NCBI RefSeq assembly: GCF_028368855.1
Contig: NZ_JAQNCY010000007.1
Coordinates: forward strand, 1 to 64,000
Direction of reading: 5' to 3'
Source of the DNA: Leisingera sp. SS27
GTDB taxonomy: Bacteria > Pseudomonadota > Alphaproteobacteria > Rhodobacterales > Rhodobacteraceae
Length of the DNA: 64,000 nt
The notes below the pieces were generated by a model. The model saw only the letters and a list, made by a program, of their open reading frames with translations. It did not search any database and had not been told where the DNA came from. Positions 1-64,000 of this stretch are shown here, piece after piece. The translations under genes and the position numbers were made by a program. Numbering within the stretch: position 1 is the first letter of the stretch; the number at the start of each line of letters is the position of its first letter.

Positions 1-2
1 GC

Positions 3-230
3 GACGAACTGCTGAACGAGGAGATAATTGACACCCTGGACGATGTCCGCCGGAAGCTGGCGCTCTGGCGTTACGATTACAACACCGTCAGTCCGCACTC
101 ATGGCTCGGGAACAAAACGCCGGTCGAAGCGCGCCGGACGCTTGAGCAATTTGAGGGCTCCGCGCCCGGCGCGCTTGCCAAGCCCGAAACCGACGAATAC
201 CAAAATCAAACCCGCAGACTCCCGTCATGA
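3..230 (+). pseudogene. IS3-family transposase OrfB, C-terminal end (cut by window edge)
   Basis: An open frame enters from the left edge and stops at TGA 228-230, giving 75 residues. The stretch RYDYNTVSPHSWLG followed by NKTPVEARR matches the C-terminal end of IS3-group DDE integrases, where YNxxRPHSxLG and TPxEA are typical; here S replaces the usual R before PH. The catalytic part lies outside the window, so whether the element is intact cannot be judged. No gene follows until the reverse-strand ureohydrolase ending at 465. Confidence is high for the family and low for element status. Confidence 0.8.
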
Positions 231-464
231 ACGAGGGACCAGCGGGGGGCAGGTCACAAACAATGGGCTCTTCACGGTCATCGGAGGCAGCGCTGCATCC
301 AGCCGATTAGGTTCCGGCTAGGCGTTGAGGACGGCCTTAAGCCGACCTTTGCGAACAATTGACCTTCTGCAGCGCTGCATCCACAGAGCGGACATTCGAA
401 CTCAACGTATCATACACGATCGGTCAATTAGTGACCCTTTATTGGGGGCGAAGACACTCCGGGC
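231..464. other. Non-coding stretch between IS3 end and ureohydrolase gene
   Basis: No convincing gene. A 13-base motif (gcagcgctgcatc) occurs twice, around 288 and 371. The stretch probably holds the IS3 terminal repeat and the 3' flank of the ureohydrolase gene; the IS end could not be placed. Confidence 0.4.
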
Positions 465-1445
465 TCACCCCATTTGGTGTGCCATGGACTGCGAGAGCAC
501 ACACATAAGTTCGAACATCAGTGAGATGCCTAGCCAGGCTGTGCTGCCGCTCCCGTCAAAGGGGGGCGCGACCTCGACCAGGTCGGCACCGATCAGGTTG
601 GCGCCCGCCAGCTCGCGGATCACCTGCTGGGCCTGGAAGCTGTTGGGGCCGCCGACCTCGGGCGTGCCTGTGCCGGGCGCATAGGTGGGATCGACAAAGT
701 CGATGTCATAGGTGCAATAGGCGGGCTGGCCGCCAAGGATGCCGCGCACCTCTTCCATCACGTCCTTGATGCCGCGGTCGAACAGCTCTTCCACGCGGAT
801 GATGCGGATGCCTTGCTCCAGACCCCACTCGATGTCTTCGGTGTTATAGGCGGTGCCGCGGATCCCCACCTGGACAAAGCGTTTGGGATCGACCAGCCCT
901 TCCTCCACCGCGCGGCGGAAGGGGGTGCCGTGGGTGTATTTATAGCCGCCGAAATAGCTGTCGAAGAGGTCGGTGTGGCTGTCGAATTGCACCAGCCCCA
1001 GCGGCCCGCCTGATGCCAGCGCGCGCAGGATCGGCAGGGTGATCAGGTGATCGCCGCCCGCGGTCATCGGTGTGATTCCGGCCGCCTTGAAGGCGCTGTA
1101 ATAGGCGGTGATCCGTTCCAGGCTGTCCTGGATATCAACAGGATTGGGCGGCACATCGCCCAAGTCGGCGCAGTTGACGGTGGTAAAGGGGTTCACGCCG
1201 GTCACCGGATTCATCGCCCGGATCATGGTGGAATAGTCGCGCAGCTGCCGCGGCCCATGCCGGGCGCCGGGCCGGTTGGTGGTGCCGCCGTCCCAAGGCA
1301 CGCCGACCAGCCCCATCTGCACGTCTTCGTAGCGCGGGTGGTCCGGGGTCAGCGAGGGCAGCCGCATGAAGGTCGGCACCCCGGCGAACCGGGGCAGCTC
1401 CATGGCGGATACCGGCTGGAAGAAGTCATCGCCTTTTTGGGTCAT
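465..1445 (-). CDS. Ureohydrolase (agmatinase/guanidinobutyrase family), copy 1
   Basis: 326 residues of the arginase/agmatinase fold. These Mn- or Ni-dependent enzymes hydrolyse a guanidino group to urea plus an amine. All metal-ligand motifs are present: GGDH near residue 131, DSHTD near 154 and the DIDFVDP motif, followed by APGTGTPE, the loop typical of agmatinase-like members. Its start overlaps the stop of the second ureohydrolase (1442-2431) by four bases (ATGA), so the two are probably co-translated. Two different ureohydrolases in tandem behind an OpuA-type importer suggest a heteromeric enzyme or two related guanidino substrates. The true substrate (agmatine, guanidinobutyrate, guanidinopropionate, guanidine or other) cannot be read from sequence. 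Confidence 0.88.
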   Translation of the reverse strand: MTQKGDDFFQPVSAMELPRFAGVPTFMRLPSLTPDHPRYEDVQMGLVGVPWDGGTTNRPGARHGPRQLRDYSTMIRAMNPVTGVNPFTTVNCADLGDVPPNPVDIQDSLERITAYYSAFKAAGITPMTAGGDHLITLPILRALASGGPLGLVQFDSHTDLFDSYFGGYKYTHGTPFRRAVEEGLVDPKRFVQVGIRGTAYNTEDIEWGLEQGIRIIRVEELFDRGIKDVMEEVRGILGGQPAYCTYDIDFVDPTYAPGTGTPEVGGPNSFQAQQVIRELAGANLIGADLVEVAPPFDGSGSTAWLGISLMFELMCVLSQSMAHQMG

Positions 1446-2431
1446 GCTGTGGCTCCGTTCTTCACGTTTTCCGCAATCATAGAGATCATCTCGAACATGA
1501 TAGCAGAGGCGGTCAGGGCGGTGATCTGGTTCGGGCTGTCCTTGGTCGGCATCATGCAGACGATATCGCCGCCGACGATGTTCATGCCGCGCACGGCGTG
1601 CAGCAGGGCCACCGCCTCGTCGATGTCGAACCCCTTCTCGCCCGGCTCCAGGTTGGAAACGGCCGGCGCAATTGTCGGGTCCAGGCTGTCGAGGTCGAAA
1701 GTGATGTAGACCGGGCGGCCTGCCATCACCTCCTTGATCTGAGCGACGACATCTTCGACCCCGCGTTTGCGGAATTCCTTCATGGTGACAATGTTGTAGC
1801 CGTAGTCATATGACGGCTGCAGCCAGTCCAGCGTGCGGGGGTGGCCGCGCAACCCGATCTGCATGGAATGATGCGGTTCAACCTTGCCCTGATCGGCCAG
1901 GTAGGCGCCCCAATGAGCCGCGGATTTCTTGGCCCCCAGGAAATGGTCGACTTTGGTGAAGACATCCGTATGGGCGTCAAAATGCAGGAAGCAGACCGGC
2001 TCGCCCTTGGTGATCTTGCCGCAGCCGATGGCCTGCACAATGCCACCGGTGATCGAGTGGTCGCCGCCGATTGAGACGGGGCGGGCGCCTGCCGCATCGA
2101 TCTGCTGGTAGAAACGGGTGATCTGTTCGATGCAGTCCTCGTTGTCGTTGGCGCGGGGGAAAGGCACATCGCCGATGTCGGCAATCCTGGCCGCCTCCCA
2201 GGGGTTCAGCTGAAACTCCCCATTCACCCGGCGCCCGACGGCGGAAACATTGCGCAGTGCGCGGGGCCCGAGGTGCTGGTCGCGTTCTGTGGTGCCGTTG
2301 CCGGTGGAATGCGGCACACCGACCAGGGCGATGTCCTGGTCTTCGGGGCCTTCGTTGGGGCAGCGGAACATGGTGGGGATGCCCCACCAATAGAGATTCT
2401 CCATCATGGATTTCAGGTGCTCGTCAGCCAT
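1442..2431 (-). CDS. Ureohydrolase (agmatinase family), copy 2
   Basis: 329 residues, second arginase-fold enzyme of the locus. Metal ligands are complete (GGDHS near 122, FDAHTD near 148, FDLDSLDP near 232), but the substrate loop after the last motif reads APAVSNLEPGEKG instead of the APGTGTPEPGG seen in classical agmatinases and in its neighbour. This suggests a different substrate or a partner role. Start ATG at 2431 is preceded by an AGGA-type ribosome site. Translation is coupled to copy 1 by a four-base overlap. The ABC permease gene ends 83 bases upstream, with GC-rich stem-loops between. Likely cytoplasmic; the exact reaction is unknown. Confidence 0.87.
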   Translation of the reverse strand: MADEHLKSMMENLYWWGIPTMFRCPNEGPEDQDIALVGVPHSTGNGTTERDQHLGPRALRNVSAVGRRVNGEFQLNPWEAARIADIGDVPFPRANDNEDCIEQITRFYQQIDAAGARPVSIGGDHSITGGIVQAIGCGKITKGEPVCFLHFDAHTDVFTKVDHFLGAKKSAAHWGAYLADQGKVEPHHSMQIGLRGHPRTLDWLQPSYDYGYNIVTMKEFRKRGVEDVVAQIKEVMAGRPVYITFDLDSLDPTIAPAVSNLEPGEKGFDIDEAVALLHAVRGMNIVGGDIVCMMPTKDSPNQITALTASAIMFEMISMIAENVKNGATA

Positions 2432-2458
2432 TTTCGGTCCTGCGTGTTAGGGAAAAGA

Positions 2459-2505
2459 GCCCCGATGCCAGATCTTCAGCACCGGGGCAGTCCGGGAACA
2501 GCCCG
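2459..2505 (-). promoter_or_regulatory. GC-rich stem-loops between ABC permease and ureohydrolase genes
   Basis: gccccg (2459) pairs with cggggc (2483-2488), and a second short repeat tccggg/cccgg lies immediately after. There is no T-run on the reverse strand, so this looks more like an mRNA-processing or attenuation stem than a full terminator. Confidence 0.4.
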
Positions 2506-2514
2506 GGGGAGAGG

Positions 2515-4074
2515 TTAGCTTTCGCCGGTTTTCTTGCGGTAGGCGCCCTGTGCGATCCGGTCGATGACCATAGCGCAGAACAGGATGGCGAGCCCCCCCA
2601 AGAGGCCCTGGCCTTTGGCTGCATATTGCAGCGCTTCCAGGATCAGCGCCCCCAGACCTTCGGCTCCGATCAGCGAGGCGATCACCACCATCGACAGCGA
2701 CATCAGGATGGTTTGATTGATGCCGGTCATGATCGAGGGCAGCGCCAAGGGCAACTCGACGTTGAACAACAGCTGACAGCGGGAGCAGCCGAATGCGACG
2801 GCGGCTTCCTTGGTGGCCTCGGGCACGCCGCGCATACCCAGTGCGGTCAGGCGGATCACCGGCGGCATCGCAAAGACCAGCGTGGCCAGCACGCCGGGCG
2901 GCTTTCCGGTGCCAAAGAAGGCAATAATCGGGATCAGGTAGACGAAGGCCGGCATGGTCTGCATGAAGTCCAGAACGGGTTCTGCAATCGCATAAGCGCG
3001 TTTGGACTTCCCGAACCAGATGCCGAGCGGAATGCCGATTGCCACGCAGAGGAAGGCCCCTGCCCCAATCAGCGCCACGGTGATCATCGCCAGCTCCCAC
3101 AGGCCCATGAAGGCAAGGTAAGCGAGCGAAGCGGCAGTGAAGATCGCCACCCGCGGCCCGGCCAGGCGCAGCGCCATCACCACAGTCACAAACATGACAA
3201 CCGGCCAAGGAGTTTGGATCAGCAGCACCTCGAGCCCGTCCAGCACCCAGCGGATGCCGGCGGTCACCCCGTCAAACACATCGCCGAAGTTGTTGGCCAG
3301 CCAGTCGAACCCGGCGTCACCCTTCTTGGACAGCGCGGCGAAGTATTCCTTGCCTACGGGGAATTCGGTGATCGGCAGACGGTCACCCAGCAGCCCGCCG
3401 GTGGCGCTGGCCATGGCCTCATCCGGTTTGGCGACAGTGAAGCGCACCAGGGTCAGTGGCCAGATCGCCAGAAGGCCGATTGCGCCGAAGATCAGCCCGT
3501 TGCGGCTCATCCCTTTTTGCGCCTTCTGGCCCGAGCGCCAGCGCAGATACTGCGCCTCATAAGCCGTGTTGGCATAAAAGCCTTCGGCCAGCTTGATCAC
3601 CGCCAGCAGGGCAAGGCCGGTGAACAGAATAGCTAAGGCAGTGCTGCTAGCGGCATTGGCGGCTTCCAGAGCCTTGTCGGCGGCAGCGCGCAGGTTGTCA
3701 GCGATCTTCAACTTGGCGGCTGCTCCGGCGGCGTCGCCTGCCGAGGTCAGATCTGCAGCCTGCGCCTCGCGTTTGGCGATATTGGCCAGAAGGCGTTCAT
3801 AGCGGGCCAGCTGGTCGGCGCCGAGTTCACCCCAGAGGCCACGGCCGATCTGCACCAGGGCAAACAGCTCCAGTACCAGGAACATCCAGAAAAAGCCCCA
3901 GGCCCCGCGGGCCGCGCCCCACAAGGGGCCGCAGACGGCGGCCATGGTGTTCCAGGACCAGGCAAAGCCGGTCTTGCCCTGGATGCGGGCGAATTCGCGG
4001 GCGTAGTAGGGGCCGTTTTCACCGGCAAATCCCTCGACGCTCAAATCGGGTGATTGAAAATTCGTGTCCTTCAT
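2515..4074 (-). CDS. OpuA/ProW-type ABC transporter permease with long N-terminal region
   Basis: 519 residues, inner-membrane permease of a quaternary-amine/osmolyte-type ABC importer. The C-terminal half is a classical binding-protein-dependent transport domain with hydrophobic segments and an EAA loop (EAAVAFG near residue 420). The N-terminal ~260 residues hold further membrane segments and an Ala/Lys-rich helical stretch (about 105-165) likely to form a coiled coil; ordinary ProW proteins are shorter there. The start overlaps the ATPase stop by four bases (4071-4074). Linked to ureohydrolase, carbamoylase-like and amidinotransferase-like genes, it more likely imports a guanidino or ureido compound than a simple osmolyte; that is inference. 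Confidence 0.85.
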   Translation of the reverse strand: MKDTNFQSPDLSVEGFAGENGPYYAREFARIQGKTGFAWSWNTMAAVCGPLWGAARGAWGFFWMFLVLELFALVQIGRGLWGELGADQLARYERLLANIAKREAQAADLTSAGDAAGAAAKLKIADNLRAAADKALEAANAASSTALAILFTGLALLAVIKLAEGFYANTAYEAQYLRWRSGQKAQKGMSRNGLIFGAIGLLAIWPLTLVRFTVAKPDEAMASATGGLLGDRLPITEFPVGKEYFAALSKKGDAGFDWLANNFGDVFDGVTAGIRWVLDGLEVLLIQTPWPVVMFVTVVMALRLAGPRVAIFTAASLAYLAFMGLWELAMITVALIGAGAFLCVAIGIPLGIWFGKSKRAYAIAEPVLDFMQTMPAFVYLIPIIAFFGTGKPPGVLATLVFAMPPVIRLTALGMRGVPEATKEAAVAFGCSRCQLLFNVELPLALPSIMTGINQTILMSLSMVVIASLIGAEGLGALILEALQYAAKGQGLLGGLAILFCAMVIDRIAQGAYRKKTGES

Positions 4075-5120
4075 GCCTTGCCCCCCTGGATGCCTTTCAA
4101 GAGCGTCGCACGGTCGACCACGCCAACGTCGGCTCCATCATCGCCGGTGATGACAATCACATTCTCGGTTGAGGTTGCGATGTCGATCAGCTGGTCCAGA
4201 TCGGTGCCGTGATGCGCCCGCGGGCTTTCGTCGAAATTGACGGGCCGGGTGGGTGTGTACTCGCTGATCGGCACCATGATCGAATGGGCGAACACCAGTT
4301 TCAGCTTGGAGATACCTTCGACAAAGTCGCGCACATAGTCGTCGGCAGGCTGGGTGACGATCTCTTCCGGCGTGCCGATCTGCACGATGCGGCCGTCCTT
4401 CATGATGGCAATGCGGTTGCCGATCCGTATCGCCTCGTCCAGGTCGTGGGTGATGAAAACGGTGGTCTTGTTCAACTCGGCTGAGAGCTTCATGAACTGA
4501 TCCTGCAATTGACGGCGGATCAGCGGATCAAGCGCTGAAAACGGCTCATCCATCAGCAGAACATCCGGGTCCGACGCGAGCGCACGCGCCAGACCGACCC
4601 GCTGCTGCATGCCGCCTGACAACTCGCGCGGGAAGCGGTCCTCGAAACCGGTCAGGTTCACCTTGTCCAGGCAGCGCTGCGAGACTTCCCAGCGCGTGGA
4701 CTTGGGCTCGCCGCGCACCTGCAGCGGAAAGCCCACGTTGTCGCGCACGGTACGGTGCGGCAAGAGCGCCATATGCTGGAACACCATGCCGATGTTCATC
4801 GCCCGCATCTCACGCAAGGCCCCGTCGGACAGGGTCAGCATGTCACGGCCCAGCACCGAGATGTTGCCTGCCGTCGGCTCGATCAGCCGGTTCAGATGGC
4901 GCACCATGGTGGATTTGCCGGAACCCGACAGCCCCATCACGCAGAAGATTTCGCCGCGCTTCACCTCAAAGGACACATCGGCGATGCCGACGACGCAGTT
5001 GAATTCCTCCAGCACCTCGGCTTTGCCCAGTCCGCGTTCGCGGATTGCCGTCATCGCGGCATCGGCATTGGGGCCGAATATTTTCCACACGCCGTCCAGC
5101 GTGATCACATTGTCACTCAT
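4071..5120 (-). CDS. OpuA/ProV-type ABC transporter ATPase
   Basis: 349 residues. Walker A GLSGSGKST at about 63-71, Q-loop in VFQHMALLPHRTV, signature LSGGMQQR, Walker B VLLMDEPF and H-loop TVFITHD are intact. The ~25-residue insert before the core and the QHMALLPHRTV sequence mark it as a ProV/OpuAA-type subunit. After the ATPase core (about residue 265) there is an ~85-residue tail in the position of the regulatory CBS region of OpuAA/ProV. It would energise the permease at 2515-4074 and work with the binding protein at 5198-6160. Confidence 0.9.
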   Translation of the reverse strand: MSDNVITLDGVWKIFGPNADAAMTAIRERGLGKAEVLEEFNCVVGIADVSFEVKRGEIFCVMGLSGSGKSTMVRHLNRLIEPTAGNISVLGRDMLTLSDGALREMRAMNIGMVFQHMALLPHRTVRDNVGFPLQVRGEPKSTRWEVSQRCLDKVNLTGFEDRFPRELSGGMQQRVGLARALASDPDVLLMDEPFSALDPLIRRQLQDQFMKLSAELNKTTVFITHDLDEAIRIGNRIAIMKDGRIVQIGTPEEIVTQPADDYVRDFVEGISKLKLVFAHSIMVPISEYTPTRPVNFDESPRAHHGTDLDQLIDIATSTENVIVITGDDGADVGVVDRATLLKGIQGGKA

Positions 5121-5151
5121 CAGCTCAGTCTCCGGATGTCCCGGTTCGTTT

Positions 5152-5174
5152 GGCGGGCAGCCGTTCCGCCCGCC
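5152..5174 (-). promoter_or_regulatory. Stem-loop between binding-protein and ATPase genes
   Basis: ggcgggc (5152-5158) and gcccgcc (5168-5174) form a 7-bp perfect stem with a 9-base loop, just after the stop of the binding-protein gene. Such stems often protect the 3' end of binding-protein mRNA so that it is made in excess. Two other importers in this window have a stem in the same place. Confidence 0.5.
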
Positions 5175-5197
5175 TGCGGCCCTTGGGTTCCGGCAGT

Positions 5198-6160
5198 TTA
5201 CTGGAACCAGGAGTCCACCAGATCGGCGTTCTCATCGACCCAATTGCGGGCGAATTCCGCCGGGTCCTGGCCGTCGACCGACAGCGCATAGACTACGGCG
5301 TTCACCTGCTCGGTGGTGAGCTTCACCTTGCCCAGCATTGCTGCCGCTTCAGGCTGGCTGACGGCGAGGTTTGCGGCATAGAACACATGCAGCTTGGCCG
5401 CGTCCCACGCGGTGCCCGCCTTGGAGTTCTCCAGCCAATTCGGATCATCGGTCGGCTGTTTCACATTCCATTCGGCGGCGTCATAGGCAGGCTCTGCCAG
5501 CGGCACCAGTTCGTAGAGCGAGAACATGTGGTGCGGGGTGTAGCAGTAGAAGACGATGTTCTGTCCTTGCGCGACAGCGTTGTCGACCTGCGCAAGCGCC
5601 AGGGTCTCGTCCATCTCCATCAGGTTCATGGTCTCGTCATAGCCATAGGACTTGGCGCGGATCTTCTCGACATTGGTCGAGGCCCAGCCCGCACCGCCGA
5701 TCCACATCTCGCCGCGGCCATCGCCGTCGGTGTCAAAGTTGGCAGCCATCTCCGGGTCGGTCAGATCACTGAGAGACGAGATGCCGGTGCGCTCCTGGGT
5801 GTCCTTGGTGACGCAGATCTGCTGGTCGGAGAGCACCGCGTTCGGGTTGTAGGCCACGGTTCCCTTGCCGGTGACAAAAGTATCATGCAGGTTCTGCTGG
5901 TTGGGCAGCCAGACTTCCGGGTGGACGTGCATCGCGCCGGAATCCATCGCCTCGAAGATGATCGGGTTGGTGCCGTTCTGCAGCTCCACCGAGAGACCCA
6001 GATTGTCCTCCAGCGCCACTTTCAGGATATGTGCGGTGCCGCGGACCGAGGCCCAGTTCGGCACCCCGATCACCACATCCTGCGCCATGGCGGTGCTGCC
6101 CAGTGTGGCGGCCAGTGCGGCTGCGGCCAGTGTCTTGACCGGTGTCTTTGCTGTTTTCAT
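5198..6160 (-). CDS. OpuAC/ProX-type periplasmic substrate-binding protein
   Basis: 320 residues from ATG 6160, chosen because GGGAGAAGAAAC precedes it and the first ~29 residues (MKTAKTPVKTL, then an Ala-rich core ending STAMA|QDV) form a clean signal peptide; a longer upstream reading frame lacks any such signal. The mature protein begins VVIGVPNWASVRGTAHILK and resembles glycine-betaine-type binding proteins (SBP_bac for OpuAC). Several Trp and Tyr residues (WASV, WLPNQ, WIGGAGWAS, YCYTPHHM) could form a cation-binding aromatic box. A guanidinium or quaternary ammonium ligand would fit both the fold and the operon. Confidence 0.88.
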   Translation of the reverse strand: MKTAKTPVKTLAAAALAATLGSTAMAQDVVIGVPNWASVRGTAHILKVALEDNLGLSVELQNGTNPIIFEAMDSGAMHVHPEVWLPNQQNLHDTFVTGKGTVAYNPNAVLSDQQICVTKDTQERTGISSLSDLTDPEMAANFDTDGDGRGEMWIGGAGWASTNVEKIRAKSYGYDETMNLMEMDETLALAQVDNAVAQGQNIVFYCYTPHHMFSLYELVPLAEPAYDAAEWNVKQPTDDPNWLENSKAGTAWDAAKLHVFYAANLAVSQPEAAAMLGKVKLTTEQVNAVVYALSVDGQDPAEFARNWVDENADLVDSWFQ

Positions 6161-6218
6161 GTTTCTTCTCCCTTGTTGAATGATCACTTTGATTTTTGTT
6201 TGTGCTCCCGGCGCGTGA

Positions 6219-7460
6219 TCACGATGCCGGAGCCATTTGTTTTGAAAGCGAGAGGGCGGCTTGCAGCAGCACCTTGCAGCCGGCCGCAAGGTGGTCCGGT
6301 TCGGCCCATTCTTTCTCGTTGTGGCTGAGACCGCCGCGGCAGGGTACGAATACCATCGCGGTGGGCACCTTGCGCGCGACCTGGCAGGCGTCGTGGCCCG
6401 CGCCCGACACCATCCGGCGCCAAGGCAAACCGCTTTCCTTGGCCGCCGCCTCGATGGCACCGACGCAAGCGTCATCGAATTTCACCGGCGGATTGTGCCA
6501 GATCATGTCCAGCGCAACTTCGGCCTCCTGCTCCTCGGCGGCCGCGCGCCGGATGGCGTTGTCCATTCCGCTCAGCACCGCGTCGTCAGGGTGGCGGAAG
6601 TCGATGGTGAAACGCACTTCGCCGGGGATGGTGTTGCGGGAATTCGGGCTGACATGCAGCTCGCCCACGGTGCCGACGCCATCGGGGCCATAGGCCAAGG
6701 CGATCCGCTGCACCTCTTGTATCAGCCGGGCGGCTGCCACCAGCGCGTCGCTGCGGCCGGGCATCGGGGTGGAGCCGGAATGGGCGTCGCGCCCGGTGAC
6801 GGTGACATCATACCAGCGCTGGCCCTGGCCGCCGGTGACCACGCCGATCACCTCTTCATTGGCCTCCAGCACCGGGCCCTGCTCGATATGGGCTTCAAGG
6901 AAGGCGCCGAATTGGTGCGCGCCGCAGGGCTCCGTGCCGGCATAGCCGATGCGGGCCAGCTCTTCGCCAAAGCGCAGGCCCTCGGCGTCCTCGCGGCTGA
7001 GGGCGAACTCCAGATCAAACAGCCCGGCATAAACGCCGGAGCACAGCATGGCAGGCGCAAACCGCGCGCCTTCTTCGTTGGTCCAGTTGACGATCTCGAT
7101 CGGGGCATCGGTTTCCAGCCCCAGATCGTTCATCGTCCGCACCACCTCAAGTCCGGCCAGTACGCCGTAGACGCCATCGAACTTGCCGCCGTGCGGCTGG
7201 GTGTCCAGGTGGCTCCCGATAGCAACCGGCAGCGCCTCCGGGTCGCGGCCCGCGCGGCGGGCAAACATGTTTCCCAGCCGGTCATTGGTGACGGTGCAGC
7301 CCGCGTCCTCGCACCAGCGGGTGAACAGCTCGCGCGCCTCCAGATCACCGTCGGTGAGTGTAAGCCGCCCGCAACCGCCGCCCGGCAGGGCATCGATCTT
7401 GGCCATCTCCATGATGCTCTGCCACAGCCGGGCGCCGTTTATGCGATGGTTGCTGCTCAT
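6219..7460 (-). CDS. M20-family Zn hydrolase (N-carbamoyl amino acid amidohydrolase/allantoate amidohydrolase type)
   Basis: 413 residues. ATG 7460 is chosen because it overlaps the stop of the amidinotransferase-like gene by ATGA. Metal-binding motifs of the M20 hydantoinase/carbamoylase family are present: GSHLDTQPHGGKFDG, the NEEGARFAP motif, the HIEQGPVLE motif, the dimer/substrate motif HSGSTPMPGR, NSRNTIPG and, near the C-terminus, GAGHDACQVA. Such enzymes remove the carbamoyl (ureido) group of N-carbamoyl amino acids. Here it could process the ureido product of the adjacent deiminase-like enzyme. A second relative lies at 33158-34405 in a different setting. Confidence 0.88.
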   Translation of the reverse strand: MSSNHRINGARLWQSIMEMAKIDALPGGGCGRLTLTDGDLEARELFTRWCEDAGCTVTNDRLGNMFARRAGRDPEALPVAIGSHLDTQPHGGKFDGVYGVLAGLEVVRTMNDLGLETDAPIEIVNWTNEEGARFAPAMLCSGVYAGLFDLEFALSREDAEGLRFGEELARIGYAGTEPCGAHQFGAFLEAHIEQGPVLEANEEVIGVVTGGQGQRWYDVTVTGRDAHSGSTPMPGRSDALVAAARLIQEVQRIALAYGPDGVGTVGELHVSPNSRNTIPGEVRFTIDFRHPDDAVLSGMDNAIRRAAAEEQEAEVALDMIWHNPPVKFDDACVGAIEAAAKESGLPWRRMVSGAGHDACQVARKVPTAMVFVPCRGGLSHNEKEWAEPDHLAAGCKVLLQAALSLSKQMAPAS

Positions 7461-8362
7461 GCGCTTTGGGGAGCGTCTTCGCGGCAGAGCGCCTGGCTCA
7501 GGCAATGCACGCCGCCGCCGCCGAGGGTGAACATCGACATATCGGGGTCGTAGACCTCAAACCCCAGGGCGCGCATCTTGGCGTTCAGGTCCTTGGCGCC
7601 AGCCATCGACAGCACCTTGCCGTCGCCCAAGGCCACTAGGTTCACGCCCAGGTTCTTGGCCTCGGCATAGGAGACATCGACGATCTCAATCCCCCATCCC
7701 ATGACGGTATCCACCAGCCAGGGTTCCATCGCGTCGATGCAGGCCACCGCCAGTTTCTCGGCCAGCGGCACGATCAGCCCGTCCATATGCACAAACTCGC
7801 GGCTGATCGGGGCGACCACGGCCTCCCAGCCTTCGGCGCGGACAAATTCGGCAACCTGCTCCGAGCCCTCTTTCTCAGAGCGCTCACCGCAATAGCCGAT
7901 CAGCACCCGGCCCGGCTCGATGATATTGAAGTCGCCGCCTTCGAAATGGCCCGCAGTGGCGAACTTCCAGATCGGGATATCGTTTTCCTGATAGAACTTG
8001 ATTGCGGTGGCGTAATCCGCCCGGCGGCATTTCAGCTGCATATGGCAGATCAGCGCGCCCCAAGGGGTCATGGCTGAACTGTCGCGGGCAAAGAAGTTGC
8101 GGTGCAGCACTTCGTCGCTGTCCAGATAGTGGCAGGTGACGCCGGCGTCTTCGTAGATCGAGACCATCTCCGAGTGCTGCTTCATCGCCAGCTGCAGGTC
8201 GAACTGCACGCCGGTCTTATGCGCATTGGCCAAGGTGCGGCCGATCAGCGGGCCGGCATCGACCCATTTGAAGTACTCCGGCCTGCCCAGCAGAACATCC
8301 TTCAGCTTGGCATAGTCGTTGTTGATCCCCCAGCGTTTGGCCGTTGCCGTGCTTGCATCCAT
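7457..8362 (-). CDS. Amidinotransferase/arginine-deiminase-fold enzyme (DDAH/ADI-like)
   Basis: 301 residues from ATG 8362; GGGAG lies ten bases upstream, whereas the in-frame TTG at 8371 sits too close to it. Guanidino-modifying-enzyme motifs are present: ARDSS near residue 94, EGGDF near 141 and HMDG near 189 (acid/His catalytic elements), and a C-terminal GGGGVHCLSQ containing the nucleophilic Cys. Members convert a guanidino compound to a ureido compound (deiminase, dimethylargininase) or transfer the amidino group. Placed directly before the carbamoylase-like M20 gene, a deiminase role is the simplest reading. First gene of the reverse-strand operon, divergent from the LysR at 8479. Confidence 0.87.
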   Translation of the reverse strand: MDASTATAKRWGINNDYAKLKDVLLGRPEYFKWVDAGPLIGRTLANAHKTGVQFDLQLAMKQHSEMVSIYEDAGVTCHYLDSDEVLHRNFFARDSSAMTPWGALICHMQLKCRRADYATAIKFYQENDIPIWKFATAGHFEGGDFNIIEPGRVLIGYCGERSEKEGSEQVAEFVRAEGWEAVVAPISREFVHMDGLIVPLAEKLAVACIDAMEPWLVDTVMGWGIEIVDVSYAEAKNLGVNLVALGDGKVLSMAGAKDLNAKMRALGFEVYDPDMSMFTLGGGGVHCLSQALCREDAPQSA

Positions 8363-8478
8363 GCTGCTCAAACTCCCAGAATTTCCATGTTTGGGAGACA
8401 GGATTGGCTGGGTTTACCTTTTATTAAACTACAAACTAAGGGACTTAACTTTTACAAAGATACAAGTATGGTGAACCC
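8363..8478. promoter_or_regulatory. Divergent promoter region, guanidino operon / LysR
   Basis: 116 bases between two divergent starts, AT-richer than the genes around it (for example the stretch ttttattaaactacaaacta). Inferred to hold both promoters and the LysR operator; no exact -35/-10 pair is claimed. Confidence 0.5.
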
Positions 8479-9423
8479 ATGCTGCCCCCCGCCCTGTCCA
8501 AAGCCGATTTGCACCTGCTCTACGTGTTTTGCGCGGTGGTGGAGGCGCGCGGATTTTCGGCGGCGCAGATCACTTTGAATGTCTCTGCCTCCACTATCTC
8601 GAGGCAGATTGCAGACCTGGAGACCCGGCTGGGCATGCGCCTGTGCCAGCGCGGCCGCAAAGGGTTCCGGCTGACCGACAAAGGCGAGATCGTCTATGCT
8701 GCCTCGCACAAGCTGTTTGCGGCGCTGGACCAGTTCGGCGAAACGGTGGACGGCACCCGCGGCAAGCTGGTCGGCCGCCTGCCTGTGGCGGCGATCGACA
8801 ACTGGGTGTTCAACAATGAAGCGCCGATCATGAGCGCCTTGGCCGAGTTCACCCGGATTGCGCCAGAGGTCGAGATTGAGATGCACTCGCTAGCGCCGGA
8901 TGACATTGAGATGGCAGTGCAGGACGGAAAGATTGCACTCGGAGTTGGTGTCTTCCACAAGCACAAGCCCGGCTTGATCTACGAGACGCTGGGGTACGAG
9001 CGGATCGGCCTCTACTGCAGCAGCGGCCATCCTCTGTTCACGGCAGACACGCCTGCCAAGGTCGAGGAGCGGCTGCCTCAGGCCAATTTCTGTAAGCGGG
9101 CTTACCTGAACGAAGACCTGGTGGCGCCGGTCTCCCGCGGGCTGCCTTCAAACGCCAGCGCCCATCAGATCGAAGGCATTGCGATGCTGGTGCTGACCGG
9201 CCGCTATATCGGCTACCTGCCGGAAAGCTTCGCCGACATCTGGGTGCGTGAAGGCCGGGTGCGCTCGGTAGGAGATGGTATGTTTGACCTGAAGTCCGAG
9301 ATCAAGCTGGTGCGCAAACGCGGCGAAGAGCCGAATCTGGTGGTCAAAACCTTCATCCAGCTGGTGAAATCAGCAGCAGGTCAGGTCAGCAAGAAAAACC
9401 GCAAAGAAAGCCGTGGCGCCTAA
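8479..9423 (+). CDS. LysR-family regulator of the guanidino locus
   Basis: 314 residues. The N-terminal winged HTH (about residues 8-66, with FSAAQITLNVSASTISRQI as the helix-turn-helix region) is followed by an effector-binding domain to about 295 and a basic tail (KKNRKESR). Divergent from the amidinotransferase-like gene with 116 bases between starts, the usual layout for LysR control of a neighbouring operon. The effector is probably the imported guanidino/ureido compound or a product; that is inference. Confidence 0.87.
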   Translation: MLPPALSKADLHLLYVFCAVVEARGFSAAQITLNVSASTISRQIADLETRLGMRLCQRGRKGFRLTDKGEIVYAASHKLFAALDQFGETVDGTRGKLVGRLPVAAIDNWVFNNEAPIMSALAEFTRIAPEVEIEMHSLAPDDIEMAVQDGKIALGVGVFHKHKPGLIYETLGYERIGLYCSSGHPLFTADTPAKVEERLPQANFCKRAYLNEDLVAPVSRGLPSNASAHQIEGIAMLVLTGRYIGYLPESFADIWVREGRVRSVGDGMFDLKSEIKLVRKRGEEPNLVVKTFIQLVKSAAGQVSKKNRKESRGA

Positions 9424-9719
9424 ATCATAGTTTTGACGGCGCCCGCCAGCAAAAGGCGGATGCCAATTTGTTGCTCTATGTGGATGTTCGCTTTGACCAT
9501 GAAATATGCCGCTGCCTCACTGGAGGCCATGGAGAGTAAGTCCGGCCCGTAGCTGCCGTTGGTCATCACCCTTCACCGCTCATTGCAGCCCGCCGAAGCG
9601 GACAATAGTTGGGACCACAAGGTCAGGTCACGTGTGATCTCACAGCTTGCGGACCAAGCGATCCTTAGCTGCGGTTGGTTTAGTGGCGCCTATAGGCAAA
9701 TGAGCATCGCCAGTATTCT

Positions 9720-10961
9720 TTACTCATACTCACGGTAACGACGGTTCTTTCCAGCAACAAACAGCGCCGCAACCATAAAAACCAAGGACGGGATGAGCGC
9801 AAACTCCAGCCACTCCAGGCGTTTGGCAAGCCAGCCTCCCATCAGCGGCAATACAAATGCAATGCCATAGCCAACCAGCGTCATTCCTGCACTCAGCCGG
9901 GTAACCGCATGCCCTTTGGCGATTACCGCCGGCAGTGAAACCAGCAGGATCATTTCAACCGAAGCCGCAAAGCCGGTTAGCAGCGCAGCCGCCCAGGATG
10001 GCCATCCGGAAAGGAAGGCAAACCCGGCGAGCCCCGCAACGGATAGCACAGCTGATGCAGCAATTGGTCTTTGCCTTCCAATCCAACGCGGAACAGCCAG
10101 AACTGCAATAGAGGCCAGAAGAGGGGTCGCGTTATACGCGAAGAGCAAGCCTGCCAGGGCAGATGTTTCCCCTCGATCCTGAAGGATAGGTCCTACATAG
10201 GAATTAATGACGTAGAACGCCGCAACCGAGCCGGCGAGAAGCATCCCATACCGCCAGGCATGAGGATCGTTCCAGCGCGGCATGGATGTTGCTGCGATCT
10301 CTTGGCCGGCCGCGCCCTCTGTTGGGTCCCTCACAGCCTCAGGCGGCCGGACGAAGACCGTTGCCAAGGCAATGAACACAATCGGAACGGACCACAGCAG
10401 CAGTGCTGCGCGCCAGTCGTCTCCGCCCATCGGCAGCACCACAGGGAGCGTCAAGCCTGCACCAGACATCTCGCCAACCATCATTCCATTCAAATAGACT
10501 GCGCTCCCAAGCGCTATGTGGCTTGGTGTCCAGACCCGCGTTGCAGCCGGCAAAGCTGTTTGGAACACGGCAACACCCAGCCCCATGAGCACTGAGACTG
10601 AAAACAGCACTGCGCCAGAAGGGGCATAACCTCGTGCACTGGACGCTGCCGCCATCAATAAAAGCCCCCCGGTAATGGCGGTTTTTAACCCGAACCGCGT
10701 GATGATCACTGCCGCTGGGATCGCTCCAAAGGCGATGGCAACCACCGGCAGCATGGTCAGCGCCCCTATGCCCGCCGTGTCCAATCCATATGCATTGCCG
10801 ATGCGTGTTGCCAATGGCGGGGCTGCCAGAACCGGGACACGCAATGTCCAGCCCACGAGCCACAGAACGGCAAACATAGAGATTGGATATGAAGGGGAAC
10901 GTTGCGCTACGCAGTGGCCCACGAGCGGCTCCTTGTGCTGGCGTACTGGTTTTTCAAACAT
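9720..10961 (-). CDS. MFS transporter (CynX/NimT-like)
   Basis: 413 residues with about 12 hydrophobic segments and a central hydrophilic loop (around residues 205-230). ATG 10961 has an AGAAGGGAT ribosome site; a later Met at about residue 29 (MFAVLWLVGW) is an alternative. Overall pattern is like the cyanate/nitroimidazole permease branch of MFS carriers (WLVGWTLRVPVLAAPPLATRI at the first helix). Substrate unknown. Divergent from the LysR gene at 11028, which likely regulates it. Confidence 0.78.
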   Translation of the reverse strand: MFEKPVRQHKEPLVGHCVAQRSPSYPISMFAVLWLVGWTLRVPVLAAPPLATRIGNAYGLDTAGIGALTMLPVVAIAFGAIPAAVIITRFGLKTAITGGLLLMAAASSARGYAPSGAVLFSVSVLMGLGVAVFQTALPAATRVWTPSHIALGSAVYLNGMMVGEMSGAGLTLPVVLPMGGDDWRAALLLWSVPIVFIALATVFVRPPEAVRDPTEGAAGQEIAATSMPRWNDPHAWRYGMLLAGSVAAFYVINSYVGPILQDRGETSALAGLLFAYNATPLLASIAVLAVPRWIGRQRPIAASAVLSVAGLAGFAFLSGWPSWAAALLTGFAASVEMILLVSLPAVIAKGHAVTRLSAGMTLVGYGIAFVLPLMGGWLAKRLEWLEFALIPSLVFMVAALFVAGKNRRYREYE

Positions 10962-11027
10962 ATCCCTTCTGAAATTTTGGAGAAGATGTATAAATCAGGT
11001 GGCATCTATCGAAAAAATGGAAAGCAA

Positions 11028-11936
11028 ATGAACCGGTTTGCCGAAATTGAAGCTTTCGTTGCGGTCATAGAAACCGGCTCGTTTTCCGCGGCCGCAGCAC
11101 GGCAGGGGGTGGCGGTTTCTGCCGTCAGCCGTAGGGTCGACGAGATGGAAGCGCGGCTTGCAGTGAAGCTCACGTGGCGCTCGTCACGCGGTGTCAAAGC
11201 CACCGAAGAAGGGCGCATGTACTATGACCGTTGCCTCCGCCTCCTGTCGGATTTGACAGAAGCCGACAATGCAATTTCGGGTCTTGATGGTTCGGTCTCA
11301 GGGCCAATACGTATTGCCTGCCCGCCCGCATTTGGACTACGTCATCTCGCTCCGCTTGCAAACGCCTATGCTGCTGCGCATCCAGGTGCTCAGTTTGATA
11401 TCGACATGAGTGACCGGGCTGTAAATCTTGTTGAGGAAGGCTTCGACTTTGCGATCCGCATCGGCCATACAGATGACCCTGCTCTTACCTCTGAACCTCT
11501 CTTTCCTGTTCAGTATGTCATCACCGCAAGCCCGGCCTTTTGGCATGAGCATGGGCGCCCCGGCAGGCCTGAAGATCTGAAGGGTTTACCGGCAATCGTC
11601 TACAAGATCGGGAGCGACCCAGCGCGTTGGCGCATTACCTGTCCGGACAGCCGAACTGTAGAAGTTCGCTTGTCCCCACGCTTTGCTGCCAACAACGGTG
11701 AGATCTTGATCGAGGCGGCAAAAGCCGGGCTAGGTGTCTGTCTGGAACCCAAATACGCTTGCAGCGATGCTATCCGTGACGGTTTTCTGGAGGAGGTTCT
11801 GAGCGGTCACCGCATTGGTGAGCGACTGGTTGAACTCGTGAGACCCAGCATCCGGCCGCTTTCCCGAAGAGCGGGTGATTTTGCTAACATTCTGCGAGAA
11901 ACGTTCAGCACGACCCCTCCATGGGACGACGGTTGA
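11028..11936 (+). CDS. LysR-family regulator next to MFS carrier
   Basis: 302 residues from ATG 11028 (GGAAAG upstream). A frame extended to 10902 would overlap the MFS gene and adds no conserved sequence. The HTH is in residues 1-60 (IEAFVAVIETGSFSAAAARQ, then VSAVSRRVDEMEARL), followed by a substrate domain including CPPAFGLRHLAPL. Sequence is of the CrgA/AaeR-like LysR branch. Starts 66 bases from the divergent MFS gene, so it probably controls it. Confidence 0.87.
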   Translation: MNRFAEIEAFVAVIETGSFSAAAARQGVAVSAVSRRVDEMEARLAVKLTWRSSRGVKATEEGRMYYDRCLRLLSDLTEADNAISGLDGSVSGPIRIACPPAFGLRHLAPLANAYAAAHPGAQFDIDMSDRAVNLVEEGFDFAIRIGHTDDPALTSEPLFPVQYVITASPAFWHEHGRPGRPEDLKGLPAIVYKIGSDPARWRITCPDSRTVEVRLSPRFAANNGEILIEAAKAGLGVCLEPKYACSDAIRDGFLEEVLSGHRIGERLVELVRPSIRPLSRRAGDFANILRETFSTTPPWDDG

Positions 11937-12137
11937 ACCACAGGCCTCGATCTGCAATAGCAACAAGGTTTGAAGATTCATGGCTGAAGTAGCCGACCCA
12001 GACCAGCCCTTCGCCCTGCCTTCACGTTACTGCAATCGTAGCCTGCCTTCCGGCCATTCGCCGCGCGTGCAAAATCTGGAGATAATCGAACTCAAGCTGT
12101 GCGAGCAAACCCGTAATCCATTGCGGACCGGCGCGTA

Positions 12138-13433
12138 TCAGCTCGTCATTCTATCCGTGATCTGCGCTTCGATGAGAACCGTAGCGGCCTCGCCGGGTTT
12201 GGTGATCTCATGCACCACTGCAGCGGACCGGGAAACTACTTTGCCTGCACGAATGACCGCAATCCTATGCGCCCGCAACCGTATGGCGTCTATCTTGTCA
12301 CGCGCCTGCAGCAACACGAAATTCGCATCTTTCCCTTTTGCGACCCCGTAACCCTGCAGCCCCATGATACGCGCGGAATTCTCTGTCACGGCGTCAAAGC
12401 ACCAGCTCATATCCTCACGGCTCGAAAGTTGCCCCACATGCAACCCCATGAACGCCACGTCCAGCATGTCGGCTTTGCCCAGCGAATACCAAGGGTCCAT
12501 TACGCAATCGGATCCGAAGCCAACCGCAACGCCCGCATCGCGCAATTCGCGAACCCGCGTCTGTCCGCGGCGTTTGGGATAGGTGTCATGGCGGCCCTGC
12601 AGCATGATATTGATCAGCGGGTTCGGGATTGCGTGAACTCCGGCTTCGGCAATCAGCGGGATAAGTTTGGACACATAGTAATTATCCATGGAATGCATTG
12701 AGGTCAGGTGCGATCCGGCCACACGCCCCTGCAACCCAAGGCGCTGAGTCTCATAGGCCAAAGTTTCGATATGGCGGCTGTGAGGATCATCGCTTTCGTC
12801 GCAATGCATATCCACCATCAGGCCACGGTCCGCCGCGATCCTGCACAGCTGGCGGACGCTTTCGGCGCCATCCGCCATGGTGCGTTCAAAATGCGGGATG
12901 CCGCCGACGACATCCACTCCCATATCCAAAGCCCGGATGGTGTTCTCCATCGCAGTGGGATCGCGCAGCACACCATCCTGCGGGAAGGCAACCAGCTGCA
13001 GGTCCAGATAATCCTTCACCTTTTCACGTACCTCCAGCAGCGCCTGAACGCCCTTCAGTTCGTCGTCACAGGTGTCCACATGGCTGCGGATTGCGCCGAT
13101 GCCCTTTGCAACCGCCAAGTCGCAGTAGCGCAGCGCACGCTCTATGATGTCGTCCACGGTCTGGACCGGCTTCAGCTCCCCCCACAGGGCGATGCCCTCC
13201 AGCAGCGTGCCGGACACATTCAGCCGCGGTGTGCCAAGCGAGAGCGTTGCATCCATGTGGAAATGCGGGTCCACAAACGGCGGCGAGACCAGATAGCCCT
13301 CTGCCTCGATCACCTCCTTGGCTTCGGCGGTGATGGAGGCTTCAACCGCGGCGATTTTGCCGTTCTTGCAGGCAATATCGACGCCCGTTTGCCCGTCAGT
13401 CAGGCTGGCGTTTCTGACAATCAGGTCAAACAT
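12138..13433 (-). CDS. codA: Cytosine deaminase-like amidohydrolase
   Basis: 431 residues from ATG 13433, preceded by GGAAGGAGAG; upstream in-frame sequence belongs to the neighbouring permease gene. Amidohydrolase-superfamily metal motifs: HFHMDATL near residue 62, HCDESDD near 214 and GSDCVMDPW near 313, the set typical of cytosine (isocytosine/creatinine) deaminases. It converts cytosine to uracil and ammonia in the cytoplasm. It lies at the 3' end of the BMP-type importer operon, so the importer likely brings in the nucleobase or nucleoside substrate. Confidence in the exact base substrate is moderate. Confidence 0.82.
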   Translation of the reverse strand: MFDLIVRNASLTDGQTGVDIACKNGKIAAVEASITAEAKEVIEAEGYLVSPPFVDPHFHMDATLSLGTPRLNVSGTLLEGIALWGELKPVQTVDDIIERALRYCDLAVAKGIGAIRSHVDTCDDELKGVQALLEVREKVKDYLDLQLVAFPQDGVLRDPTAMENTIRALDMGVDVVGGIPHFERTMADGAESVRQLCRIAADRGLMVDMHCDESDDPHSRHIETLAYETQRLGLQGRVAGSHLTSMHSMDNYYVSKLIPLIAEAGVHAIPNPLINIMLQGRHDTYPKRRGQTRVRELRDAGVAVGFGSDCVMDPWYSLGKADMLDVAFMGLHVGQLSSREDMSWCFDAVTENSARIMGLQGYGVAKGKDANFVLLQARDKIDAIRLRAHRIAVIRAGKVVSRSAAVVHEITKPGEAATVLIEAQITDRMTS

Positions 13434-13459
13434 CGGGCTCTCCTTCCCAAAGCGGATTT

Positions 13460-14404
13460 CTAGCGCTGCCCTTTGAACCAGGGTGTCAGCAGGGCACGCG
13501 GATAGTCGGCAGAACGGGCCGCGATGACAAGCGCGATGATTGACAGGATATAGGGTGCCATCAGGAAGACCTGGCCGGGAACCAGCGCGCCCATTTCCGT
13601 CTGCAAACGCACCTGCAGCGCGTCGAATGCGCCAAACAGTAAGGCGCCGAACAAGGCCTTGCCGGGCCGCCAGCTGGCAAAGATCACCAGCGCGATACAG
13701 ACCCATCCGCGCCCGTTCACCATTCCAAAAAAGAAGGCGTCAAAGGCGCTCATGGTCAGGAAGGCGCCGCCAAGCGCCATCAGCGCCGAGCCTGCAACAA
13801 TCGCACCGATACGCAGGCCGTAAACCGACAGCCCCTGCGCGTCGACGCTGTCAGGATTGTCACCGACCGCCTGGATTGCCACACCCAGCGCAGTGCGGTT
13901 CATCACATACCAGACCAGTGCCACCATCAGCAGCGCAAGCCAGGTGAGCGCGGTCTGCTGGAACAGCACCGGCCCAAGAAAAGGCAGATCCGACAGCAGC
14001 GGAATGTCCAGAGCCTTAAACGGCTCGATCCGCGGCGGCGAGGACACATTGGGCAAGGCCGTGCGGTAAGTGAAGTAACTGACAGATGTGGCAAACAGGG
14101 TAATCCCCAGTCCGGACACATGCTGTGAAAGCCCCAAGGGAACCGTCAGCACCGCATGCAGCAGTCCGAACAGCGCTCCTGCCGCCGCCGCTGCAAGGAC
14201 ACCGCCCCATAGGCCGGCCCCCAGCCAGACCGCCATCCAGCCGCACATGGCCCCAACAACAAAAATCCCCTCGATCCCGAGGTTCAGAACGCCTGCCCGT
14301 TCGCAAATCAGGGCGCCCAGCACACCAAAAATCAGCGGGGTTGCAATGCGCAGGGATGCCGCCCAGAAGCTTTCGCTCAGGAGGATGTTCAGAAGATCCA
14401 TCAT
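13460..14404 (-). CDS. BMP-type ABC importer permease 2 (YufQ/NupQ-like)
   Basis: 314 residues. The start ATG 14404 overlaps the stop of permease 1 (ATGA). About eight to nine hydrophobic segments; an N-terminal ICERAGVLNLGIEG motif is diagnostic for this permease family (BPD_transp_2). It forms a heterodimer with the permease at 14401-15468. Family members carry nucleosides or nucleobases, in keeping with the deaminase gene 26 bases downstream. Confidence 0.87.
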   Translation of the reverse strand: MMDLLNILLSESFWAASLRIATPLIFGVLGALICERAGVLNLGIEGIFVVGAMCGWMAVWLGAGLWGGVLAAAAAGALFGLLHAVLTVPLGLSQHVSGLGITLFATSVSYFTYRTALPNVSSPPRIEPFKALDIPLLSDLPFLGPVLFQQTALTWLALLMVALVWYVMNRTALGVAIQAVGDNPDSVDAQGLSVYGLRIGAIVAGSALMALGGAFLTMSAFDAFFFGMVNGRGWVCIALVIFASWRPGKALFGALLFGAFDALQVRLQTEMGALVPGQVFLMAPYILSIIALVIAARSADYPRALLTPWFKGQR

Positions 14405-15468
14405 GATACGGCCTCCCTGGTGCGCAGAATGCGGTACTTCGCCAGAAAGCCGCCGACCAGCACGCACAGCAGCGACATCGAGACAACGAGGTCTGCCAGG
14501 AAGGACGACACGCCCATCGCGCGGCTCATACTGTCGGCGCCTACGAACACCGAGGCAATGAACAAGGCTGCAACCACCACACCTGCGGGCGACAGCCCGG
14601 CCAGCATCGCCACAACAATGCCGGTGTAGCCAAAGCCCGGCGACAGATCCGAAGTCAGGTAGCCTTTCAGCCCTGCAACTTCGCTGACGCCCGCCAGCCC
14701 GGCCAAGGCGCCGGAGATCGCGGCTACGCCGAACAGAGACCGGTTCACATTTATCCCCGCATGGCGCGCAGCGGCGGCGTTTTCTCCGACCGCGCGCAGC
14801 TTGAAGCCCCAGACCGACCGCGCCAGCATGAACTGGGCAATCCCTGCCAGCACCAGCGCAATGATCAGCCCGGAATGCACCCGCATCCGCTCAATCAACG
14901 GCGGCAGCATGCCCTGATCCAGTACCGGCGCCGACTGGGGCCAGCCAAGCCCCATCGGGTCCTGCAGCGGGCCTTCCAGCATCATCTGCAAGAAGATCAG
15001 GATAATGAAGTTCAGCAGGAGCGTCGTCACAACCTCATCGGCCCCGAAGCGGACCTTCAGATAGGCCGGCGCCATCATGCCCGCCGCACCGGCTCCGGCT
15101 CCCAGAAGAATAATCAGCGGCAGCAGCACAATGCCCGGGGCGTCCAGGTATCCCGAACCGATGGCAACAGCTGCCATAGCGCCCAGGTACAGCTGCCCCT
15201 CAGCCCCGATGTTCCACAGCTTGGCACGGAAGGCCAATGCGGCAGCAAGACCCGTGAAGATCAGCGGTGTGGCACGGGTCAGCATTTCGGACAGGGCAAA
15301 GACCGAGCCGAAAACGCCCTTGATCATCTCGCCATAGGCGGTCAGCGGATTGGCCCCGGCGGCCAGCAGGGGAATGGCCGCAAGGGCCAGGGAAATCACG
15401 GCGGACAGGATGGGAATGCCGATGGCGAAGGCACGGGACGGGTTCTCGCGCGGTTCAATGCGGATCAT
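14401..15468 (-). CDS. BMP-type ABC importer permease 1 (YufP/NupP-like)
   Basis: 355 residues. The start at 15468 overlaps the ATPase stop by four bases. Multi-spanning; includes FRAKLWNIGAEGQLYLGAMA, the conserved motif of this permease family. Partner of the permease at 13460-14404, the double ATPase at 15465-16982 and the binding protein at 17021-18010. The run of ATGA overlaps shows tight translational coupling. Confidence 0.88.
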   Translation of the reverse strand: MIRIEPRENPSRAFAIGIPILSAVISLALAAIPLLAAGANPLTAYGEMIKGVFGSVFALSEMLTRATPLIFTGLAAALAFRAKLWNIGAEGQLYLGAMAAVAIGSGYLDAPGIVLLPLIILLGAGAGAAGMMAPAYLKVRFGADEVVTTLLLNFIILIFLQMMLEGPLQDPMGLGWPQSAPVLDQGMLPPLIERMRVHSGLIIALVLAGIAQFMLARSVWGFKLRAVGENAAAARHAGINVNRSLFGVAAISGALAGLAGVSEVAGLKGYLTSDLSPGFGYTGIVVAMLAGLSPAGVVVAALFIASVFVGADSMSRAMGVSSFLADLVVSMSLLCVLVGGFLAKYRILRTREAVS

Positions 15469-16982
15469 GCGGGTTCTCCTGCCATCATCAGCCCGATCTT
15501 TTCGCGGTCGTGGCTGCCTGCCTCCACCAGGTTGCCGTCGCGGATCACCATGATGCGGTCGGCAAGACCCAGGATTTCGTCAAGGTCCTCTGAAATCAGG
15601 ACAACGCCCGCGCCGCGCTCCCGCGCTTCCAGCAGGCGCCGGCCCACCTCGGCCGCGGCCCCCATGTCCAGGCCGCGTGTCGGCTGGTTGGCCAGGATCA
15701 GGCGGGGAGAACGTTCGAACACCCGCGCAAGGATCAGCTTCTGGATATTGCCGCCGGACAGCAGCCTGGAGGACGCCGCAACACCCGGCCCGCGCACGTC
15801 ATAGGCCTGCGCCAGCCGTTCTGCATTGTCCCGGATGGCGTCCCGCCGCAGCAATCCGCGGGATTGCACCTCCGGATCGTCCAGCCGTTCGATCACCATG
15901 TTCTCGGCGACACTCATGGCGCCGACAATGCCCTCGTGATGGCGGTCCTCGGGGATGCGCCCGATACCGGCCTTCACCATTGCAGCCGGGCCGGGTTTCG
16001 CAACCTTTGTACCGTCAACCTGTATATGCCCTGCACTGGGCGCCGCCAGGCCGGAAATCACATTGGCCAGCGCGCTTTGCCCGTTGCCGGAAATCCCGGC
16101 AATGCCCAGAATTTCATGCGCTTTCACCGTGAGATCAATGCCTTTCAGTGTGTCGCGCTTGGAGCGCCCGGAGACGGAAATCCCTGACAGGTTCAAGACC
16201 GGCGCGCCCGGCACCATGTCTGTGCGGGCAACCTTGGGCGTATCCGCCCCGACCATCATCCGTGCGATTGCCTTCTCATCAGCATCCGCGGTGGCCATTT
16301 CGCCCACCTTCCGGCCGTGCCGCAGCACTGCAATCCGGTCCGAAAACGCCAGAACCTCCCGCAGTTTATGGCTGATGAAGATGACCGAAAGGCCCTCCCG
16401 CGTCATCGCCTTGATGTTTTCAAACAGTGTGTCCGCTTCCTGCGGCGTCAGCACTGCGGTGGGTTCGTCCAGCACCAGGATCCGGGCGTCGCGGTAGAGC
16501 GCTTTCAGGATCTCCACGCGCTGGCGCTCGCCAACCGAAAGCCTGCCAACAGGCGTGTTCAGCGGTGCCTTCAAGCCGCTGTGTTCGATGATCCCCTCGA
16601 TTTTGGCCCGCGCAGCCTGCCGGTTGCGCCGCAGTGCCAGCAAGGGCTCTGACCCTAAGGTGATGTTGTCCAGCGCATTGATGTTCTCGGCCAGGGCAAA
16701 ATGCTGATGCACCATGCCCACACCGGCGGCCAGCGCCGCCTGCGGATGGCCCAGCGGCAGGGAGTGCAGCACGCCGTTTTCATCCGCCACTTCGACGCTG
16801 CCAGCGTCCGGCAGGTAGTGGCCGAACAGCATGTTCATCAGCGTGGTCTTGCCGGCGCCGTTTTCACCCAGCAGCGCAAGCACTTCGCCTTTGGCCAGCG
16901 TCAGGCTGACATCGTCATTTGCCACAACCGGGCCGAAACGCTTGCTCAGCCCGTTGAGCCTTAGAACCGTGGAATCTGTCAT
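15465..16982 (-). CDS. BMP-type ABC importer ATPase (double NBD, YufO/NupO-like)
   Basis: 505 residues carrying two nucleotide-binding domains. Domain 1 has Walker A GENGAGKTT (about 37-45), signature LSVGERQRVEILKALYR and Walker B ILVLDEPT. Domain 2 has a degenerate Walker A (GISGNGQSA) and signature LSGGNIQKLILARV. This asymmetric pair is typical of sugar/nucleoside-type double ATPases (RbsA/YufO), where the second site is usually inactive. Lies 38 bases downstream of the binding-protein gene with a stem-loop between. Confidence 0.9.
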   Translation of the reverse strand: MTDSTVLRLNGLSKRFGPVVANDDVSLTLAKGEVLALLGENGAGKTTLMNMLFGHYLPDAGSVEVADENGVLHSLPLGHPQAALAAGVGMVHQHFALAENINALDNITLGSEPLLALRRNRQAARAKIEGIIEHSGLKAPLNTPVGRLSVGERQRVEILKALYRDARILVLDEPTAVLTPQEADTLFENIKAMTREGLSVIFISHKLREVLAFSDRIAVLRHGRKVGEMATADADEKAIARMMVGADTPKVARTDMVPGAPVLNLSGISVSGRSKRDTLKGIDLTVKAHEILGIAGISGNGQSALANVISGLAAPSAGHIQVDGTKVAKPGPAAMVKAGIGRIPEDRHHEGIVGAMSVAENMVIERLDDPEVQSRGLLRRDAIRDNAERLAQAYDVRGPGVAASSRLLSGGNIQKLILARVFERSPRLILANQPTRGLDMGAAAEVGRRLLEARERGAGVVLISEDLDEILGLADRIMVIRDGNLVEAGSHDREKIGLMMAGEPA

Positions 16983-16989
16983 GGGAAAC

Positions 16990-17013
16990 AGGGCCGGCGC
17001 AAATGCCGGCCCT
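16990..17013 (-). promoter_or_regulatory. Stem-loop after BMP binding-protein gene
   Basis: A 9-bp perfect GC stem (agggccggc at 16990-16998 with gccggccct at 17005-17013) with a 6-base loop sits between the binding-protein stop and the ATPase start, without a T-run. It may stabilise the upstream message or partly attenuate read-through. Confidence 0.55.
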
Positions 17014-17020
17014 TCTGCCG

Positions 17021-18010
17021 TCAGTTGTCGGAAACCGGGCGGGCATCGTTCACGTTCACACGGAACAGCCCGTCCAGAATTTCTGCTTCGCGCGCCTTTA
17101 CGGCCGCCTCGGTTTCAGACGATATCAGGCTTTCGTCCATCACCAGTGAACCGCCGCCATAGGCCATGAAACTGTACTGGCCGTAATCCGCAGCCTCGAA
17201 ACTGCCGCCTGCCACATTGGCAACCGCCTTGTCGATGGTTGCTTCCATGTGCCAGAGGGCCGAAGCCATGATCGTGCCAGGATAGTCGCCGGAGGTGTCG
17301 ATGACATTGCCCACGGCCTTCACACCGCGTTCAACGGCTGCGTCGGATACGCCAAAGCGTTCAGCGTACATCACGTCCGCCCCGGCATCCATCATCGCAA
17401 AGGCGCTTTCCTTGGCCTTTGGCGGGTCATACCAGCTGTCGATGAAGTTCACGATGAACTTCACATCCGGGTTCACTTCCCGCGCGCCATCCATAAAGGC
17501 ATGCATCAGGCGGTTCACCTCGGGAATGGCATAACCGCCCACCATGCCGATCACATTCGAATCGGTTGCCGCTCCTGCAACCATGCCGGACAGATAGGAC
17601 GGCTCATGGATCCAGTTGTCGAAAACCGAGAAGTTCGGCGCAACCGGACCAAAGGAAGATCCCATCAGAAAAGCGGTTCCGGGGTAGTCTTTTGCAACTT
17701 TGCGCGCCGCGCGCTCGAGCCCGAACACCTCACCAACGATAAGCTGCTGCCCTTGTTCGGCATATTCGCGCATCACCCGCTCATAGTCTGTGTTCGCAAC
17801 GTTTTCCGAGAAGACGTAGTCGATATCGCCACGCTCGGCTGCGGCGTTCAGAGCTTTGTGGATCCGGCTGATCCATTGCTGCTCGACGGGCAGCGTATAG
17901 ATTGCTGCAACCTTGATCTTTTCAGCCACGGCAGCACCTGCGCTCAGCAGGCTCGCGCAGGTAAAGAAAACCGCAAGCACGGCTCTTCTTGTTAGTGAAG
18001 CATTTTTCAT
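17021..18010 (-). CDS. BMP-family substrate-binding protein (YufN/BmpA-like)
   Basis: 329 residues from ATG 18010, preceded by GGGAGGGAAACA. Residues 1-32 form a signal peptide (RRAVLAVFFTCASLL, ending AAVAEK); no lipobox Cys directly at the cleavage site, so it is probably a soluble periplasmic protein. The body matches the BMP/PnrA family (IKVAAIYTLPVEQQWI, YAEQGQQLIVGEVF, GAATDSNVIGMVGGYAIPEV). Family members bind purine or pyrimidine nucleosides. First gene of the operon that ends with the cytosine deaminase-like gene. Confidence 0.87.
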   Translation of the reverse strand: MKNASLTRRAVLAVFFTCASLLSAGAAVAEKIKVAAIYTLPVEQQWISRIHKALNAAAERGDIDYVFSENVANTDYERVMREYAEQGQQLIVGEVFGLERAARKVAKDYPGTAFLMGSSFGPVAPNFSVFDNWIHEPSYLSGMVAGAATDSNVIGMVGGYAIPEVNRLMHAFMDGAREVNPDVKFIVNFIDSWYDPPKAKESAFAMMDAGADVMYAERFGVSDAAVERGVKAVGNVIDTSGDYPGTIMASALWHMEATIDKAVANVAGGSFEAADYGQYSFMAYGGGSLVMDESLISSETEAAVKAREAEILDGLFRVNVNDARPVSDN

Positions 18011-18852
18011 TGTTTCCCTCCCATTTTCCGGCAGTGAAACATTTTTTGACCAAATAATCAAATTTATCCGATTTTACCCACCGAAAGTGACCCGAATGCG
18101 CAATCCTGAGACTACGATACACTCTAAAATGGAGACGTTCCGTTGAGTTGCAGAATTACTTGAATTGGGCTCGCGGCTAGCCTGCGGCACTGCTGAACAG
18201 AAATCTCATGAGACGTGCCGGAAAGTCGGCTTCCAGCGTTTCGCAATGTTCAGCCTGCGCCTGCAGGGAAGGTCCGGATTCCGCCCGACCTGCCTGCGAA
18301 CCCGTAGCGGCTAATCGACAGGCCGGAGGTCCGGTTCGGGCTGCTTGCGGTCCTTGTCCCCTGCGGCGGGAGCGACGGCGTTTCCCGCCTCACTGCCAAT
18401 CCAAGCCCGACCAGGTGAACGGCCCCTATCTCAGGGATCAGCCATTCACGCTTGGCGCGGCGGATGGCTGGAACGAGCCCAGAGGAGAAGTGTCCAATTC
18501 TCGCTGCGCGCGCTCGCAGCAAGGAAATTGCCGCAGAGACGCAAAAGTTTACGCCGCCTTGCAGCGGGGAGATCGGCCATTCGTCGCCCGCGCAGAAAAT
18601 CTAAGACGGTAAATCACACAGCGCGGACAACGCTACACTCCGTTGAAATTTCGCTAATGATCGGTTTCAACGAGGAGTTCTAATTGAGCCCATCCAATAC
18701 AGACACTGCTAGTCGATGGGGATATCGCAATCGGGTTGCAAGCAAAAATCTAGTCGACACAGAATCAAACTGGAAAGGCAACGTTTTGATAGCCGCAATA
18801 CGTTTCCGATGATTGGATTTGACAGAGCTCCTGATGAAACAGGAGTGGTTAT
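18011..18852. other. Long non-coding stretch, possible interspersed repeat
   Basis: About 840 bases with no reading frame I would defend. The part around 18200-18620 can be read on both strands but shows only Arg/Pro/Cys-rich low-quality translations. Its ordered pieces tgcgcctgcag and gaaggtccgg also occur, more widely spaced, near 49150-49190, which hints at a degenerate dispersed repeat. The first ~60 bases likely contain the promoter of the BMP operon. Confidence 0.4.
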
Positions 18853-19770
18853 CTATAGCTGCTCCAAACGCAATTGTTTGGGGGTTGTTCCGAACATCGA
18901 CTTGAACTGGGCTATGAAGTGGGACGTGCTTTCATATCCAATCTCAAAGCCTATTTCGGTGATCGATGCATCGGTTGATAGCACGGCGTCGCGTGCGCGT
19001 GTCAGGCGTTGTTCGATCAACCACTTGCTGGGGGCAACGCCAAATTGTCGTTTGAATTCCCGGTTAAAGGCCGACACGGAACGCCCCGACAAATGGGCAT
19101 AGTCATGTACGCTCAGGTTATGGGTGCAATGTTCCCGCATCAGGTGGCGAATATTGCGTTTTCCGCTGTCAGAGCAGTTTTCATGCAGAAATGATCTGAG
19201 GCGCATGGATTCGTCTTCCGCTGCGATTAAAAACAACAATTCCATCAGCTTGGTGTGCAATAACTCGCGTGTCCCGTCGATGGTTTTATAGATGTCGATC
19301 ATCGAGCTCATGAAACCGTTCAGGCTGTTATGGTGGTCAATTTTATAGGCACCGATACGTGACGTGGGATGTGCAGAATGGCCCGGGCTTTGCCGCTCAA
19401 ACTCGCGGATCACGGTATCATCAAAGAAGAACAACAGCGCTTCCAGCGGTCCATCCGAACCTGAAAAGTTAGTCACCATAAAGACATCCCGTGGCAGCAA
19501 GACCATCTCTCCAGCGCCAACCGTGATCTCTTCCCCAGTAGGGGTAATAAACACCTCTTCGCCTTTGATGATATACCCTAGGCAGGGGCAACTGTTGTAA
19601 AACTCCACACCAAAGGCGCTGGACAGGATACGTTTGTGAAAGATCGCTTGTTGCCCGTGTTCCATGACCACCTGTGCATCCGCGAAGTCATGTAATCCTT
19701 GCGGAATAACTAGGCTGTTGGTTCCATCCGCCCCAAGGTCCGACAATGTTTGATGTGTTCTGGATGCCAT
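18853..19770 (-). CDS. AraC-family transcriptional regulator
   Basis: 305 residues from ATG 19770 (AGAGG upstream); the frame can be read further upstream to 19914, so the start is uncertain. The N-terminal part (about 30-190) has a cupin-like sensor layout (GYIIKGEEVFITPTGEEI, then GAGEMVLLPRDVF). The C-terminal ~100 residues carry the double HTH, with LSVHDYAHLSGRSVSAFNREF and ITEIGFEIGYESTSHFIAQF. Divergent from the ABM-protein genes starting at 19933, which it probably regulates. Confidence 0.82.
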   Translation of the reverse strand: MASRTHQTLSDLGADGTNSLVIPQGLHDFADAQVVMEHGQQAIFHKRILSSAFGVEFYNSCPCLGYIIKGEEVFITPTGEEITVGAGEMVLLPRDVFMVTNFSGSDGPLEALLFFFDDTVIREFERQSPGHSAHPTSRIGAYKIDHHNSLNGFMSSMIDIYKTIDGTRELLHTKLMELLFLIAAEDESMRLRSFLHENCSDSGKRNIRHLMREHCTHNLSVHDYAHLSGRSVSAFNREFKRQFGVAPSKWLIEQRLTRARDAVLSTDASITEIGFEIGYESTSHFIAQFKSMFGTTPKQLRLEQL

Positions 19771-19932
19771 GCCGCGCTTGCCTCTTTTGGGTTGGATGCC
19801 AGTTTCTACCTTATCGCACCAGACGACAGATTGCCCCAGATCACGCGCGATATCCGGCATTTTTACTACAGTGCGCGTATTTCCAAAAATTGTGTCGATG
19901 TAAAAAACACGCACACAACCAAGGAGATCAAT

Positions 19933-20223
19933 GTGAGTATTTGGGTAACATTGGAGCTGGTCGTTCAGGAAAACGCCTATGCGGATTTGCAGCTGTTCCT
20001 AGAGGCGAAGCTGCCCGCGGTGCGTGGGTTTGAAGGGGCTTTGTCCGTATCGATCCTGTTTGATGAAGAGACCAACAAGCTGCTGATCCTCGAAGAATGG
20101 AAATCACGCGCGCACCATCAGGCCTATATTGCGTCCATCACGGAAAATGGCGTTATGGAACAGCTGTTGTCTTTCATGACCGGCCCGCCCGATGTGCAAT
20201 ATTATGAGCGCGTGGCGATATGA
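19933..20223 (+). CDS. Antibiotic-biosynthesis-monooxygenase (ABM)-fold protein
   Basis: 96 residues from GTG 19933, chosen for the AAGGAG site seven bases upstream. It resembles ABM/YgiN-type dimeric alpha-beta-barrel proteins (WVTLELVVQENAYADLQLFL, then LLILEEWKSRAHHQAYIAS). Such proteins act as quinol or polyketide monooxygenases or small-molecule-binding factors. Overlaps the next gene by ATGA, so the two are co-translated. Substrate unknown. Confidence 0.75.
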   Translation: MSIWVTLELVVQENAYADLQLFLEAKLPAVRGFEGALSVSILFDEETNKLLILEEWKSRAHHQAYIASITENGVMEQLLSFMTGPPDVQYYERVAI

Positions 20224-20525
20224 ACGCGCTAAAAGGCTCTTTGCCAACCCGTCGGGATGCATTGACCATGATCGCAGCAAGCGCTGCGGTTTTGGTCGCG
20301 CCGATGCAGGTGTTGGCACAATCTAAAACCCCAATCGTCGTGACCAAGACCCGGCTTGTAGGACCCTTGTCTGACCAGCTTATGAAAACCATCACCGCGC
20401 GTCGCGGGCATCAGGAGTTCTTGTCACAAAAGGTTTTAACGAATGCAGACAGCGTTGTGTTGATCGAGGAGTGGCGCAAACCGACGGCACAGGCCACAGA
20501 AACCTATTATCGCAAGGAAATCTGA
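20220..20525 (+). CDS. Small exported protein with Tat-like signal, ABM-like remainder
   Basis: 101 residues. The N-terminus has LPTRRDALTMIAASAAVLVA and ends VLAQ, a twin-arginine-type signal with a likely cleavage near residue 34. The ~65-residue remainder (ITARRGHQEFLSQKVLTNAD, VVLIEEWRKPTAQATETYY) resembles the second half of ABM-fold proteins such as its upstream neighbour. It could be an exported partner of that protein. A Tat-exported ABM-like protein is unusual; function unknown. Confidence 0.6.
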   Translation: MNALKGSLPTRRDALTMIAASAAVLVAPMQVLAQSKTPIVVTKTRLVGPLSDQLMKTITARRGHQEFLSQKVLTNADSVVLIEEWRKPTAQATETYYRKEI

Positions 20526-20526
20526 C

Positions 20527-20925
20527 ATGAACAAAATCCACCTTGGCACTGGGATTGGCGCAGCGGCCCTTGCGACCCTGCATACGTTTGTTGGCACGCC
20601 CGAAGTTGCGGATCCACTTTTGGCCGCAACGCTGGAAGACCGGGCCAAGTACATCAACTTCTTCTGTTGGCACATCGTGACCATTGTGCTGTGGGCCGTC
20701 GCTGCGGGCTATCTTTGGTCGGCACTTGTCAGACACTCGACCGAGCTGGTGGTTTTTTTGACAATCATGATGGCGGGCATCGGGGTCTGGGGTGTTCTCC
20801 TGCCGCCAAGTGTTGGCCTGTCTTATAAGACCATGCCCCAGGGGTGGCTGTTTTTTCCAATCGTAACCCTCGCCGTCTTTGGTCTAATAAATGAAAAACA
20901 GGGGACGGTTGGTACGAGAGCCTAA
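20527..20925 (+). CDS. Small membrane protein, unknown function
   Basis: 132 residues, four probable membrane segments (about 6-24, 45-68, 73-92 and 103-122). The ATG follows the stop of the exported ABM-like protein by one base, so it is part of the same operon. His residues in or near helices (THIS-type positions in LHTFVG, FFCWHIVTI) might bind heme or metal, but that is speculation. No family recognised with confidence. Confidence 0.6.
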   Translation: MNKIHLGTGIGAAALATLHTFVGTPEVADPLLAATLEDRAKYINFFCWHIVTIVLWAVAAGYLWSALVRHSTELVVFLTIMMAGIGVWGVLLPPSVGLSYKTMPQGWLFFPIVTLAVFGLINEKQGTVGTRA

Positions 20926-21195
20926 TTTTGTTCAGATGCTGAGCCGCTGCCTACAAACATCAAGGTCCAGTGATTCGTGCGCATAGAATTCGCTAACCAA
21001 TTCAAACTATTGACTTAAATCGGCAACTCGTGCTTCCCGCACCATCGGTCAATTTGGGTTCCGAGCCGCCGAATGCTTGGGCAGAAATGGTGTTACCGGG
21101 CGACTTCCGAGAGCAGGCATTCACTCCGCTTGTACGATGACATCGTCAGCGCGGTGCTGATGTCTGGGGATGGAGGGAGGATCGGAGGGCAAATC

Positions 21196-21828
21196 ATGCC
21201 AAGAGTCCAGCTTCCCGCTGTCACCACGAAACGCAAAGCCTGGAACAAGGGCCGGATCATCGGCCAGAAACGACCACTGTTGCCGAAACAGGTCTGGGCG
21301 ATCCGCGCGCGGCTCGAACTGGCGGGCAACCTGCGCGATCTTGCGCTGTTCAACGTGGCAATTGATAGCAAGCTTCGCGGATGCGATTTGGTGAAACTCG
21401 CCGTCACTGACTTGGTGAGGGATGATCGCCTTCGCGAAAGGGTGTCTGTGATACAGAGCAAAACCAAGCGGCCCGTTCAGTTCGAACTCTCTGAAAACAC
21501 GCGGGACACCATTGCCGCGTGGATCAAGTCGCCGGAAATGATCGGCTGCCGTTTCATGTTCCCCAGCCGGTTTCACGACCGCCCCCATATCTCAACGCGC
21601 CAATATGGCCGGCTTGTGCGGGATTGGGTGGCCGCGATCGGACTGGAGCCCAGTGGGTACGGCACCCATTCGTTGCGCCGGACCAAAGCAGCGGAGATAT
21701 ACCGGAAAACCGGAAATCTCAGAGCGGTTCAACTTCTGCTCGGACATACCAAGGTTGACAGCACAGTCAGATATCTTGGCGTCGAACTTGAAGATGCACT
21801 GAGCATCGCCGAGCAAATCGACATTTGA
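21196..21828 (+). CDS. Short tyrosine recombinase (stand-alone catalytic-domain integrase)
   Basis: 210 residues from ATG 21196 with GGAGGG upstream. Catalytic residues of the tyrosine-recombinase family are visible: Arg in SKLRGCDL (about 54), HSLRR (about 157-161), LLGHTKVDSTVRYLG with the late His and the nucleophilic Tyr near 193. It lacks the usual N-terminal SAM-like core-binding domain, and is about half the length of phage integrases. No attachment repeats were found around it. It could be a relic integrase or a small recombinase of a Roseobacter-type element. Confidence 0.8.
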   Translation: MPRVQLPAVTTKRKAWNKGRIIGQKRPLLPKQVWAIRARLELAGNLRDLALFNVAIDSKLRGCDLVKLAVTDLVRDDRLRERVSVIQSKTKRPVQFELSENTRDTIAAWIKSPEMIGCRFMFPSRFHDRPHISTRQYGRLVRDWVAAIGLEPSGYGTHSLRRTKAAEIYRKTGNLRAVQLLLGHTKVDSTVRYLGVELEDALSIAEQIDI

Positions 21829-21990
21829 ACCACGTTGGCGGGCGGCACTTGCCGTTCGCCAATTCGAACCGGACCTACGTTCGCGCCGCAGCGGTGGTTT
21901 GAATCGAGCCCATTTTTTCGAATGCTACAACTTGTTCCAAAGGCAGCTTCGTGCTCCTTTGAAACTGAATAACTGACCTTCAGATTGTAT

Positions 21991-22800
21991 TCATAGTATT
22001 GCGAGAAAGTCCTCTATCGCATCCACCACCGCCTTGGATTTTCGGCGATCCAGCGCATCAGGGTGAAGTGCAGCGAATTTGCCGGAATCGTTATCAAAGT
22101 ATCGACCATTTGCGTCCGCGAAATCGTCTGAAACCGCAACTTTCACCAGAACGTCAGCACCTTGACTGACATCACCTGCTGCGACGCCAAACGCCTCTTT
22201 CACCATTTTACTGCCCAGCATTGAACCTGGGTTTACTGCGATAACTTTCGGTCCTGTTTCACCTGAGACCAGCGCCTGTTCTTGCGTCCACATGGTCAGT
22301 GCCAGCTTACTTTGAGCATATGCTTCCCCAGCCGATAAGGTGGTTTTACCAATCAAAGCATCAATCTGCACTGGGGATTGCGCCGCAGAAGACAAGTTGA
22401 TGACTCGGCTACCACGGGACGAGCAGAGCAAGTCCCACAAGCAATTGGCTAGTAGGTATGGAGCAAAGGTGTTGACGGCAAAACGCGTGTCGAGACCGTC
22501 CTCGGTTTTTGCAACGGGCGTGTGGTAAACACCTGCGTTGTTTATCAGAACATCGAGATTCGTATGATCCGCGGCCACTGCTTGAGCCAGGGCCTCTACC
22601 TCGTTCACACGTGACAGATCCGCGACATAGCTGTGAATACGACCGCCTTGTGCCAATCCAGCCAGTTCCGTTTGAACTGTATTCAGCTTGTCGACGTTCC
22701 GCCCATGCAGAAGAATGGTATGCCCTAGGCCTGCCAAGACACGGACAGTAGCCAGCCCGATACCGTCGGTAGCACCGGTCACCAGGATCGTTTTGGTCAT
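21991..22800 (-). CDS. Short-chain dehydrogenase/reductase
   Basis: 269 residues from ATG 22800, preceded by AAAGGAGAGACC. Classical SDR: NAD(P)-binding TGATDGIG at about 8-15, NNAG near 89, Ser in INLSSAAQ and catalytic YAQSK. The C-terminal region (FADANGRYFDNDSGKF) resembles light-dependent protochlorophyllide reductase/retinol dehydrogenase-like SDRs. Last gene of the reverse-strand cluster that also holds a luciferase-like enzyme, a CmcJ-like enzyme, an NTF2-like protein and a crotonase. Confidence 0.85.
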   Translation of the reverse strand: MTKTILVTGATDGIGLATVRVLAGLGHTILLHGRNVDKLNTVQTELAGLAQGGRIHSYVADLSRVNEVEALAQAVAADHTNLDVLINNAGVYHTPVAKTEDGLDTRFAVNTFAPYLLANCLWDLLCSSRGSRVINLSSAAQSPVQIDALIGKTTLSAGEAYAQSKLALTMWTQEQALVSGETGPKVIAVNPGSMLGSKMVKEAFGVAAGDVSQGADVLVKVAVSDDFADANGRYFDNDSGKFAALHPDALDRRKSKAVVDAIEDFLAIL

Positions 22801-22816
22801 CTCGGTCTCTCCTTTA

Positions 22817-23779
22817 TCAAGTGAATTCTGGAAGCACATGTTCCGCCAGATGCTTTAAAGTGCGTTCTGTATCAGCCTGATTGAAGCGCAGGTTTAGCGC
22901 TACGTGATTGAGGCCGATGCCCTCAAGCGCTTTCAGATAGGACACCAGATCGCGCGCATTCAGTCGCAGACCAAGGTGGATGGCTTGCGGTGCCTGACGG
23001 TTTTCAACCAGATCGACATAGAGCGGCTGCATTACCGGCTGCTCGTCCCTGCCAGTGTATAGAGTTCGCGCGCGCCAGTCCGAGATGATCTTGGCCTGTG
23101 TCGGCGTATCGCGCGGATACAGCATCCAACCATCACCGTTTTGCGCAATCCAATCCGGGGATTGTTGGCTCCCTCCGGTGATCAGCATTGGCAACCGGGC
23201 ACCATACGGCTTGGGCAGCAAATCAACTGAGCCATCCAATTTGCCGTATCCACCCTGATGAACAGGCGCGGCACCAGCCATGTTGCGAATGTAGCCATAA
23301 GCTTCGCGAAACCGTTCGCCGCGATCCTCAAAAGACATGCTCAGCGCTGGGTACTCGTCTGGCCGATCACCAGACGCGATCCCCAACAACAAGCGCCCGT
23401 TTGATAATACGTCTATGCTAGTTGCGGCTTTGGCCACATGCGCGGGGTGACGCAGAGGCAGTACTGCACTGGCCAGCCCTAAAGCGACCTGTTGCGTCTG
23501 ACCTGCCAGATGCCCGAGATAGACCCAGGGATCAAAGATCTGCCCCGCGTCACCAAAACTGGGCACGTTGAACGGTACGTCCCGCAGCCAGATGGCGGCA
23601 AAACCGAGTTGCTCCGCCAGTTTGATACGCTCCACCTGGTCCTGCATGGTCGGGACCGCGCTGTTGGGATAGGCCTCCAGGGGTGCCACAAGACCTATGC
23701 TCAGCCTGCCTTTTTGGAACACAGAATTGTAGGCCCGATTGATCACCGGGAAGGTGTTGGGTTGGGTTGTGTCGAGCAT
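22817..23779 (-). CDS. Luciferase-like monooxygenase (LLM, TIGR03571 type)
   Basis: 320 residues from ATG 23779, with GGAGG upstream. A flavin-dependent LLM-class oxidoreductase: AYNSVFQKGRLSIGLVAPLE at the start, IWLRDVPFNVPSFGD, LPLRHPAHVAKAATSIDVLS and LLLGIASGDRP. The pattern is that of the group named LLM class oxidoreductase TIGR03571. Reduced flavin is presumably supplied by a separate reductase; the adjacent SDR is not a typical flavin reductase. Sixteen bases before the SDR, so one transcript. Confidence 0.83.
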   Translation of the reverse strand: MLDTTQPNTFPVINRAYNSVFQKGRLSIGLVAPLEAYPNSAVPTMQDQVERIKLAEQLGFAAIWLRDVPFNVPSFGDAGQIFDPWVYLGHLAGQTQQVALGLASAVLPLRHPAHVAKAATSIDVLSNGRLLLGIASGDRPDEYPALSMSFEDRGERFREAYGYIRNMAGAAPVHQGGYGKLDGSVDLLPKPYGARLPMLITGGSQQSPDWIAQNGDGWMLYPRDTPTQAKIISDWRARTLYTGRDEQPVMQPLYVDLVENRQAPQAIHLGLRLNARDLVSYLKALEGIGLNHVALNLRFNQADTERTLKHLAEHVLPEFT

Positions 23780-23802
23780 GTGATACCTCCTGCCCACTCG
23801 GA

Positions 23803-24582
23803 TCAGTATCGAACCAGTGTTCGGCTCTCGATGCTCTTGCGGATGCTGTGAACGCTGGCATCCTCGACCAGATCGATTGCGCTGTGGGCGATGGAGGGGT
23901 GGCCGCGGTTATCGTAGATGTTGAAGTACGCCACTTCATCCGGCGCCATCCTTGATTGGTACACCCATTCATGCCCGTCATTTGCCGCAAGCCCCATGAT
24001 GTGGCCCAGACGGTCGGGATAAATCAGATCGACCAGAACCCAATCCTCTTCCTCGACGCTAGACGGGCGCACAAAGCCAAGCGGCGCGCTATTGATTGAC
24101 GCGTCGACAGGCCGCCAGATATTGATGAATCCGTAATGCCCCGCGCTCCAGTCCTCGGCCTTCTCGGCGCCCAGAATGTCGATCAGCCGTTGCTGGGCAC
24201 CCTCTGGGCTATAATCGCTATGCACGTTGCGTGCTGGTTTGCGGTCAGAATTCGGATCGTCCACCCGAACTGTGTGGTCGAAGATCACGACATCCCTGGC
24301 CTCGACCTCCTGCTTGAGAAGATCGGTCAGTTCGCGGTCATACTCCGCTTTCCACAGCTCGCCTGCGGTGAAATTAGTTACCTTTGTCGGCGCGCGCAGA
24401 AAGCCGACGCTGTCGACGGCAAATCTGACGGCTGCATCGCCCATGCGCACATCCTTCACGTCAATGACGGTCGCGGCAAGTTCGGGTGAGATCAGCTTTC
24501 CGGTGACCCCTCCGGCGTCGATGTGGAAAGCCTGCCGGGTGTCACTGTGTACGTGATAGTTGACACTTCCAGTCGATTGCAT
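23803..24582 (-). CDS. CmcJ/NvfI-family oxidoreductase
   Basis: 259 residues from ATG 24582 (CGGAG upstream). Motifs of the CmcJ/NvfI group: NVHSDYSPEGA (HxD-type metal ligands), NIWRPVD, PLGFVRPSSVEEED, YFNIYDNRG and HSAIDL. Members are related to GA4-desaturase-like non-heme-iron enzymes and to cephamycin CmcJ. The reaction here is unknown. A 12-bp stem-loop separates it from the NTF2-like gene upstream. Confidence 0.75.
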   Translation of the reverse strand: MQSTGSVNYHVHSDTRQAFHIDAGGVTGKLISPELAATVIDVKDVRMGDAAVRFAVDSVGFLRAPTKVTNFTAGELWKAEYDRELTDLLKQEVEARDVVIFDHTVRVDDPNSDRKPARNVHSDYSPEGAQQRLIDILGAEKAEDWSAGHYGFINIWRPVDASINSAPLGFVRPSSVEEEDWVLVDLIYPDRLGHIMGLAANDGHEWVYQSRMAPDEVAYFNIYDNRGHPSIAHSAIDLVEDASVHSIRKSIESRTLVRY

Positions 24583-24671
24583 TGGAAACTCCGATAACGC
24601 TCTGATCCGCCGATCTTGAAACGATGGTTTCACGGGGCAGGTTGACTGTTTGGTTTAACGATATTCTCCTT

Positions 24672-24698
24672 GTGCCAGGCCAATCATTGGCCTGGCAC
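24672..24698 (-). promoter_or_regulatory. 12-bp perfect stem-loop between NTF2-like and CmcJ-like genes
   Basis: gtgccaggccaa (24672-24683) pairs with ttggcctggcac (24687-24698) around a 3-base loop. There is no T-run on the reverse strand. Likely a processing or attenuation stem inside the operon. Confidence 0.55.
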
Positions 24699-24733
24699 GG
24701 TTTGATGTATCATCGAGAGAGGGGGCGGCCGGG

Positions 24734-25138
24734 TTAACCGTCGATGAACACCGATTTCACATGGAGAGTATCCATGTATTCCCGGATAGAGACGATCCGT
24801 TCTCCGCGGAACACAAACAGGAAATGGTAAAGGTTGTTGTAGATCAGCCCATCAGCTTTGACGCCGTAGGACTCTACTTCGACAGCCACCCGTTCCCCTT
24901 CAGATGTCCATCCAGAAGGAGTGAGCGTCATGCCTTGAGGAAATGCCTGGGTAACCGTCGACATCAGACTGGCGACACCCTCGTTGTTCATCTCCCCGGA
25001 GATAGGCAGCTCGCCATCGCGACCCATAACCTTCCAACTCGCGGCATCATCCAGAAGGGCCATAACCCCATCACTGTCACCCGCGCTGAACCGGTCAAGG
25101 AAAGCCGTAACGGTTTTCCGGTAGTTTGCGGTGCTCAT
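24734..25138 (-). CDS. NTF2-like/SnoaL-type protein
   Basis: 134 residues with the NTF2-like cone fold pattern: an N-terminal helix (YRKTVTAFLDRFSAGDSDGV), the middle DDAASWKVMGR and the C-terminal strand IVSIREYMDTLHVKSVF. Such proteins act as small isomerases, cyclases or dehydratases, or as binding subunits. The start overlaps the crotonase stop by ATGA, so the products are made together. Substrate unknown. Confidence 0.78.
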   Translation of the reverse strand: MSTANYRKTVTAFLDRFSAGDSDGVMALLDDAASWKVMGRDGELPISGEMNNEGVASLMSTVTQAFPQGMTLTPSGWTSEGERVAVEVESYGVKADGLIYNNLYHFLFVFRGERIVSIREYMDTLHVKSVFIDG

Positions 25139-25980
25139 TTCACATCCTGAATGCCGATTACCAGATCATTCCAGGCGCGCTGGTTGGCCATATCGAACTG
25201 GGCCCCGTTGTCGTCAGCATACTGAAACCGCTTTTGCGCCGGTGTCTTGCTCATGGATTGATAGAGCCAGTAGGTCTCTTCCTTAAGCGCCTCGGCGATG
25301 GGCAGATCGACTGAGGCATAGACCGTCTCCTTGCAGGCCTGAATGGATTCAGTCGGGAAATGGGCAATGCGTTCAGCCAGAGCCTTTACGTGATCCGTGA
25401 TCTTGTCTGCATCCAGCGCCTTGTTGATCGTGCCGTAGGCTTCGGCCTTGTCAGCATCGAAATCCTCGGCCCCTAGAATGATTTCGAGCGCGCGGCCCAG
25501 ACCGACCTGACGGGCCATGCGTGACGCACCACCGCCGCAGGGCAGAATGCCCATGCCCACTTCCATCTGCATGAATTTGGCCTTGCCACGCGCGGCAAAG
25601 CGCATGTCGCAGGCCAGAGCGAACTCATGTCCGCCGCCACGGGCAAAGCCTTCGATCTGAGCGATGGTCGCCTGTGGCAGTTTGCTAATGCGCTCTAGCG
25701 TGACCTGAAGATCAAGCAGCGCGACCTCCGCGCGCGAGACGGCGGTTGTGGACATGTCTTTGAGGAAATTCGTATCGGCATGAGCCACGAAAATTTCGGG
25801 GTGGGCCGACTTGAACACCACCACCTTGATATCGCGGTCCTGTTCCAATTCATTTGCCAGCTTATTCAGATCCTCCAACATCGGCAGGCCCTGGATGTTG
25901 ACCGGAGGATAATCGAATGTGACCCAGGCAATGCCGCCCTGTGTCGATACGTTGAAAGTTGTGAAGCCATCGTAAGCCAT
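25135..25980 (-). CDS. Enoyl-CoA hydratase/isomerase (crotonase) family protein
   Basis: 281 residues from ATG 25980, with AGGAGA upstream. Crotonase fold: oxyanion-hole region HPEIFVAHADTNFL, then EGFARGGGHEFALACDMRFA and the catalytic-loop region MQMEVGMGILPCGGG with a conserved Glu. The extended loop after GGG suggests a divergent member. First gene of the reverse-strand cluster, 95 bases from the divergent LysR at 26076. Confidence 0.82.
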   Translation of the reverse strand: MAYDGFTTFNVSTQGGIAWVTFDYPPVNIQGLPMLEDLNKLANELEQDRDIKVVVFKSAHPEIFVAHADTNFLKDMSTTAVSRAEVALLDLQVTLERISKLPQATIAQIEGFARGGGHEFALACDMRFAARGKAKFMQMEVGMGILPCGGGASRMARQVGLGRALEIILGAEDFDADKAEAYGTINKALDADKITDHVKALAERIAHFPTESIQACKETVYASVDLPIAEALKEETYWLYQSMSKTPAQKRFQYADDNGAQFDMANQRAWNDLVIGIQDVK

Positions 25981-26075
25981 GAGCAGTCTCCTGTGTGCGA
26001 TTGCGCTCAACATAAATCCTTGAACGACGATAAAAACGGGCGATAATAGAGTTCAGAATTCGCATTTTGGATATA

Positions 26076-26987
26076 ATGATGGATCTCGAAAGCGTTCGCC
26101 TCTTTGTCCGGGCCGCTGAGAAGCTGAACATCAGTGAAGCGGGCCGCAGTCTCGGGCTGGCACCTGCGGTCGCCAGTGCAAGGCTCGCCAAATTGGAGAA
26201 AAACCTTGGGTCCGACCTGCTGCACCGGTCTACGCGCAAGGTCAGCCTTTCAACCGAAGGGGCCGAGTTCCTTCCCTTCGCCAAAGAACTTCTAGCACAG
26301 GAAAAAGCAGCACGTGCGGCACTCGGGCTGGAAACTTCCGAAGCCAGCGGGACATTGCGGTTCACAGCCCCCAGCAGTTTTGCACAAATGTACATCGCGC
26401 CAATTCTGCCGGAGTTTCTGGACACATATCCCAGCATAAAACTTGATCTGCAACTCTCCGACCGAATGGTCGGGCTGATCGATGGCAGCTTTGATCTGGC
26501 CCTGCGCAACTCAGCCCTGGCGGATTCCAGTTTGAAAGCCAGAAGACTGGCCGATGACCGGCGTATTCTTTGCGCCTCGCCAGACTACATTGACCGTTTC
26601 GGGGCTCCGCAAGCTCCGAAAGATCTGCACGCCCATGCTTTGATCGGGTTTCAGGACCACTCAGCCCGGGATCTGAAAACCGCTGATGGGAGAGCAGGTG
26701 TATTTGATCCGCAATCCGCAAACTGTCGTCTGGTTCTCAATGACGGGCTGAGCCAGAAGGCCGTGACAGTCGCTGGGGCTGGCATTTCCATGAACTCCAT
26801 GTGGAGCGTTCATGATGAAATCAGGGAAGGTTCACTTGTCAGAGTACTGCCGGAGTATGATGTCGACGACCAGTCTGTGCTGTGGCTTGTCTATCCAAAG
26901 TCCAACGTGCTGACTGCCAAAGTACGCGTGTTCATTGATTATTTGGTTGAGAGGATTGGGAGATCGCCGGTCTGGGAAACATCATGA
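26076..26987 (+). CDS. LysR-family regulator of the SDR/LLM/CmcJ cluster
   Basis: 303 residues from ATG 26076 (a second ATG follows directly). HTH in residues 1-60 (VRLFVRAAEKLNISEAGRSL, then VASARLAKLEKNLG), substrate domain after residue ~95. It starts divergently to the crotonase gene, so it likely controls the five-gene cluster 21991-25980. The effector is unknown. Confidence 0.87.
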   Translation: MMDLESVRLFVRAAEKLNISEAGRSLGLAPAVASARLAKLEKNLGSDLLHRSTRKVSLSTEGAEFLPFAKELLAQEKAARAALGLETSEASGTLRFTAPSSFAQMYIAPILPEFLDTYPSIKLDLQLSDRMVGLIDGSFDLALRNSALADSSLKARRLADDRRILCASPDYIDRFGAPQAPKDLHAHALIGFQDHSARDLKTADGRAGVFDPQSANCRLVLNDGLSQKAVTVAGAGISMNSMWSVHDEIREGSLVRVLPEYDVDDQSVLWLVYPKSNVLTAKVRVFIDYLVERIGRSPVWETS

Positions 26988-27047
26988 TCGCAGCCGTGTA
27001 GCAGTACCGCCCCATTCCAGGAACAGGACGGTAGGAATTGCATCTGG

Positions 27048-28493
27048 TTAGGCGTTTGCCGCCGTACCTGATAGTTCTTCAACTTCTTCGGCCTTGGGCG
27101 AAAACCACCCGGCCCAAGCATAGAGGATGCCAAATACCGGCGCCAGCCAGCAGGCAAATGACAGCGGGATGTACAGCAGGTTCTCAAGGTTGCCGTCGCC
27201 GATCGACAGGCCAAGGGCTGTGATCACAAAAGCCCCACCAGCATTCCACGGAATCAGCGGCGAGATGATTGTACCGCCCTCTTCGGTGGCACGCGCAAGG
27301 TTCAGACGCGAATACCCGATGCGGTCATATACAGGGCGGAACATCCGGCCAGGCAGTGCGATGGATAGATAGGGGTCTCCGGCCACGGTGTTGGTCGCAA
27401 CCGATGTCAGGATTGCAGAGGTTTGCACGCCAGCAAAGCTTTTCACCCGTTTGGTCAGCACCGAAATGATGGCGGCTAGACAGCCGGTCCGCTCCAGCGC
27501 GCCGCCAAACCCAAGCGCGATCAGGATCAATGAAATTGTCCACATCATCGACTGAATACCCCCACGGTTCATCAGTTTGTCCATGGCTTCAACGCCGGTT
27601 TCAACCGAATAACCATAGTTGGCGTAAGTGAAGATGTCGTGGATCGATGCCCCTTGTACATAAATTGCCAATAGCGATGCCAGCAAAACACCAATGAACA
27701 GCGAGGGGATTGCAGGCATTTTCAAAACAGCAAGCACCACGACCAAAAGCGCGGGCAGCATCAGCCAGGGTGACAGATTGAACGAGTTTTCAAGCGCAGC
27801 TTTAAACGCCTCAATCCGCTCAAACGACGGTACGCCATCGCCAAGGTTGAAGCCAACAGCAAAGTAGATCACCAGGGCGATCAGCATTGCCGGAACCGTC
27901 GTCGGCAGCATGTTGCGGATGTGGTCAAACAGGTTGGTGTCCGTCACTGCCGGAGCCAGGTTGGTAGTATCAGACAATGGCGAGATCTTGTCGCCAAAGA
28001 AAGCGCCAGAAACCACTGCCGCCGCTGTCCAGTAGGCGGGAATTCCAAAGCCTTCGCCGATGCCCATCAGTGCCAGGCCAACGGTGCCCACGGTCCCCCA
28101 AGAGGTCCCCAACGCCAGAGATACAATGGAGCACAGCAACATGCCGGCAGCCAGAAACATCTGCGGCGACAGCAATGCCAGGCCATAGTAGATCAGAGTC
28201 GGAACGGTGCCCGCTGCGATCCAAGTTCCAACAATCATCCCAACCAGCAGCAGCACAGATACCGCGGGGAAGGACACGGCGATGACGTGAAACGCGCCCT
28301 TTTCTATCTCGTCCCATTTCAGGCCCGTCATAAGGCCAACAATGGTGGTCAAAGCGATCCCAATTGCGAGCGGGATATGGGGTGTGAAATCGCCGAAATA
28401 GAAGATCTGCACGCCTAGAATTGCCAGCGTGAGCACAATGGGGATCAAGGCGAGCCCAATCGGCGGATGCGCCTCGGTTTGTTGAAGTGACAT
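27048..28493 (-). CDS. nhaC: NhaC-family Na+/H+ antiporter-type transporter
   Basis: 481 residues from ATG 28493, with GAGAGGAACA upstream. About 11-12 membrane segments. NhaC-family motifs include GTSWGTVGTVGLALMGIGEG, the FFGDKISPLSDTTNLAP motif and TNTVAGDPYLSIALPGRMF. In this operon with an ornithine cyclodeaminase-like gene and a DadA-like gene it may exchange Na+ or H+ for an amino acid instead of acting in pH control; that is inference from context. Confidence 0.87.
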   Translation of the reverse strand: MSLQQTEAHPPIGLALIPIVLTLAILGVQIFYFGDFTPHIPLAIGIALTTIVGLMTGLKWDEIEKGAFHVIAVSFPAVSVLLLVGMIVGTWIAAGTVPTLIYYGLALLSPQMFLAAGMLLCSIVSLALGTSWGTVGTVGLALMGIGEGFGIPAYWTAAAVVSGAFFGDKISPLSDTTNLAPAVTDTNLFDHIRNMLPTTVPAMLIALVIYFAVGFNLGDGVPSFERIEAFKAALENSFNLSPWLMLPALLVVVLAVLKMPAIPSLFIGVLLASLLAIYVQGASIHDIFTYANYGYSVETGVEAMDKLMNRGGIQSMMWTISLILIALGFGGALERTGCLAAIISVLTKRVKSFAGVQTSAILTSVATNTVAGDPYLSIALPGRMFRPVYDRIGYSRLNLARATEEGGTIISPLIPWNAGGAFVITALGLSIGDGNLENLLYIPLSFACWLAPVFGILYAWAGWFSPKAEEVEELSGTAANA

Positions 28494-28565
28494 TGTTGTT
28501 CCTCTCTTCGTATTAACTTTTGTGAACGGCGATGCCGCTCGTATTCTGTAGGTGCGCAAAGCAAA

Positions 28566-28589
28566 GGCCCGGCTGAGAACAGCCGGGCC
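28566..28589 (-). terminator. Stem-loop between ornithine cyclodeaminase-like gene and nhaC
   Basis: ggcccggct (28566-28574) pairs perfectly with agccgggcc (28581-28589), 6-base loop. On the reverse strand it is followed by TTTGCTTTG, a weak T-rich tail, so it may act as a partial terminator that lowers nhaC expression. Confidence 0.5.
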
Positions 28590-28595
28590 GATTGC

Positions 28596-29531
28596 TCAGT
28601 ACGTAGATTTCAAAGCCAGTATGGCGGCGGACAAATCCTCGATGGCGGTGCCGACCCCTTTGAAAAGGGTTATTTCCTCAGCGGATTGCCGAGGGTGATC
28701 GCCGCTGTCACATAGCTCTTTCAAGGTTGCGAGAATGTCGGATTCTTGCAGTATGCCGGTTTCAAGAGGTGTCTTGATGTCGCCACTTTCCACCAACGCA
28801 TCATGCGTGTCGACATAGACTGACGCGCGGGTCACGGCGGTGTCATCCACTTCGCGCATCTCGGGGGTGAAACTGCCGATCAGGTCCATATGCTGACCGG
28901 GGCGCAACCAGTCGCCCAACAACACGGGGGTTCGGGCCAATGTTGCACAGGAAATTACGTCTGCCTCAGCGGCGGTGGATTGCACGCTGTCGGCCACTTC
29001 GGCGGCAATGCCCTCTTCCGCCAAAGACGCCACCATGCGTTCGGCATTGTCAGGATTAATGTCGAACACAAGGGTGCGTGTGATTGGCAGGACCTCTCGG
29101 TATGCAAGCGCAAGGTTGAAGCCCACGCGGCCAGCGCCAACGATCAAGTGGGTGGCGCTGTCTGGGCGTGCCAAACGGCGGGCGGCAAGGGCCGAGGCGG
29201 CGGCTGTACGGCGTGCCGTCAGCTCGCCTCCATCCGCAATCAACAAGTGTTCGCCGGTTTCACGATCAAACAGAACATAGCTGGAGGACAGAGCCGCGCG
29301 CCCGCGTTTGGCATTGCCGGGCACAACATTAACCAGCTTGATGCCACCATATCCCTCGCTGCGCCACGCGGGCATCAGCAGCAGCACATCATCCTCGATC
29401 GCCTCGTTTTTCAGGTAGTGGTGGTGGCGCAAAGGGGCGTCATAATCTCCACGAAACCCCTCTTCCAACGCGTCGATTAGGTCTTTGTAAGGCAATGCAT
29501 CACGCGTTGCAGGTAGGTCGAGAATTTTCAT
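28596..29531 (-). CDS. Ornithine cyclodeaminase/mu-crystallin family protein
   Basis: 311 residues. The NAD(P)-binding fold is seen in THLIVGAGRVGFNLALAYRE near residue 128, with TARRTAAASALAARRLARPD before it and IDLI-type GQHMDLIGSFTPEMREVD after. The family includes ornithine cyclodeaminase, pyrroline-2-carboxylate reductase and ectoine-pathway EutC. Next to a DadA-like dehydrogenase, an imino-acid reductase role (for example pyrroline-2-carboxylate) is plausible but unproven. GGAAAGATC precedes the ATG. Twenty bases separate it from the DadA-like gene. Confidence 0.83.
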   Translation of the reverse strand: MKILDLPATRDALPYKDLIDALEEGFRGDYDAPLRHHHYLKNEAIEDDVLLLMPAWRSEGYGGIKLVNVVPGNAKRGRAALSSSYVLFDRETGEHLLIADGGELTARRTAAASALAARRLARPDSATHLIVGAGRVGFNLALAYREVLPITRTLVFDINPDNAERMVASLAEEGIAAEVADSVQSTAAEADVISCATLARTPVLLGDWLRPGQHMDLIGSFTPEMREVDDTAVTRASVYVDTHDALVESGDIKTPLETGILQESDILATLKELCDSGDHPRQSAEEITLFKGVGTAIEDLSAAILALKSTY

Positions 29532-29550
29532 GATGTGATCTTTCCGGTTT

Positions 29551-30831
29551 CTATGGGGTGATCAGCCAGCGCGCGGTTTCAGAAACCTGTGCTGCAGTGT
29601 TGGGAGCGCCAGATATCATCGCGGCCATGACCTCGCCCGCGCCTGCGGCCATGGTCCAGCCCAGCTGGCCGTGACCAGCATTGAGCCAAACATTCGAAGT
29701 CTTACGAAGTCGACCCAGATAAGGTCGGCCGCTTGGGGTGGTTGGACGCAGGCCCGCCCAGTGTTTCGCCTGAGCCACATCCACGGCACCAGAGAAATGC
29801 TGATCCACATAGGTATCGAGATAGGCCACACGATCTGCGGTGATGGTTCTGTCGTGGCCAGCAAATTCTGCAATGGCTGTGACCCGCAAACGATCCCCAA
29901 GCTGAGTAACCGCAAGCAGGCTGGTTTCGTCAATAAACGGGCGGTTGGGAATGCGGCTGGCATCCAAAATTGGATAGGTCGCCGAATAGCCTTTGATCGG
30001 ATAGATCATAGGTTTGACCCCAAACGAGGCGGTCAGTTTGGGAGTTTCCGTGCCTGCGGCAATCACTACATGATCGCAGGCAAAGTGACCGGTGTCGGTC
30101 AACACGGCGCAAACACTCGCACCCTTGGTGTCATATCCGGAGACTTTAGTGCCAAAATGAAAAGTAACATTGCTCCGTGCAGTCAGCCAATCGACCAACT
30201 TGGCGGTAAAGCTTTGGCAATCCCCCTTGCTGTCCACGTCAGAGATCAACCCTCCCTGCAACTTGCCATGAAAGGCCTGCAGGGCTGGGTCCATCGTCAT
30301 AAGGGTTGACGCATCATGAGGGGTGAAGCCCGTTTCCGGCCCGACGTTGGCTTGCATCCGTGCCGCAAATTGCGCTTGCGATGTGTAAAGATAGTAGACT
30401 CCGTCATGAGCCTGATCAAAACTCAACCCCGCCTCGGTCTCCATCTTTCGCAACGCATCCCGCCCGTGACGTGACAACATCGCCATGGCATTGGAGTGCT
30501 TACGATATGCAGCCACGTTACAGTTGCGCAAAAAGCTCACCCCCCATCGCCACAAATCCGGGTCCATGAAGCGAGAAATTTTCACACTGGGTTCTTTGCC
30601 TAGAAAGGCGCGCACCATTTGACGTGGGGCTTCGGGCCCAGCCCAGCTTGACGCATGTCCAACCGCGATGATCCCGGCATTTGCATAGCTGCACATGGCC
30701 GCCGGTGCGTCGGCTTGGTCCAGCACCACAACCTGATAGCCCCGCTGCGCTAAGTGATAAGCCGTTGCCACGCCAACCACCCCCGCGCCAATCACGGCAA
30801 CCCTCTGGCTATTTTTGTGTTGCTCATGCAT
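29551..30831 (-). CDS. D-amino acid dehydrogenase-like FAD oxidoreductase (DadA family)
   Basis: 426 residues. FAD-binding Rossmann motif VAVIGAGVVGVATAYHLAQR at the N-terminus. MCSYANAG and the C-terminal LRPTTPSGRPYLG and LNAGHGQLGWTMAAGAGE are typical of DadA. It would oxidise a D-amino acid or an imino acid such as a D-proline derivative, passing electrons to the quinone pool. ATG 30831 has no strong ribosome site; upstream sequence overlaps the divergent regulator. First gene of the operon with the ornithine cyclodeaminase-like protein and NhaC. Confidence 0.85.
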   Translation of the reverse strand: MHEQHKNSQRVAVIGAGVVGVATAYHLAQRGYQVVVLDQADAPAAMCSYANAGIIAVGHASSWAGPEAPRQMVRAFLGKEPSVKISRFMDPDLWRWGVSFLRNCNVAAYRKHSNAMAMLSRHGRDALRKMETEAGLSFDQAHDGVYYLYTSQAQFAARMQANVGPETGFTPHDASTLMTMDPALQAFHGKLQGGLISDVDSKGDCQSFTAKLVDWLTARSNVTFHFGTKVSGYDTKGASVCAVLTDTGHFACDHVVIAAGTETPKLTASFGVKPMIYPIKGYSATYPILDASRIPNRPFIDETSLLAVTQLGDRLRVTAIAEFAGHDRTITADRVAYLDTYVDQHFSGAVDVAQAKHWAGLRPTTPSGRPYLGRLRKTSNVWLNAGHGQLGWTMAAGAGEVMAAMISGAPNTAAQVSETARWLITP

Positions 30832-30893
30832 AATTTTGTCTGGACACCCCGAAAGCAGGCTAAAAGTGAATTTTTGGTAAAATAAGAAAAACC

Positions 30894-31544
30894 ATGCCCA
30901 AATCAATCAAAACCTTCCCCATTGCAGAAGAATCTGTCGTCTCGCCGATCCTTGATGACGAAGAAAAAAACCATATTCGAACTGAATTGGGGAATAGAGT
31001 CAAAAGCTTGCGTCTTGGCGAGGGCATGACTTTGGAACAAGCTTCTGGGGCAACTGGGCTGGCGGTTTCAACGATCTACAAGGTCGAAAATGGCAAAGTC
31101 TCTCCCAGTTTTGAGAATCTTCTGCGCTTGGCACGGGGCTATGGTGTGGGTTTGGAGAAGCTGATCGAATCCCCTGCGGAAGAGATGAACACCACCCGCC
31201 TGACCGTCACCCGCTCAGGTGAAGGCCGTGCAGTCAGCGGCAAAACCTATGAGTATGAAGTGCTGTGCAACGGGCTGACGGGTAAGAAAATCATTCCCTT
31301 GATCGCCACAATTGGCCCCCGCGGCCCTCTTGAACCCAACCAACTGGATCGACATGAAGGCGAAGAGCTGGTGTTCATCCTGACTGGCGATATCGAATTG
31401 AAAGTGGAGCATTACCAGCCGGTCATTCTCAGAGCAGGCGATTGCGCCTATTACGACAGCACGATGCGGCACGGCATTAGAAGCCTGGGTACACAGGAGG
31501 CGCGGGTACTTTGGGCCTGCACACATGTCGAAGGTGTCAGTTAA
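30894..31544 (+). CDS. XRE-HTH plus cupin regulator
   Basis: 216 residues. HTH_3 domain at about 28-88 (GNRVKSLRLGEGMTLEQAS, then VSTIYKVENGKVSPSFENLL), cupin_2 domain at about 140-210 (LVFILTGDIELKVEHYQPV, GDCAYYDSTMRHGIRS). Such HTH-cupin proteins sense small amino acid or polyamine-related ligands and usually repress catabolic genes. Divergent from the DadA-like gene, 62 bases between starts; it probably regulates that operon. Confidence 0.87.
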   Translation: MPKSIKTFPIAEESVVSPILDDEEKNHIRTELGNRVKSLRLGEGMTLEQASGATGLAVSTIYKVENGKVSPSFENLLRLARGYGVGLEKLIESPAEEMNTTRLTVTRSGEGRAVSGKTYEYEVLCNGLTGKKIIPLIATIGPRGPLEPNQLDRHEGEELVFILTGDIELKVEHYQPVILRAGDCAYYDSTMRHGIRSLGTQEARVLWACTHVEGVS

Positions 31545-32689
31545 CGGCCTGCCACACAAACTTCATGGTTCTTTGATCGGGTCAAACTGAAACCTTAGGC
31601 GGCAAATGGGTTGCATGGGCTATGCCAGTGCATGGCGGTTATCGGTATTTAGGCACATGCTTACAGAACACGGTCCGATAAAACAAAGGACCACAGCTTG
31701 CTGCAACACGTCAGACCCTAGCGGCGAATGGGCTAAAGCAAACCCACCCGGTTTTCCGCTAGTGAGCGGCCAAATGCGAATAGCCGCTTGGTCCGGCGCA
31801 GTGTAAGTTTGCGGCTGGCGTGGTGAATGGCAGTTGAAGATCACGCTGGCCGCTTTCCTCCTGCCCTTCCTGCCAAATTTATAATGTGATCGCGGACGAG
31901 ACCGCGATCGCTTGCACAGAGGTCAGCCGCGCCTCCGCTCCGCTCTAGCGCGCCTGGCATTTTCCGTTTGATTGGTCCGCCTGCCATCCGGCCGGCAATC
32001 TGAACACGGGTTCTGATGCCGCTGCGCGTCAGTCTCCACGGAGAAATCCGGTTCCTCCCGCGCTAGGCGCGGGCCCCTCCCAATTTCACCGCTCCGGCCC
32101 CGTGTGTCAGATCACCGTCCGGCCGCAGTCCGGGCTGCGCCCACCCTGCTTTGCCCTCCGGAAGACACGAGGTCTTCCGAAGTGAAAATCAGGGAAGGCT
32201 TCGCCACTGGCGGAACAGGAGGCGCGAGCGGGGATGTTGGAGACACGAAAAAGGAAATGTTCTGCCGCAAATGGCAAAACTATGTGTCGCCCGACATTCA
32301 GTGTCGGGCGACACATAGTTTTTCCTTCGAGGCTTCGATAAGCCATTGATTTTAGGTCCGTGGGAAACTCACGCTCGCACCAGCCTTTCCTTTTGCGACT
32401 CATAGATTTTCCTTCGGCTGAAGCAGACATTCATGCCGCGCGCGGCGAAATCGGACTTCGAGCCCATCTTTGACAAATGCTGCGCAAGTAACCAATGGCG
32501 ACTTTCGTTCACACTTCGATCCGGAACGGCGCATTTGACAGGCGGTACTTGCTATGGACATGTGAACAACCAAATTTGAGAGTCGTGCCATGCTATTGAA
32601 TTATCTTTACACGAATTTCTTTGAGGAAACACAGTTTGCGGACGCCGTTTGCGCGACGACCGAAGACCTTCACGCACTCATCTTGGTGC
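31545..32689. other. 1.1-kb gene-free stretch with three hairpins
   Basis: No reading frame here looks like a protein gene. Three inverted repeats stand out: gatcgcgg/ccgcgatc around 31890-31911, cggaagac/gtcttccg around 32159-32179, and a perfect 21-bp repeat at 32276-32322 (listed separately). The first two share an ACGAG loop. The left part may contain the end of the XRE-cupin transcript; the right end is a junction with a truncated IS5 element. Confidence 0.5.
32276..32322. repeat. Perfect 21-bp inverted repeat with 5-base loop
   Basis: aaaactatgtgtcgcccgac (32276 on, arm to 32296) is matched exactly by its reverse complement at 32302-32322, with loop ttcag. A T-run closes the right arm. 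It may be a strong bidirectional terminator or a palindrome of a small mobile element. No adjacent gene explains it. Confidence 0.7.
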
Positions 32690-33044
32690 GACCGATTAGG
32701 CGACCGCGCCCCCTTTTTTTGGCGGCCATACTGGTCGCCGTTCGATGTGCCTTTAGGTATGTCGCGTCAATTATCACGGTCTGCTTCTCGCCGTGTTCTG
32801 CAGCCAGACCGGCCATCATCCGAGCGAAAATGCCTTTCTCGCTCCAACGCTTCCATCGGCTGTAAAGCGTTTTGTGCGGACCATAGGCGGCAGGGGCATC
32901 GCGCCAACGCAAGCCATTGCGATTTATGAAGATAATCCCGCTCAGAACCCTCCTGTCGTCGACCCTTGGCTTGCCGTGCGATTTAGGGAAAAAGGGGGCC
33001 AACTTGGCCATCTGCTCGTCGTTCTGCCAGACAAGGTCGCTCAT
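32690..33044 (-). pseudogene. Truncated IS5-family transposase (IS427/IS1031-like OrfA)
   Basis: About 118 residues from ATG 33044 (GGAGCGG upstream). MSDLVWQNDEQMAKLAPFFP, the DDRRVLSGIIFINRNGLRWRD region and HKTLYSRWKRWSEKGIF are the N-terminal half of IS5-group transposases. Homology stops at LIGRTK, where the partner frame (usually continuing with a G-rich NxKLHAV stretch) should begin; unrelated DNA follows at about 32690. The element is therefore cut at its 3' end. Confidence 0.8.
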
Positions 33045-33157
33045 ATCACCGCTCCGTTTTCCAGCTCGTGAATCACGCAGCGCTGCCGAAATCAATGCAT
33101 CCTATCCCTAAGAAACGCGGGGCTATTCAACCGCCATTGAAAACTTTACTCATGCTG

Positions 33158-34405
33158 TTACTCCTGAATTCCGGCGATTTCGAGAACAGCGTGCAGCAGA
33201 ACGTCACCGCCAGCAGTCGCCCATTCTTTAGTGATCTCTTCGGCTTCGTTGTGGCTAAGGCCGTCAACGCAAGGGCACATAATCATTGCAGACGGGGCAA
33301 CTGCATTGATCCAGCATGCGTCGTGGCCAGCACCTGAGACGATATCGATGTGGCTATAGCCGAGAGATTCAGCTGCGTCGCGAACTGCGCTCACACATTG
33401 AGGATCAAATTTGACGGGATCAAAGCCACCTACTTTTTCAAGACTGACTTCCAGCCCCATGTCGCGGCAGATTTTTTTTGTACCTTCATGCAGCCTTTGT
33501 TCCATGTCGGAAATGACTTCAATGTCTGGAGAGCGAAGATCGACAGTGAAAACAATCTGTCCGGGTATCACGTTCCGTGAGTTGGGGTGGACGTCAATAT
33601 GCCCTGCTGCGCCAACTGCGTGCGGCTTATGGCTCCAAGCGATTTCATCGACCAATTCAAGAACACGCGCCATTCCCAAGCCAGCATTTTTGCGCATTGG
33701 CATCGGGGTGGACCCTGTGTGAGCGTCCTTGCCAGTGATTTTGATTTCGGTCCAACTTAAGCCTTGGCCATGGGTGACCACGCCAATGACTTTATTTTCG
33801 GCTTCCAGAACCGGGCCTTGTTCGATGTGAAGTTCAAAATAGGCTCGCATCTCGCGAGCGCCAACTTCTTCTTCGCCTTGCCAGCCGATACGCTTTAGTT
33901 CATCGCCGAAGGCTTTTCCTTCTGCATCTTTGCGATCGTATGCCCAGTCTAACATGTGCTTCTTGGCGAAAACGCCAGACGATAACATAGCAGGAGCAAA
34001 TCTGGTGCCCTCTTCATTTGTCCAGTTTGTTACAACGATTGGGTGTTTTGTCTTGACGCCAGCGTCATTGAGCGTTCGGATCAATTCCAATCCACCCAGC
34101 ACACCCAAAACGCCATCGTATTTTCCGCCCGTAGGTTGCGTGTCGAGGTGGGAACCGACGTAAACCGGGAGTGCGTTTTCGTCTGCTCCCGCACGATGCG
34201 CAAACATATTGCCCATGTTGTCTACGCCCATGGTACAGCCTGCGCTCTCACACCATTTTTGAAACAGGGCGCGCCCTTCCGCATCGTCATCCGTTAGTGT
34301 TTGACGGTTACATCCACCCGCGACACCGGGACCGATTTTGGCCATTTCTTCCAAAGTGTCCCAAAGTCGCTGACCATCAATTTTCAGGTTCTTGCCGTGT
34401 TGCAT
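33158..34405 (-). CDS. M20-family Zn hydrolase (beta-ureidopropionase/N-carbamoyl amino acid hydrolase type)
   Basis: 415 residues from ATG 34405, with GGGAGG upstream. Motifs as in the relative at 6219-7460: GSHLDTQPTGGKYDG, TNEEGTRFAPAM, HIEQGPVLE, DAHTGSTPMPMR, HPNSRNVIPG and SGAGHDACWINAV. The context differs: an aminotransferase stub upstream, two RutR-like regulators and a Liv-type importer nearby, as in reductive pyrimidine degradation clusters. N-carbamoyl-beta-alanine is therefore a likely substrate. The upstream dihydropyrimidine steps are not in the window. Base composition is more AT-rich than that of its relative. Confidence 0.87.
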   Translation of the reverse strand: MQHGKNLKIDGQRLWDTLEEMAKIGPGVAGGCNRQTLTDDDAEGRALFQKWCESAGCTMGVDNMGNMFAHRAGADENALPVYVGSHLDTQPTGGKYDGVLGVLGGLELIRTLNDAGVKTKHPIVVTNWTNEEGTRFAPAMLSSGVFAKKHMLDWAYDRKDAEGKAFGDELKRIGWQGEEEVGAREMRAYFELHIEQGPVLEAENKVIGVVTHGQGLSWTEIKITGKDAHTGSTPMPMRKNAGLGMARVLELVDEIAWSHKPHAVGAAGHIDVHPNSRNVIPGQIVFTVDLRSPDIEVISDMEQRLHEGTKKICRDMGLEVSLEKVGGFDPVKFDPQCVSAVRDAAESLGYSHIDIVSGAGHDACWINAVAPSAMIMCPCVDGLSHNEAEEITKEWATAGGDVLLHAVLEIAGIQE

Positions 34406-34526
34406 TTTTTCCTCCCTTTTGTGCATGTGGTTCGGCTTGGGAGCGTAGAGACTGCACCGCTGGAGATGCCTTCCGACCAACGTAAAGAGATTTTCTTGTT
34501 GTCGATGAGTTTCGTGACTTCGTACA

Positions 34527-34745
34527 TTAATCCAACTCCACAACCTGGCGCAGCACAGCTTCTGTGTTTCTTGGCCTTGCATGGCCAGCATTGCAGCACC
34601 AAAGTCCCGCGGTGCCGTCCAAAACCTTTTTTCCTTCGCTCGTCGAGTAGTGCATTCCGTTGGCCCCAACGATCATACGAGGGTTCTTCTTGAACTGCCG
34701 GTTGGCAGCGAAAGGCATCCAAAAAGCCTCCAGATCGTTCTTCAT
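34527..34745 (-). pseudogene. N-terminal stub of omega-amino acid:pyruvate aminotransferase
   Basis: 72 residues from an ATG with a good site (GGGAGGACAAA). The sequence matches the start of beta-alanine/omega-amino acid aminotransferases (FWMPFAANRQFKKNPRMIV, then LDGTAGLWCCNAGHARP), which are normally about 440 residues. After QVVELD the match ends at a stop codon, and 120 bases later the M20 gene starts. The large PLP-binding part is gone, so it is a deletion remnant, and the retained promoter and ribosome site may now serve the M20 gene. Confidence 0.78.
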
Positions 34746-35033
34746 TTTGTCCTCCCAAGAGTCTGGTCGAGCGGGATAAAACCATAGTTGGCACGAACGG
34801 TCAATCTTTTCTGACTACTTAATCAGTTAAACCTGATCGATCTGACAGCTTAATGTGAACGATTGGACAAACTGTCTTCCTCTGATAAGTTCAATCAGGC
34901 ATAAAGCTGCTGTGTGGCGGAATCTCTGGACGAAGTATTTTGTCGACGAATCAGCGGGAAGGCTCTCTGAAGGGTGATCTAAAATTGGTCGAATATTCGG
35001 GGAGCTATGAGGCAAGTAGGAAGAGAGTGTAGG
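34746..35033. promoter_or_regulatory. Divergent promoter region, aminotransferase stub / RutR-like genes
   Basis: 288 bases between the start of the aminotransferase stub and the first TetR gene; AT-rich (for example acttaatcagttaaacctgat). Inferred to hold promoters in both directions and TetR operators; no site is assigned exactly. Confidence 0.45.
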
Positions 35034-35660
35034 ATGCTACGGCAACCCCAAAAGCAAATTGCAAACAGGGAAAAGAACATTTCAAGAATCAAGGAGGCTG
35101 CAGAATACGTGTTTGCTGAACACGGATACTTTGGTGCATCTTTCAGTCTGATCGCCAAGCAGGCTAAGTTGCCAAAGTCGAATATTATCTACTATTTCAC
35201 CAATAAAGAAACCTTATACCGCGCAGTTGTCGAAGACATATTCGATATTTGGCGATCCGCTGCAGATTCGATCAAAAAAGACAATGATCCAAGTACGGCC
35301 ATTGCTGAGTATATTGACACGAAACTTGAAATGGCGCGAAATCGCCCATTTGGCTCAAAAGTATGGGCAAATGAGGTGATTCAAGGTGCACCCATAGTTC
35401 AAGACTATATGGAAGATGAGTTGCACAGGTGGACCAACGACCGAATGGTTGTCATCCAGCATTGGATAGACTCGGGGAAGCTACGCGCAACAAGCGCTCG
35501 ACATCTTCTCTATCTGATTTGGGCAGGGACACAACATTACGCTGATTTTCAACATCAAATTGAAACTTTGAACGACAACCATCCACTTACCGATGAGCAA
35601 TGGCAAGAAACAAAATACTTCCTCAAAGACATCATATTGCGAGGTATTTGCGTTGAATAG
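35034..35660 (+). CDS. RutR-like TetR-family regulator 1
   Basis: 208 residues from ATG 35034 (GGAAGAGA upstream; ATG 35007 is an alternative). The TetR HTH lies at about 20-65 (FSLIAKQAKLPKSNIIYYFT), with NKETLYRAVVEDIFDIW after it. The C-terminal half contains NEVIQGAPIVQDYMED and LLYLIWAGTQHYADF, which closely follows the layout of E. coli RutR (a pyrimidine-sensing repressor). Its 3' end overlaps the start of a second copy by eight bases. Confidence 0.85.
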   Translation: MLRQPQKQIANREKNISRIKEAAEYVFAEHGYFGASFSLIAKQAKLPKSNIIYYFTNKETLYRAVVEDIFDIWRSAADSIKKDNDPSTAIAEYIDTKLEMARNRPFGSKVWANEVIQGAPIVQDYMEDELHRWTNDRMVVIQHWIDSGKLRATSARHLLYLIWAGTQHYADFQHQIETLNDNHPLTDEQWQETKYFLKDIILRGICVE

Positions 35661-36327
35661 AAACTCAATTTTGCGCCCGGACACGGTTCGCTCGAGAAAT
35701 ACAACCGCTATACTGGATGCAGCTGAACTTGAATTTGCAGAACATGGCTTCAAGGGTACGACGATCGCGTCGATAGCCAAGAGAGCAAAACTTCCCCCGG
35801 CAAACATCCATTATTACTTCGGATCAAAAGAAATCCTGTACCAAACTTGTGTTGAAAGAATTTTTGATATTTGGAAGGGGGCCGCCGAAGCGTTTGACGA
35901 GATCGATGATCCCGTTGTTGCTTTTTCTCTTTACATAACCAGAAAGCTCGATATTTCGCGGGAGCGTCCAAGCGGCTCAAAAATATGGGCCAATGAGATC
36001 ATCCAAGGCGCCCCAACCATGCATGCTTTTCTTGCCAAGGACCTGTATGAATGGACAAACTCACGCACCGCATTATTTAGAAAGTGGCAGTCAGAAGGAC
36101 GGCTAAAGCCAGTCAATCCAAACACTATTCTATATATGATTTGGGCGACTACACAGCACTATGCGGACTTTTACCATCAAATTCGTGTTCTCAACGATGG
36201 CAAAGAACTTGATGAAGCACAGTGGGAGGAAATAAAGTCTGACGTTTGCTCCATCATTCTTGCTGGGGTGGGAGCTAAGTCAGACTTTTCTGCAAAGCAG
36301 GTCCAAGTGGATCAAACAGCCAAGTAG
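35653..36327 (+). CDS. RutR-like TetR-family regulator 2
   Basis: 224 residues from TTG 35653, chosen because gagg lies eight bases upstream and it overlaps the first regulator. HTH at about 30-72 (TIASIAKRAKLPPANIHYYF), then SKEILYQTCVERIFDIWKGA. The C-terminal half has NEIIQGAPTMHAFLAKD and ILYMIWATTQHYADF. A tandem paralogue of the gene before it. It ends tail-to-tail with livF, overlapping by 16 bases. The two may form heterodimers or sense different ligands. Confidence 0.84.
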   Translation: MNRNSILRPDTVRSRNTTAILDAAELEFAEHGFKGTTIASIAKRAKLPPANIHYYFGSKEILYQTCVERIFDIWKGAAEAFDEIDDPVVAFSLYITRKLDISRERPSGSKIWANEIIQGAPTMHAFLAKDLYEWTNSRTALFRKWQSEGRLKPVNPNTILYMIWATTQHYADFYHQIRVLNDGKELDEAQWEEIKSDVCSIILAGVGAKSDFSAKQVQVDQTAK

Positions 36328-37001
36328 TGTTCAATCTTCTCTGTTTGATCACTTAGATCTTGATTGCTGCCTTCAAGTACAACCTGGCCTTGCTCAAGTA
36401 CAATGAACTTATCAGCTACTTTTCGACACACTGAAATATTCTGCTCAACAAGCAAGATTGGGATGCCTGTTGACCGAACATTTAAAATAATTTTCTCGAT
36501 CTCCTCGACGATTACTGGTGCCAATCCTTCGGTTGGTTCGTCAAGAATTAGGATCTTCGGATCATTAACGAGTGCGCGCGCAATGGCGAGCATTTGTTGC
36601 TCTCCGCCAGATAAATTTCCACCTCCGTTTTTGCGTCGTTCTTTTAGGCGTGGAAAAAGGGAATAGATGTCGTTTATCGACCAATTGGATGCGGGATTAT
36701 GCGAGATGTAAAGGTTTTCTTCGACACTAAGGATTTCAAAAATGTCTCTGTTTTCAGGCACAAAGCAAAGACCCTGGCGAGCAATCCTATGTGAAGCAAT
36801 ATTTGTTAGCTCATTGCTTTCGAAGTGAATTGATCCATCGCGAACATCCACCAATCCCATTATTGATTTTAGCAGTGTAGACTTTCCTGCGCCATTGCGA
36901 CCGAGTATGGCCAAAACTTCTCCTCTTTTGAGCGTGCAATTAACGTCGAAAAGGATGTGGCTCTTATCATAGAATGAGTTTACGTTATTCAGTTCAAGCA
37001 T
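36312..37001 (-). CDS. livF: Liv-type ABC importer ATPase LivF
   Basis: 229 residues from ATG 37001, overlapping the end of livG. Walker A GRNGAGKST (about 36-44), signature LSGGEQQMLAIARAL and Walker B ILILDEPTEG. Last gene of the five-gene importer operon. The 3' end overlaps the second RutR-like gene, a convergent arrangement that could cause transcriptional interference. Confidence 0.88.
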   Translation of the reverse strand: MLELNNVNSFYDKSHILFDVNCTLKRGEVLAILGRNGAGKSTLLKSIMGLVDVRDGSIHFESNELTNIASHRIARQGLCFVPENRDIFEILSVEENLYISHNPASNWSINDIYSLFPRLKERRKNGGGNLSGGEQQMLAIARALVNDPKILILDEPTEGLAPVIVEEIEKIILNVRSTGIPILLVEQNISVCRKVADKFIVLEQGQVVLEGSNQDLSDQTEKIEHYLAV

Positions 37002-37752
37002 CTTCAGTTTCCCCGCCAAGATACGCTTCTCTAACGCGTTGGTCGTTTTTAATCTGATCGGGCGTTCCTTCGACGAGAATTTGCCCAAGCTGCATCACCG
37101 TGATTTTATCACTGATTTCCAGAACGATACCCATGTTATGCTCAATCAAAAGAACGGTGATGTCCTTCGTGAGTCTTCTAACCAAATTAGAAATCATGGG
37201 GATGTCATCAACACCCATTCCTGATGTTGGCTCATCGAGAAGTATCAGTTTAGGTTGTTGGGCAAGAGCCATTCCCACTTCCAACATTCTTTGCTGGCCG
37301 TGCGAGAGGTCTCCGGCGATAGTTTCCGCTCGATTCTCGAAGCCAGTTGTCTCAAGCGCATAGTCCACTGCAGCAGCAGTTTTCTTCACAGTAGAAGCCG
37401 ATGAACTCCAAAAGCGGAAACCATCGATGCTAGAGACACCCAGTGCGGCGATTTGCAGGTTCTCACGCACGGTCATTTCGAGAAACAGGCTTGTAACTTG
37501 AAATGACCGGGACATGCCTAAGGAAGAGCGTTTTTCCGGTCCGAGCTTCGAGATTTCTTTATTGTCAAAGAGAATTCTCCCTGACGTTAGACGCTGCACC
37601 CCAGTCAGACAATGAAACAATGTCGTTTTTCCAGCTCCGTTTGGGCCAATGACCGCATGAAGTGTGTTAGGTTGAACGTCTAAATTCACGTCAGTCACGG
37701 CTTTGAATTCGCCATAACGCTTGGTGAGTCTGTTTGTTGTTAGAATTGACAT
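36994..37752 (-). CDS. livG: Liv-type ABC importer ATPase LivG
   Basis: 252 residues from ATG 37752. Walker A GPNGAGKTT, FHCLTGVQRLTSGRI, signature LSHGQQRMLEVGMALAQ and Walker B LILLDEPTSGM. C-terminus follows the LivG pattern (VTVMQLGQILVEGTPDQI). Two bases after livM and overlapping livF; the set is a complete HAAT-family importer. Confidence 0.88.
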   Translation of the reverse strand: MSILTTNRLTKRYGEFKAVTDVNLDVQPNTLHAVIGPNGAGKTTLFHCLTGVQRLTSGRILFDNKEISKLGPEKRSSLGMSRSFQVTSLFLEMTVRENLQIAALGVSSIDGFRFWSSSASTVKKTAAAVDYALETTGFENRAETIAGDLSHGQQRMLEVGMALAQQPKLILLDEPTSGMGVDDIPMISNLVRRLTKDITVLLIEHNMGIVLEISDKITVMQLGQILVEGTPDQIKNDQRVREAYLGGETEDA

Positions 37753-37753
37753 T

Positions 37754-38725
37754 CTAGGATTCTTTCTGTGTCGATGCGGAGCCAAGTTTCTGGCTCAAGA
37801 ATTCAAATACGCCATAGAGGCCGGAAATAAGTCCGCCGCGCATGTAAAAGACAGTGAGGATCAAGATCCCACCCAACATGAACAGCCATCTCTCCCAGAA
37901 GGCCGATAGCATGTCCCCAACCACGACCAGGAACAGTGAACCTAAAACAGCGCCGTAAACATTTCCGGTCCCGCCAATGATTGCCATGATCAGGATGTGT
38001 TCACTCATTATGAGTTCGACGTTGCTCAAAGGTGCAAAATTTAAGAACAGCGCGTACATTCCACCCGCATAGGCGGTGATCGATCCCGAGAAAACGAATG
38101 CGAGTACCTTATACCATTTGACTGAGTAACCGAGTGCTGTAGCTCTTTCTTCATTTTGTTTGATAGCAAGTAAGGTTCGCCCAAACTGAGAATGAGTAAT
38201 TCTCAGCAGCGCAAGGAAAATCAGGACAAACGAGATTGCTACGAAAGCATAGAATTTCTCTGAACTATCTATAGCAATTTCGTATCCAAAAATGTTAACG
38301 CTGTTTCGTGGAACGTCCAGCAAACCGTTATCACCGCCCGTCCATTCGTCCAGGGTGTAGGAGATAAAAAAGGCAAGTTGTGTAAATGCCAATGTTAGCA
38401 TCACGAAGTAAATACCCTGCCTTCTTATTGCCAGTGCTCCGACCAAAGCCGCGACAATCGCTCCAGCCGCTGTGGCGATCAAGAGACCAACTAGAAAGTT
38501 GACGCCCAAGTGGATTTGACTGAGACTTGCAACGTAGGCTCCCAAGCCGAAGAAAATCGCTTGGCCGAAGGAAAGTAGCCCTGCATACCCAAGCAGAATG
38601 CTGCAGCCCAACGCTATGATAGCAAAAATCAATACCTCTGTTGCCAGCGAGATAGACGGCAAGACTAAGAAAGCAGCCAGCGCGATGGCAATCAAAATCG
38701 GGCAGTGTTTAAGTTCTAGTGACAT
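37754..38725 (-). CDS. livM: Liv-type ABC importer permease LivM
   Basis: 323 residues from ATG 38725 (GGAAGGGC upstream). About nine to ten membrane segments; LGCSILLGYAGLLSFGQAIFFG and the MSEHILIMAIIGGTGNVYGA motif are typical for LivM. Four bases after livH. Substrate of the system could be an amide or ureido compound or a pyrimidine, as such importers often accompany RutR-type regulators in this order, but that is inferred. Confidence 0.88.
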   Translation of the reverse strand: MSLELKHCPILIAIALAAFLVLPSISLATEVLIFAIIALGCSILLGYAGLLSFGQAIFFGLGAYVASLSQIHLGVNFLVGLLIATAAGAIVAALVGALAIRRQGIYFVMLTLAFTQLAFFISYTLDEWTGGDNGLLDVPRNSVNIFGYEIAIDSSEKFYAFVAISFVLIFLALLRITHSQFGRTLLAIKQNEERATALGYSVKWYKVLAFVFSGSITAYAGGMYALFLNFAPLSNVELIMSEHILIMAIIGGTGNVYGAVLGSLFLVVVGDMLSAFWERWLFMLGGILILTVFYMRGGLISGLYGVFEFLSQKLGSASTQKES

Positions 38726-38729
38726 TACA

Positions 38730-39587
38730 TTATGCCCTTCCAAATAGGCCGCGCGGCCGTGACAAGATCACTGCAGCCATTGCTGCGTAAACCATCAGAC
38801 TAGCACCTTCCGGCCAGACGCTACTCATGACGCTTTGCATAACGCCAACTACAAGACCGCCAACGAGGGCTCCAAGAAAGCTACCCATGCCTCCTATCAC
38901 AACAACGATAAAGGCGATGCCGAGCGCTTCAACGCCCATAAAGGGGTCAGCCCCTCGAAGTGGTGCCGCGAGCACGCCCGCCAAGCCTGCCAAAAGCCCT
39001 CCCAATCCAAATGTAATTGAGAATAGACGCGTGATGTTCACGCCAAGAAGACCAACCATTTGCGCATTTTCGGAGCCTGCCCGAACTAGTGCACCGAATT
39101 TTGTTTTTTCCAGCCCCCACCACACGACGATTGCGATCAGTGCAGAAAATGTGATTACAAACGCACGATATTTGGGGTAAATGAAGTCCCCAATCTCAAT
39201 AATTCCTGCCAATGAACTGGGAGGCGAGACGTTTTTTCCGATCGGCCCCCAAATCATAATGACCAACTCCTGCAGCATCAGCGCGACGCCAAGGGTCACC
39301 AGGATCTGATACTTGTGTTCCAGAACATAGGAGAATTTGACGACGCTTTGCTCAAGCGCAATAGCCAAGGCTCCAATGACTAAAGGGGCAATCAGAAGCG
39401 CAAGCCAGAAGTTACCGGTCAGAGATACAATGACAAAGGTGACATACGCTCCGACCATATAGAATGCGCCGTGTGCAAAATTGACAAAGTTCAGAAGGCC
39501 GAACGTGATTGTAAGTCCAACGGAAAGTAGGAAGTAAATCACACCGAGCCCAAGCCCGTTCAGGAGCTGAAAGAAGAAGAGTTCCAT
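38730..39587 (-). CDS. livH: Liv-type ABC importer permease LivH
   Basis: 285 residues from ATG 39587 (GGGGAAA upstream; ATG 39599 has no ribosome site). About eight membrane segments, with ITFGLLNFVNFAHGAFYMVG near the N-terminus and GVEALGIAFIVVVIGGMGSF, both typical for LivH. A strong stem-loop separates it from the binding-protein gene. Confidence 0.88.
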   Translation of the reverse strand: MELFFFQLLNGLGLGVIYFLLSVGLTITFGLLNFVNFAHGAFYMVGAYVTFVIVSLTGNFWLALLIAPLVIGALAIALEQSVVKFSYVLEHKYQILVTLGVALMLQELVIMIWGPIGKNVSPPSSLAGIIEIGDFIYPKYRAFVITFSALIAIVVWWGLEKTKFGALVRAGSENAQMVGLLGVNITRLFSITFGLGGLLAGLAGVLAAPLRGADPFMGVEALGIAFIVVVIGGMGSFLGALVGGLVVGVMQSVMSSVWPEGASLMVYAAMAAVILSRPRGLFGRA

Positions 39588-39604
39588 GTATTTCCCCATA
39601 GAAT

Positions 39605-39632
39605 GAGCCAGGGGTTCTTGAGCCCCTGGCTC
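39605..39632 (-). promoter_or_regulatory. 10-bp stem-loop between binding-protein gene and livH
   Basis: gagccagggg (39605-39614) pairs perfectly with cccctggctc (39623-39632), loop of eight bases. Lies right after the binding-protein stop and lacks a T-run; probably protects the binding-protein message. Confidence 0.6.
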
Positions 39633-39650
39633 GTTAGTTATTATGCAAGA

Positions 39651-40844
39651 TTACGACATCTTACACAGGGAAGCATTTTCATCGGGGAATGACTTTCCTG
39701 AACTGATAACGTCAACGAAATTGTCTTCGTCGGACATGGCGCTTTTCGCTTTACCTTTTAGCAGATAGTAATCCTTGATTGCCTGATGGTCGAAGGCGCG
39801 GATCGTCTCTTCGCCGGTTAAGCCTTCGTAAGTCATCCCTTCCATAGCGGAAATGACTGCCGCAGGATCATCTGAGCCAGCTTTTTCAATGGCATCGATA
39901 ATAATCTTGGTTCCAATATAGTCGCCTGCCATCGGGTAAACAGGATTTACACCGTACTTATTGCGGCACAACTCAACAAATCGCGCATTGCCCGGATTCT
40001 GGACTTCATGCCAGTATTGGGCGCCAAGATAAACGTTCTCAAGAATATCGGACCCAAGGGACTTGTATTGATCCAGACCAGCACTCCAAACAACGAGAAT
40101 TTTCATTTTATTCTTCAGGCCAAAGTTCATTGCTTGCCGAAGAGACGTAGAAGATTGCCCGCCGAAGTTCAGAAGGACAAGCAGGTCGGGCTTGGCCGCA
40201 GCTGCGTTTGTAATATATCCCGAGAATTCTTTTTCGCTGAGTGAGTGGTAGCTGTTGCCAACGTGCTCTACACCTTTGTCTGCAAGAACATTTTTTGTGT
40301 TTGTCAGCAAAGCCTCACCAAATACGTATTGCGGTGTGATAGTGTACGCGCTTTTGATTGATGGATCTAGTTCGAGAAGAGGCCTCAAAGTTTGTTCAAC
40401 CGCACCGAATGTAGGTGTCGACCAGCGGAATGTTGAGCGGTTGCACTCACTACCAGTCACCTCGTCCGCTCCAACTGGAGTAGTGAAGACTCCACCGACA
40501 TTTGCAACTTCTTTGCCGACAGCCAGGCCAGTTGAAGACAGAGTGGCACCGTTGAAAAATCTCGCGTTGTCTTTTTCAATGGCTTCCTTGATCTTACGCA
40601 CTGCTTTCCCTGCGTTGCCTTCGCTATCCAGAAGGCGGTAGTTCAGAGCCTTGCCAATGACGCTGCCAGCGGCTTCTACAGCCATTTCGCTGCCCTGATT
40701 TGCGAATTTACCGTAACTGGCAAAGTTGCCGGAAACTGACTTCAACCCAAAAATATCAATACCGCCCGACGCTTTCGCTAGTGTGGGCAAGCTGAGGGCT
40801 GCTGCCGCCGCAGTCGACGTAACTAGAAACTTTCTTCTGTCCAT
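39651..40844 (-). CDS. Liv-type periplasmic substrate-binding protein with Tat signal
   Basis: 397 residues. The N-terminus is a twin-arginine signal (DRRKFLVTSTAAAAALSLP, cleavage near KASG). The body is a type I periplasmic binding fold (GLKSVSGNFASYGKFANQGS, then DSEGNAGKAVRKIKEAIEKD, and GQSSTSLRQAMNFGL). It belongs to the LivJ/amide-urea group of binding proteins and would deliver its ligand to LivHMGF. First gene of its operon. Confidence 0.87.
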   Translation of the reverse strand: MDRRKFLVTSTAAAAALSLPTLAKASGGIDIFGLKSVSGNFASYGKFANQGSEMAVEAAGSVIGKALNYRLLDSEGNAGKAVRKIKEAIEKDNARFFNGATLSSTGLAVGKEVANVGGVFTTPVGADEVTGSECNRSTFRWSTPTFGAVEQTLRPLLELDPSIKSAYTITPQYVFGEALLTNTKNVLADKGVEHVGNSYHSLSEKEFSGYITNAAAAKPDLLVLLNFGGQSSTSLRQAMNFGLKNKMKILVVWSAGLDQYKSLGSDILENVYLGAQYWHEVQNPGNARFVELCRNKYGVNPVYPMAGDYIGTKIIIDAIEKAGSDDPAAVISAMEGMTYEGLTGEETIRAFDHQAIKDYYLLKGKAKSAMSDEDNFVDVISSGKSFPDENASLCKMS

Positions 40845-41175
40845 TGAGTGATCCTCCCAGAATCTGATTATGTGATCAAGATGTAACCAATAAGCTGACT
40901 ATAAAGTCAAGAAAAACCGCACAATCGGTCAGAAAGGCGTTTTTTCTTGTGCTCGCAGGGGGCGAGGTGAGTGTTGGCATTGCTCGTAAATATTAGATTC
41001 TAAAGTGTTTAATATGAAGGCAACAGTAGTGCCTCTTTGGAATGAGGATATTCGTGCAGCTATGGTTTTGAGGTGGTTCAGCACACGCATCTCCAGAGTT
41101 CCGCAAATTCGGGCCAACTAAGACAGAAAGCGAGTATTCGACAGTTTTGGAAATTAACGCACCTGTGTAAGATGG
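40845..41175. other. Promoter side of the Liv operon up to the IS5 element
   Basis: AT-rich stretch of 330 bases with the likely promoter of the binding-protein gene in its left part. No gene seen. It ends at the inverted repeat of the IS5 element. Confidence 0.45.
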
Positions 41176-42228
41176 GGAATCTGTTGCGCAAATCGGTTGA
41201 GGGTCGCAATTCCCCTTTCCCTGGGCGGACTTATCCTACGACCTCGGTAGCTGGGATGCCAAGTGCGGTGTAGCGGTTGAGGACGGCGACGTGGATATGG
41301 AGTTCCGCGACTTGGCGGTCGAAGTCTCGTGCCATAAGGCTTTGGCCCAGCAGTTTCACACAGTGCATCTTTGTTTCGACGCGGCTCCGGCGGTGGTATC
41401 CGGCCCATCGTCGCCAGAGTGCGCGGCCCAAGTATTTTGATGCCCGGAGGGCCTCGTTACGCGCCACAGCACCAGCGCTGCTGGGCTTCCAGAGCTTGGC
41501 GTTTCTGCGCGGTGGGATGACAGCGGCAGCACCCCGATCCGCGATGGCATCGTGGCACTTGCGGGTATCATAGGCTCCGTCCGCGGTCACCGAACCGATC
41601 TCTTGGTCAGGCGGGATCTAGCTGAGCAGCTCGGGCAGCATGGGTGCGTCACCAATGCTGCTGCCGGTGATCTCGATAGCTCGAACTTCCAACGTTTGCT
41701 CATCGATCCCGAGGTGTATTTTGCGCCACAGGCGGCGGTTGGGGCCGCCATGCTTGCGCACATGCCACTCGCCTTCACCTTCGGCCTTGATGCCTGTGCT
41801 GTCGATCAGGAGGTGCAGCGGGCCTTGTGATCCGCGATATGGGATGTTCACAGCCAACGTCTTTTGTCGCCGACACAAGGTGCTGAAATCCGGGACCGTC
41901 CAATCCAGACCGATCAGCCGAAGCAAACTGTCATCGAACCCGGTCGTCTGCCGCAGCGCCATTCCGAACAACACTTTCATCCTCAGACAGGCCTGGATCG
42001 CAGCATCGCTGTAAGTTTGCTGTCGACCTCGTTTGCAGGACAGTTCCGCCGCCCAATTCATCTCGGGATCGAACCAGATTGTCAGGGAGCCACACTGCTT
42101 GGGTGCCTCGTTGTAGTCCGGCCAGTTCTTGGTCTTATAGGTTGGTGGTATTGGTCTGCTCATACACACCAGCTACCATACTGGATTCATGAGATGAATC
42201 TCGACAGGTGATTTGCGCAACAGAGCCC
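41176..42228 (-). mobile_element. IS5-family insertion sequence
   Basis: About 1.05 kb. The left end carries tctgttgcgcaaatc (41180-41194), and its reverse complement is at 42210-42224; outside these arms the ends diverge slightly (ggaa against ggg c). Encloses one transposase gene with an in-frame stop. No clear target-site duplication could be found, so flanking DNA may have been rearranged. Confidence 0.75.
41231..42163 (-). pseudogene. IS5-family transposase with in-frame stop
   Basis: About 310 codons. The first part (MSRPIPPTYKTKNWPDYNEA, LIDSTGIKAEGEGEW with a DDE-type Asp, IHLGIDEQT) and the second part (SVTADGAYDTRKCHDAIADR, then YHRRSRVETKMHCVKLLGQ with the catalytic Glu) are in the same frame, separated only by a TAG at 41618-41620 between PELLS and IPPDQE. 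Relatives have a Gln or similar there, so a single C-to-T change explains the break. The element is probably not self-mobile. Confidence 0.85.
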
Positions 42229-42230
42229 GT

Positions 42231-42338
42231 ATGAAGCGGCTTGAGGCCTTTGGGGTGACCGATATTGCAGACTATGTATTTGATATCATGGAAGAGCTGA
42301 GCACTATCAACAATGCTCCGATAAATGATCCGAATTGA
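42231..42338 (+). pseudogene. Short open frame truncated next to IS5 element
   Basis: 35 codons directly abutting the IS5 end: MKRLEAFGVTDIADYVFDIM, then EELSTINNAPINDPN and a stop. It has the look of the C-terminal end of a gene cut by the insertion; the rest is not visible in the window. Family not recognised. Confidence 0.35.
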
Positions 42339-42385
42339 TCTGCTCCTTTTGGAAACAACTGTCCCCGCGCCTTTCGGTTGTAGGG

Positions 42386-43309
42386 TTACGCTTTGCCGCT
42401 GGACGCCTGACTTCCGGCGGCAAAGCCTTGCTGCAGGGCAAGGAACTCAACAAACCGGTTCATAGCGCCGCTGCAGCTGGATTTCTTCCAGATCGCAATC
42501 GTTTCAAGCCTTTCCATGACATCTTCAAATGGAATGGAGACCAATCCCGGCGGCGGGGTGCGGCAGGTGCTTTCGGCGAGAACTGTGACCCCCATGCGGC
42601 TGGCAACAAGCCCTAGAATGGCGGCGGAATTATAGGCCTCCTGAACGATATCAGGCATAAAGCCAGCTCGGCGGCAAAGCGGCAAAAAATGGTAATAGAA
42701 ATACTCCCAATCCTTAGCCGGACCGTGGACAAACCGCTCTGCTGCAAGTTCTTCCAACCGGATACTGCTGCGGTGTGCAAGGGGGTGCCCTTCGTAGACG
42801 ATACAGAGCAAGTGTTCCTGCTGGACACTGACTGAGGCGATATCGGGCAGGTTCACCGGACCGGTAACAAAGCCTACATCCAGCGTCCCATCTTCCAAAC
42901 GGTGCAGTTGTTCAGTTGTAACCCCGTGATGCGGTTTAAGCGTAATGCCGGGAAATTCCTGCTGGAAAGTCTTGAGTAAATCGGGGAGGCACCCGCCTAT
43001 TGCAAAATCTGTGCACCCAATGCGCAGTGACCCTATCTGCCCCTGGTCTGCTTGCCGCGCATTTTCAACAGCGAGTTCAGTCGCCGTCAGGACACCCCGG
43101 CAGCCGTCCAGAAACACCCGGCCCGCTTCGGTCAGTAATGTGGCCCGGTTGCTGCGCTCAAACAGGCTTACCTGTAATTCGCGTTCAAGATGCTGAATTG
43201 CCCGGCTCAGCGCTGGCTGTGCGATGTTCAGCCGGACAGCAGCGCGGCGGAAATGCAGCTCTTCGGCGACAGCAATGAAATAGCGGATATGCCTCAAACC
43301 TATGCGCAT
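42386..43309 (-). CDS. LysR-family regulator of the TRAP/amidase-like locus
   Basis: 307 residues. HTH at 1-60 (IRYFIAVAEELHFRRAAVRL, then QPALSRAIQHLERELQVSLF), substrate domain from about 92. Divergent from the dctP-type gene at 43418 with 108 bases between starts. Likely controls uptake and hydrolysis genes downstream of it. Effector unknown. Confidence 0.87.
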   Translation of the reverse strand: MRIGLRHIRYFIAVAEELHFRRAAVRLNIAQPALSRAIQHLERELQVSLFERSNRATLLTEAGRVFLDGCRGVLTATELAVENARQADQGQIGSLRIGCTDFAIGGCLPDLLKTFQQEFPGITLKPHHGVTTEQLHRLEDGTLDVGFVTGPVNLPDIASVSVQQEHLLCIVYEGHPLAHRSSIRLEELAAERFVHGPAKDWEYFYYHFLPLCRRAGFMPDIVQEAYNSAAILGLVASRMGVTVLAESTCRTPPPGLVSIPFEDVMERLETIAIWKKSSCSGAMNRFVEFLALQQGFAAGSQASSGKA

Positions 43310-43417
43310 GATGCCTCTTGGGTATCAGATATGACTTAATTGATATTATACCTGCATGTTTTCCTGTGCCAAGCTCTCTGCAGTTCGAAAGACTCAAAAC
43401 TTCTGGGAGGAAACGAA

Positions 43418-44416
43418 ATGTTTGAGGGAAAGCTACTGCCAATCCTGGCTTCGGCAGCCATCGCCGCAGCACCGGCGCAAAATGCGTGGGCTGGCAATGT
43501 CACCATCAACCTTGGCTATGCTGCAGCCGAAGGCAGCTCTTACAGCGTATTGGCCGACAAGTTCGAGGAACTAGCTGAGGAGTATTCCGGTGGCACGATA
43601 GATGTCCGCGTCCGTTGCTGCGGTCAACTTATGGGCGAGGATGAAGCGTTTAAGGCGATGCAGCTGGGCACCATCGACATGCACATAATCACCGGCAACA
43701 ACATCTCGCCGCACTTTCCGCTAATGGACGCCTTTGTGCTGCCCTACATCTTTGAGGACAAAAACCATGCCTATAAGGTGCTGGAAGGAGAAGTCGGCGC
43801 TGGATTTTCCGATCAGCTGCATGCCGCGACCAATGTGCATTTGCTGACATTTGGCTTTGTAGGCGACCGCGATTTTTATAACGCCCGCAATCCGATCACC
43901 AAAATGGAGGACATGGCCGGGCTAAAGGTGCGAGTACCCAAAAACCAGGTGATGATCGACACTTTTGCAGAGTTCGGTGCAGCTCCGATTCCGCTGCCTT
44001 GGGCCGACACACCAACCGCGTTGCAGACCGGTACGGTCGAAGGAGCGGACAATGGCACCTCGTTCATCAAATCCCAGAAGTTTTACGAGATCATGCCGCA
44101 TTTCACTGTGCTTGAGCATTTCTCATACTTCTCGCCATTGTTTGCCAGTGACCGGATCATGAACAAGCTGGACGGCACGCAGCGCGATGCTGTGTTGCGG
44201 GCGGCCAGGGACGCAGGATTGTATCAGAAAGAGGAAATGGGCAGCCGGGTTGCAGGTATCCGTGCATTCCTGACTGGCGAGGGCGGCATGCAAACTGCTG
44301 AGTTTGAGCGGTCCGGTTTTCTGGCCGCTGGCCAGCGCGTGCAGGACCGCTATGCCGCTGAAAAAGGGGATGACTTCAAAACGCTCCTGGCGGCCATCCG
44401 CGCTGCGGCTGACTAA
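43418..44416 (+). CDS. dctP: TRAP transporter solute-binding protein (DctP family)
   Basis: 332 residues from ATG 43418, with GGGAGGAAACG upstream. Signal peptide at 1-24 (LLPILASAAIAAAPAQNAWA). The mature part follows the DctP pattern: LGYAAAEGSSYSVLADKFEE, GQLMGEDEAFKAMQLGTIDM, GLKVRVPKNQVMIDTFAEFG with the ligand-binding Arg, and TGTVEGADNGTSFIKSQKFY. Delivers its ligand to DctQM encoded next. The coupling to a dimethylformamidase-like gene suggests an amide-type or carboxylated amide ligand. Confidence 0.9.
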   Translation: MFEGKLLPILASAAIAAAPAQNAWAGNVTINLGYAAAEGSSYSVLADKFEELAEEYSGGTIDVRVRCCGQLMGEDEAFKAMQLGTIDMHIITGNNISPHFPLMDAFVLPYIFEDKNHAYKVLEGEVGAGFSDQLHAATNVHLLTFGFVGDRDFYNARNPITKMEDMAGLKVRVPKNQVMIDTFAEFGAAPIPLPWADTPTALQTGTVEGADNGTSFIKSQKFYEIMPHFTVLEHFSYFSPLFASDRIMNKLDGTQRDAVLRAARDAGLYQKEEMGSRVAGIRAFLTGEGGMQTAEFERSGFLAAGQRVQDRYAAEKGDDFKTLLAAIRAAAD

Positions 44417-44433
44417 CGGATTTCTCCCCGACT

Positions 44434-44470
44434 GCGGGTACATGTTCCACCCTCATGTGCCCGCTTTTTT
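44434..44470 (+). terminator. Attenuator-type hairpin with T-run between dctP and dctQ
   Basis: gcgggtacatg (44434-44444) pairs with catgtgcccgc (44454-44464), one G-T pair, followed directly by six T. A Rho-independent terminator by appearance. It would let dctP be made in excess over dctQM and the amidase-like gene. Confidence 0.7.
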
Positions 44471-44496
44471 AGATGCATATGTCAATGGAGGTGCCG

Positions 44497-44979
44497 ATGC
44501 TTTCGCGCCTTGACCGGTATTTCGAGGAGGTCCTTTGCACGTTCTTTCTGTGCATGGTGGTCGGCTCGGTTCTCATGCAGGTGGTGCTGCGATTTATCTT
44601 TCATTCCGCGGCTGCCTGGGCCGAAGAAACCGCCGTCTATGGCATGATCTTTGCGGTCTATCTCGGGGCGGTGATGGCTGTCCGGGACCGGGCACACATC
44701 CGCATCACCCTGCTGATCAGCCGCCTGCCGCGCAGCCTGCAAATCTGTTCCGTTGTACTTGCCGATGCGCTGTGGCTGGGGTTTGTGATCTTCATGATCG
44801 TGCAGACCACAACCTATACGCAGCTTCTGTTCGAAGTGACCTATCAGACACCGGGCTTGGGGATCGAACAGCGCTGGGTGCAAATGTTCATTCCCATTGC
44901 CTTCTGCCTGATGCTGTTCCGCATGCTGCAGGTCTACTGGCGCTGGCGTGCCAATAACTGGAAAGGTTTGCCGCTATGA
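44497..44979 (+). CDS. dctQ: TRAP transporter small membrane subunit (DctQ family)
   Basis: 160 residues from ATG 44497, chosen for the GGAGG site eight bases upstream. Four membrane segments and the DctQ-type motif RFIFHSAAAWAEETAVYGMI, then AVRDRAHIRITLLISRLP. Overlaps dctM by ATGA. Confidence 0.87.
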   Translation: MLSRLDRYFEEVLCTFFLCMVVGSVLMQVVLRFIFHSAAAWAEETAVYGMIFAVYLGAVMAVRDRAHIRITLLISRLPRSLQICSVVLADALWLGFVIFMIVQTTTYTQLLFEVTYQTPGLGIEQRWVQMFIPIAFCLMLFRMLQVYWRWRANNWKGLPL

Positions 44980-46376
44980 AAGAAGCGTCTATCGAAAACA
45001 CAGCTACCCGCACCTCACTGACCGCTGTTTCGGTGCTGGTGGTTCTGATCATTGCATTGATCCTGGCCATGTTTGCAGGTGCGAACGGGCCAATCATGAT
45101 GGCTATCGTTTTTGTAGTCACCATGGCGATTGGGGTTCCCATCCCCTTTGCCGCAGGCATCGCCACCGTCGCGGGACTGCTGATTGCCGATATCCCGCTG
45201 ACACTGATGGCGCAAGCAGCCTGGACTGCCTTTGAACCATTCCCGCTAGTCACTATTCCGCTGTTCATTCTGGCTGGTCAGTTGATGGAGCAGGGCGGCA
45301 TGTCGGACAAGCTGGTCGCAATCGCGCAGCGTCTTGTTGGAGCCTACAAGGGCGGAATGGGACTTGTAACCGTTGTTGCCTGCATGTTCTTTGCCGCGTT
45401 GTCAGGATCTGGCCCGGCAACCACCGCTGCAATCGGTTCGATCACTATTCCTGCCATGCAGGAGGAAGGCTACCGCTCCCGTTTCGCAGGTGCCATCGCC
45501 GCCGCCGCCGGCGCACTTGGCAGTATGATCCCGCCCTCCAACCTTCTGATCATATTCGCCTTGGTCACTGATGTGTCGATCCCGCGCCTGTTTCTGGCGG
45601 GTATCGTGCCGGGCATAGTACTGGGGCTTATTCTGATGGCCGTAGTGTTCGTGATCTCATTGCGCAACGGGTATGGCGGCACCGGTGAAAGGTTCGGCTG
45701 GGGACCGCTGCTCGAAGCACTCTGGGAAGGCAAATGGGCCGTGATGGCGCCTGTGATTATCCTGGGCGGTATCTATGCTGGCATCTTTACCCCGTCCGAG
45801 GCAGCCGGCGTTGCCGTGGCCTATGGTTTCTTTGTCGGGCTGTTCATCTACAAGGGGCTGACCTGGAGCAAACTGTTTCAGGCCTTCAAATTCACCGCCA
45901 TCGTTATCGGCACAGTTTTGTTCATTCTCGGCTCGACCAAGGCCTTTGGCCAGCTGGTCACGATCTTTGACATCCCGTCGTCGGTCCTGGACCTGTTCCA
46001 GAATCTGGCAGCCTATCCCTGGCTGGTGATGCTGCTGATCGGCGTGTTCTACATCCTCGTCGGCATGTGGCTGGAGAGCATTCCGCAGATCATCATTTTT
46101 ACCGCCGTGTTTTTCCCGCTGGTGACCAGCCTGGGCATCGACCCGGTGGTCTTTGGAATCTTCACGGTGATGACCTGCGAAATCGGCTTTCTGACACCGC
46201 CCATCGGGGTCAACCTCTTTGTTGCGGCCCGCATCAGCAGGATCTCCATCGAGGAAATCTCTGTTGGGGTGCTGCCGCTGCTGATCCCTTATATCGCAAT
46301 GATCCTGCTGCTGGTCTTCTTCTCCAGCTGGGTCACTTTCCTTCCTGACCTCGTCTATGGCGAACGCTTGAGGTAA
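44976..46376 (+). CDS. dctM: TRAP transporter large membrane subunit (DctM family)
   Basis: 466 residues with about 12 membrane segments. DctM motifs: FPLVTIPLFILAGQLMEQGG, GSGPATTAAIGSITIPAM, IPPSNLLIIFALVTDVS and GFLTPPIGVNLFVAARIS. The longer N-terminus (about 30 residues) is normal. Three bases separate its stop from the amidase-like gene, so uptake and hydrolysis are co-expressed. Confidence 0.9.
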   Translation: MKEASIENTATRTSLTAVSVLVVLIIALILAMFAGANGPIMMAIVFVVTMAIGVPIPFAAGIATVAGLLIADIPLTLMAQAAWTAFEPFPLVTIPLFILAGQLMEQGGMSDKLVAIAQRLVGAYKGGMGLVTVVACMFFAALSGSGPATTAAIGSITIPAMQEEGYRSRFAGAIAAAAGALGSMIPPSNLLIIFALVTDVSIPRLFLAGIVPGIVLGLILMAVVFVISLRNGYGGTGERFGWGPLLEALWEGKWAVMAPVIILGGIYAGIFTPSEAAGVAVAYGFFVGLFIYKGLTWSKLFQAFKFTAIVIGTVLFILGSTKAFGQLVTIFDIPSSVLDLFQNLAAYPWLVMLLIGVFYILVGMWLESIPQIIIFTAVFFPLVTSLGIDPVVFGIFTVMTCEIGFLTPPIGVNLFVAARISRISIEEISVGVLPLLIPYIAMILLLVFFSSWVTFLPDLVYGERLR

Positions 46377-46379
46377 CCC

Positions 46380-48497
46380 ATGAAAACCATTCCCCTTATT
46401 GGCTACAGCGACCGGCTGTCCGCGCGCCCTGGCGAGAGTATCGCATTCAAAATATCTTCCGAAGCCAAAGGCAAAGTCACGGCCCGTCTCTTTCGGTCCA
46501 TAAGCGCCGACCCCAATCCAGCAGGACAAGGGATCGTGGAGGAGGATGCCTCAGCCTATTTCGACCCGATCCAATTCCCGTCCCGCAAACAGAGTTTCCG
46601 CAGTGGCTCGTACGGGCTGGCGAAAGGGGCAGTATCTGCACCGGTTCCAACGGATCTTGCCTTCAGCGCTATTGTATTTGCGACCAAGCAGACAGGTAAG
46701 CAGCAGGTGGTGCTGGCCTGCGGCGGCTATGAACTTGCGTTGGCAAATGATGGCAGCGCTAGCTTCTTGGCTCCGGATGGCGCAGTGGCAACCGGCCAGC
46801 CGCTGATCCTTCGGCATTGGTACCGGATCACTGGCCGGATCAGTGCAGCTGGAGACATCAGCATAACCCAGACGCCGCTTGGACGCAGTTTTGAAAATGA
46901 GGTTATGTCGAATGGCCATGCTGTCCCGCCAACGGTGCTGGCAGGGCGGCCTTCAATTGCGGCCCGCCTTCACAATGGGCAGGCTTCAGATCATTTCAAC
47001 GGTAAGATCGAAGATCCATCTATTCTGGCCAACGGCGCTCCACTGGCTGCCTGGGACTTCTCGCAAGGGATCTCTTCAACGCAGGGGCACGCGACAACGG
47101 GGCCGGACCTGACGCTGATCAATTTTCCAGCGAGGGCCATGACTGGCTCCCGCTGGGACGGCTCTGAGATGAACTGGCGGCACCGCCCGGATCACTATGG
47201 CGCCATTCATTTTCATGAAGATGATGTCTATGACTTTGAATGGGAGACGGATTTCAGTCTCAAAGTTCCGGAAGACATGCCTTCAGGTGCGTATGTGATG
47301 CGGATTGAGGCAGACGGCATGGAAGATGCCATGCCCTTTTTCATTTGCCCGCCGCTTGGGCAGCCGCGCGCCAGGCTTTGCGTGCTGGTGTCAACCTTCA
47401 CCTACACGATCTATGGCAACCACGCCCGGCCGGACTATGAGCCGGAATGGCAGAAACGAAATACGGAGTGGAATGCCTACCCGCACAATCCGGTCGAATA
47501 CCCGCAGTACGGGTTGTCCACCTATAATTACCATTCCGATGGGTCCGGCATCTGCCACGCGTCGCATCTGCGGCCCTTGTTCAACCTTCGGCCAGGCTAC
47601 GTGACCTTTGGCAACACCTCTTGCTCCGGGTTGCGGCACCTGCAGGCTGACAGCCATTTGCTCAGCTGGCTGCATGCCAAGGGGATTGACTATGACATCG
47701 TGACAGATGCGGAGCTGCACAACGATGGGGTTGCCGCAATTGCCGGCTATGCAGCCGTCACCACCGGCAGCCACCCCGAGTATCACACAACGGAAACCTT
47801 GAATGCTCTGCGCGATTACCGCGACGCGGGCGGTGCGCTCAACTACCTGGGCGGCAACGGATTCTATTGGCGTATCGCTGTGCATCAGGAAAACCCCGGC
47901 CTATTGGAAATCCGCCGGGCCGAAGATGGAATCCGGGCCTGGGCGGCTGAACCGGGCGAATATTACAACGCTTTTGATGGCGGCTACGGCGGTTTGTGGC
48001 GCCGCAACGCCCGCCCGCCGCAAGAGCTGGTTGGCATCGGTTTTGCCGCGCAGGGGGAATTCCATGGCGCTCCCTATCAGCGCACCTGCACCGATCCGGC
48101 TTATGACTGGATTTTTGACGGAATCGAGAGCGATGTCCTCGGCGACTTCGGCTTCAGCGGCAATGGCGCCGCCGGGTTCGAACTGGACCACTGCGATGCG
48201 CGTCTGGGCACCCCCCCTGATACAGTGATCCTCGCGCAGTCTTTCTCACGTGAGGGTGAGTTCATGCTTGTGCCCGAGGAGCAGCTCACGCACCTTACGA
48301 ACCTTAGTGGTGGCCCGGAAGCTGACATGCTACGCGCAGACATGGTTTACTTGGAGCTGCCCGGCGGCGGCTCGGTCTTTTCGACCGGTTCGATCACCTT
48401 CTGTGGCAGTTTGCCGTGGAATGGCTTCAACAATGATGTTTCCCGCCTGCTCGAAAACATCCTGTGTCATGCTTTAGCAAAAGAATACCCCCAGTAG
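46380..48497 (+). CDS. N,N-dimethylformamidase-like large subunit protein
   Basis: 705 residues. The C-terminal ~450 residues match the large-subunit domain of N,N-dimethylformamidase (DMFase): LVSTFTYTIYGNHARPDY, YPQYGLSTYNYHSDGSG, GSHPEYHT, LNYLGGNGFYWRI and SSGS-type end GGSVFSTGSITFCGSLPW. Published DMFase binds iron through two Tyr and one Glu; Tyr in TIYGN and STYNYH and Glu in SHPEYH are candidates. Residues about 80-235 look like a LamG-type beta-sandwich (AWDFSQGISSTQGHATTGP). No small subunit gene is adjacent. Likely hydrolyses an amide taken up by the TRAP system. Substrate need not be dimethylformamide. Confidence 0.85.
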   Translation: MKTIPLIGYSDRLSARPGESIAFKISSEAKGKVTARLFRSISADPNPAGQGIVEEDASAYFDPIQFPSRKQSFRSGSYGLAKGAVSAPVPTDLAFSAIVFATKQTGKQQVVLACGGYELALANDGSASFLAPDGAVATGQPLILRHWYRITGRISAAGDISITQTPLGRSFENEVMSNGHAVPPTVLAGRPSIAARLHNGQASDHFNGKIEDPSILANGAPLAAWDFSQGISSTQGHATTGPDLTLINFPARAMTGSRWDGSEMNWRHRPDHYGAIHFHEDDVYDFEWETDFSLKVPEDMPSGAYVMRIEADGMEDAMPFFICPPLGQPRARLCVLVSTFTYTIYGNHARPDYEPEWQKRNTEWNAYPHNPVEYPQYGLSTYNYHSDGSGICHASHLRPLFNLRPGYVTFGNTSCSGLRHLQADSHLLSWLHAKGIDYDIVTDAELHNDGVAAIAGYAAVTTGSHPEYHTTETLNALRDYRDAGGALNYLGGNGFYWRIAVHQENPGLLEIRRAEDGIRAWAAEPGEYYNAFDGGYGGLWRRNARPPQELVGIGFAAQGEFHGAPYQRTCTDPAYDWIFDGIESDVLGDFGFSGNGAAGFELDHCDARLGTPPDTVILAQSFSREGEFMLVPEEQLTHLTNLSGGPEADMLRADMVYLELPGGGSVFSTGSITFCGSLPWNGFNNDVSRLLENILCHALAKEYPQ

Positions 48498-49514
48498 GAA
48501 TTGCATTTTGGAGACTGGCGCGCCAACAGGTTTGGTTCCGGGCGCCCGCGCAAGATCCGCAACTTAATAGTTGAAATCAACCGCGACAAACGGACGGAAT
48601 AGAAATCCACTCACTGACGTGGTTATGACAGACCGGTTTGGAGGCAAGCACTTCACAGACATGGCAGCGGACGCGGGCGCAAACCAGTATCCGTGTCTTC
48701 TGCAAGTGCATTCGGCGCGGCGGCGTTAGTCTGCATTGTCCCGCGTCTTTTGCGTCCAAGCCGCCTGCAGCGAAGGTACGGTTGTCATGAGGCCCTCGAA
48801 ACTGATTGGCAATGACCGCTTCGGCGACCTGTACTGTTGTGCGGCAAGTTTGCCGCCGCGAGTGCGAACGGATGCTGCGCCAGCAATTGACGCGTGAGCA
48901 AAAGGCTGGTTTGTCCCGCGACCTGACTGTTGTTCTTGACCGCAGCGAACGGTTAATTTGGATTTCGCCGGTTTGAGCCATTTTGAATGACCGGAAACGG
49001 AAAATGTGCCGCGCTGCGGAAAACGCAACGCTGCATTTGCAGTGTGATGCTGCGTTAGCGAAGGTCTAGAACCCAAGGTCGGGGAATGTCCGGCAGACTG
49101 TGAGTTGGATCATCTCCAGATTTTGCTCGCGGAGAATGACCGGAAAGCGGGCTGCGCCTGCAGCAACGTGAAGGTAGGGCGAAGGTCCGGCATGGGCCGG
49201 TCAGGTTCCTTAAGGCGAAGACGGTTCGCAACTTTGCAGCGGCGGCTTCCTGCGCATTCCTGACCTTGGCTCTACCTGAGGCAAGACAGATATTGTGCTG
49301 TCTACAGTGAAGGAACAGACATGAATGTCTGTTCCCAATCCTGGGATTACAAACTTCTCAAAATTTTCACACAGCCGGGTCAATGGTCTCGAACTTACCT
49401 TGAAGCACACTCGCAACCAACGGTGGGTTTGATACCATCCTGAATCTATCCTGGGGCCTCACGGGTTGGACACTTGCGCTTGCATAAGCGATCTTGCCCT
49501 AAAGTTATGCAAGA
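48498..49514. other. 1-kb gene-free stretch, probable degenerate repeats
   Basis: Only short, Arg/Ser-rich open frames on either strand; none looks like a protein. Fragments such as gcgaaggtccgg, tgcgcctgcag and gatgctgcg recall the stretch at 18200-18600. It lies between the TRAP/amidase-like operon and the tniQ-like pseudogene and may represent decayed island DNA. Confidence 0.4.
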
Positions 49515-51391
49515 ATGAAACGGAGTTCCCCGTTGATAGAAACGTTGCCCCTGGCGGTCAAACCTTCGGAGCGCGAGACACTTCCCTCTTTCTTTTCGCG
49601 CATGGCTGCGATCAATGGTACCGACGCCACCGGATTTGCCCTTGATCTTGTCGTTAGTTTAAAGCGGATCCTGAAACAGGAGCAGGAAGCAATTGACATT
49701 TTTTCCACCCGATCCGGTTTGGTGACCGATCAGCTGTCAACCATGCTGTTATGGACAGGTGAGCGTATCGGGGGCGTACGCATGAAATTTCGCGGGGAAG
49801 TTTTTGTTTCCCGCGCCGTACGCAACCCTGTCATCCGCGGCTGCCCTCATTGCCTGCGCGAGGCGGCAGAAAACAAGCCTCTCCGCTGAGGCACATGGCC
49901 ATGGCGGGAGACTGGCTGTGCCGCGGTGTTGATGTGTGCTTGCGGCACCGCCATCCTCTGATGCCACTTTGGGAAAGCTCGCGGCCTGTAAATCGTGATG
50001 ATGCTGGTGCCAGATTGGCTGAGATCCTGCCAGACCTTCTGGCGGGCAATTTTGACAGCGATCTGATTGAGCCGTTCGCCTATGACGCCTGGCTTGATCG
50101 GCGCCTGTCGCAAGGTGAGGACAAAACGTGGCTGGCAACTCAGCCTTTGATTGCCGCCATGACCTGCTGTGCGTTGCTTGGCAAGGAACTCCTTCGTGCT
50201 CAGGAACTTGAAGCCGACGACCGTGCTGCGAAGGCCAAAGGCTTTGATGCCGCATCGAGAGGGCCTGAGGCAATCACGTGTGCGCTTGATCGCGTTTTGC
50301 AGGCGGGGGATGGGGGGTACTTTGGATCAAAACAGGCATTGCCGATGCTGATCGAGGCCCTTGGTCGCCTCTATCGCAGCGATGATAGCTTTGATGGGTT
50401 TCGCGATATTGTACGTCGGCATTTGTTGAGGATCTGGCCGGTCGAGGCGGGAGATGAGGTTCTCGGTCATACCGTGCCCGAACGACGTATCCATTCTCTC
50501 GCCTCGGCAAACAAGGAAACCGGGGTCGGCAGGTCGGTCCTCAACGGCTTCCTGACTGAGGCTGGAGCGTTCCCTCCTGATGACACGCGCGCTGATGCTC
50601 GCAAAACCTTCGACGCAAAGAAATACAAACCCCTTCTGGAGGAGGTCCCGACTTTGGTCGGGCCGACTGCGATGCGCAAAGCTATGGGCGCAACGTTAGT
50701 AGAACTCAAATCACTGGAGGCTGACGGCGTGCTGACGCCCAGAACGAAAGTTGCGACGATCAAGTCTCCCTGGCGCGTGTCTGGCGGGCTGGTCCTGCTC
50801 GAGGAGTTGGAGCGAACGGCAATTTTGCTTGAGGCGGGTACACCAGGATGTGAAATGATCCAGCATGTTCACAAGCGAGTGGGTCTTTCTGTCGGCCAGG
50901 TTATCGCTGCGATCAGGGGCGGCAGATTGAGGGTCGGCAAGCGCGCTGAAACGTTTGGGTATCACGGACTCGTCGTCAACGTTGCCGAAGTTGATCAGTC
51001 GGAGTAACTTCGCCCCCGCGAGCAGAAAATGGCGGCCATGGAAGGGGAGATGAACGCAGCTGCCTTTGCCCGCTCAATCGGAGTGCGGGAGAAAGGGGCG
51101 CTCCAAGCGTTGATCGAAGGTGGCTATATGAACCGCACCGGGTTTGCCGGAGGCTGATTTCAGTCAGTTACGCGGCAATGTCCTTAGTTTCCAGAGCGGC
51201 GTAGAAATTGGCCTCTGCTTCTGCCGGCGGAATGTTCCCGATAGGCTCAAGCAGACGGCGGTTGTTGAACCAGTCCACCCATTCGAGTGTTGCGTATTCC
51301 ACTGCCTCGAAGTTGCGCCAAGGGCCGCAGCGGTGAATGACCTCGGCTTTGAACAATCCGTTGATCGTCTCAGCCAGGGCGTTCTGCGCAT

Positions 51392-51416
51392 TCAAATGAT
51401 CCCCCGGATCTTTTGA
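51392..51416. repeat. Palindrome family B, copy 1 (in IS3 OrfB)
   Basis: tcaaatgatcc, ccc, ggatcttttga: 11-bp arms with one mismatch. Flanks share cgcgcagcgg/cgcgtagcg-like sequence with copy 2. Sits between the codons for GDSY and NALAETI. Confidence 0.75.
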
Positions 51417-51687
51417 TCCGCTGCGCGGACCTACTTGAACTCGTAGCTGTCTCCGACGCTGCCGACAGAGGGCTCGATACCGGCTTCGCCCAACCGTTCT
51501 GTGTATTTGAAAGACAGGTATTGGCTGCCGCGGTCGGAGTGGTGAACAAGCCCCATCGCCTTTGTCGGCCGCCGCTCGTGAACAGCTTGCTCCAGAGCAT
51601 CGAGAACAAACCCGGCATGCGCCGAGGTGCTGACACGCCAACCAACGATCTTGCGGGCATAGGCATCGATAAGCGAGCCATTGAAGG

Positions 51688-51712
51688 CGCCATTGGTTCG
51701 AGCCCAATGGCG
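51688..51712. repeat. Palindrome family A, copy 1 (in IS3 OrfB)
   Basis: cgccattgg, ttcgagc, ccaatggcg: perfect 9-bp arms. Preceded by gagccattg like the other copies. Adds about 13-14 codons in frame between FAYVA and IDAYARK. Confidence 0.78.
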
Positions 51713-51839
51713 AGCGGCGACATAGGCGAACCCTATCCAAGTGGCGACATAGGTGAAATCGCTGACCCAGAGCATGTTGGGCGCGGGCACTCGGAACTGC
51801 CGGTTCACCTTGTCCAGCGGGTATGGGGCCTTCTTGTCA

Positions 51840-52620
<781 letters not shown>

Positions 52621-53093
52621 TGCGGCTTCATCCTACTCAAGAGTTGAAGCCTCCGGCAAACCCGGTGCGGTTCAATACGCCTGCGATGGAGGTTCTGCAC
52701 CCGGTGACAAAGCGCTCCCAGTGGCGGATGTCCAGTGCGGACATCGCTGCTTTCCATGACAAGTTCACCACGCCGACGGTGATAGCGAAGGAGACCGGGC
52801 TTCACCGGAATACGATTCTGGCGGCTTTTGCAGCTCACAGGATTGGAGCTTTCCGGCTGAATGGTGTGGCTATCGGACCGATCTACCTCCTAAAGGAGGT
52901 TGCACCCGTCCTGAACACGCTCATGAGCTGACATTCGCCTGCTGGCCCCCGGGGCCGGTCGAGGAGCGAAAGCGTTTTCTATCTGAGCCTTTACTACTCT
53001 CAACTTCACTTGGCACTTTCCACTTGACACAGGGCGTGCATCAAAACCCCAAAGTGTGCAAGTTTATGCCTAATTGGCATTTAAAGTGAAAAA

Positions 53094-53170
53094 TGGCGAT
53101 CCCTGAAGGACTCGAACCCTCAACCTGCTGATTAGAAGTCAGCTGCTCTATCCAGTTGAGCTAAGGGACC
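53094..53170 (-). tRNA. tRNA-Arg (anticodon UCU)
   Basis: 77 nt including CCA. The acceptor stem GGTCCCT/AGGGATC, D-arm, anticodon stem GCTGA/TCAGC with loop CTTCTAA (anticodon TCT) and T-arm with GGTTCGAGTCC all fold. The tRNA 3' end points toward the island with the IS3 and tniQ remnants, the usual side for integration. Confidence 0.95.
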
Positions 53171-53217
53171 GCGTGGCGCCAGTTATGACAGGCTGCGGCC
53201 GGGGGTCAAGCCGCGGT

Positions 53218-53688
53218 TCACAGGTCCAGCTGCATAAAGACCGACCAGGGGTCCTCGGCGTAATCCGCAAAGGGCGGGCAAGGGGCAAAGCCGAAGGATT
53301 CATAAAGCCTGCGCGACTGCAGGAAATCTTCGGTGGAGCCGGTTTCCAGGTAGATCGCGGTGGCCTGAGCACGGCGGGCCAGGTCCAACAGGAAGGCCAG
53401 CATGGCGCGGCCTGCGCCGCTGCCGCGGGCCTCTGCCAAGGTATGCATCGATTTCAGCTCGCGGCTGCCATCGCCGAGGTCTTTGAGCCCGCCCATGGCC
53501 AGCGCCTGCCCGTCCCGGCGCAGAAGGAAGAACTGCACCTCCGGCCCCTCCAGGCCGCTGATGTCCATGGCGTGGCAGCTTTCCTCGGGCGATTGCGCCG
53601 CCATCTGCGCCAGGTGGCGGCGGATCAGGGCTGCGGCCTCCGGGTCGGAAGGGCGGGCGGCGGAGATGTCAAAGTCTGCTGCGGTCAT
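53218..53688 (-). CDS. GNAT-family N-acetyltransferase
   Basis: 156 residues from ATG 53688 (GGAGCC upstream). Acetyl-CoA-binding motif ARGSGAGRAMLAFLLDLARR near residue 95-115, then IYLETGSTEDFLQSRRLYES and FGFAPCPPFADY, as in GNAT family proteins (YafP/amino-acid-type). Substrate unknown. It lies 47 bases from the tRNA gene and 127 bases after the kinase/GTPase array, so it may be a separate transcript. Confidence 0.85.
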   Translation of the reverse strand: MTAADFDISAARPSDPEAAALIRRHLAQMAAQSPEESCHAMDISGLEGPEVQFFLLRRDGQALAMGGLKDLGDGSRELKSMHTLAEARGSGAGRAMLAFLLDLARRAQATAIYLETGSTEDFLQSRRLYESFGFAPCPPFADYAEDPWSVFMQLDL

Positions 53689-53815
53689 TGTCAGGCTCCA
53701 TCGGGCTGGCTGCCTTAGCATATTGCAAGGCCCGCAGTGGATGGCAATTGCGCTAGCGATGTGCCGCGGCCTGCGGCGCGGGGTTTGCCTGTTTTTCGGG
53801 CAGTCGTGCGGCTTA

Positions 53816-54583
53816 TCAGCGGTAGAGGCCGGCCCAGGCAGCGGCCTGGGTACGGGCGGCCTCTGGCGGCAAGGCCAGCAGCAGCAGACCCCCGCCGTCG
53901 GAGGCGGCAAGAATGTGCAGCTGCGGCGTGACCGGCAGCAGCAGGCAGTCCGGTTTCGGCACCGGCATCCGGGCGGAGGCAGGACGGGCGGCCTTGGAAG
54001 CCAGCGCCCGGCGCACAGCATCCAGCTGGGTCAGCAGCGTCTCCGGCCCGTCGCCTTGCATCTCCTTGGTGCTGCGCGGGCAAAACAACCAGGCCGTTGC
54101 CTGCGGCAGGGCCCGGGCGCGGAAATGGTCCAGACGGCTGCCGCTTGCCGCTGCGAGGGCGGCGGCAAGGGTTCCGGCAGAGCAGGTTCCGGCACCTTGG
54201 GGTGCGGCGCAGGGGCGCCGGCGGAAGCTGATTTTTCCTTCCTTGCCGCCCGCCTGCAGCAGTTGCAAGCGGGCGGCAAAGAGCTGGGCTGCGGTCTCCG
54301 GATCTTCAGCGGCGGAGGAGGGATCCGCGCTGTCCTGGAGGGTGAAGCCTGCAATCCGGCGCTGCGCCACGGTGAGGGTGGCTGCGGCGCGGCCGCTGAT
54401 GCACAGGGTGATTTCGCGCGGCAACATAGTTTCGCGTATTTCGCGCAGCACGGCGTCGGTCAGGCTGTCAGCGGTGCCGGAAAGCGCTGCGCGGGCGGGC
54501 TCGGCCAGCCTGATCAGCGCTTGATGCAGGTCTGAGGCTGTACTGGTGCCATCTTGAGTGGTCTGCTGCGCAGGATTGGCCAT
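53816..54583 (-). CDS. Unknown protein at 3' end of kinase/GTPase array
   Basis: 255 residues, Ala/Leu-rich, no membrane segment or signal peptide. ATG 54583 overlaps the stop of the gene before it (a GTG at 54586 is possible too). Predicted pieces: a helical N-terminal part (DLHQALIRLAEPARAALSGT), then a beta-rich middle with a Cys (ITLCISGRAAATLTVAQRRI), and a C-terminal DCLLLPVTPQLHILAASDGG. The last part faintly recalls roadblock-type folds, but I cannot assign a family. Translational coupling ties it to the GTPase array. Confidence 0.55.
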   Translation of the reverse strand: MANPAQQTTQDGTSTASDLHQALIRLAEPARAALSGTADSLTDAVLREIRETMLPREITLCISGRAAATLTVAQRRIAGFTLQDSADPSSAAEDPETAAQLFAARLQLLQAGGKEGKISFRRRPCAAPQGAGTCSAGTLAAALAAASGSRLDHFRARALPQATAWLFCPRSTKEMQGDGPETLLTQLDAVRRALASKAARPASARMPVPKPDCLLLPVTPQLHILAASDGGGLLLLALPPEAARTQAAAWAGLYR

Positions 54584-54960
54584 CACGCGCCCCCGTCCTG
54601 ATGGGCCAGCAGCTGCCGGGCCGGTGCGGCCAGCCGGGCGGCGGCATCGGCATCGTCGCAGATACAGAGCACTGCATCGCCGGAGCCGTCACCGGCGCGC
54701 AGGAACAGCCGCACCTCGCCCGGGGCGAGCAGCAGCACGTCATCCGCGGGCGCCGCTGCCGCGCCACCTGCCTGGGCCGCCGCGTCCAGCGCCAAAAAGC
54801 CGCGGCGGGCCTGCTGGCAGAGATCGTCAAGGTATTCCTGCGGGTGGCCGTCGCCGCTGCTGCTGCGCAGCACGATGCTGGCACTTAGATCGCCAAAGGC
54901 CGCCAGGCGGCAGCCGGGCTCAACCTGGCGCAGGACATCGAGCTGGCGGGCCAGGGTCAT
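54583..54960 (-). CDS. Small protein, possibly roadblock/LC7-like, in kinase/GTPase array
   Basis: 125 residues from ATG 54960 with a GGAGG site. The order helix (DDLCQQARRGFLALDAAAQ), strands (DDVLLLAPGEVRLFLRAGDG, AVLCICDDADAAARL) and closing helix (AAPARQLLAH) would fit a roadblock/LC7 fold. Such proteins act as partners or activators of small GTPases (for example MglB for MglA), which would make sense 60 bases after a GTPase gene. The fold assignment is a guess from pattern and size. Confidence 0.45.
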   Translation of the reverse strand: MTLARQLDVLRQVEPGCRLAAFGDLSASIVLRSSSGDGHPQEYLDDLCQQARRGFLALDAAAQAGGAAAAPADDVLLLAPGEVRLFLRAGDGSGDAVLCICDDADAAARLAAPARQLLAHQDGGA

Positions 54961-55020
54961 GGGCAGCCTCCGCGGCAGTCCGGATGATTGCAAGGCGCAT
55001 ATGCTGGCAGCATGACGGGC

Positions 55021-55989
55021 TCAGTTTCCTTCAGAAGGGGTTTCGGGACGCTGGCTGCGCCGGGACGGGGCCGAGACCCGGCGCGGCATCACCCGGGGAC
55101 CACCGCTGGCACCGGCCGAAGCAGCCTGCAGTTGCGGCTGTAGTTCAGGCTGCAGGCTGCTGTCGCGCATCCCCCCAATGTCCAGCACCTCTGCCCGCAA
55201 CTGCTGCTCGGGCTGCAGCGCCCTTGCCGCGGCGGCAGGCTGGACCGGCGGGCGGGGGCGGTCCGGCTGTGTCCAGTTCAAGAGCAGGTCGACCAGGTAT
55301 TCGATGAATCCATCGGCGCCGCTGGTCTTCCAGGCCTCCATGTCCTCGCCCGCGGCCAGAGCCTGGCTGAGCGACAGCGGGAACACCGCATTGAAGCCAT
55401 CGCCGGTTTCCTTCTGCACCCGGCGCAGTACGCGGTCGCGGTCGCGCGGAGTCTTGAGCTTGTCGAAATGGGTGATCAGCAGGGTGCTGGGGGCGTCGAG
55501 CCGGGCAGAGATTTCCTCCCAGGCGGCGGCCTCTGACTGGCGCCAGGCCTGGGTGGCATGGGTGCACCAGATCACGCTGTCCACCTCCGGCAGCAGGTTC
55601 TGCCAGACGCTGGCGGGCATATTGGGATCGGAGATCCCGGGCATGTCAATGAGGTCACAGAGCTCCAGGGCCTCGGCGGGCAGGGTCAGGCGGATCAGTG
55701 CGGTGGTTTCCAGCGGCACATCGTCCAGATCCTCCAGCCGCACCGGGGTCTCTCTGCCATCGGTGCCGGTCAGGCTGGCGCCCTCGGCCCCGTGAGAGAT
55801 CCAGACCGGCGGCAGGCGGGTGGCGGTGACGCGGGTGGGCAGCGGCTGCTGGCCCACCAGCAGATTGGTGAGAGTGCTTTTGCCTGCGCTGAATTCGCCC
55901 ATCAGTGCCAGCCGCGGCTTGCGGGCTGGGGCGGCCGCCGGAGGGAAGGCGGCGGAAGCCGGGGCGTGCTGGGCCGTTTGGTCGCTCAT
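55021..55989 (-). CDS. GTPase of the dynamin/Era-like P-loop type
   Basis: 322 residues. G1 GEFSAGKST at 31-39, G3 DMPG near 115 (LCDLIDMPGISD), and a G4-like THFDKL near 172. The G domain spans about 25-240; the rest is a disordered Gln/Pro/Arg-rich tail (QPEQQLRAEV to the end, SAPSRRSQRPETPSEGN). The GEFSAGKST P-loop is typical for bacterial dynamin-like and YfjP/Era-like GTPases. It overlaps the large dynamin-like gene by ATGA, so the two products probably work as a pair, like tandem bacterial dynamins. Confidence 0.8.
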   Translation of the reverse strand: MSDQTAQHAPASAAFPPAAAPARKPRLALMGEFSAGKSTLTNLLVGQQPLPTRVTATRLPPVWISHGAEGASLTGTDGRETPVRLEDLDDVPLETTALIRLTLPAEALELCDLIDMPGISDPNMPASVWQNLLPEVDSVIWCTHATQAWRQSEAAAWEEISARLDAPSTLLITHFDKLKTPRDRDRVLRRVQKETGDGFNAVFPLSLSQALAAGEDMEAWKTSGADGFIEYLVDLLLNWTQPDRPRPPVQPAAAARALQPEQQLRAEVLDIGGMRDSSLQPELQPQLQAASAGASGGPRVMPRRVSAPSRRSQRPETPSEGN

Positions 55990-58046
55990 GCTGTGAAACT
56001 CCTGAGTGTTTCCAATGCAGTATTGGTTTCAGTTTGGCGCTGGCCGGCCTCGTCGCCGGTGAATAGTGCCTGCATGTCGCCGCCGCCGCGGCGGCAAGCG
56101 GAAATCTCCAGCAGGATGTCGCGCTGGTCGTCGAAGAAGCCCTGCAGGCGGGCAAGGATGGCGGCGCGGGCGTCGGCTGTCTGCACCGTCTTGAGCTGGG
56201 TCATGAAATCCTCTGTTTCGCCGGCGATCAGCTTGCGGAACTGTTTGGCAAAGGCCTTGTAGCCGCGGGTACGGCGCCACCACGAGGCCCACCAGCTGTC
56301 GTTGAAATCCAGCGCGATGGACTGTGCCAGGGCCACTGGAGAGGCGGGCTGTGGAACCTCGGGCACGGCCAGCTGGATGCCCTCAACTGCCGGGCCGAAG
56401 CCGTCATAAAGCAGTTCTGCCACGTCCCTGACTGCAGCCTCGTACCGGTCTTGCGCGGCGGATTGCAGGCGGCTGGTCATCACCGAATAGGCAGAGCGCA
56501 GCAGCATCCGCAGCCCGGCCGGGTCGTATTCCCAATGGCAGTCCTCGCCCCATTTCTCCAGATGGTCGATCAGCGCGTGGGTGGCGCGGTCGGTGAAGGT
56601 GGCATGGGCCCGGTCGGCGCGCTCGCGGAAGGAATCGAGCACCTGGTCCGCCTCGGCCTCCAGCGCCGCCATTTGGGTCTTGCAGATGTTCTCGAAAGCG
56701 GTGCGCACATCGTGCATATTTGCGCCGCCGGTGCTGCCCTCGCCCTGAACCATAACCGCATTGGCGGCCTGCTGGCCGGTGGCGGCGGTGGTGGCGGTGG
56801 CGGCAATGCGCTGCAACAGCGGGATGCCAAGGTCGGCGACGATCCGTTCGCTGACGGCGCGGTTCAGGGCCGGAAGGCCAGACAGTTCCCACACCATGTT
56901 CTGCGGTGTCGCCTTTGCGTGGGAGGCGTTGACTGACGCCTCGGCCCAATTCAGGAGCGCGGCGGAGCTGGTCGGATCCATATCCTCCATTCCGCCGGTC
57001 AGCACCTTGTTGGCCCAGTAGGCGCTGCCAAAGATGATCTCCGCTTCTTGCGGCCCATGATGGGTTTCCAGTGTCTGGCGGATACTGGTCTCGATCTCGG
57101 CGACCTGTTTGGCCGGGTCGGCCAGCTCGTCGATGCGGTTTACGAAGATCACCACCTCGCGCGATTTGAGGTTGGAGATCATCCGGATCAGCCCCATGTC
57201 TACCGATGTCAGCGCCTGGCCAGCCGACAAAACCACAACGCAAATGCGGCTGTCGCGGATCGCTTGGATGGTGATCTGCTCGCGCATCATGAATGTGTCG
57301 TTGACGCCCGGCGTGTCGCGCAGGCAGAGCCGGTGCGGCACCGAGCGGCAATTCAGATACAGGTCCGCGGCGCGGGTGATATCGGCGAAGCGGCCCTGTT
57401 CGTCCACCGTGCCCAGATCTTCGTCATCGAAATCATCGCCGAGGCAGATGTAGCGTTCGATCAGGTTCTTGTCGAAATAGCCGTAATCGTGCTTCTGCCC
57501 CATCAGGAGTTCGAACTTGCGGCCCAGCCGCTGGCGGGAGCGGTCGCGCATCTCCTCGATCTGTGTCCGGATCTTCTGCAGCTCGCTGTCAGCACCGGCG
57601 CGGCCTGCCATTTCACCGATGCGGCCGCCTTTGGTAGTCAGCCGGTCCCATTCCTCTTCGGTCATGAACTGGAAGCAGGCCTTGTTCTCGGTGCGGGTCT
57701 CGCCCGGTTCCAGGTGCAAGGAGGTGACAACCGAGGTCCAGGGGTTCACATCCGAAGGCAGCAAATCGGCCCAGCCTGCCATCGCATTGACCAGGGAGGT
57801 TTTGCCGGACTTCACCTGCCCCAGCAGGGTGACGCTGGGTTCAAATGTGCCAAGCTCCTCCTGCAGGCGGGTGAGGCTGCGCTGTACCCGCTCGCCTGAA
57901 ACGCCGTGCAGGGTGGCCAGTGCACCCTCGAGCCGCCGCGCCTTGCGGGCAAAGTCCGCCAGCGGTTCCAGCCCGGCGCTGAGGTTGGTGGGGCGGGCGG
58001 AGGCGCGGATGTCGGTGGCGCTCTCGATCTGGTGTTCCATGTTCAT
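55986..58046 (-). CDS. Large dynamin-like GTPase
   Basis: 686 residues. G1 GQVKSGKTS at about 76-84, switch threonines in NPWTSVVTSLHLEPG, G3 LRDTPGVND and G4 VNRIDEL are intact. The remaining ~350 residues are mainly helical with long Ala/Glu/Gln-rich stretches (MAALEAEADQVLDSFRERAD), as in the stalk of bacterial dynamin-like proteins; no clear membrane paddle is visible. RTRGYKAFAKQFRKLIAGE gives a basic patch that might touch membranes. Start at ATG 58046 or 58040. Central gene of the kinase/FHA/PP2C array. Confidence 0.82.
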   Translation of the reverse strand: MNMEHQIESATDIRASARPTNLSAGLEPLADFARKARRLEGALATLHGVSGERVQRSLTRLQEELGTFEPSVTLLGQVKSGKTSLVNAMAGWADLLPSDVNPWTSVVTSLHLEPGETRTENKACFQFMTEEEWDRLTTKGGRIGEMAGRAGADSELQKIRTQIEEMRDRSRQRLGRKFELLMGQKHDYGYFDKNLIERYICLGDDFDDEDLGTVDEQGRFADITRAADLYLNCRSVPHRLCLRDTPGVNDTFMMREQITIQAIRDSRICVVVLSAGQALTSVDMGLIRMISNLKSREVVIFVNRIDELADPAKQVAEIETSIRQTLETHHGPQEAEIIFGSAYWANKVLTGGMEDMDPTSSAALLNWAEASVNASHAKATPQNMVWELSGLPALNRAVSERIVADLGIPLLQRIAATATTAATGQQAANAVMVQGEGSTGGANMHDVRTAFENICKTQMAALEAEADQVLDSFRERADRAHATFTDRATHALIDHLEKWGEDCHWEYDPAGLRMLLRSAYSVMTSRLQSAAQDRYEAAVRDVAELLYDGFGPAVEGIQLAVPEVPQPASPVALAQSIALDFNDSWWASWWRRTRGYKAFAKQFRKLIAGETEDFMTQLKTVQTADARAAILARLQGFFDDQRDILLEISACRRGGGDMQALFTGDEAGQRQTETNTALETLRSFTA

Positions 58047-58120
58047 GGCAGGGCCTGTTTGATATCTGCTTCGGCGTTTTGTTCTGCTGTCCGGCTTGCG
58101 GGTCTTGGCGTGGCGCGCGT

Positions 58121-59334
58121 CTATCCGGGCGGCTCTTCCATCAGTTCCTTTTTCAGCTGAATCAGCAGGGTTACCGCATCGACGGCTGCGTCCTCATCCT
58201 GTTCCAGCTGGCACAGCATCAGCATCTCCTCGCCGTCCTGAGCGGCCTCACGCGCGGCTTCCACCGCTGCACTGGCGGGCATTTCATCAAGCGACTGCGA
58301 CAGGTTGCGGATCATCTCCATGCATTGCGCCAGTACCGGGGCGGCCTGAGGGCCGCCAGCGGCTTCGGCCTCCGCCAGCATCGCCTCGGCGCCGGTTTGC
58401 AGCTGGTCCAGCGCCGCCGCCAGGCTGGCAGCCTGAGGGGCAGCGGCAATTGCCGCTGCTGGTGCTATTGCGGCGGAAGAGACCGGAACTGCAGGGGAGG
58501 GGGTCTCAGGCGGCAGGCTGCCGCCGAATTGGCGGATCAGCAGTTCCGCCTGATCGACGTCGGAGGCGCGGCCCAGATCGACCTGGCGCTGAACGTCTCC
58601 GGCCAGCTGCTTGCCGCCGCTGGAGCGCCACAATCCATCTTGCGGCGCATCGGCGGCACGGGCGGTCAGACCCTGGATCGCGGCAACCGGGTAAACGCCC
58701 AGAAACTCCTCCGCCGCTATGGGTTCCAGTGTTTCGATCAGCGCTGGCAAAGTGCCGCGCATCACTAGGCGGTCGGCCATGGTGAGCACGAGGAAGCTGT
58801 GATCCTTGGTGCTGTCGGGCACCGCGGTCCAGAGCGCCTGTTCACCGGCAGGGAACTCCTGGCTGCACCACAGGATGATGTCGGCGCTGGCGGCGGCCTG
58901 CTGCAGCATCTCCTGCTGGGTGTCCTGCGGCCCTGCCAGCGGCAACTCGCGGTAGCTGTGCCAGCGCAGGCGCGGGTCGGGCAGCATCTGGCGCACCCGG
59001 CGGGCGTCCTGCGGCAGCTCCATCTGCGCCAGCAGTCCGGGGATTTGCAGACGCTCGCCCGCGGCAGTCTCGACCTGCGCCATTTCCTCGGCGCCGTGGC
59101 AGACATCAACCAGCAGGCCGCTGCCGTTGCGGCCGATGACGACACTGCCCAGCAGCATGTCGATGAGGGCGGACTTGCCGCTGCCGGGACTGCCGGCAAC
59201 CGCCACATGCACCGGCTGGCGCAGGCGCTGCAGCAGCTGGCTGCCCCAGCCTGAAACCTCGGACGGGAGGCGCCCGGTGCTGAGGGTCCGTTCCAGCTGG
59301 CCTGCCAGCGGGCTTATGTCTCTCAGGGGAAGGC

Positions 59335-59338
<4 letters not shown>
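58121..59338 (-). CDS. P-loop NTPase (dynamin/GTPase-like) of the kinase array
   Basis: 405 residues from GTG 59338, which overlaps the PP2C stop (GTGA) and gives a protein starting SLPLRDISPLAGQLE. Walker A GSPGSGKS at 49-56; a Walker-B/G3-like ADIILWCSQEFPAGEQ region and LTMADRL where G4 would be, so the GTP-specificity motif is degenerate. The N-terminal domain reaches about residue 245; then come an Ala/Pro-rich linker and a helical C-terminal part (EAAREAAQDGEEMLMLCQLE). Third nucleotide-binding protein in the same operon. Confidence 0.75.
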
Positions 59339-60295
<957 letters not shown>

Positions 60296-60324
<29 letters not shown>

Positions 60325-61588
60325 CCTGCTGCGGCTGGTCCCAGCCGAAAGAAGCACCGCAGAGCGGCACGAACCGCAGCGTGGTTTCGCCGATGCGGAT
60401 CTCGTCGCCCGCGGTCAGCTCTTCGGTGCTGAGTACCGGCCGGCCGTTGCGGCGCACCAGGTTCGCCTTACCGCCGTGGCCGATGTAAAACGCCTTCTGC
60501 TCCGGATCATAGGCGATGGCTGCGTGGTTGTCGCGCGAGATGCTGTTGTCTCCAAAGTCGAGCCGCACGGTCTGATCCTCGCCGCGTCCGATCACGGTGA
60601 CACCGTTAAACAGGGTAAAGGCAGCACCGCGGCCCGGGCCCTGCACCACTGCCAGCCAGCCGACCGGGAACTGGGTGTAGCCGGGCGCGGTGGTTTCACC
60701 GCCGCGTGAGAACGGATCGCTGCCGGGCGCCTGTGCCGGGCTGAAGCCGAGAAGGCGGGTTTTGACGCGGCCTGCGCGGCTGGCACCGCGTCCCATTGAA
60801 GGCGCGGGCACGTCGATGGGTGCCACGGCAACGGGTGTGCTCTGCTGCGGCTGAGGAGCCGGAGCCGCCAACTGCGTTGCCGGATCAGGCTGGGCCTCAG
60901 CCCGCGGCGCGGGTTCGGGCCAAGGATCAGACCGCAGGTCAGGCTGTGGTTCCGGCTGTTCGTCAGCCTCAGCCTCAGGCTCCATCTGCGGTGCGGCGGC
61001 AGGCTTGCGGTGGAAGACCCGGTAGCTTTCAGGCTGTTCCGCGGCGGCCTCTGGCTGCTGCAGGCGGCTGAAGTCAGGCTCTTGCGTCAGCACTTCCTGC
61101 GTGTCCTCGTCTTCCCCGGCTGCATAGTCGTCAGCGGCAAAGGCTTCCGGCTCTGCGGCCTCTGCCGCGAAGGGGTCCTCGTCTTCCGCATATTCCGGGG
61201 CTGCCGCTGTTTGCTCTGGTTCTGCGGCGGCCTCCTGCGTCTGTTCGCGGGCAAAGAAAGCGGCGATGGCGTCCTCCTCCGGCGCTTCGCTGCCGGGATT
61301 GTCCAGATAGGTCTCTGCGCTGTTTTCTTCTTCTGGTGCATCCTCCTCCAGGAAATCCTCCGGCAGAACGCAGCCGTCATCAGCGGCGCCCGGTGCCGGA
61401 TCCAGCTGGAAGCCGCGGTCCAGGCTGAAGGGCGCACCCTCGGTGCGGGCCTCTGTTTCGGGCGCGGCGGCGAGGCTGTCAAACGGGTCCCGTGCCGGCG
61501 GCTGCACCGGTTCGGCGGCGGGGGCGGCGGCAGTTTCTGCCCTCACCCGCTCCCGTTTTTCGCCGATGATATCCTTGATGAACTTCAT
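60296..61588 (-). CDS. FHA-domain protein with long acidic linker
   Basis: 430 residues. It starts with a short basic helix (MKFIKDIIGEKRERVRAE), then about 250 residues rich in Glu, Ala and Pro (many repeats of EAEA/EPEQ type), and ends with an FHA domain at about 310-410: VIGRGEDQTVRLDFGDNSIS, with the phospho-Thr-binding SRDNHA, and NLVRRNGRPVLST. FHA domains bind phospho-Thr peptides, so it is probably the docking partner of the kinase encoded 11 bases upstream. The acidic linker may be phosphorylated or bind basic partners. Confidence 0.87.
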
Positions 61589-61599
61589 TGCGGTTTCCT

Positions 61600-62916
61600 T
61601 CAGTTCTTAACGGTTGCCGGGGTGCCGTTCTGGAACCCGAAAATTTTGCGCAGGCGGCCTGCGAATGTTGGTTTGTCTGCACTGGCGCCGCTGCCCGCAG
61701 CAGCCACAGGGGGCTGTCCGGCGGCGGGGGCTTTTCTGCTGCGCCTGTTGCGGGAGTCCTCTTCCGCCAGCCAGGCTTCCAGGTCGCTGACCGGCTCGCC
61801 GAACAGGTTGACCATCTGGCGGGGTTCCTGCGGCGGCCGTTCGGGTGCAGCTTCCGCCCGGACGATGCGCGGCTGGCCCGGGGTCAGGCTGGAATTGGTC
61901 GAGGCGACCAGATCGGCGATGGTTGCGTCCAGTTCACCGTCATCAACAGGTTCCAATGCTGTCTCTGCCATGGCATCGGCGGGCATCATCACTTCGGTTT
62001 CATACTCCGCCAGCATCTCGGCCCAGGCCCGGGCTGACTGAAACCGTTCGGCGGGCGGCACCGACATTGCCTGATCAACAGTGGCCAGAAGCGCAGGGTC
62101 AGCCGCCCAGGGGCCGCCCAGCAGCGGCGGGCAGGGGTCCGGGTTGCCGGCCATCACCGCGTTCAGCCGCTGCTGGCTGCCCGGAGGCGGTGCGCCGGTG
62201 ATCAGGTAATAGAAGGTGGCGCCAAGCGCGTAGATGTCGCAGGCCGGGCGCTGCGGCAGATCGGGCTTGTAAAGCTCATGCGCCGAGTAGCCGTCCTTGA
62301 CCGCCAGCAGCATCGGCAGCGCCGTGTCGTCCTTGGGGGTGCTTCCGGCCGCCGCGCCGAAGTCGATCAGGGTCAAGGTGCCGTCCTGGCCGAGCAGCAG
62401 GTTGTCGGGCGAGATGTCGCGGTGCAGGATGCCCAGCCCGTGCAGGCAGCCAAGCGCCTCCAGCGCCTGGGTCAGGATCTGCCGCAGCACCGGTGCGGTG
62501 AGGCGCTCGGGCTGGTCCTCGCGCACGGTCAGCAGGTCCAGCCCGTCGATGAACTCCATCGCGATATAAGCGGTCTGGTTTTCCTTGAAGACCTGATGCA
62601 CGCCGACGATGCCGGGGTGTTCGGCGCGGGCCAGCAGATGCGCCTCGCGCAGGAAGGCGCGCAGCACGTTGCGGCAGGACTTGGCGTGTTCCGCCGCCGC
62701 CGGCTCCACCTCCGGGCCGTTGCGGCGGCAAATCCCTGCCGGAAAGCATTCCTTGATCACCACCCGCCGTTCCAGGCTGTCGCGAGCCAGATAGGTGATG
62801 CCGAAACCGCCGCTGATCAGCGGACGCTCAATCTGGTACTGGCCCTGCAACAGCTTGAAACCGCAGGGCAGTTCGCAGGTTTGTGCCGGATCGGCGGAAG
62901 TCGGGTCGTGCGGCAC
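61600..62916 (-). CDS. Hanks-type Ser/Thr protein kinase
   Basis: 438 residues from GTG 62916, with GGAGG eleven bases upstream. Kinase domain about 25-300: Gly loop SGGFGITYLARD (35-46), Lys 55 in VVIKECFP, alpha-C Glu near 91, HRDISPDN with catalytic Asp 167 and DFG at 185-187. SAHELY stands where APE is usual. The ~140-residue tail is Pro/Ala/Glu-rich and ends with a basic helix (AGRLRKIFGFQ); no membrane segment, so it is cytosolic. Domain layout resembles kinases of type VI secretion and PpkA-like groups, but no secretion genes are nearby. First gene of an eight-gene array. Confidence 0.88.
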   Translation of the reverse strand: MPHDPTSADPAQTCELPCGFKLLQGQYQIERPLISGGFGITYLARDSLERRVVIKECFPAGICRRNGPEVEPAAAEHAKSCRNVLRAFLREAHLLARAEHPGIVGVHQVFKENQTAYIAMEFIDGLDLLTVREDQPERLTAPVLRQILTQALEALGCLHGLGILHRDISPDNLLLGQDGTLTLIDFGAAAGSTPKDDTALPMLLAVKDGYSAHELYKPDLPQRPACDIYALGATFYYLITGAPPPGSQQRLNAVMAGNPDPCPPLLGGPWAADPALLATVDQAMSVPPAERFQSARAWAEMLAEYETEVMMPADAMAETALEPVDDGELDATIADLVASTNSSLTPGQPRIVRAEAAPERPPQEPRQMVNLFGEPVSDLEAWLAEEDSRNRRSRKAPAAGQPPVAAAGSGASADKPTFAGRLRKIFGFQNGTPATVKN

Positions 62917-63201
62917 GGCGTCTGTTCCTCCTGGCTGCCTGGTCCCGGGCCGGAACGGCGCGGGCGGACCTTTAAGCTGCCGGCGGAATGGGGAATGTTC
63001 ACGGCCCCATTCGGGCAATTACGGCAAAACCGCCGCATTTCCGCCACAATCCTTGCCAAAGGGCAGCAAACATTGGGTTAAAGCCGCGCCGGCGAGTTGC
63101 CTTGAAGTTAGTTAAACTGGGCCGCTATCCCGCTTGAGGGGCCCCTGCCGCCGGGCGGAGAAGGGCTGGGCTTTTCCGGTGCGTCCCGGTAGGATTGACG
63201 C
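62917..63201. promoter_or_regulatory. Divergent promoter region, kinase array / MocR gene
   Basis: 285 bases between the kinase GTG and the MocR-type ATG. No reading frame of its own. Expected to hold the promoters of both transcripts; no sites are assigned. Confidence 0.45.
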
Positions 63202-64000
63202 ATGACAATCTGGTATCCCGATCCCGAAACCCTCACACCGCCGCTGCATGCCAGCCTGGCGCAGGCCCTGGCCAAGGCGATCTCTGACGGCCGCCTGGCC
63301 ACGGGTGCGCAGCTGCCGACCCACCGGCGGATGGCGCAGGAGCTGGGCCTCAGCGTGCATACGGTCAGCAAAGCCTATGACAGCCTGCGGCGGCAGCGGC
63401 TGATTGACGGCCAGGTCGGGCGCGGCAGTTTCGTGACCGGGGCTGAAGCAGGCTGCAGCCCGCCCTACCGGCTGCAGCCGGAGACCGGCAGCGGCTATGA
63501 TCTGTCGATCTCAAGACCGCTGTTCGCACCGCTGCACGCAGAGAGGTTCCAGCAGGCGCTGCAGCAGCTGCCGGACGGGCTGGATCCCGCCTGCTACCTG
63601 TCGACCCGGCCCAATGCGGGACATCAGGCACACCGCGAAGCGGGCGCCGAATGGCTCAGGGTCTGCGGGCTGGAGGTGCCGGCGGAGCGCATTCTGATGA
63701 CCAACGGGGTCAGCCACGGGCTGTCGGCGGCACTGACCGCGCTGGCCCGCCCCGGAGACACGGTGGTGGCGGAGAAGATCACCCATCACCTGCTGATCCC
63801 CGCCTGTGCCAGCCTGGGCCTGACGCTGGCCGGGCTGGAGACGGACAGCGATGGCATGCTGCCGGATGCGCTGGAGGACTATTGCCGCAAGAGGAGTCCC
63901 AAGCTGCTGTTTCTGCTTCCATCTCTGGCCAACGCCACCGCCGGGATGATGCCCTTGGAACGCCGCCAGGCGCTGGTGGATGTGGCTCGGCGGCATAATC
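63202..64000 (+). CDS. MocR-type regulator (GntR HTH + aminotransferase I domain), truncated by window end
   Basis: At least 266 residues; the gene runs past the window. GntR-type winged HTH at about 10-75 (ALAKAISDGRLATGAQLPTH, then MAQELGLSVHTVSKAYDSL), followed by the start of a PLP-dependent fold-type-I domain (ILMTNGVSHGLSAALTALAR, PGDTVVAEKITHH and LLFLLPSLANATAGMMPLER). Such proteins regulate pyridoxal, GABA or taurine-type genes. Divergent from the kinase array, so it could control it or an unseen neighbour. Confidence 0.85.
   Translation, partial: MTIWYPDPETLTPPLHASLAQALAKAISDGRLATGAQLPTHRRMAQELGLSVHTVSKAYDSLRRQRLIDGQVGRGSFVTGAEAGCSPPYRLQPETGSGYDLSISRPLFAPLHAERFQQALQQLPDGLDPACYLSTRPNAGHQAHREAGAEWLRVCGLEVPAERILMTNGVSHGLSAALTALARPGDTVVAEKITHHLLIPACASLGLTLAGLETDSDGMLPDALEDYCRKRSPKLLFLLPSLANATAGMMPLERRQALVDVARRHN

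What the first reader, a model, noticed from the sequence alone, without database searches (positions are those of the whole stretch)
53816..62916. Eight-gene array joining a Ser/Thr kinase, FHA protein and PP2C phosphatase with three P-loop/dynamin-like NTPases
The sequence shows one reverse-strand block with overlaps or short gaps: kinase, FHA, PP2C, P-loop NTPase, large dynamin-like GTPase, second GTPase, and two small unknown proteins. A complete write-read-erase phospho-Thr set is known from type VI secretion control, where it goes with secretion genes; none is visible here. Instead the partners look like bacterial dynamins in a translation-coupled pair. Inference: a signalling system that turns dynamin-type membrane remodelling or a GTPase switch on and off, perhaps in stress, division or phage defence. 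I know of no described system with this gene set.
Basis: partly seen in the sequence, partly recalled or inferred. Interest (0 to 1): 0.88.

Follow-up and report, generated by a model that had tools for sequence, protein, structure and literature searches.

The report
Kinase-linked bacterial dynamin and roadblock operon
Marine bacteria of the Rhodobacteraceae group carry a conserved eight-gene operon that places a pair of dynamin-like membrane GTPases, a look-alike that has lost part of its catalytic site, and a roadblock-type GTPase regulator next to a complete protein-phosphorylation switch, which suggests that these bacteria may control membrane remodelling by phosphorylation.

The parts
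61600..62916 (-). A: Hanks-type Ser/Thr kinase, no predicted membrane segment in this copy
   Evidence: Pkinase 2.5e-28; catalytic K and HRD D conserved in 75 of 75 relatives; max KD-19 1.19
60296..61588 (-). B: FHA protein with long acidic/proline-rich N-terminal region and C-terminal FHA domain
   Evidence: FHA 1.7e-07; nearest solved chains are GarA/Rv1827 (6.6e-06 to 6e-04)
60744..60763 (-). KTRLLGF motif of B, candidate phospho-Thr (candidate role inferred)
   Evidence: KTRLLGF in 66 of 69 B relatives; DNA pattern found only in the two FHA genes of the own genome, reversed control 0
59335..60312 (-). C: PP2C phosphatase
   Evidence: PP2C_2 3e-12; DGMGGH and GDSP in 78 of 78 relatives
58121..59338 (-). 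D: paralogue of F with P-loop but without G3, likely pseudo-GTPase
   Evidence: hhalign to F probability 99.7, E 1.1e-26; P-loop Lys 77 of 77, G3 Gly 0 of 77, G3 Asp replaced by Glu in 72 of 77
55986..58046 (-). E: large dynamin-like GTPase, 686 aa
   Evidence: Dynamin_N 3e-14; G1, G3, G4 residues in 80 of 80; nearest solved 2j68 and 5owv_A
55021..55989 (-). F: small dynamin-type GTPase, 322 aa, overlapping E by 4 nt
   Evidence: Dynamin_N 5.1e-10; G1 and G3 residues in 77 of 77; nearest solved 5owv_C 3e-17
54583..54960 (-). G: Roadblock/LC7-fold protein, 125 aa
53816..54583 (-). H: probable roadblock/longin-like protein (weak evidence)

Best explanation
The operon encodes a phosphorylation-controlled dynamin-pair machine that works at the inner membrane. 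E (large dynamin) and F (small dynamin-type GTPase) are the working pair, comparable to the C. jejuni DLP1/DLP2 tether. D, which keeps the P-loop but lacks G3, serves as a non-hydrolysing partner or competitor of F. Roadblock protein G, with H, is the platform and regulator of the F/D GTPases. Kinase A phosphorylates B (perhaps the conserved KTRLLGF Thr, in the manner of GarA) or tails of the GTPases; B reads phospho-Thr and permits or blocks E-F assembly; C resets it. In sister loci the kinase has a membrane segment and an outside tail, so the input is probably a cell-envelope signal. Shown: gene set, order, conservation, residue status, the fold model of G, homology of D and F, and that the phospho-signalling part varies between loci. 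Inferred: every physical contact, the direction of control, membrane action, and the biological output.
For: Conserved order in 66 of 80 loci and correlated divergence of A-G in 55 loci, r 0.78-0.94 (kinship not corrected). FHA gene and E co-occur, 27 of 28, also where unlinked: in G003 they are 3.1 Mb apart on the contig. Residues of kinase, phosphatase, E and F intact, D without G3. G has the roadblock fold. Roadblock detected in 36 of 43 clusters and in one reading frame with F in L105, L108, L109, L140. E and F match the two chains of the C. jejuni pair. Seven longer sister-type kinases that I picked have a hydrophobic segment after the kinase domain; LysM and substrate-binding-like genes lie in some sister operons.
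Against: No functional data. F lacks the helical stalk of known DLPs, so E-F may not be a classical pair. E and F have no clear TM segment and no membrane-binding part was shown. 14 of 43 clusters lack the kinase set within the fetched stretch and are not cut by a contig end; 5 uncut clusters show no roadblock (L100, L102, L138, L142, L143). H is weakly supported. The RB-type roadblock assignment rests on one sub-cut-off Pfam hit and on pattern.
Confidence: 0.5

Rival explanations
1. A GTPase signalling switch without membrane remodelling: F and D form a Rag-like or MglA-like switch on roadblock proteins, E is only a scaffold, and the phospho-set feeds it.
For: Roadblock partner and, in 4 of 43 clusters, F and roadblock in one reading frame; F has no stalk (322 aa); D keeps the P-loop but not G3.
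Against: E is a full-length dynamin-like protein with all GTPase motifs in 80 of 80 and its nearest solved relatives are membrane-acting dynamins. F and D are dynamin/Era-type, not Ras-like.
Confidence: 0.25
2. The kinase/FHA/PP2C set is the threonine-phosphorylation switch (PpkA/Fha/PppA) of a type VI secretion system encoded elsewhere.
For: Same three activities; VipB and E overlap in 13 of 149 genomes against 8.5 expected (p 0.037); 23 of 38 searched window-type genomes have VipB against 35 of 149 in the family sample. Kinship not corrected.
Against: 22 of 45 searched operon genomes have no VipB. In all 13 sampled genomes with both, VipB is on another contig or at least 49 kb away. The own T6SS stretch on contig 7 holds another kinase (3.7e-23 to profile A) and PP2C (4.2e-25 to profile C); the stretch on contig 28 gave no A, B or C hit.
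Confidence: 0.07
3. An anti-phage or other conflict system in which dynamins act on membranes after infection.
For: PADLOC: kinase to mad6 2.7e-44 and PD-T4-6 1e-43, E to LeoA 1.1e-11; patchy family distribution, 36 of 149; plasmid-borne in some strains.
Against: B, C, G and H have no PADLOC hit, and the kinase hits are to a broad kinase group. Order is stable and the genes diverge together. Flanks were not scanned for defence genes.
Confidence: 0.1

Closest known systems
Campylobacter jejuni dynamin-like pair Cj-DLP1/Cj-DLP2 (PMC6104087; passages read)
   Same: Two dynamin-type GTPases side by side in one operon; E matches chain 5owv_A and F chain 5owv_C
   Different: F is only 322 aa and lacks the stalk; no kinase, FHA, phosphatase, pseudo-GTPase or roadblock was mentioned for the C. 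jejuni operon in the passages read (terms kinase and roadblock: 0 occurrences)
T6SS threonine phosphorylation pathway PpkA/Fha/PppA (abstract listing)
   Same: Ser/Thr kinase, FHA protein and PP2C phosphatase
   Different: No T6SS gene in the operon; half of the searched operon genomes lack VipB
MglA/MglB and the actinobacterial conservons (PMC4316618; passages read)
   Same: Roadblock protein encoded with a GTPase and signalling proteins
   Different: Ras-like GTPase and histidine kinase there; dynamin-type GTPases and a Hanks kinase here
GarA/OdhI with PknG (listing and abstracts)
   Same: FHA protein whose FHA region is nearest to GarA among solved chains; kinase linked to an extracytoplasmic binding protein there, and binding-protein-like genes in some sister operons here
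   Different: GarA/OdhI regulate metabolic enzymes; no dynamin or roadblock; phosphorylation of B is not shown
Eukaryotic Rag GTPases with Ragulator, and tri-longin GEFs
   Same: GTPases governed by roadblock and longin proteins; G domain and roadblock in one chain in some relatives
   Different: Different GTPase class; analogy of parts only, no sequence homology shown; the H to MON1-CCZ1 match is weak
LeoABC (PADLOC LeoA/LeoBC models)
   Same: Dynamin-type proteins; E to LeoA 1.1e-11
   Different: Other genes of the operon have no counterpart hit

Membership tests
Roadblock/LC7 (protein G) | alpha-beta-beta-alpha-beta-beta-beta-alpha fold | tested here: met
Roadblock/LC7 (protein G) | sequence match to PF03259 over cut-off | tested here: not met
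   No PF03259 hit for G; profile against PDB gave chance hits only. The fold test is met, so I claim the fold, not the Pfam family.
Roadblock/longin (protein H) | roadblock or longin fold | tested here: inconclusive
Bacterial dynamin-like protein pair | two adjacent dynamin-type GTPases | tested here: met
   Dynamin_N in E and F over cut-off; E-F on one strand clear in 42 of 43 sampled clusters
Bacterial dynamin-like protein pair | both members with helical neck and trunk | tested here: not met
   F is 322 aa; its match to 5owv_C covers only the G-domain part, residues 63-273 of 614
Bacterial dynamin-like protein pair | membrane binding and tethering | not testable with these tools
   needs biochemistry
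T6SS threonine phosphorylation pathway | kinase, FHA protein and PP2C phosphatase | tested here: met
T6SS threonine phosphorylation pathway | encoded with, or always together with, a T6SS | tested here: not met
   VipB absent from 22 of 45 searched operon genomes; distant or on another contig in 13 of 13 sampled genomes with both
MglA/MglB or conservon | Ras-like small GTPase encoded with the roadblock protein | tested here: not met
   F and D match Dynamin_N and Era-type domains; no Ras-type Pfam hit within the E-value limit
PD-T4-6 / MADS / LeoABC defence | gene set of the system beyond a generic kinase or dynamin domain | tested here: not met
   B, C, G, H no PADLOC hit; D weak mad8 hit 9e-04
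GarA/OdhI-type FHA switch | Thr before the FHA domain phosphorylated by the cognate kinase | not testable with these tools
   conserved KTRLLGF in 66 of 69; phosphorylation unknown
Pseudo-GTPase (protein D) | GTPase fold by homology with loss of a motif needed for hydrolysis | tested here: met
   D-F probability 99.7; G3 Gly in 0 of 77. Activity itself untested.

The most novel reading that the evidence does not exclude
A new class of bacterial machine in which dynamin-type, not Ras-like, GTPases work with roadblock and longin-like regulators, a bacterial parallel to Rag/Ragulator and tri-longin logic, with exchangeable phospho-signalling front ends (Ser/Thr kinase-FHA-PP2C, or a DSP-type phosphatase) that couple envelope sensing to membrane remodelling.
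Probability: 0.35. Interest if true: 0.88.

Novelty: new variant of a known kind. Interest (0 to 1): 0.72.

Why it matters
What turns bacterial dynamins on and off is, as far as I know, largely open. This operon sets a write-read-erase phosphorylation set, a likely pseudo-GTPase and a roadblock protein beside a dynamin pair in a fixed order, in culturable marine bacteria, which makes the question testable: which Thr, which GTPase, which partner. GTPase and roadblock domains in one reading frame in four relatives suggest that roadblock regulation, known for Ras-like GTPases, may extend to dynamin-type ones.

Tried and rejected
T6SS switch: disfavoured, although a mild co-occurrence remains. Phage defence: only generic hits; flanks not scanned for defence genes. 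Zeta toxin for D: RefSeq names the homologue in NZ_CP083557 so, but Pfam scores 20.3 bits against a cut-off of 22.3 and D is related to F. G profile against PDB sequences: chance hits only. G against H and G against the RB roadblock type: no profile link. RB type against PDB: nothing up to E 1. Idea that KTRLLGF is a docking motif shared with other proteins: in the own genome it occurs only in the two FHA genes. Relatives outside the family: F at 1e-10 in 2 of 289 (class) and 8 of 349 (phylum), all of them same family; E at 1e-30 in 8 of 349, all same family; these searches score only a few candidates per genome and looser relatives were not sought.

Limits of counts. 'Window-type' and 'sister-type' are my own split by identity of E (54% or more, 51% or less). 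One search was given 46 of the 80 loci and searched 45 (L045 not held). The 43 clusters are all E places grouped by contig; L103 and L104 (other samples) were left out and L110 merged with L083. The script counts E-F in 43 of 43; I say 42 because L143 rests on matches of 20-27 bits only. E is in two ORFs in L137 and L139. The RB profile was built from L104, L107 and both L109 proteins, so L107 and L109 match it by construction. For the E-FHA test I dropped one FHA match at 1.1e-16 (G011, no E); G146 has the FHA gene but no E. In G003 FHA and E are 3.1 Mb apart on the contig, about 0.46 Mb if it is circular. The p-values do not correct for kinship of genomes. The seven kinases with a membrane segment were picked for length; in the set of 75 kinases 4 exceed KD-19 of 1.8.

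Literature. Searches aimed at such a gene set; none of the listed papers appeared to describe it. Only open-licence PMC text is held. PMC4316618 and PMC6104087 were seen by passages; all others by search listing with abstract starts.

Full report
Observation. The eight genes are present as described on the reverse strand at 53,816-62,916. Pfam identifies kinase, FHA, PP2C and two Dynamin_N proteins over cut-off; D has only sub-cut-off P-loop hits and G and H none over cut-off. No NCBIfam model reaches its cut-off for any of the eight. Key residues are intact: kinase Lys and catalytic Asp in 75 of 75, PP2C DGMGGH and GDSP in 78 of 78, G1 and G3 residues of E in 80 of 80 and of F in 77 of 77.

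Conservation. A scan with E found 265 relatives among candidate stretches in genome contigs; the best 80 were kept and all carry names of the Rhodobacteraceae/Rhodobacterales group in their titles. With a profile for each gene, A-B-C-D-E-F-G-H lie in order on one strand in 66 of 80; 12 of the other 14 are cut by contig ends, L072 has D in two ORFs, L037 has no detected G. A 4 nt overlap is the commonest spacing at C-D and at E-F. Distances of A-G correlate at r 0.78-0.94 over 55 loci, 0 of 200 permutations reaching the value for any pair; strain kinship contributes, so this shows joint inheritance, not interaction. In an even sample of 149 family genomes E occurs in 36. The FHA gene occurs in 28 at strong scores, 27 of which have E (expected 6.8, p 7e-21). 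In G003 the two are 3.1 Mb apart on the contig, so the association is not only a matter of linkage. The own genome has a second, divergent copy on contig 10 (E 46% identical). In the plasmid collection E matches 18 records, 12 Leisingera, 5 Ruegeria, 1 Rhodobacter.

The core. I fetched all E clusters of the even sample, 43 in 36 genomes, and scored them with profiles. E and F stand together clearly in 42; L143 has only weak matches. A roadblock gene (G type, or the RB type) is detected in 36; L117 and L125 are cut by contig ends, L100, L102, L138, L142 and L143 are not. H is detected in 29. The whole kinase-FHA-PP2C set is in 26; L128, L134 and L137 are cut, and 14 lack it in the stretch held. 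F and a roadblock domain share one reading frame in L105, L108, L109 and L140. In L105 a DSP-type phosphatase domain lies between them; L136 and L141 have a separate DSP-type phosphatase gene, an ATPase gene and G and H. So E-F-roadblock is the wider unit and the phospho-signalling part varies. The RB type is called roadblock on a sub-cut-off Pfam hit of one member (E 0.0058), on its place beside or fused to F, and on a sequence pattern that I know from memory; it had no PDB match and no profile link to G.

Inputs. The window kinase has no membrane segment. Seven longer sister-type kinases that I picked (L081, L101, L103, L110, L120, L148, L149) have a hydrophobic segment after the kinase domain and a long tail; I read its end as PDZ-like from memory, with no call behind it. 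In L149 a LysM protein (2.7e-07) and a substrate-binding-like protein lie between FHA and kinase; in L106 and L148 a substrate-binding-like gene follows PP2C (the SBP_bac_3 hits are below cut-off). B's nearest solved chains are GarA, and the GarA/OdhI kinase PknG is tied to a periplasmic binding protein (abstract). That is an analogy, not a test.

Effectors. The nearest solved relatives of E are the Nostoc bacterial dynamin-like protein (2j68) and 5owv_A; of F, 5owv_C at 3e-17. [quoted passage not shown] F lacks the stalk, so the pair here is unequal.

Rivals. T6SS: 22 of 45 searched operon genomes have no VipB; in all 13 sampled genomes with both, VipB is on another contig or at least 49 kb off; the own T6SS stretch on contig 7 has another kinase and PP2C. 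Against me, VipB and E overlap in 13 genomes against 8.5 expected (p 0.037), and 23 of 38 window-type genomes have VipB against 0 of 7 sister-type ones; kinship is not corrected. Defence has generic hits only. A signalling switch without membrane remodelling is the strongest rival.

Novelty. Dynamin pairs, kinase/FHA/PP2C sets and roadblock-GTPase modules are each known. Six aimed searches of open-licence text listed no paper that appears to describe them together. In the four plasmid stretches viewed, RefSeq names G and H hypothetical proteins, and the D homologue hypothetical, zeta toxin family or, in the Ruegeria stretch, dynamin family. I rate it a new variant of bacterial dynamin-pair systems with a fair chance of being a class of its own.

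Noticed in passing
window 18000-53170: G+C falls to 0.46-0.58 left of the operon (0.64-0.70 inside it), and the stretch ends near a tRNA-Arg(tct) at 53094-53170 with ORFs at 51168-52620 that look like IS3-type transposase pieces (my reading of the sequence). It may be an island inserted at the tRNA, beside the operon.
   Followed up: no
L153 16516-19484 (own genome, contig 7): A separate kinase and PP2C lie in the same 40 kb as a VipB gene of the own T6SS, so this genome probably has a second, T6SS-linked phospho-switch.
   Followed up: partly
L136 11607-16336; L141 5768-12397; L105 3815-12191: A variant of the dynamin/roadblock unit has a DSP-type phosphatase and an ABC-like ATPase in place of kinase-FHA-PP2C; in L105 GTPase, phosphatase and roadblock are one ORF.
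   Followed up: partly
L147 10691-11926 (NZ_CP083557): RefSeq calls the D homologue 'zeta toxin family protein', which looks like a P-loop misnaming.
   Followed up: yes
L019-L038 and other Roseovarius-group loci, flanks: In 17-18 of 80 loci the flanks hold a response regulator and a protein that looks to me like a LuxI-type acyl-homoserine-lactone synthase (identity from memory, not scanned).
   Followed up: no
plasmid records, e.g. L146 (NZ_CP041163, 32.8 kb): The operon is plasmid-borne in several Leisingera strains; E matches 11 plasmid records at 80% identity or more.
   Followed up: partly
   Followed up: no
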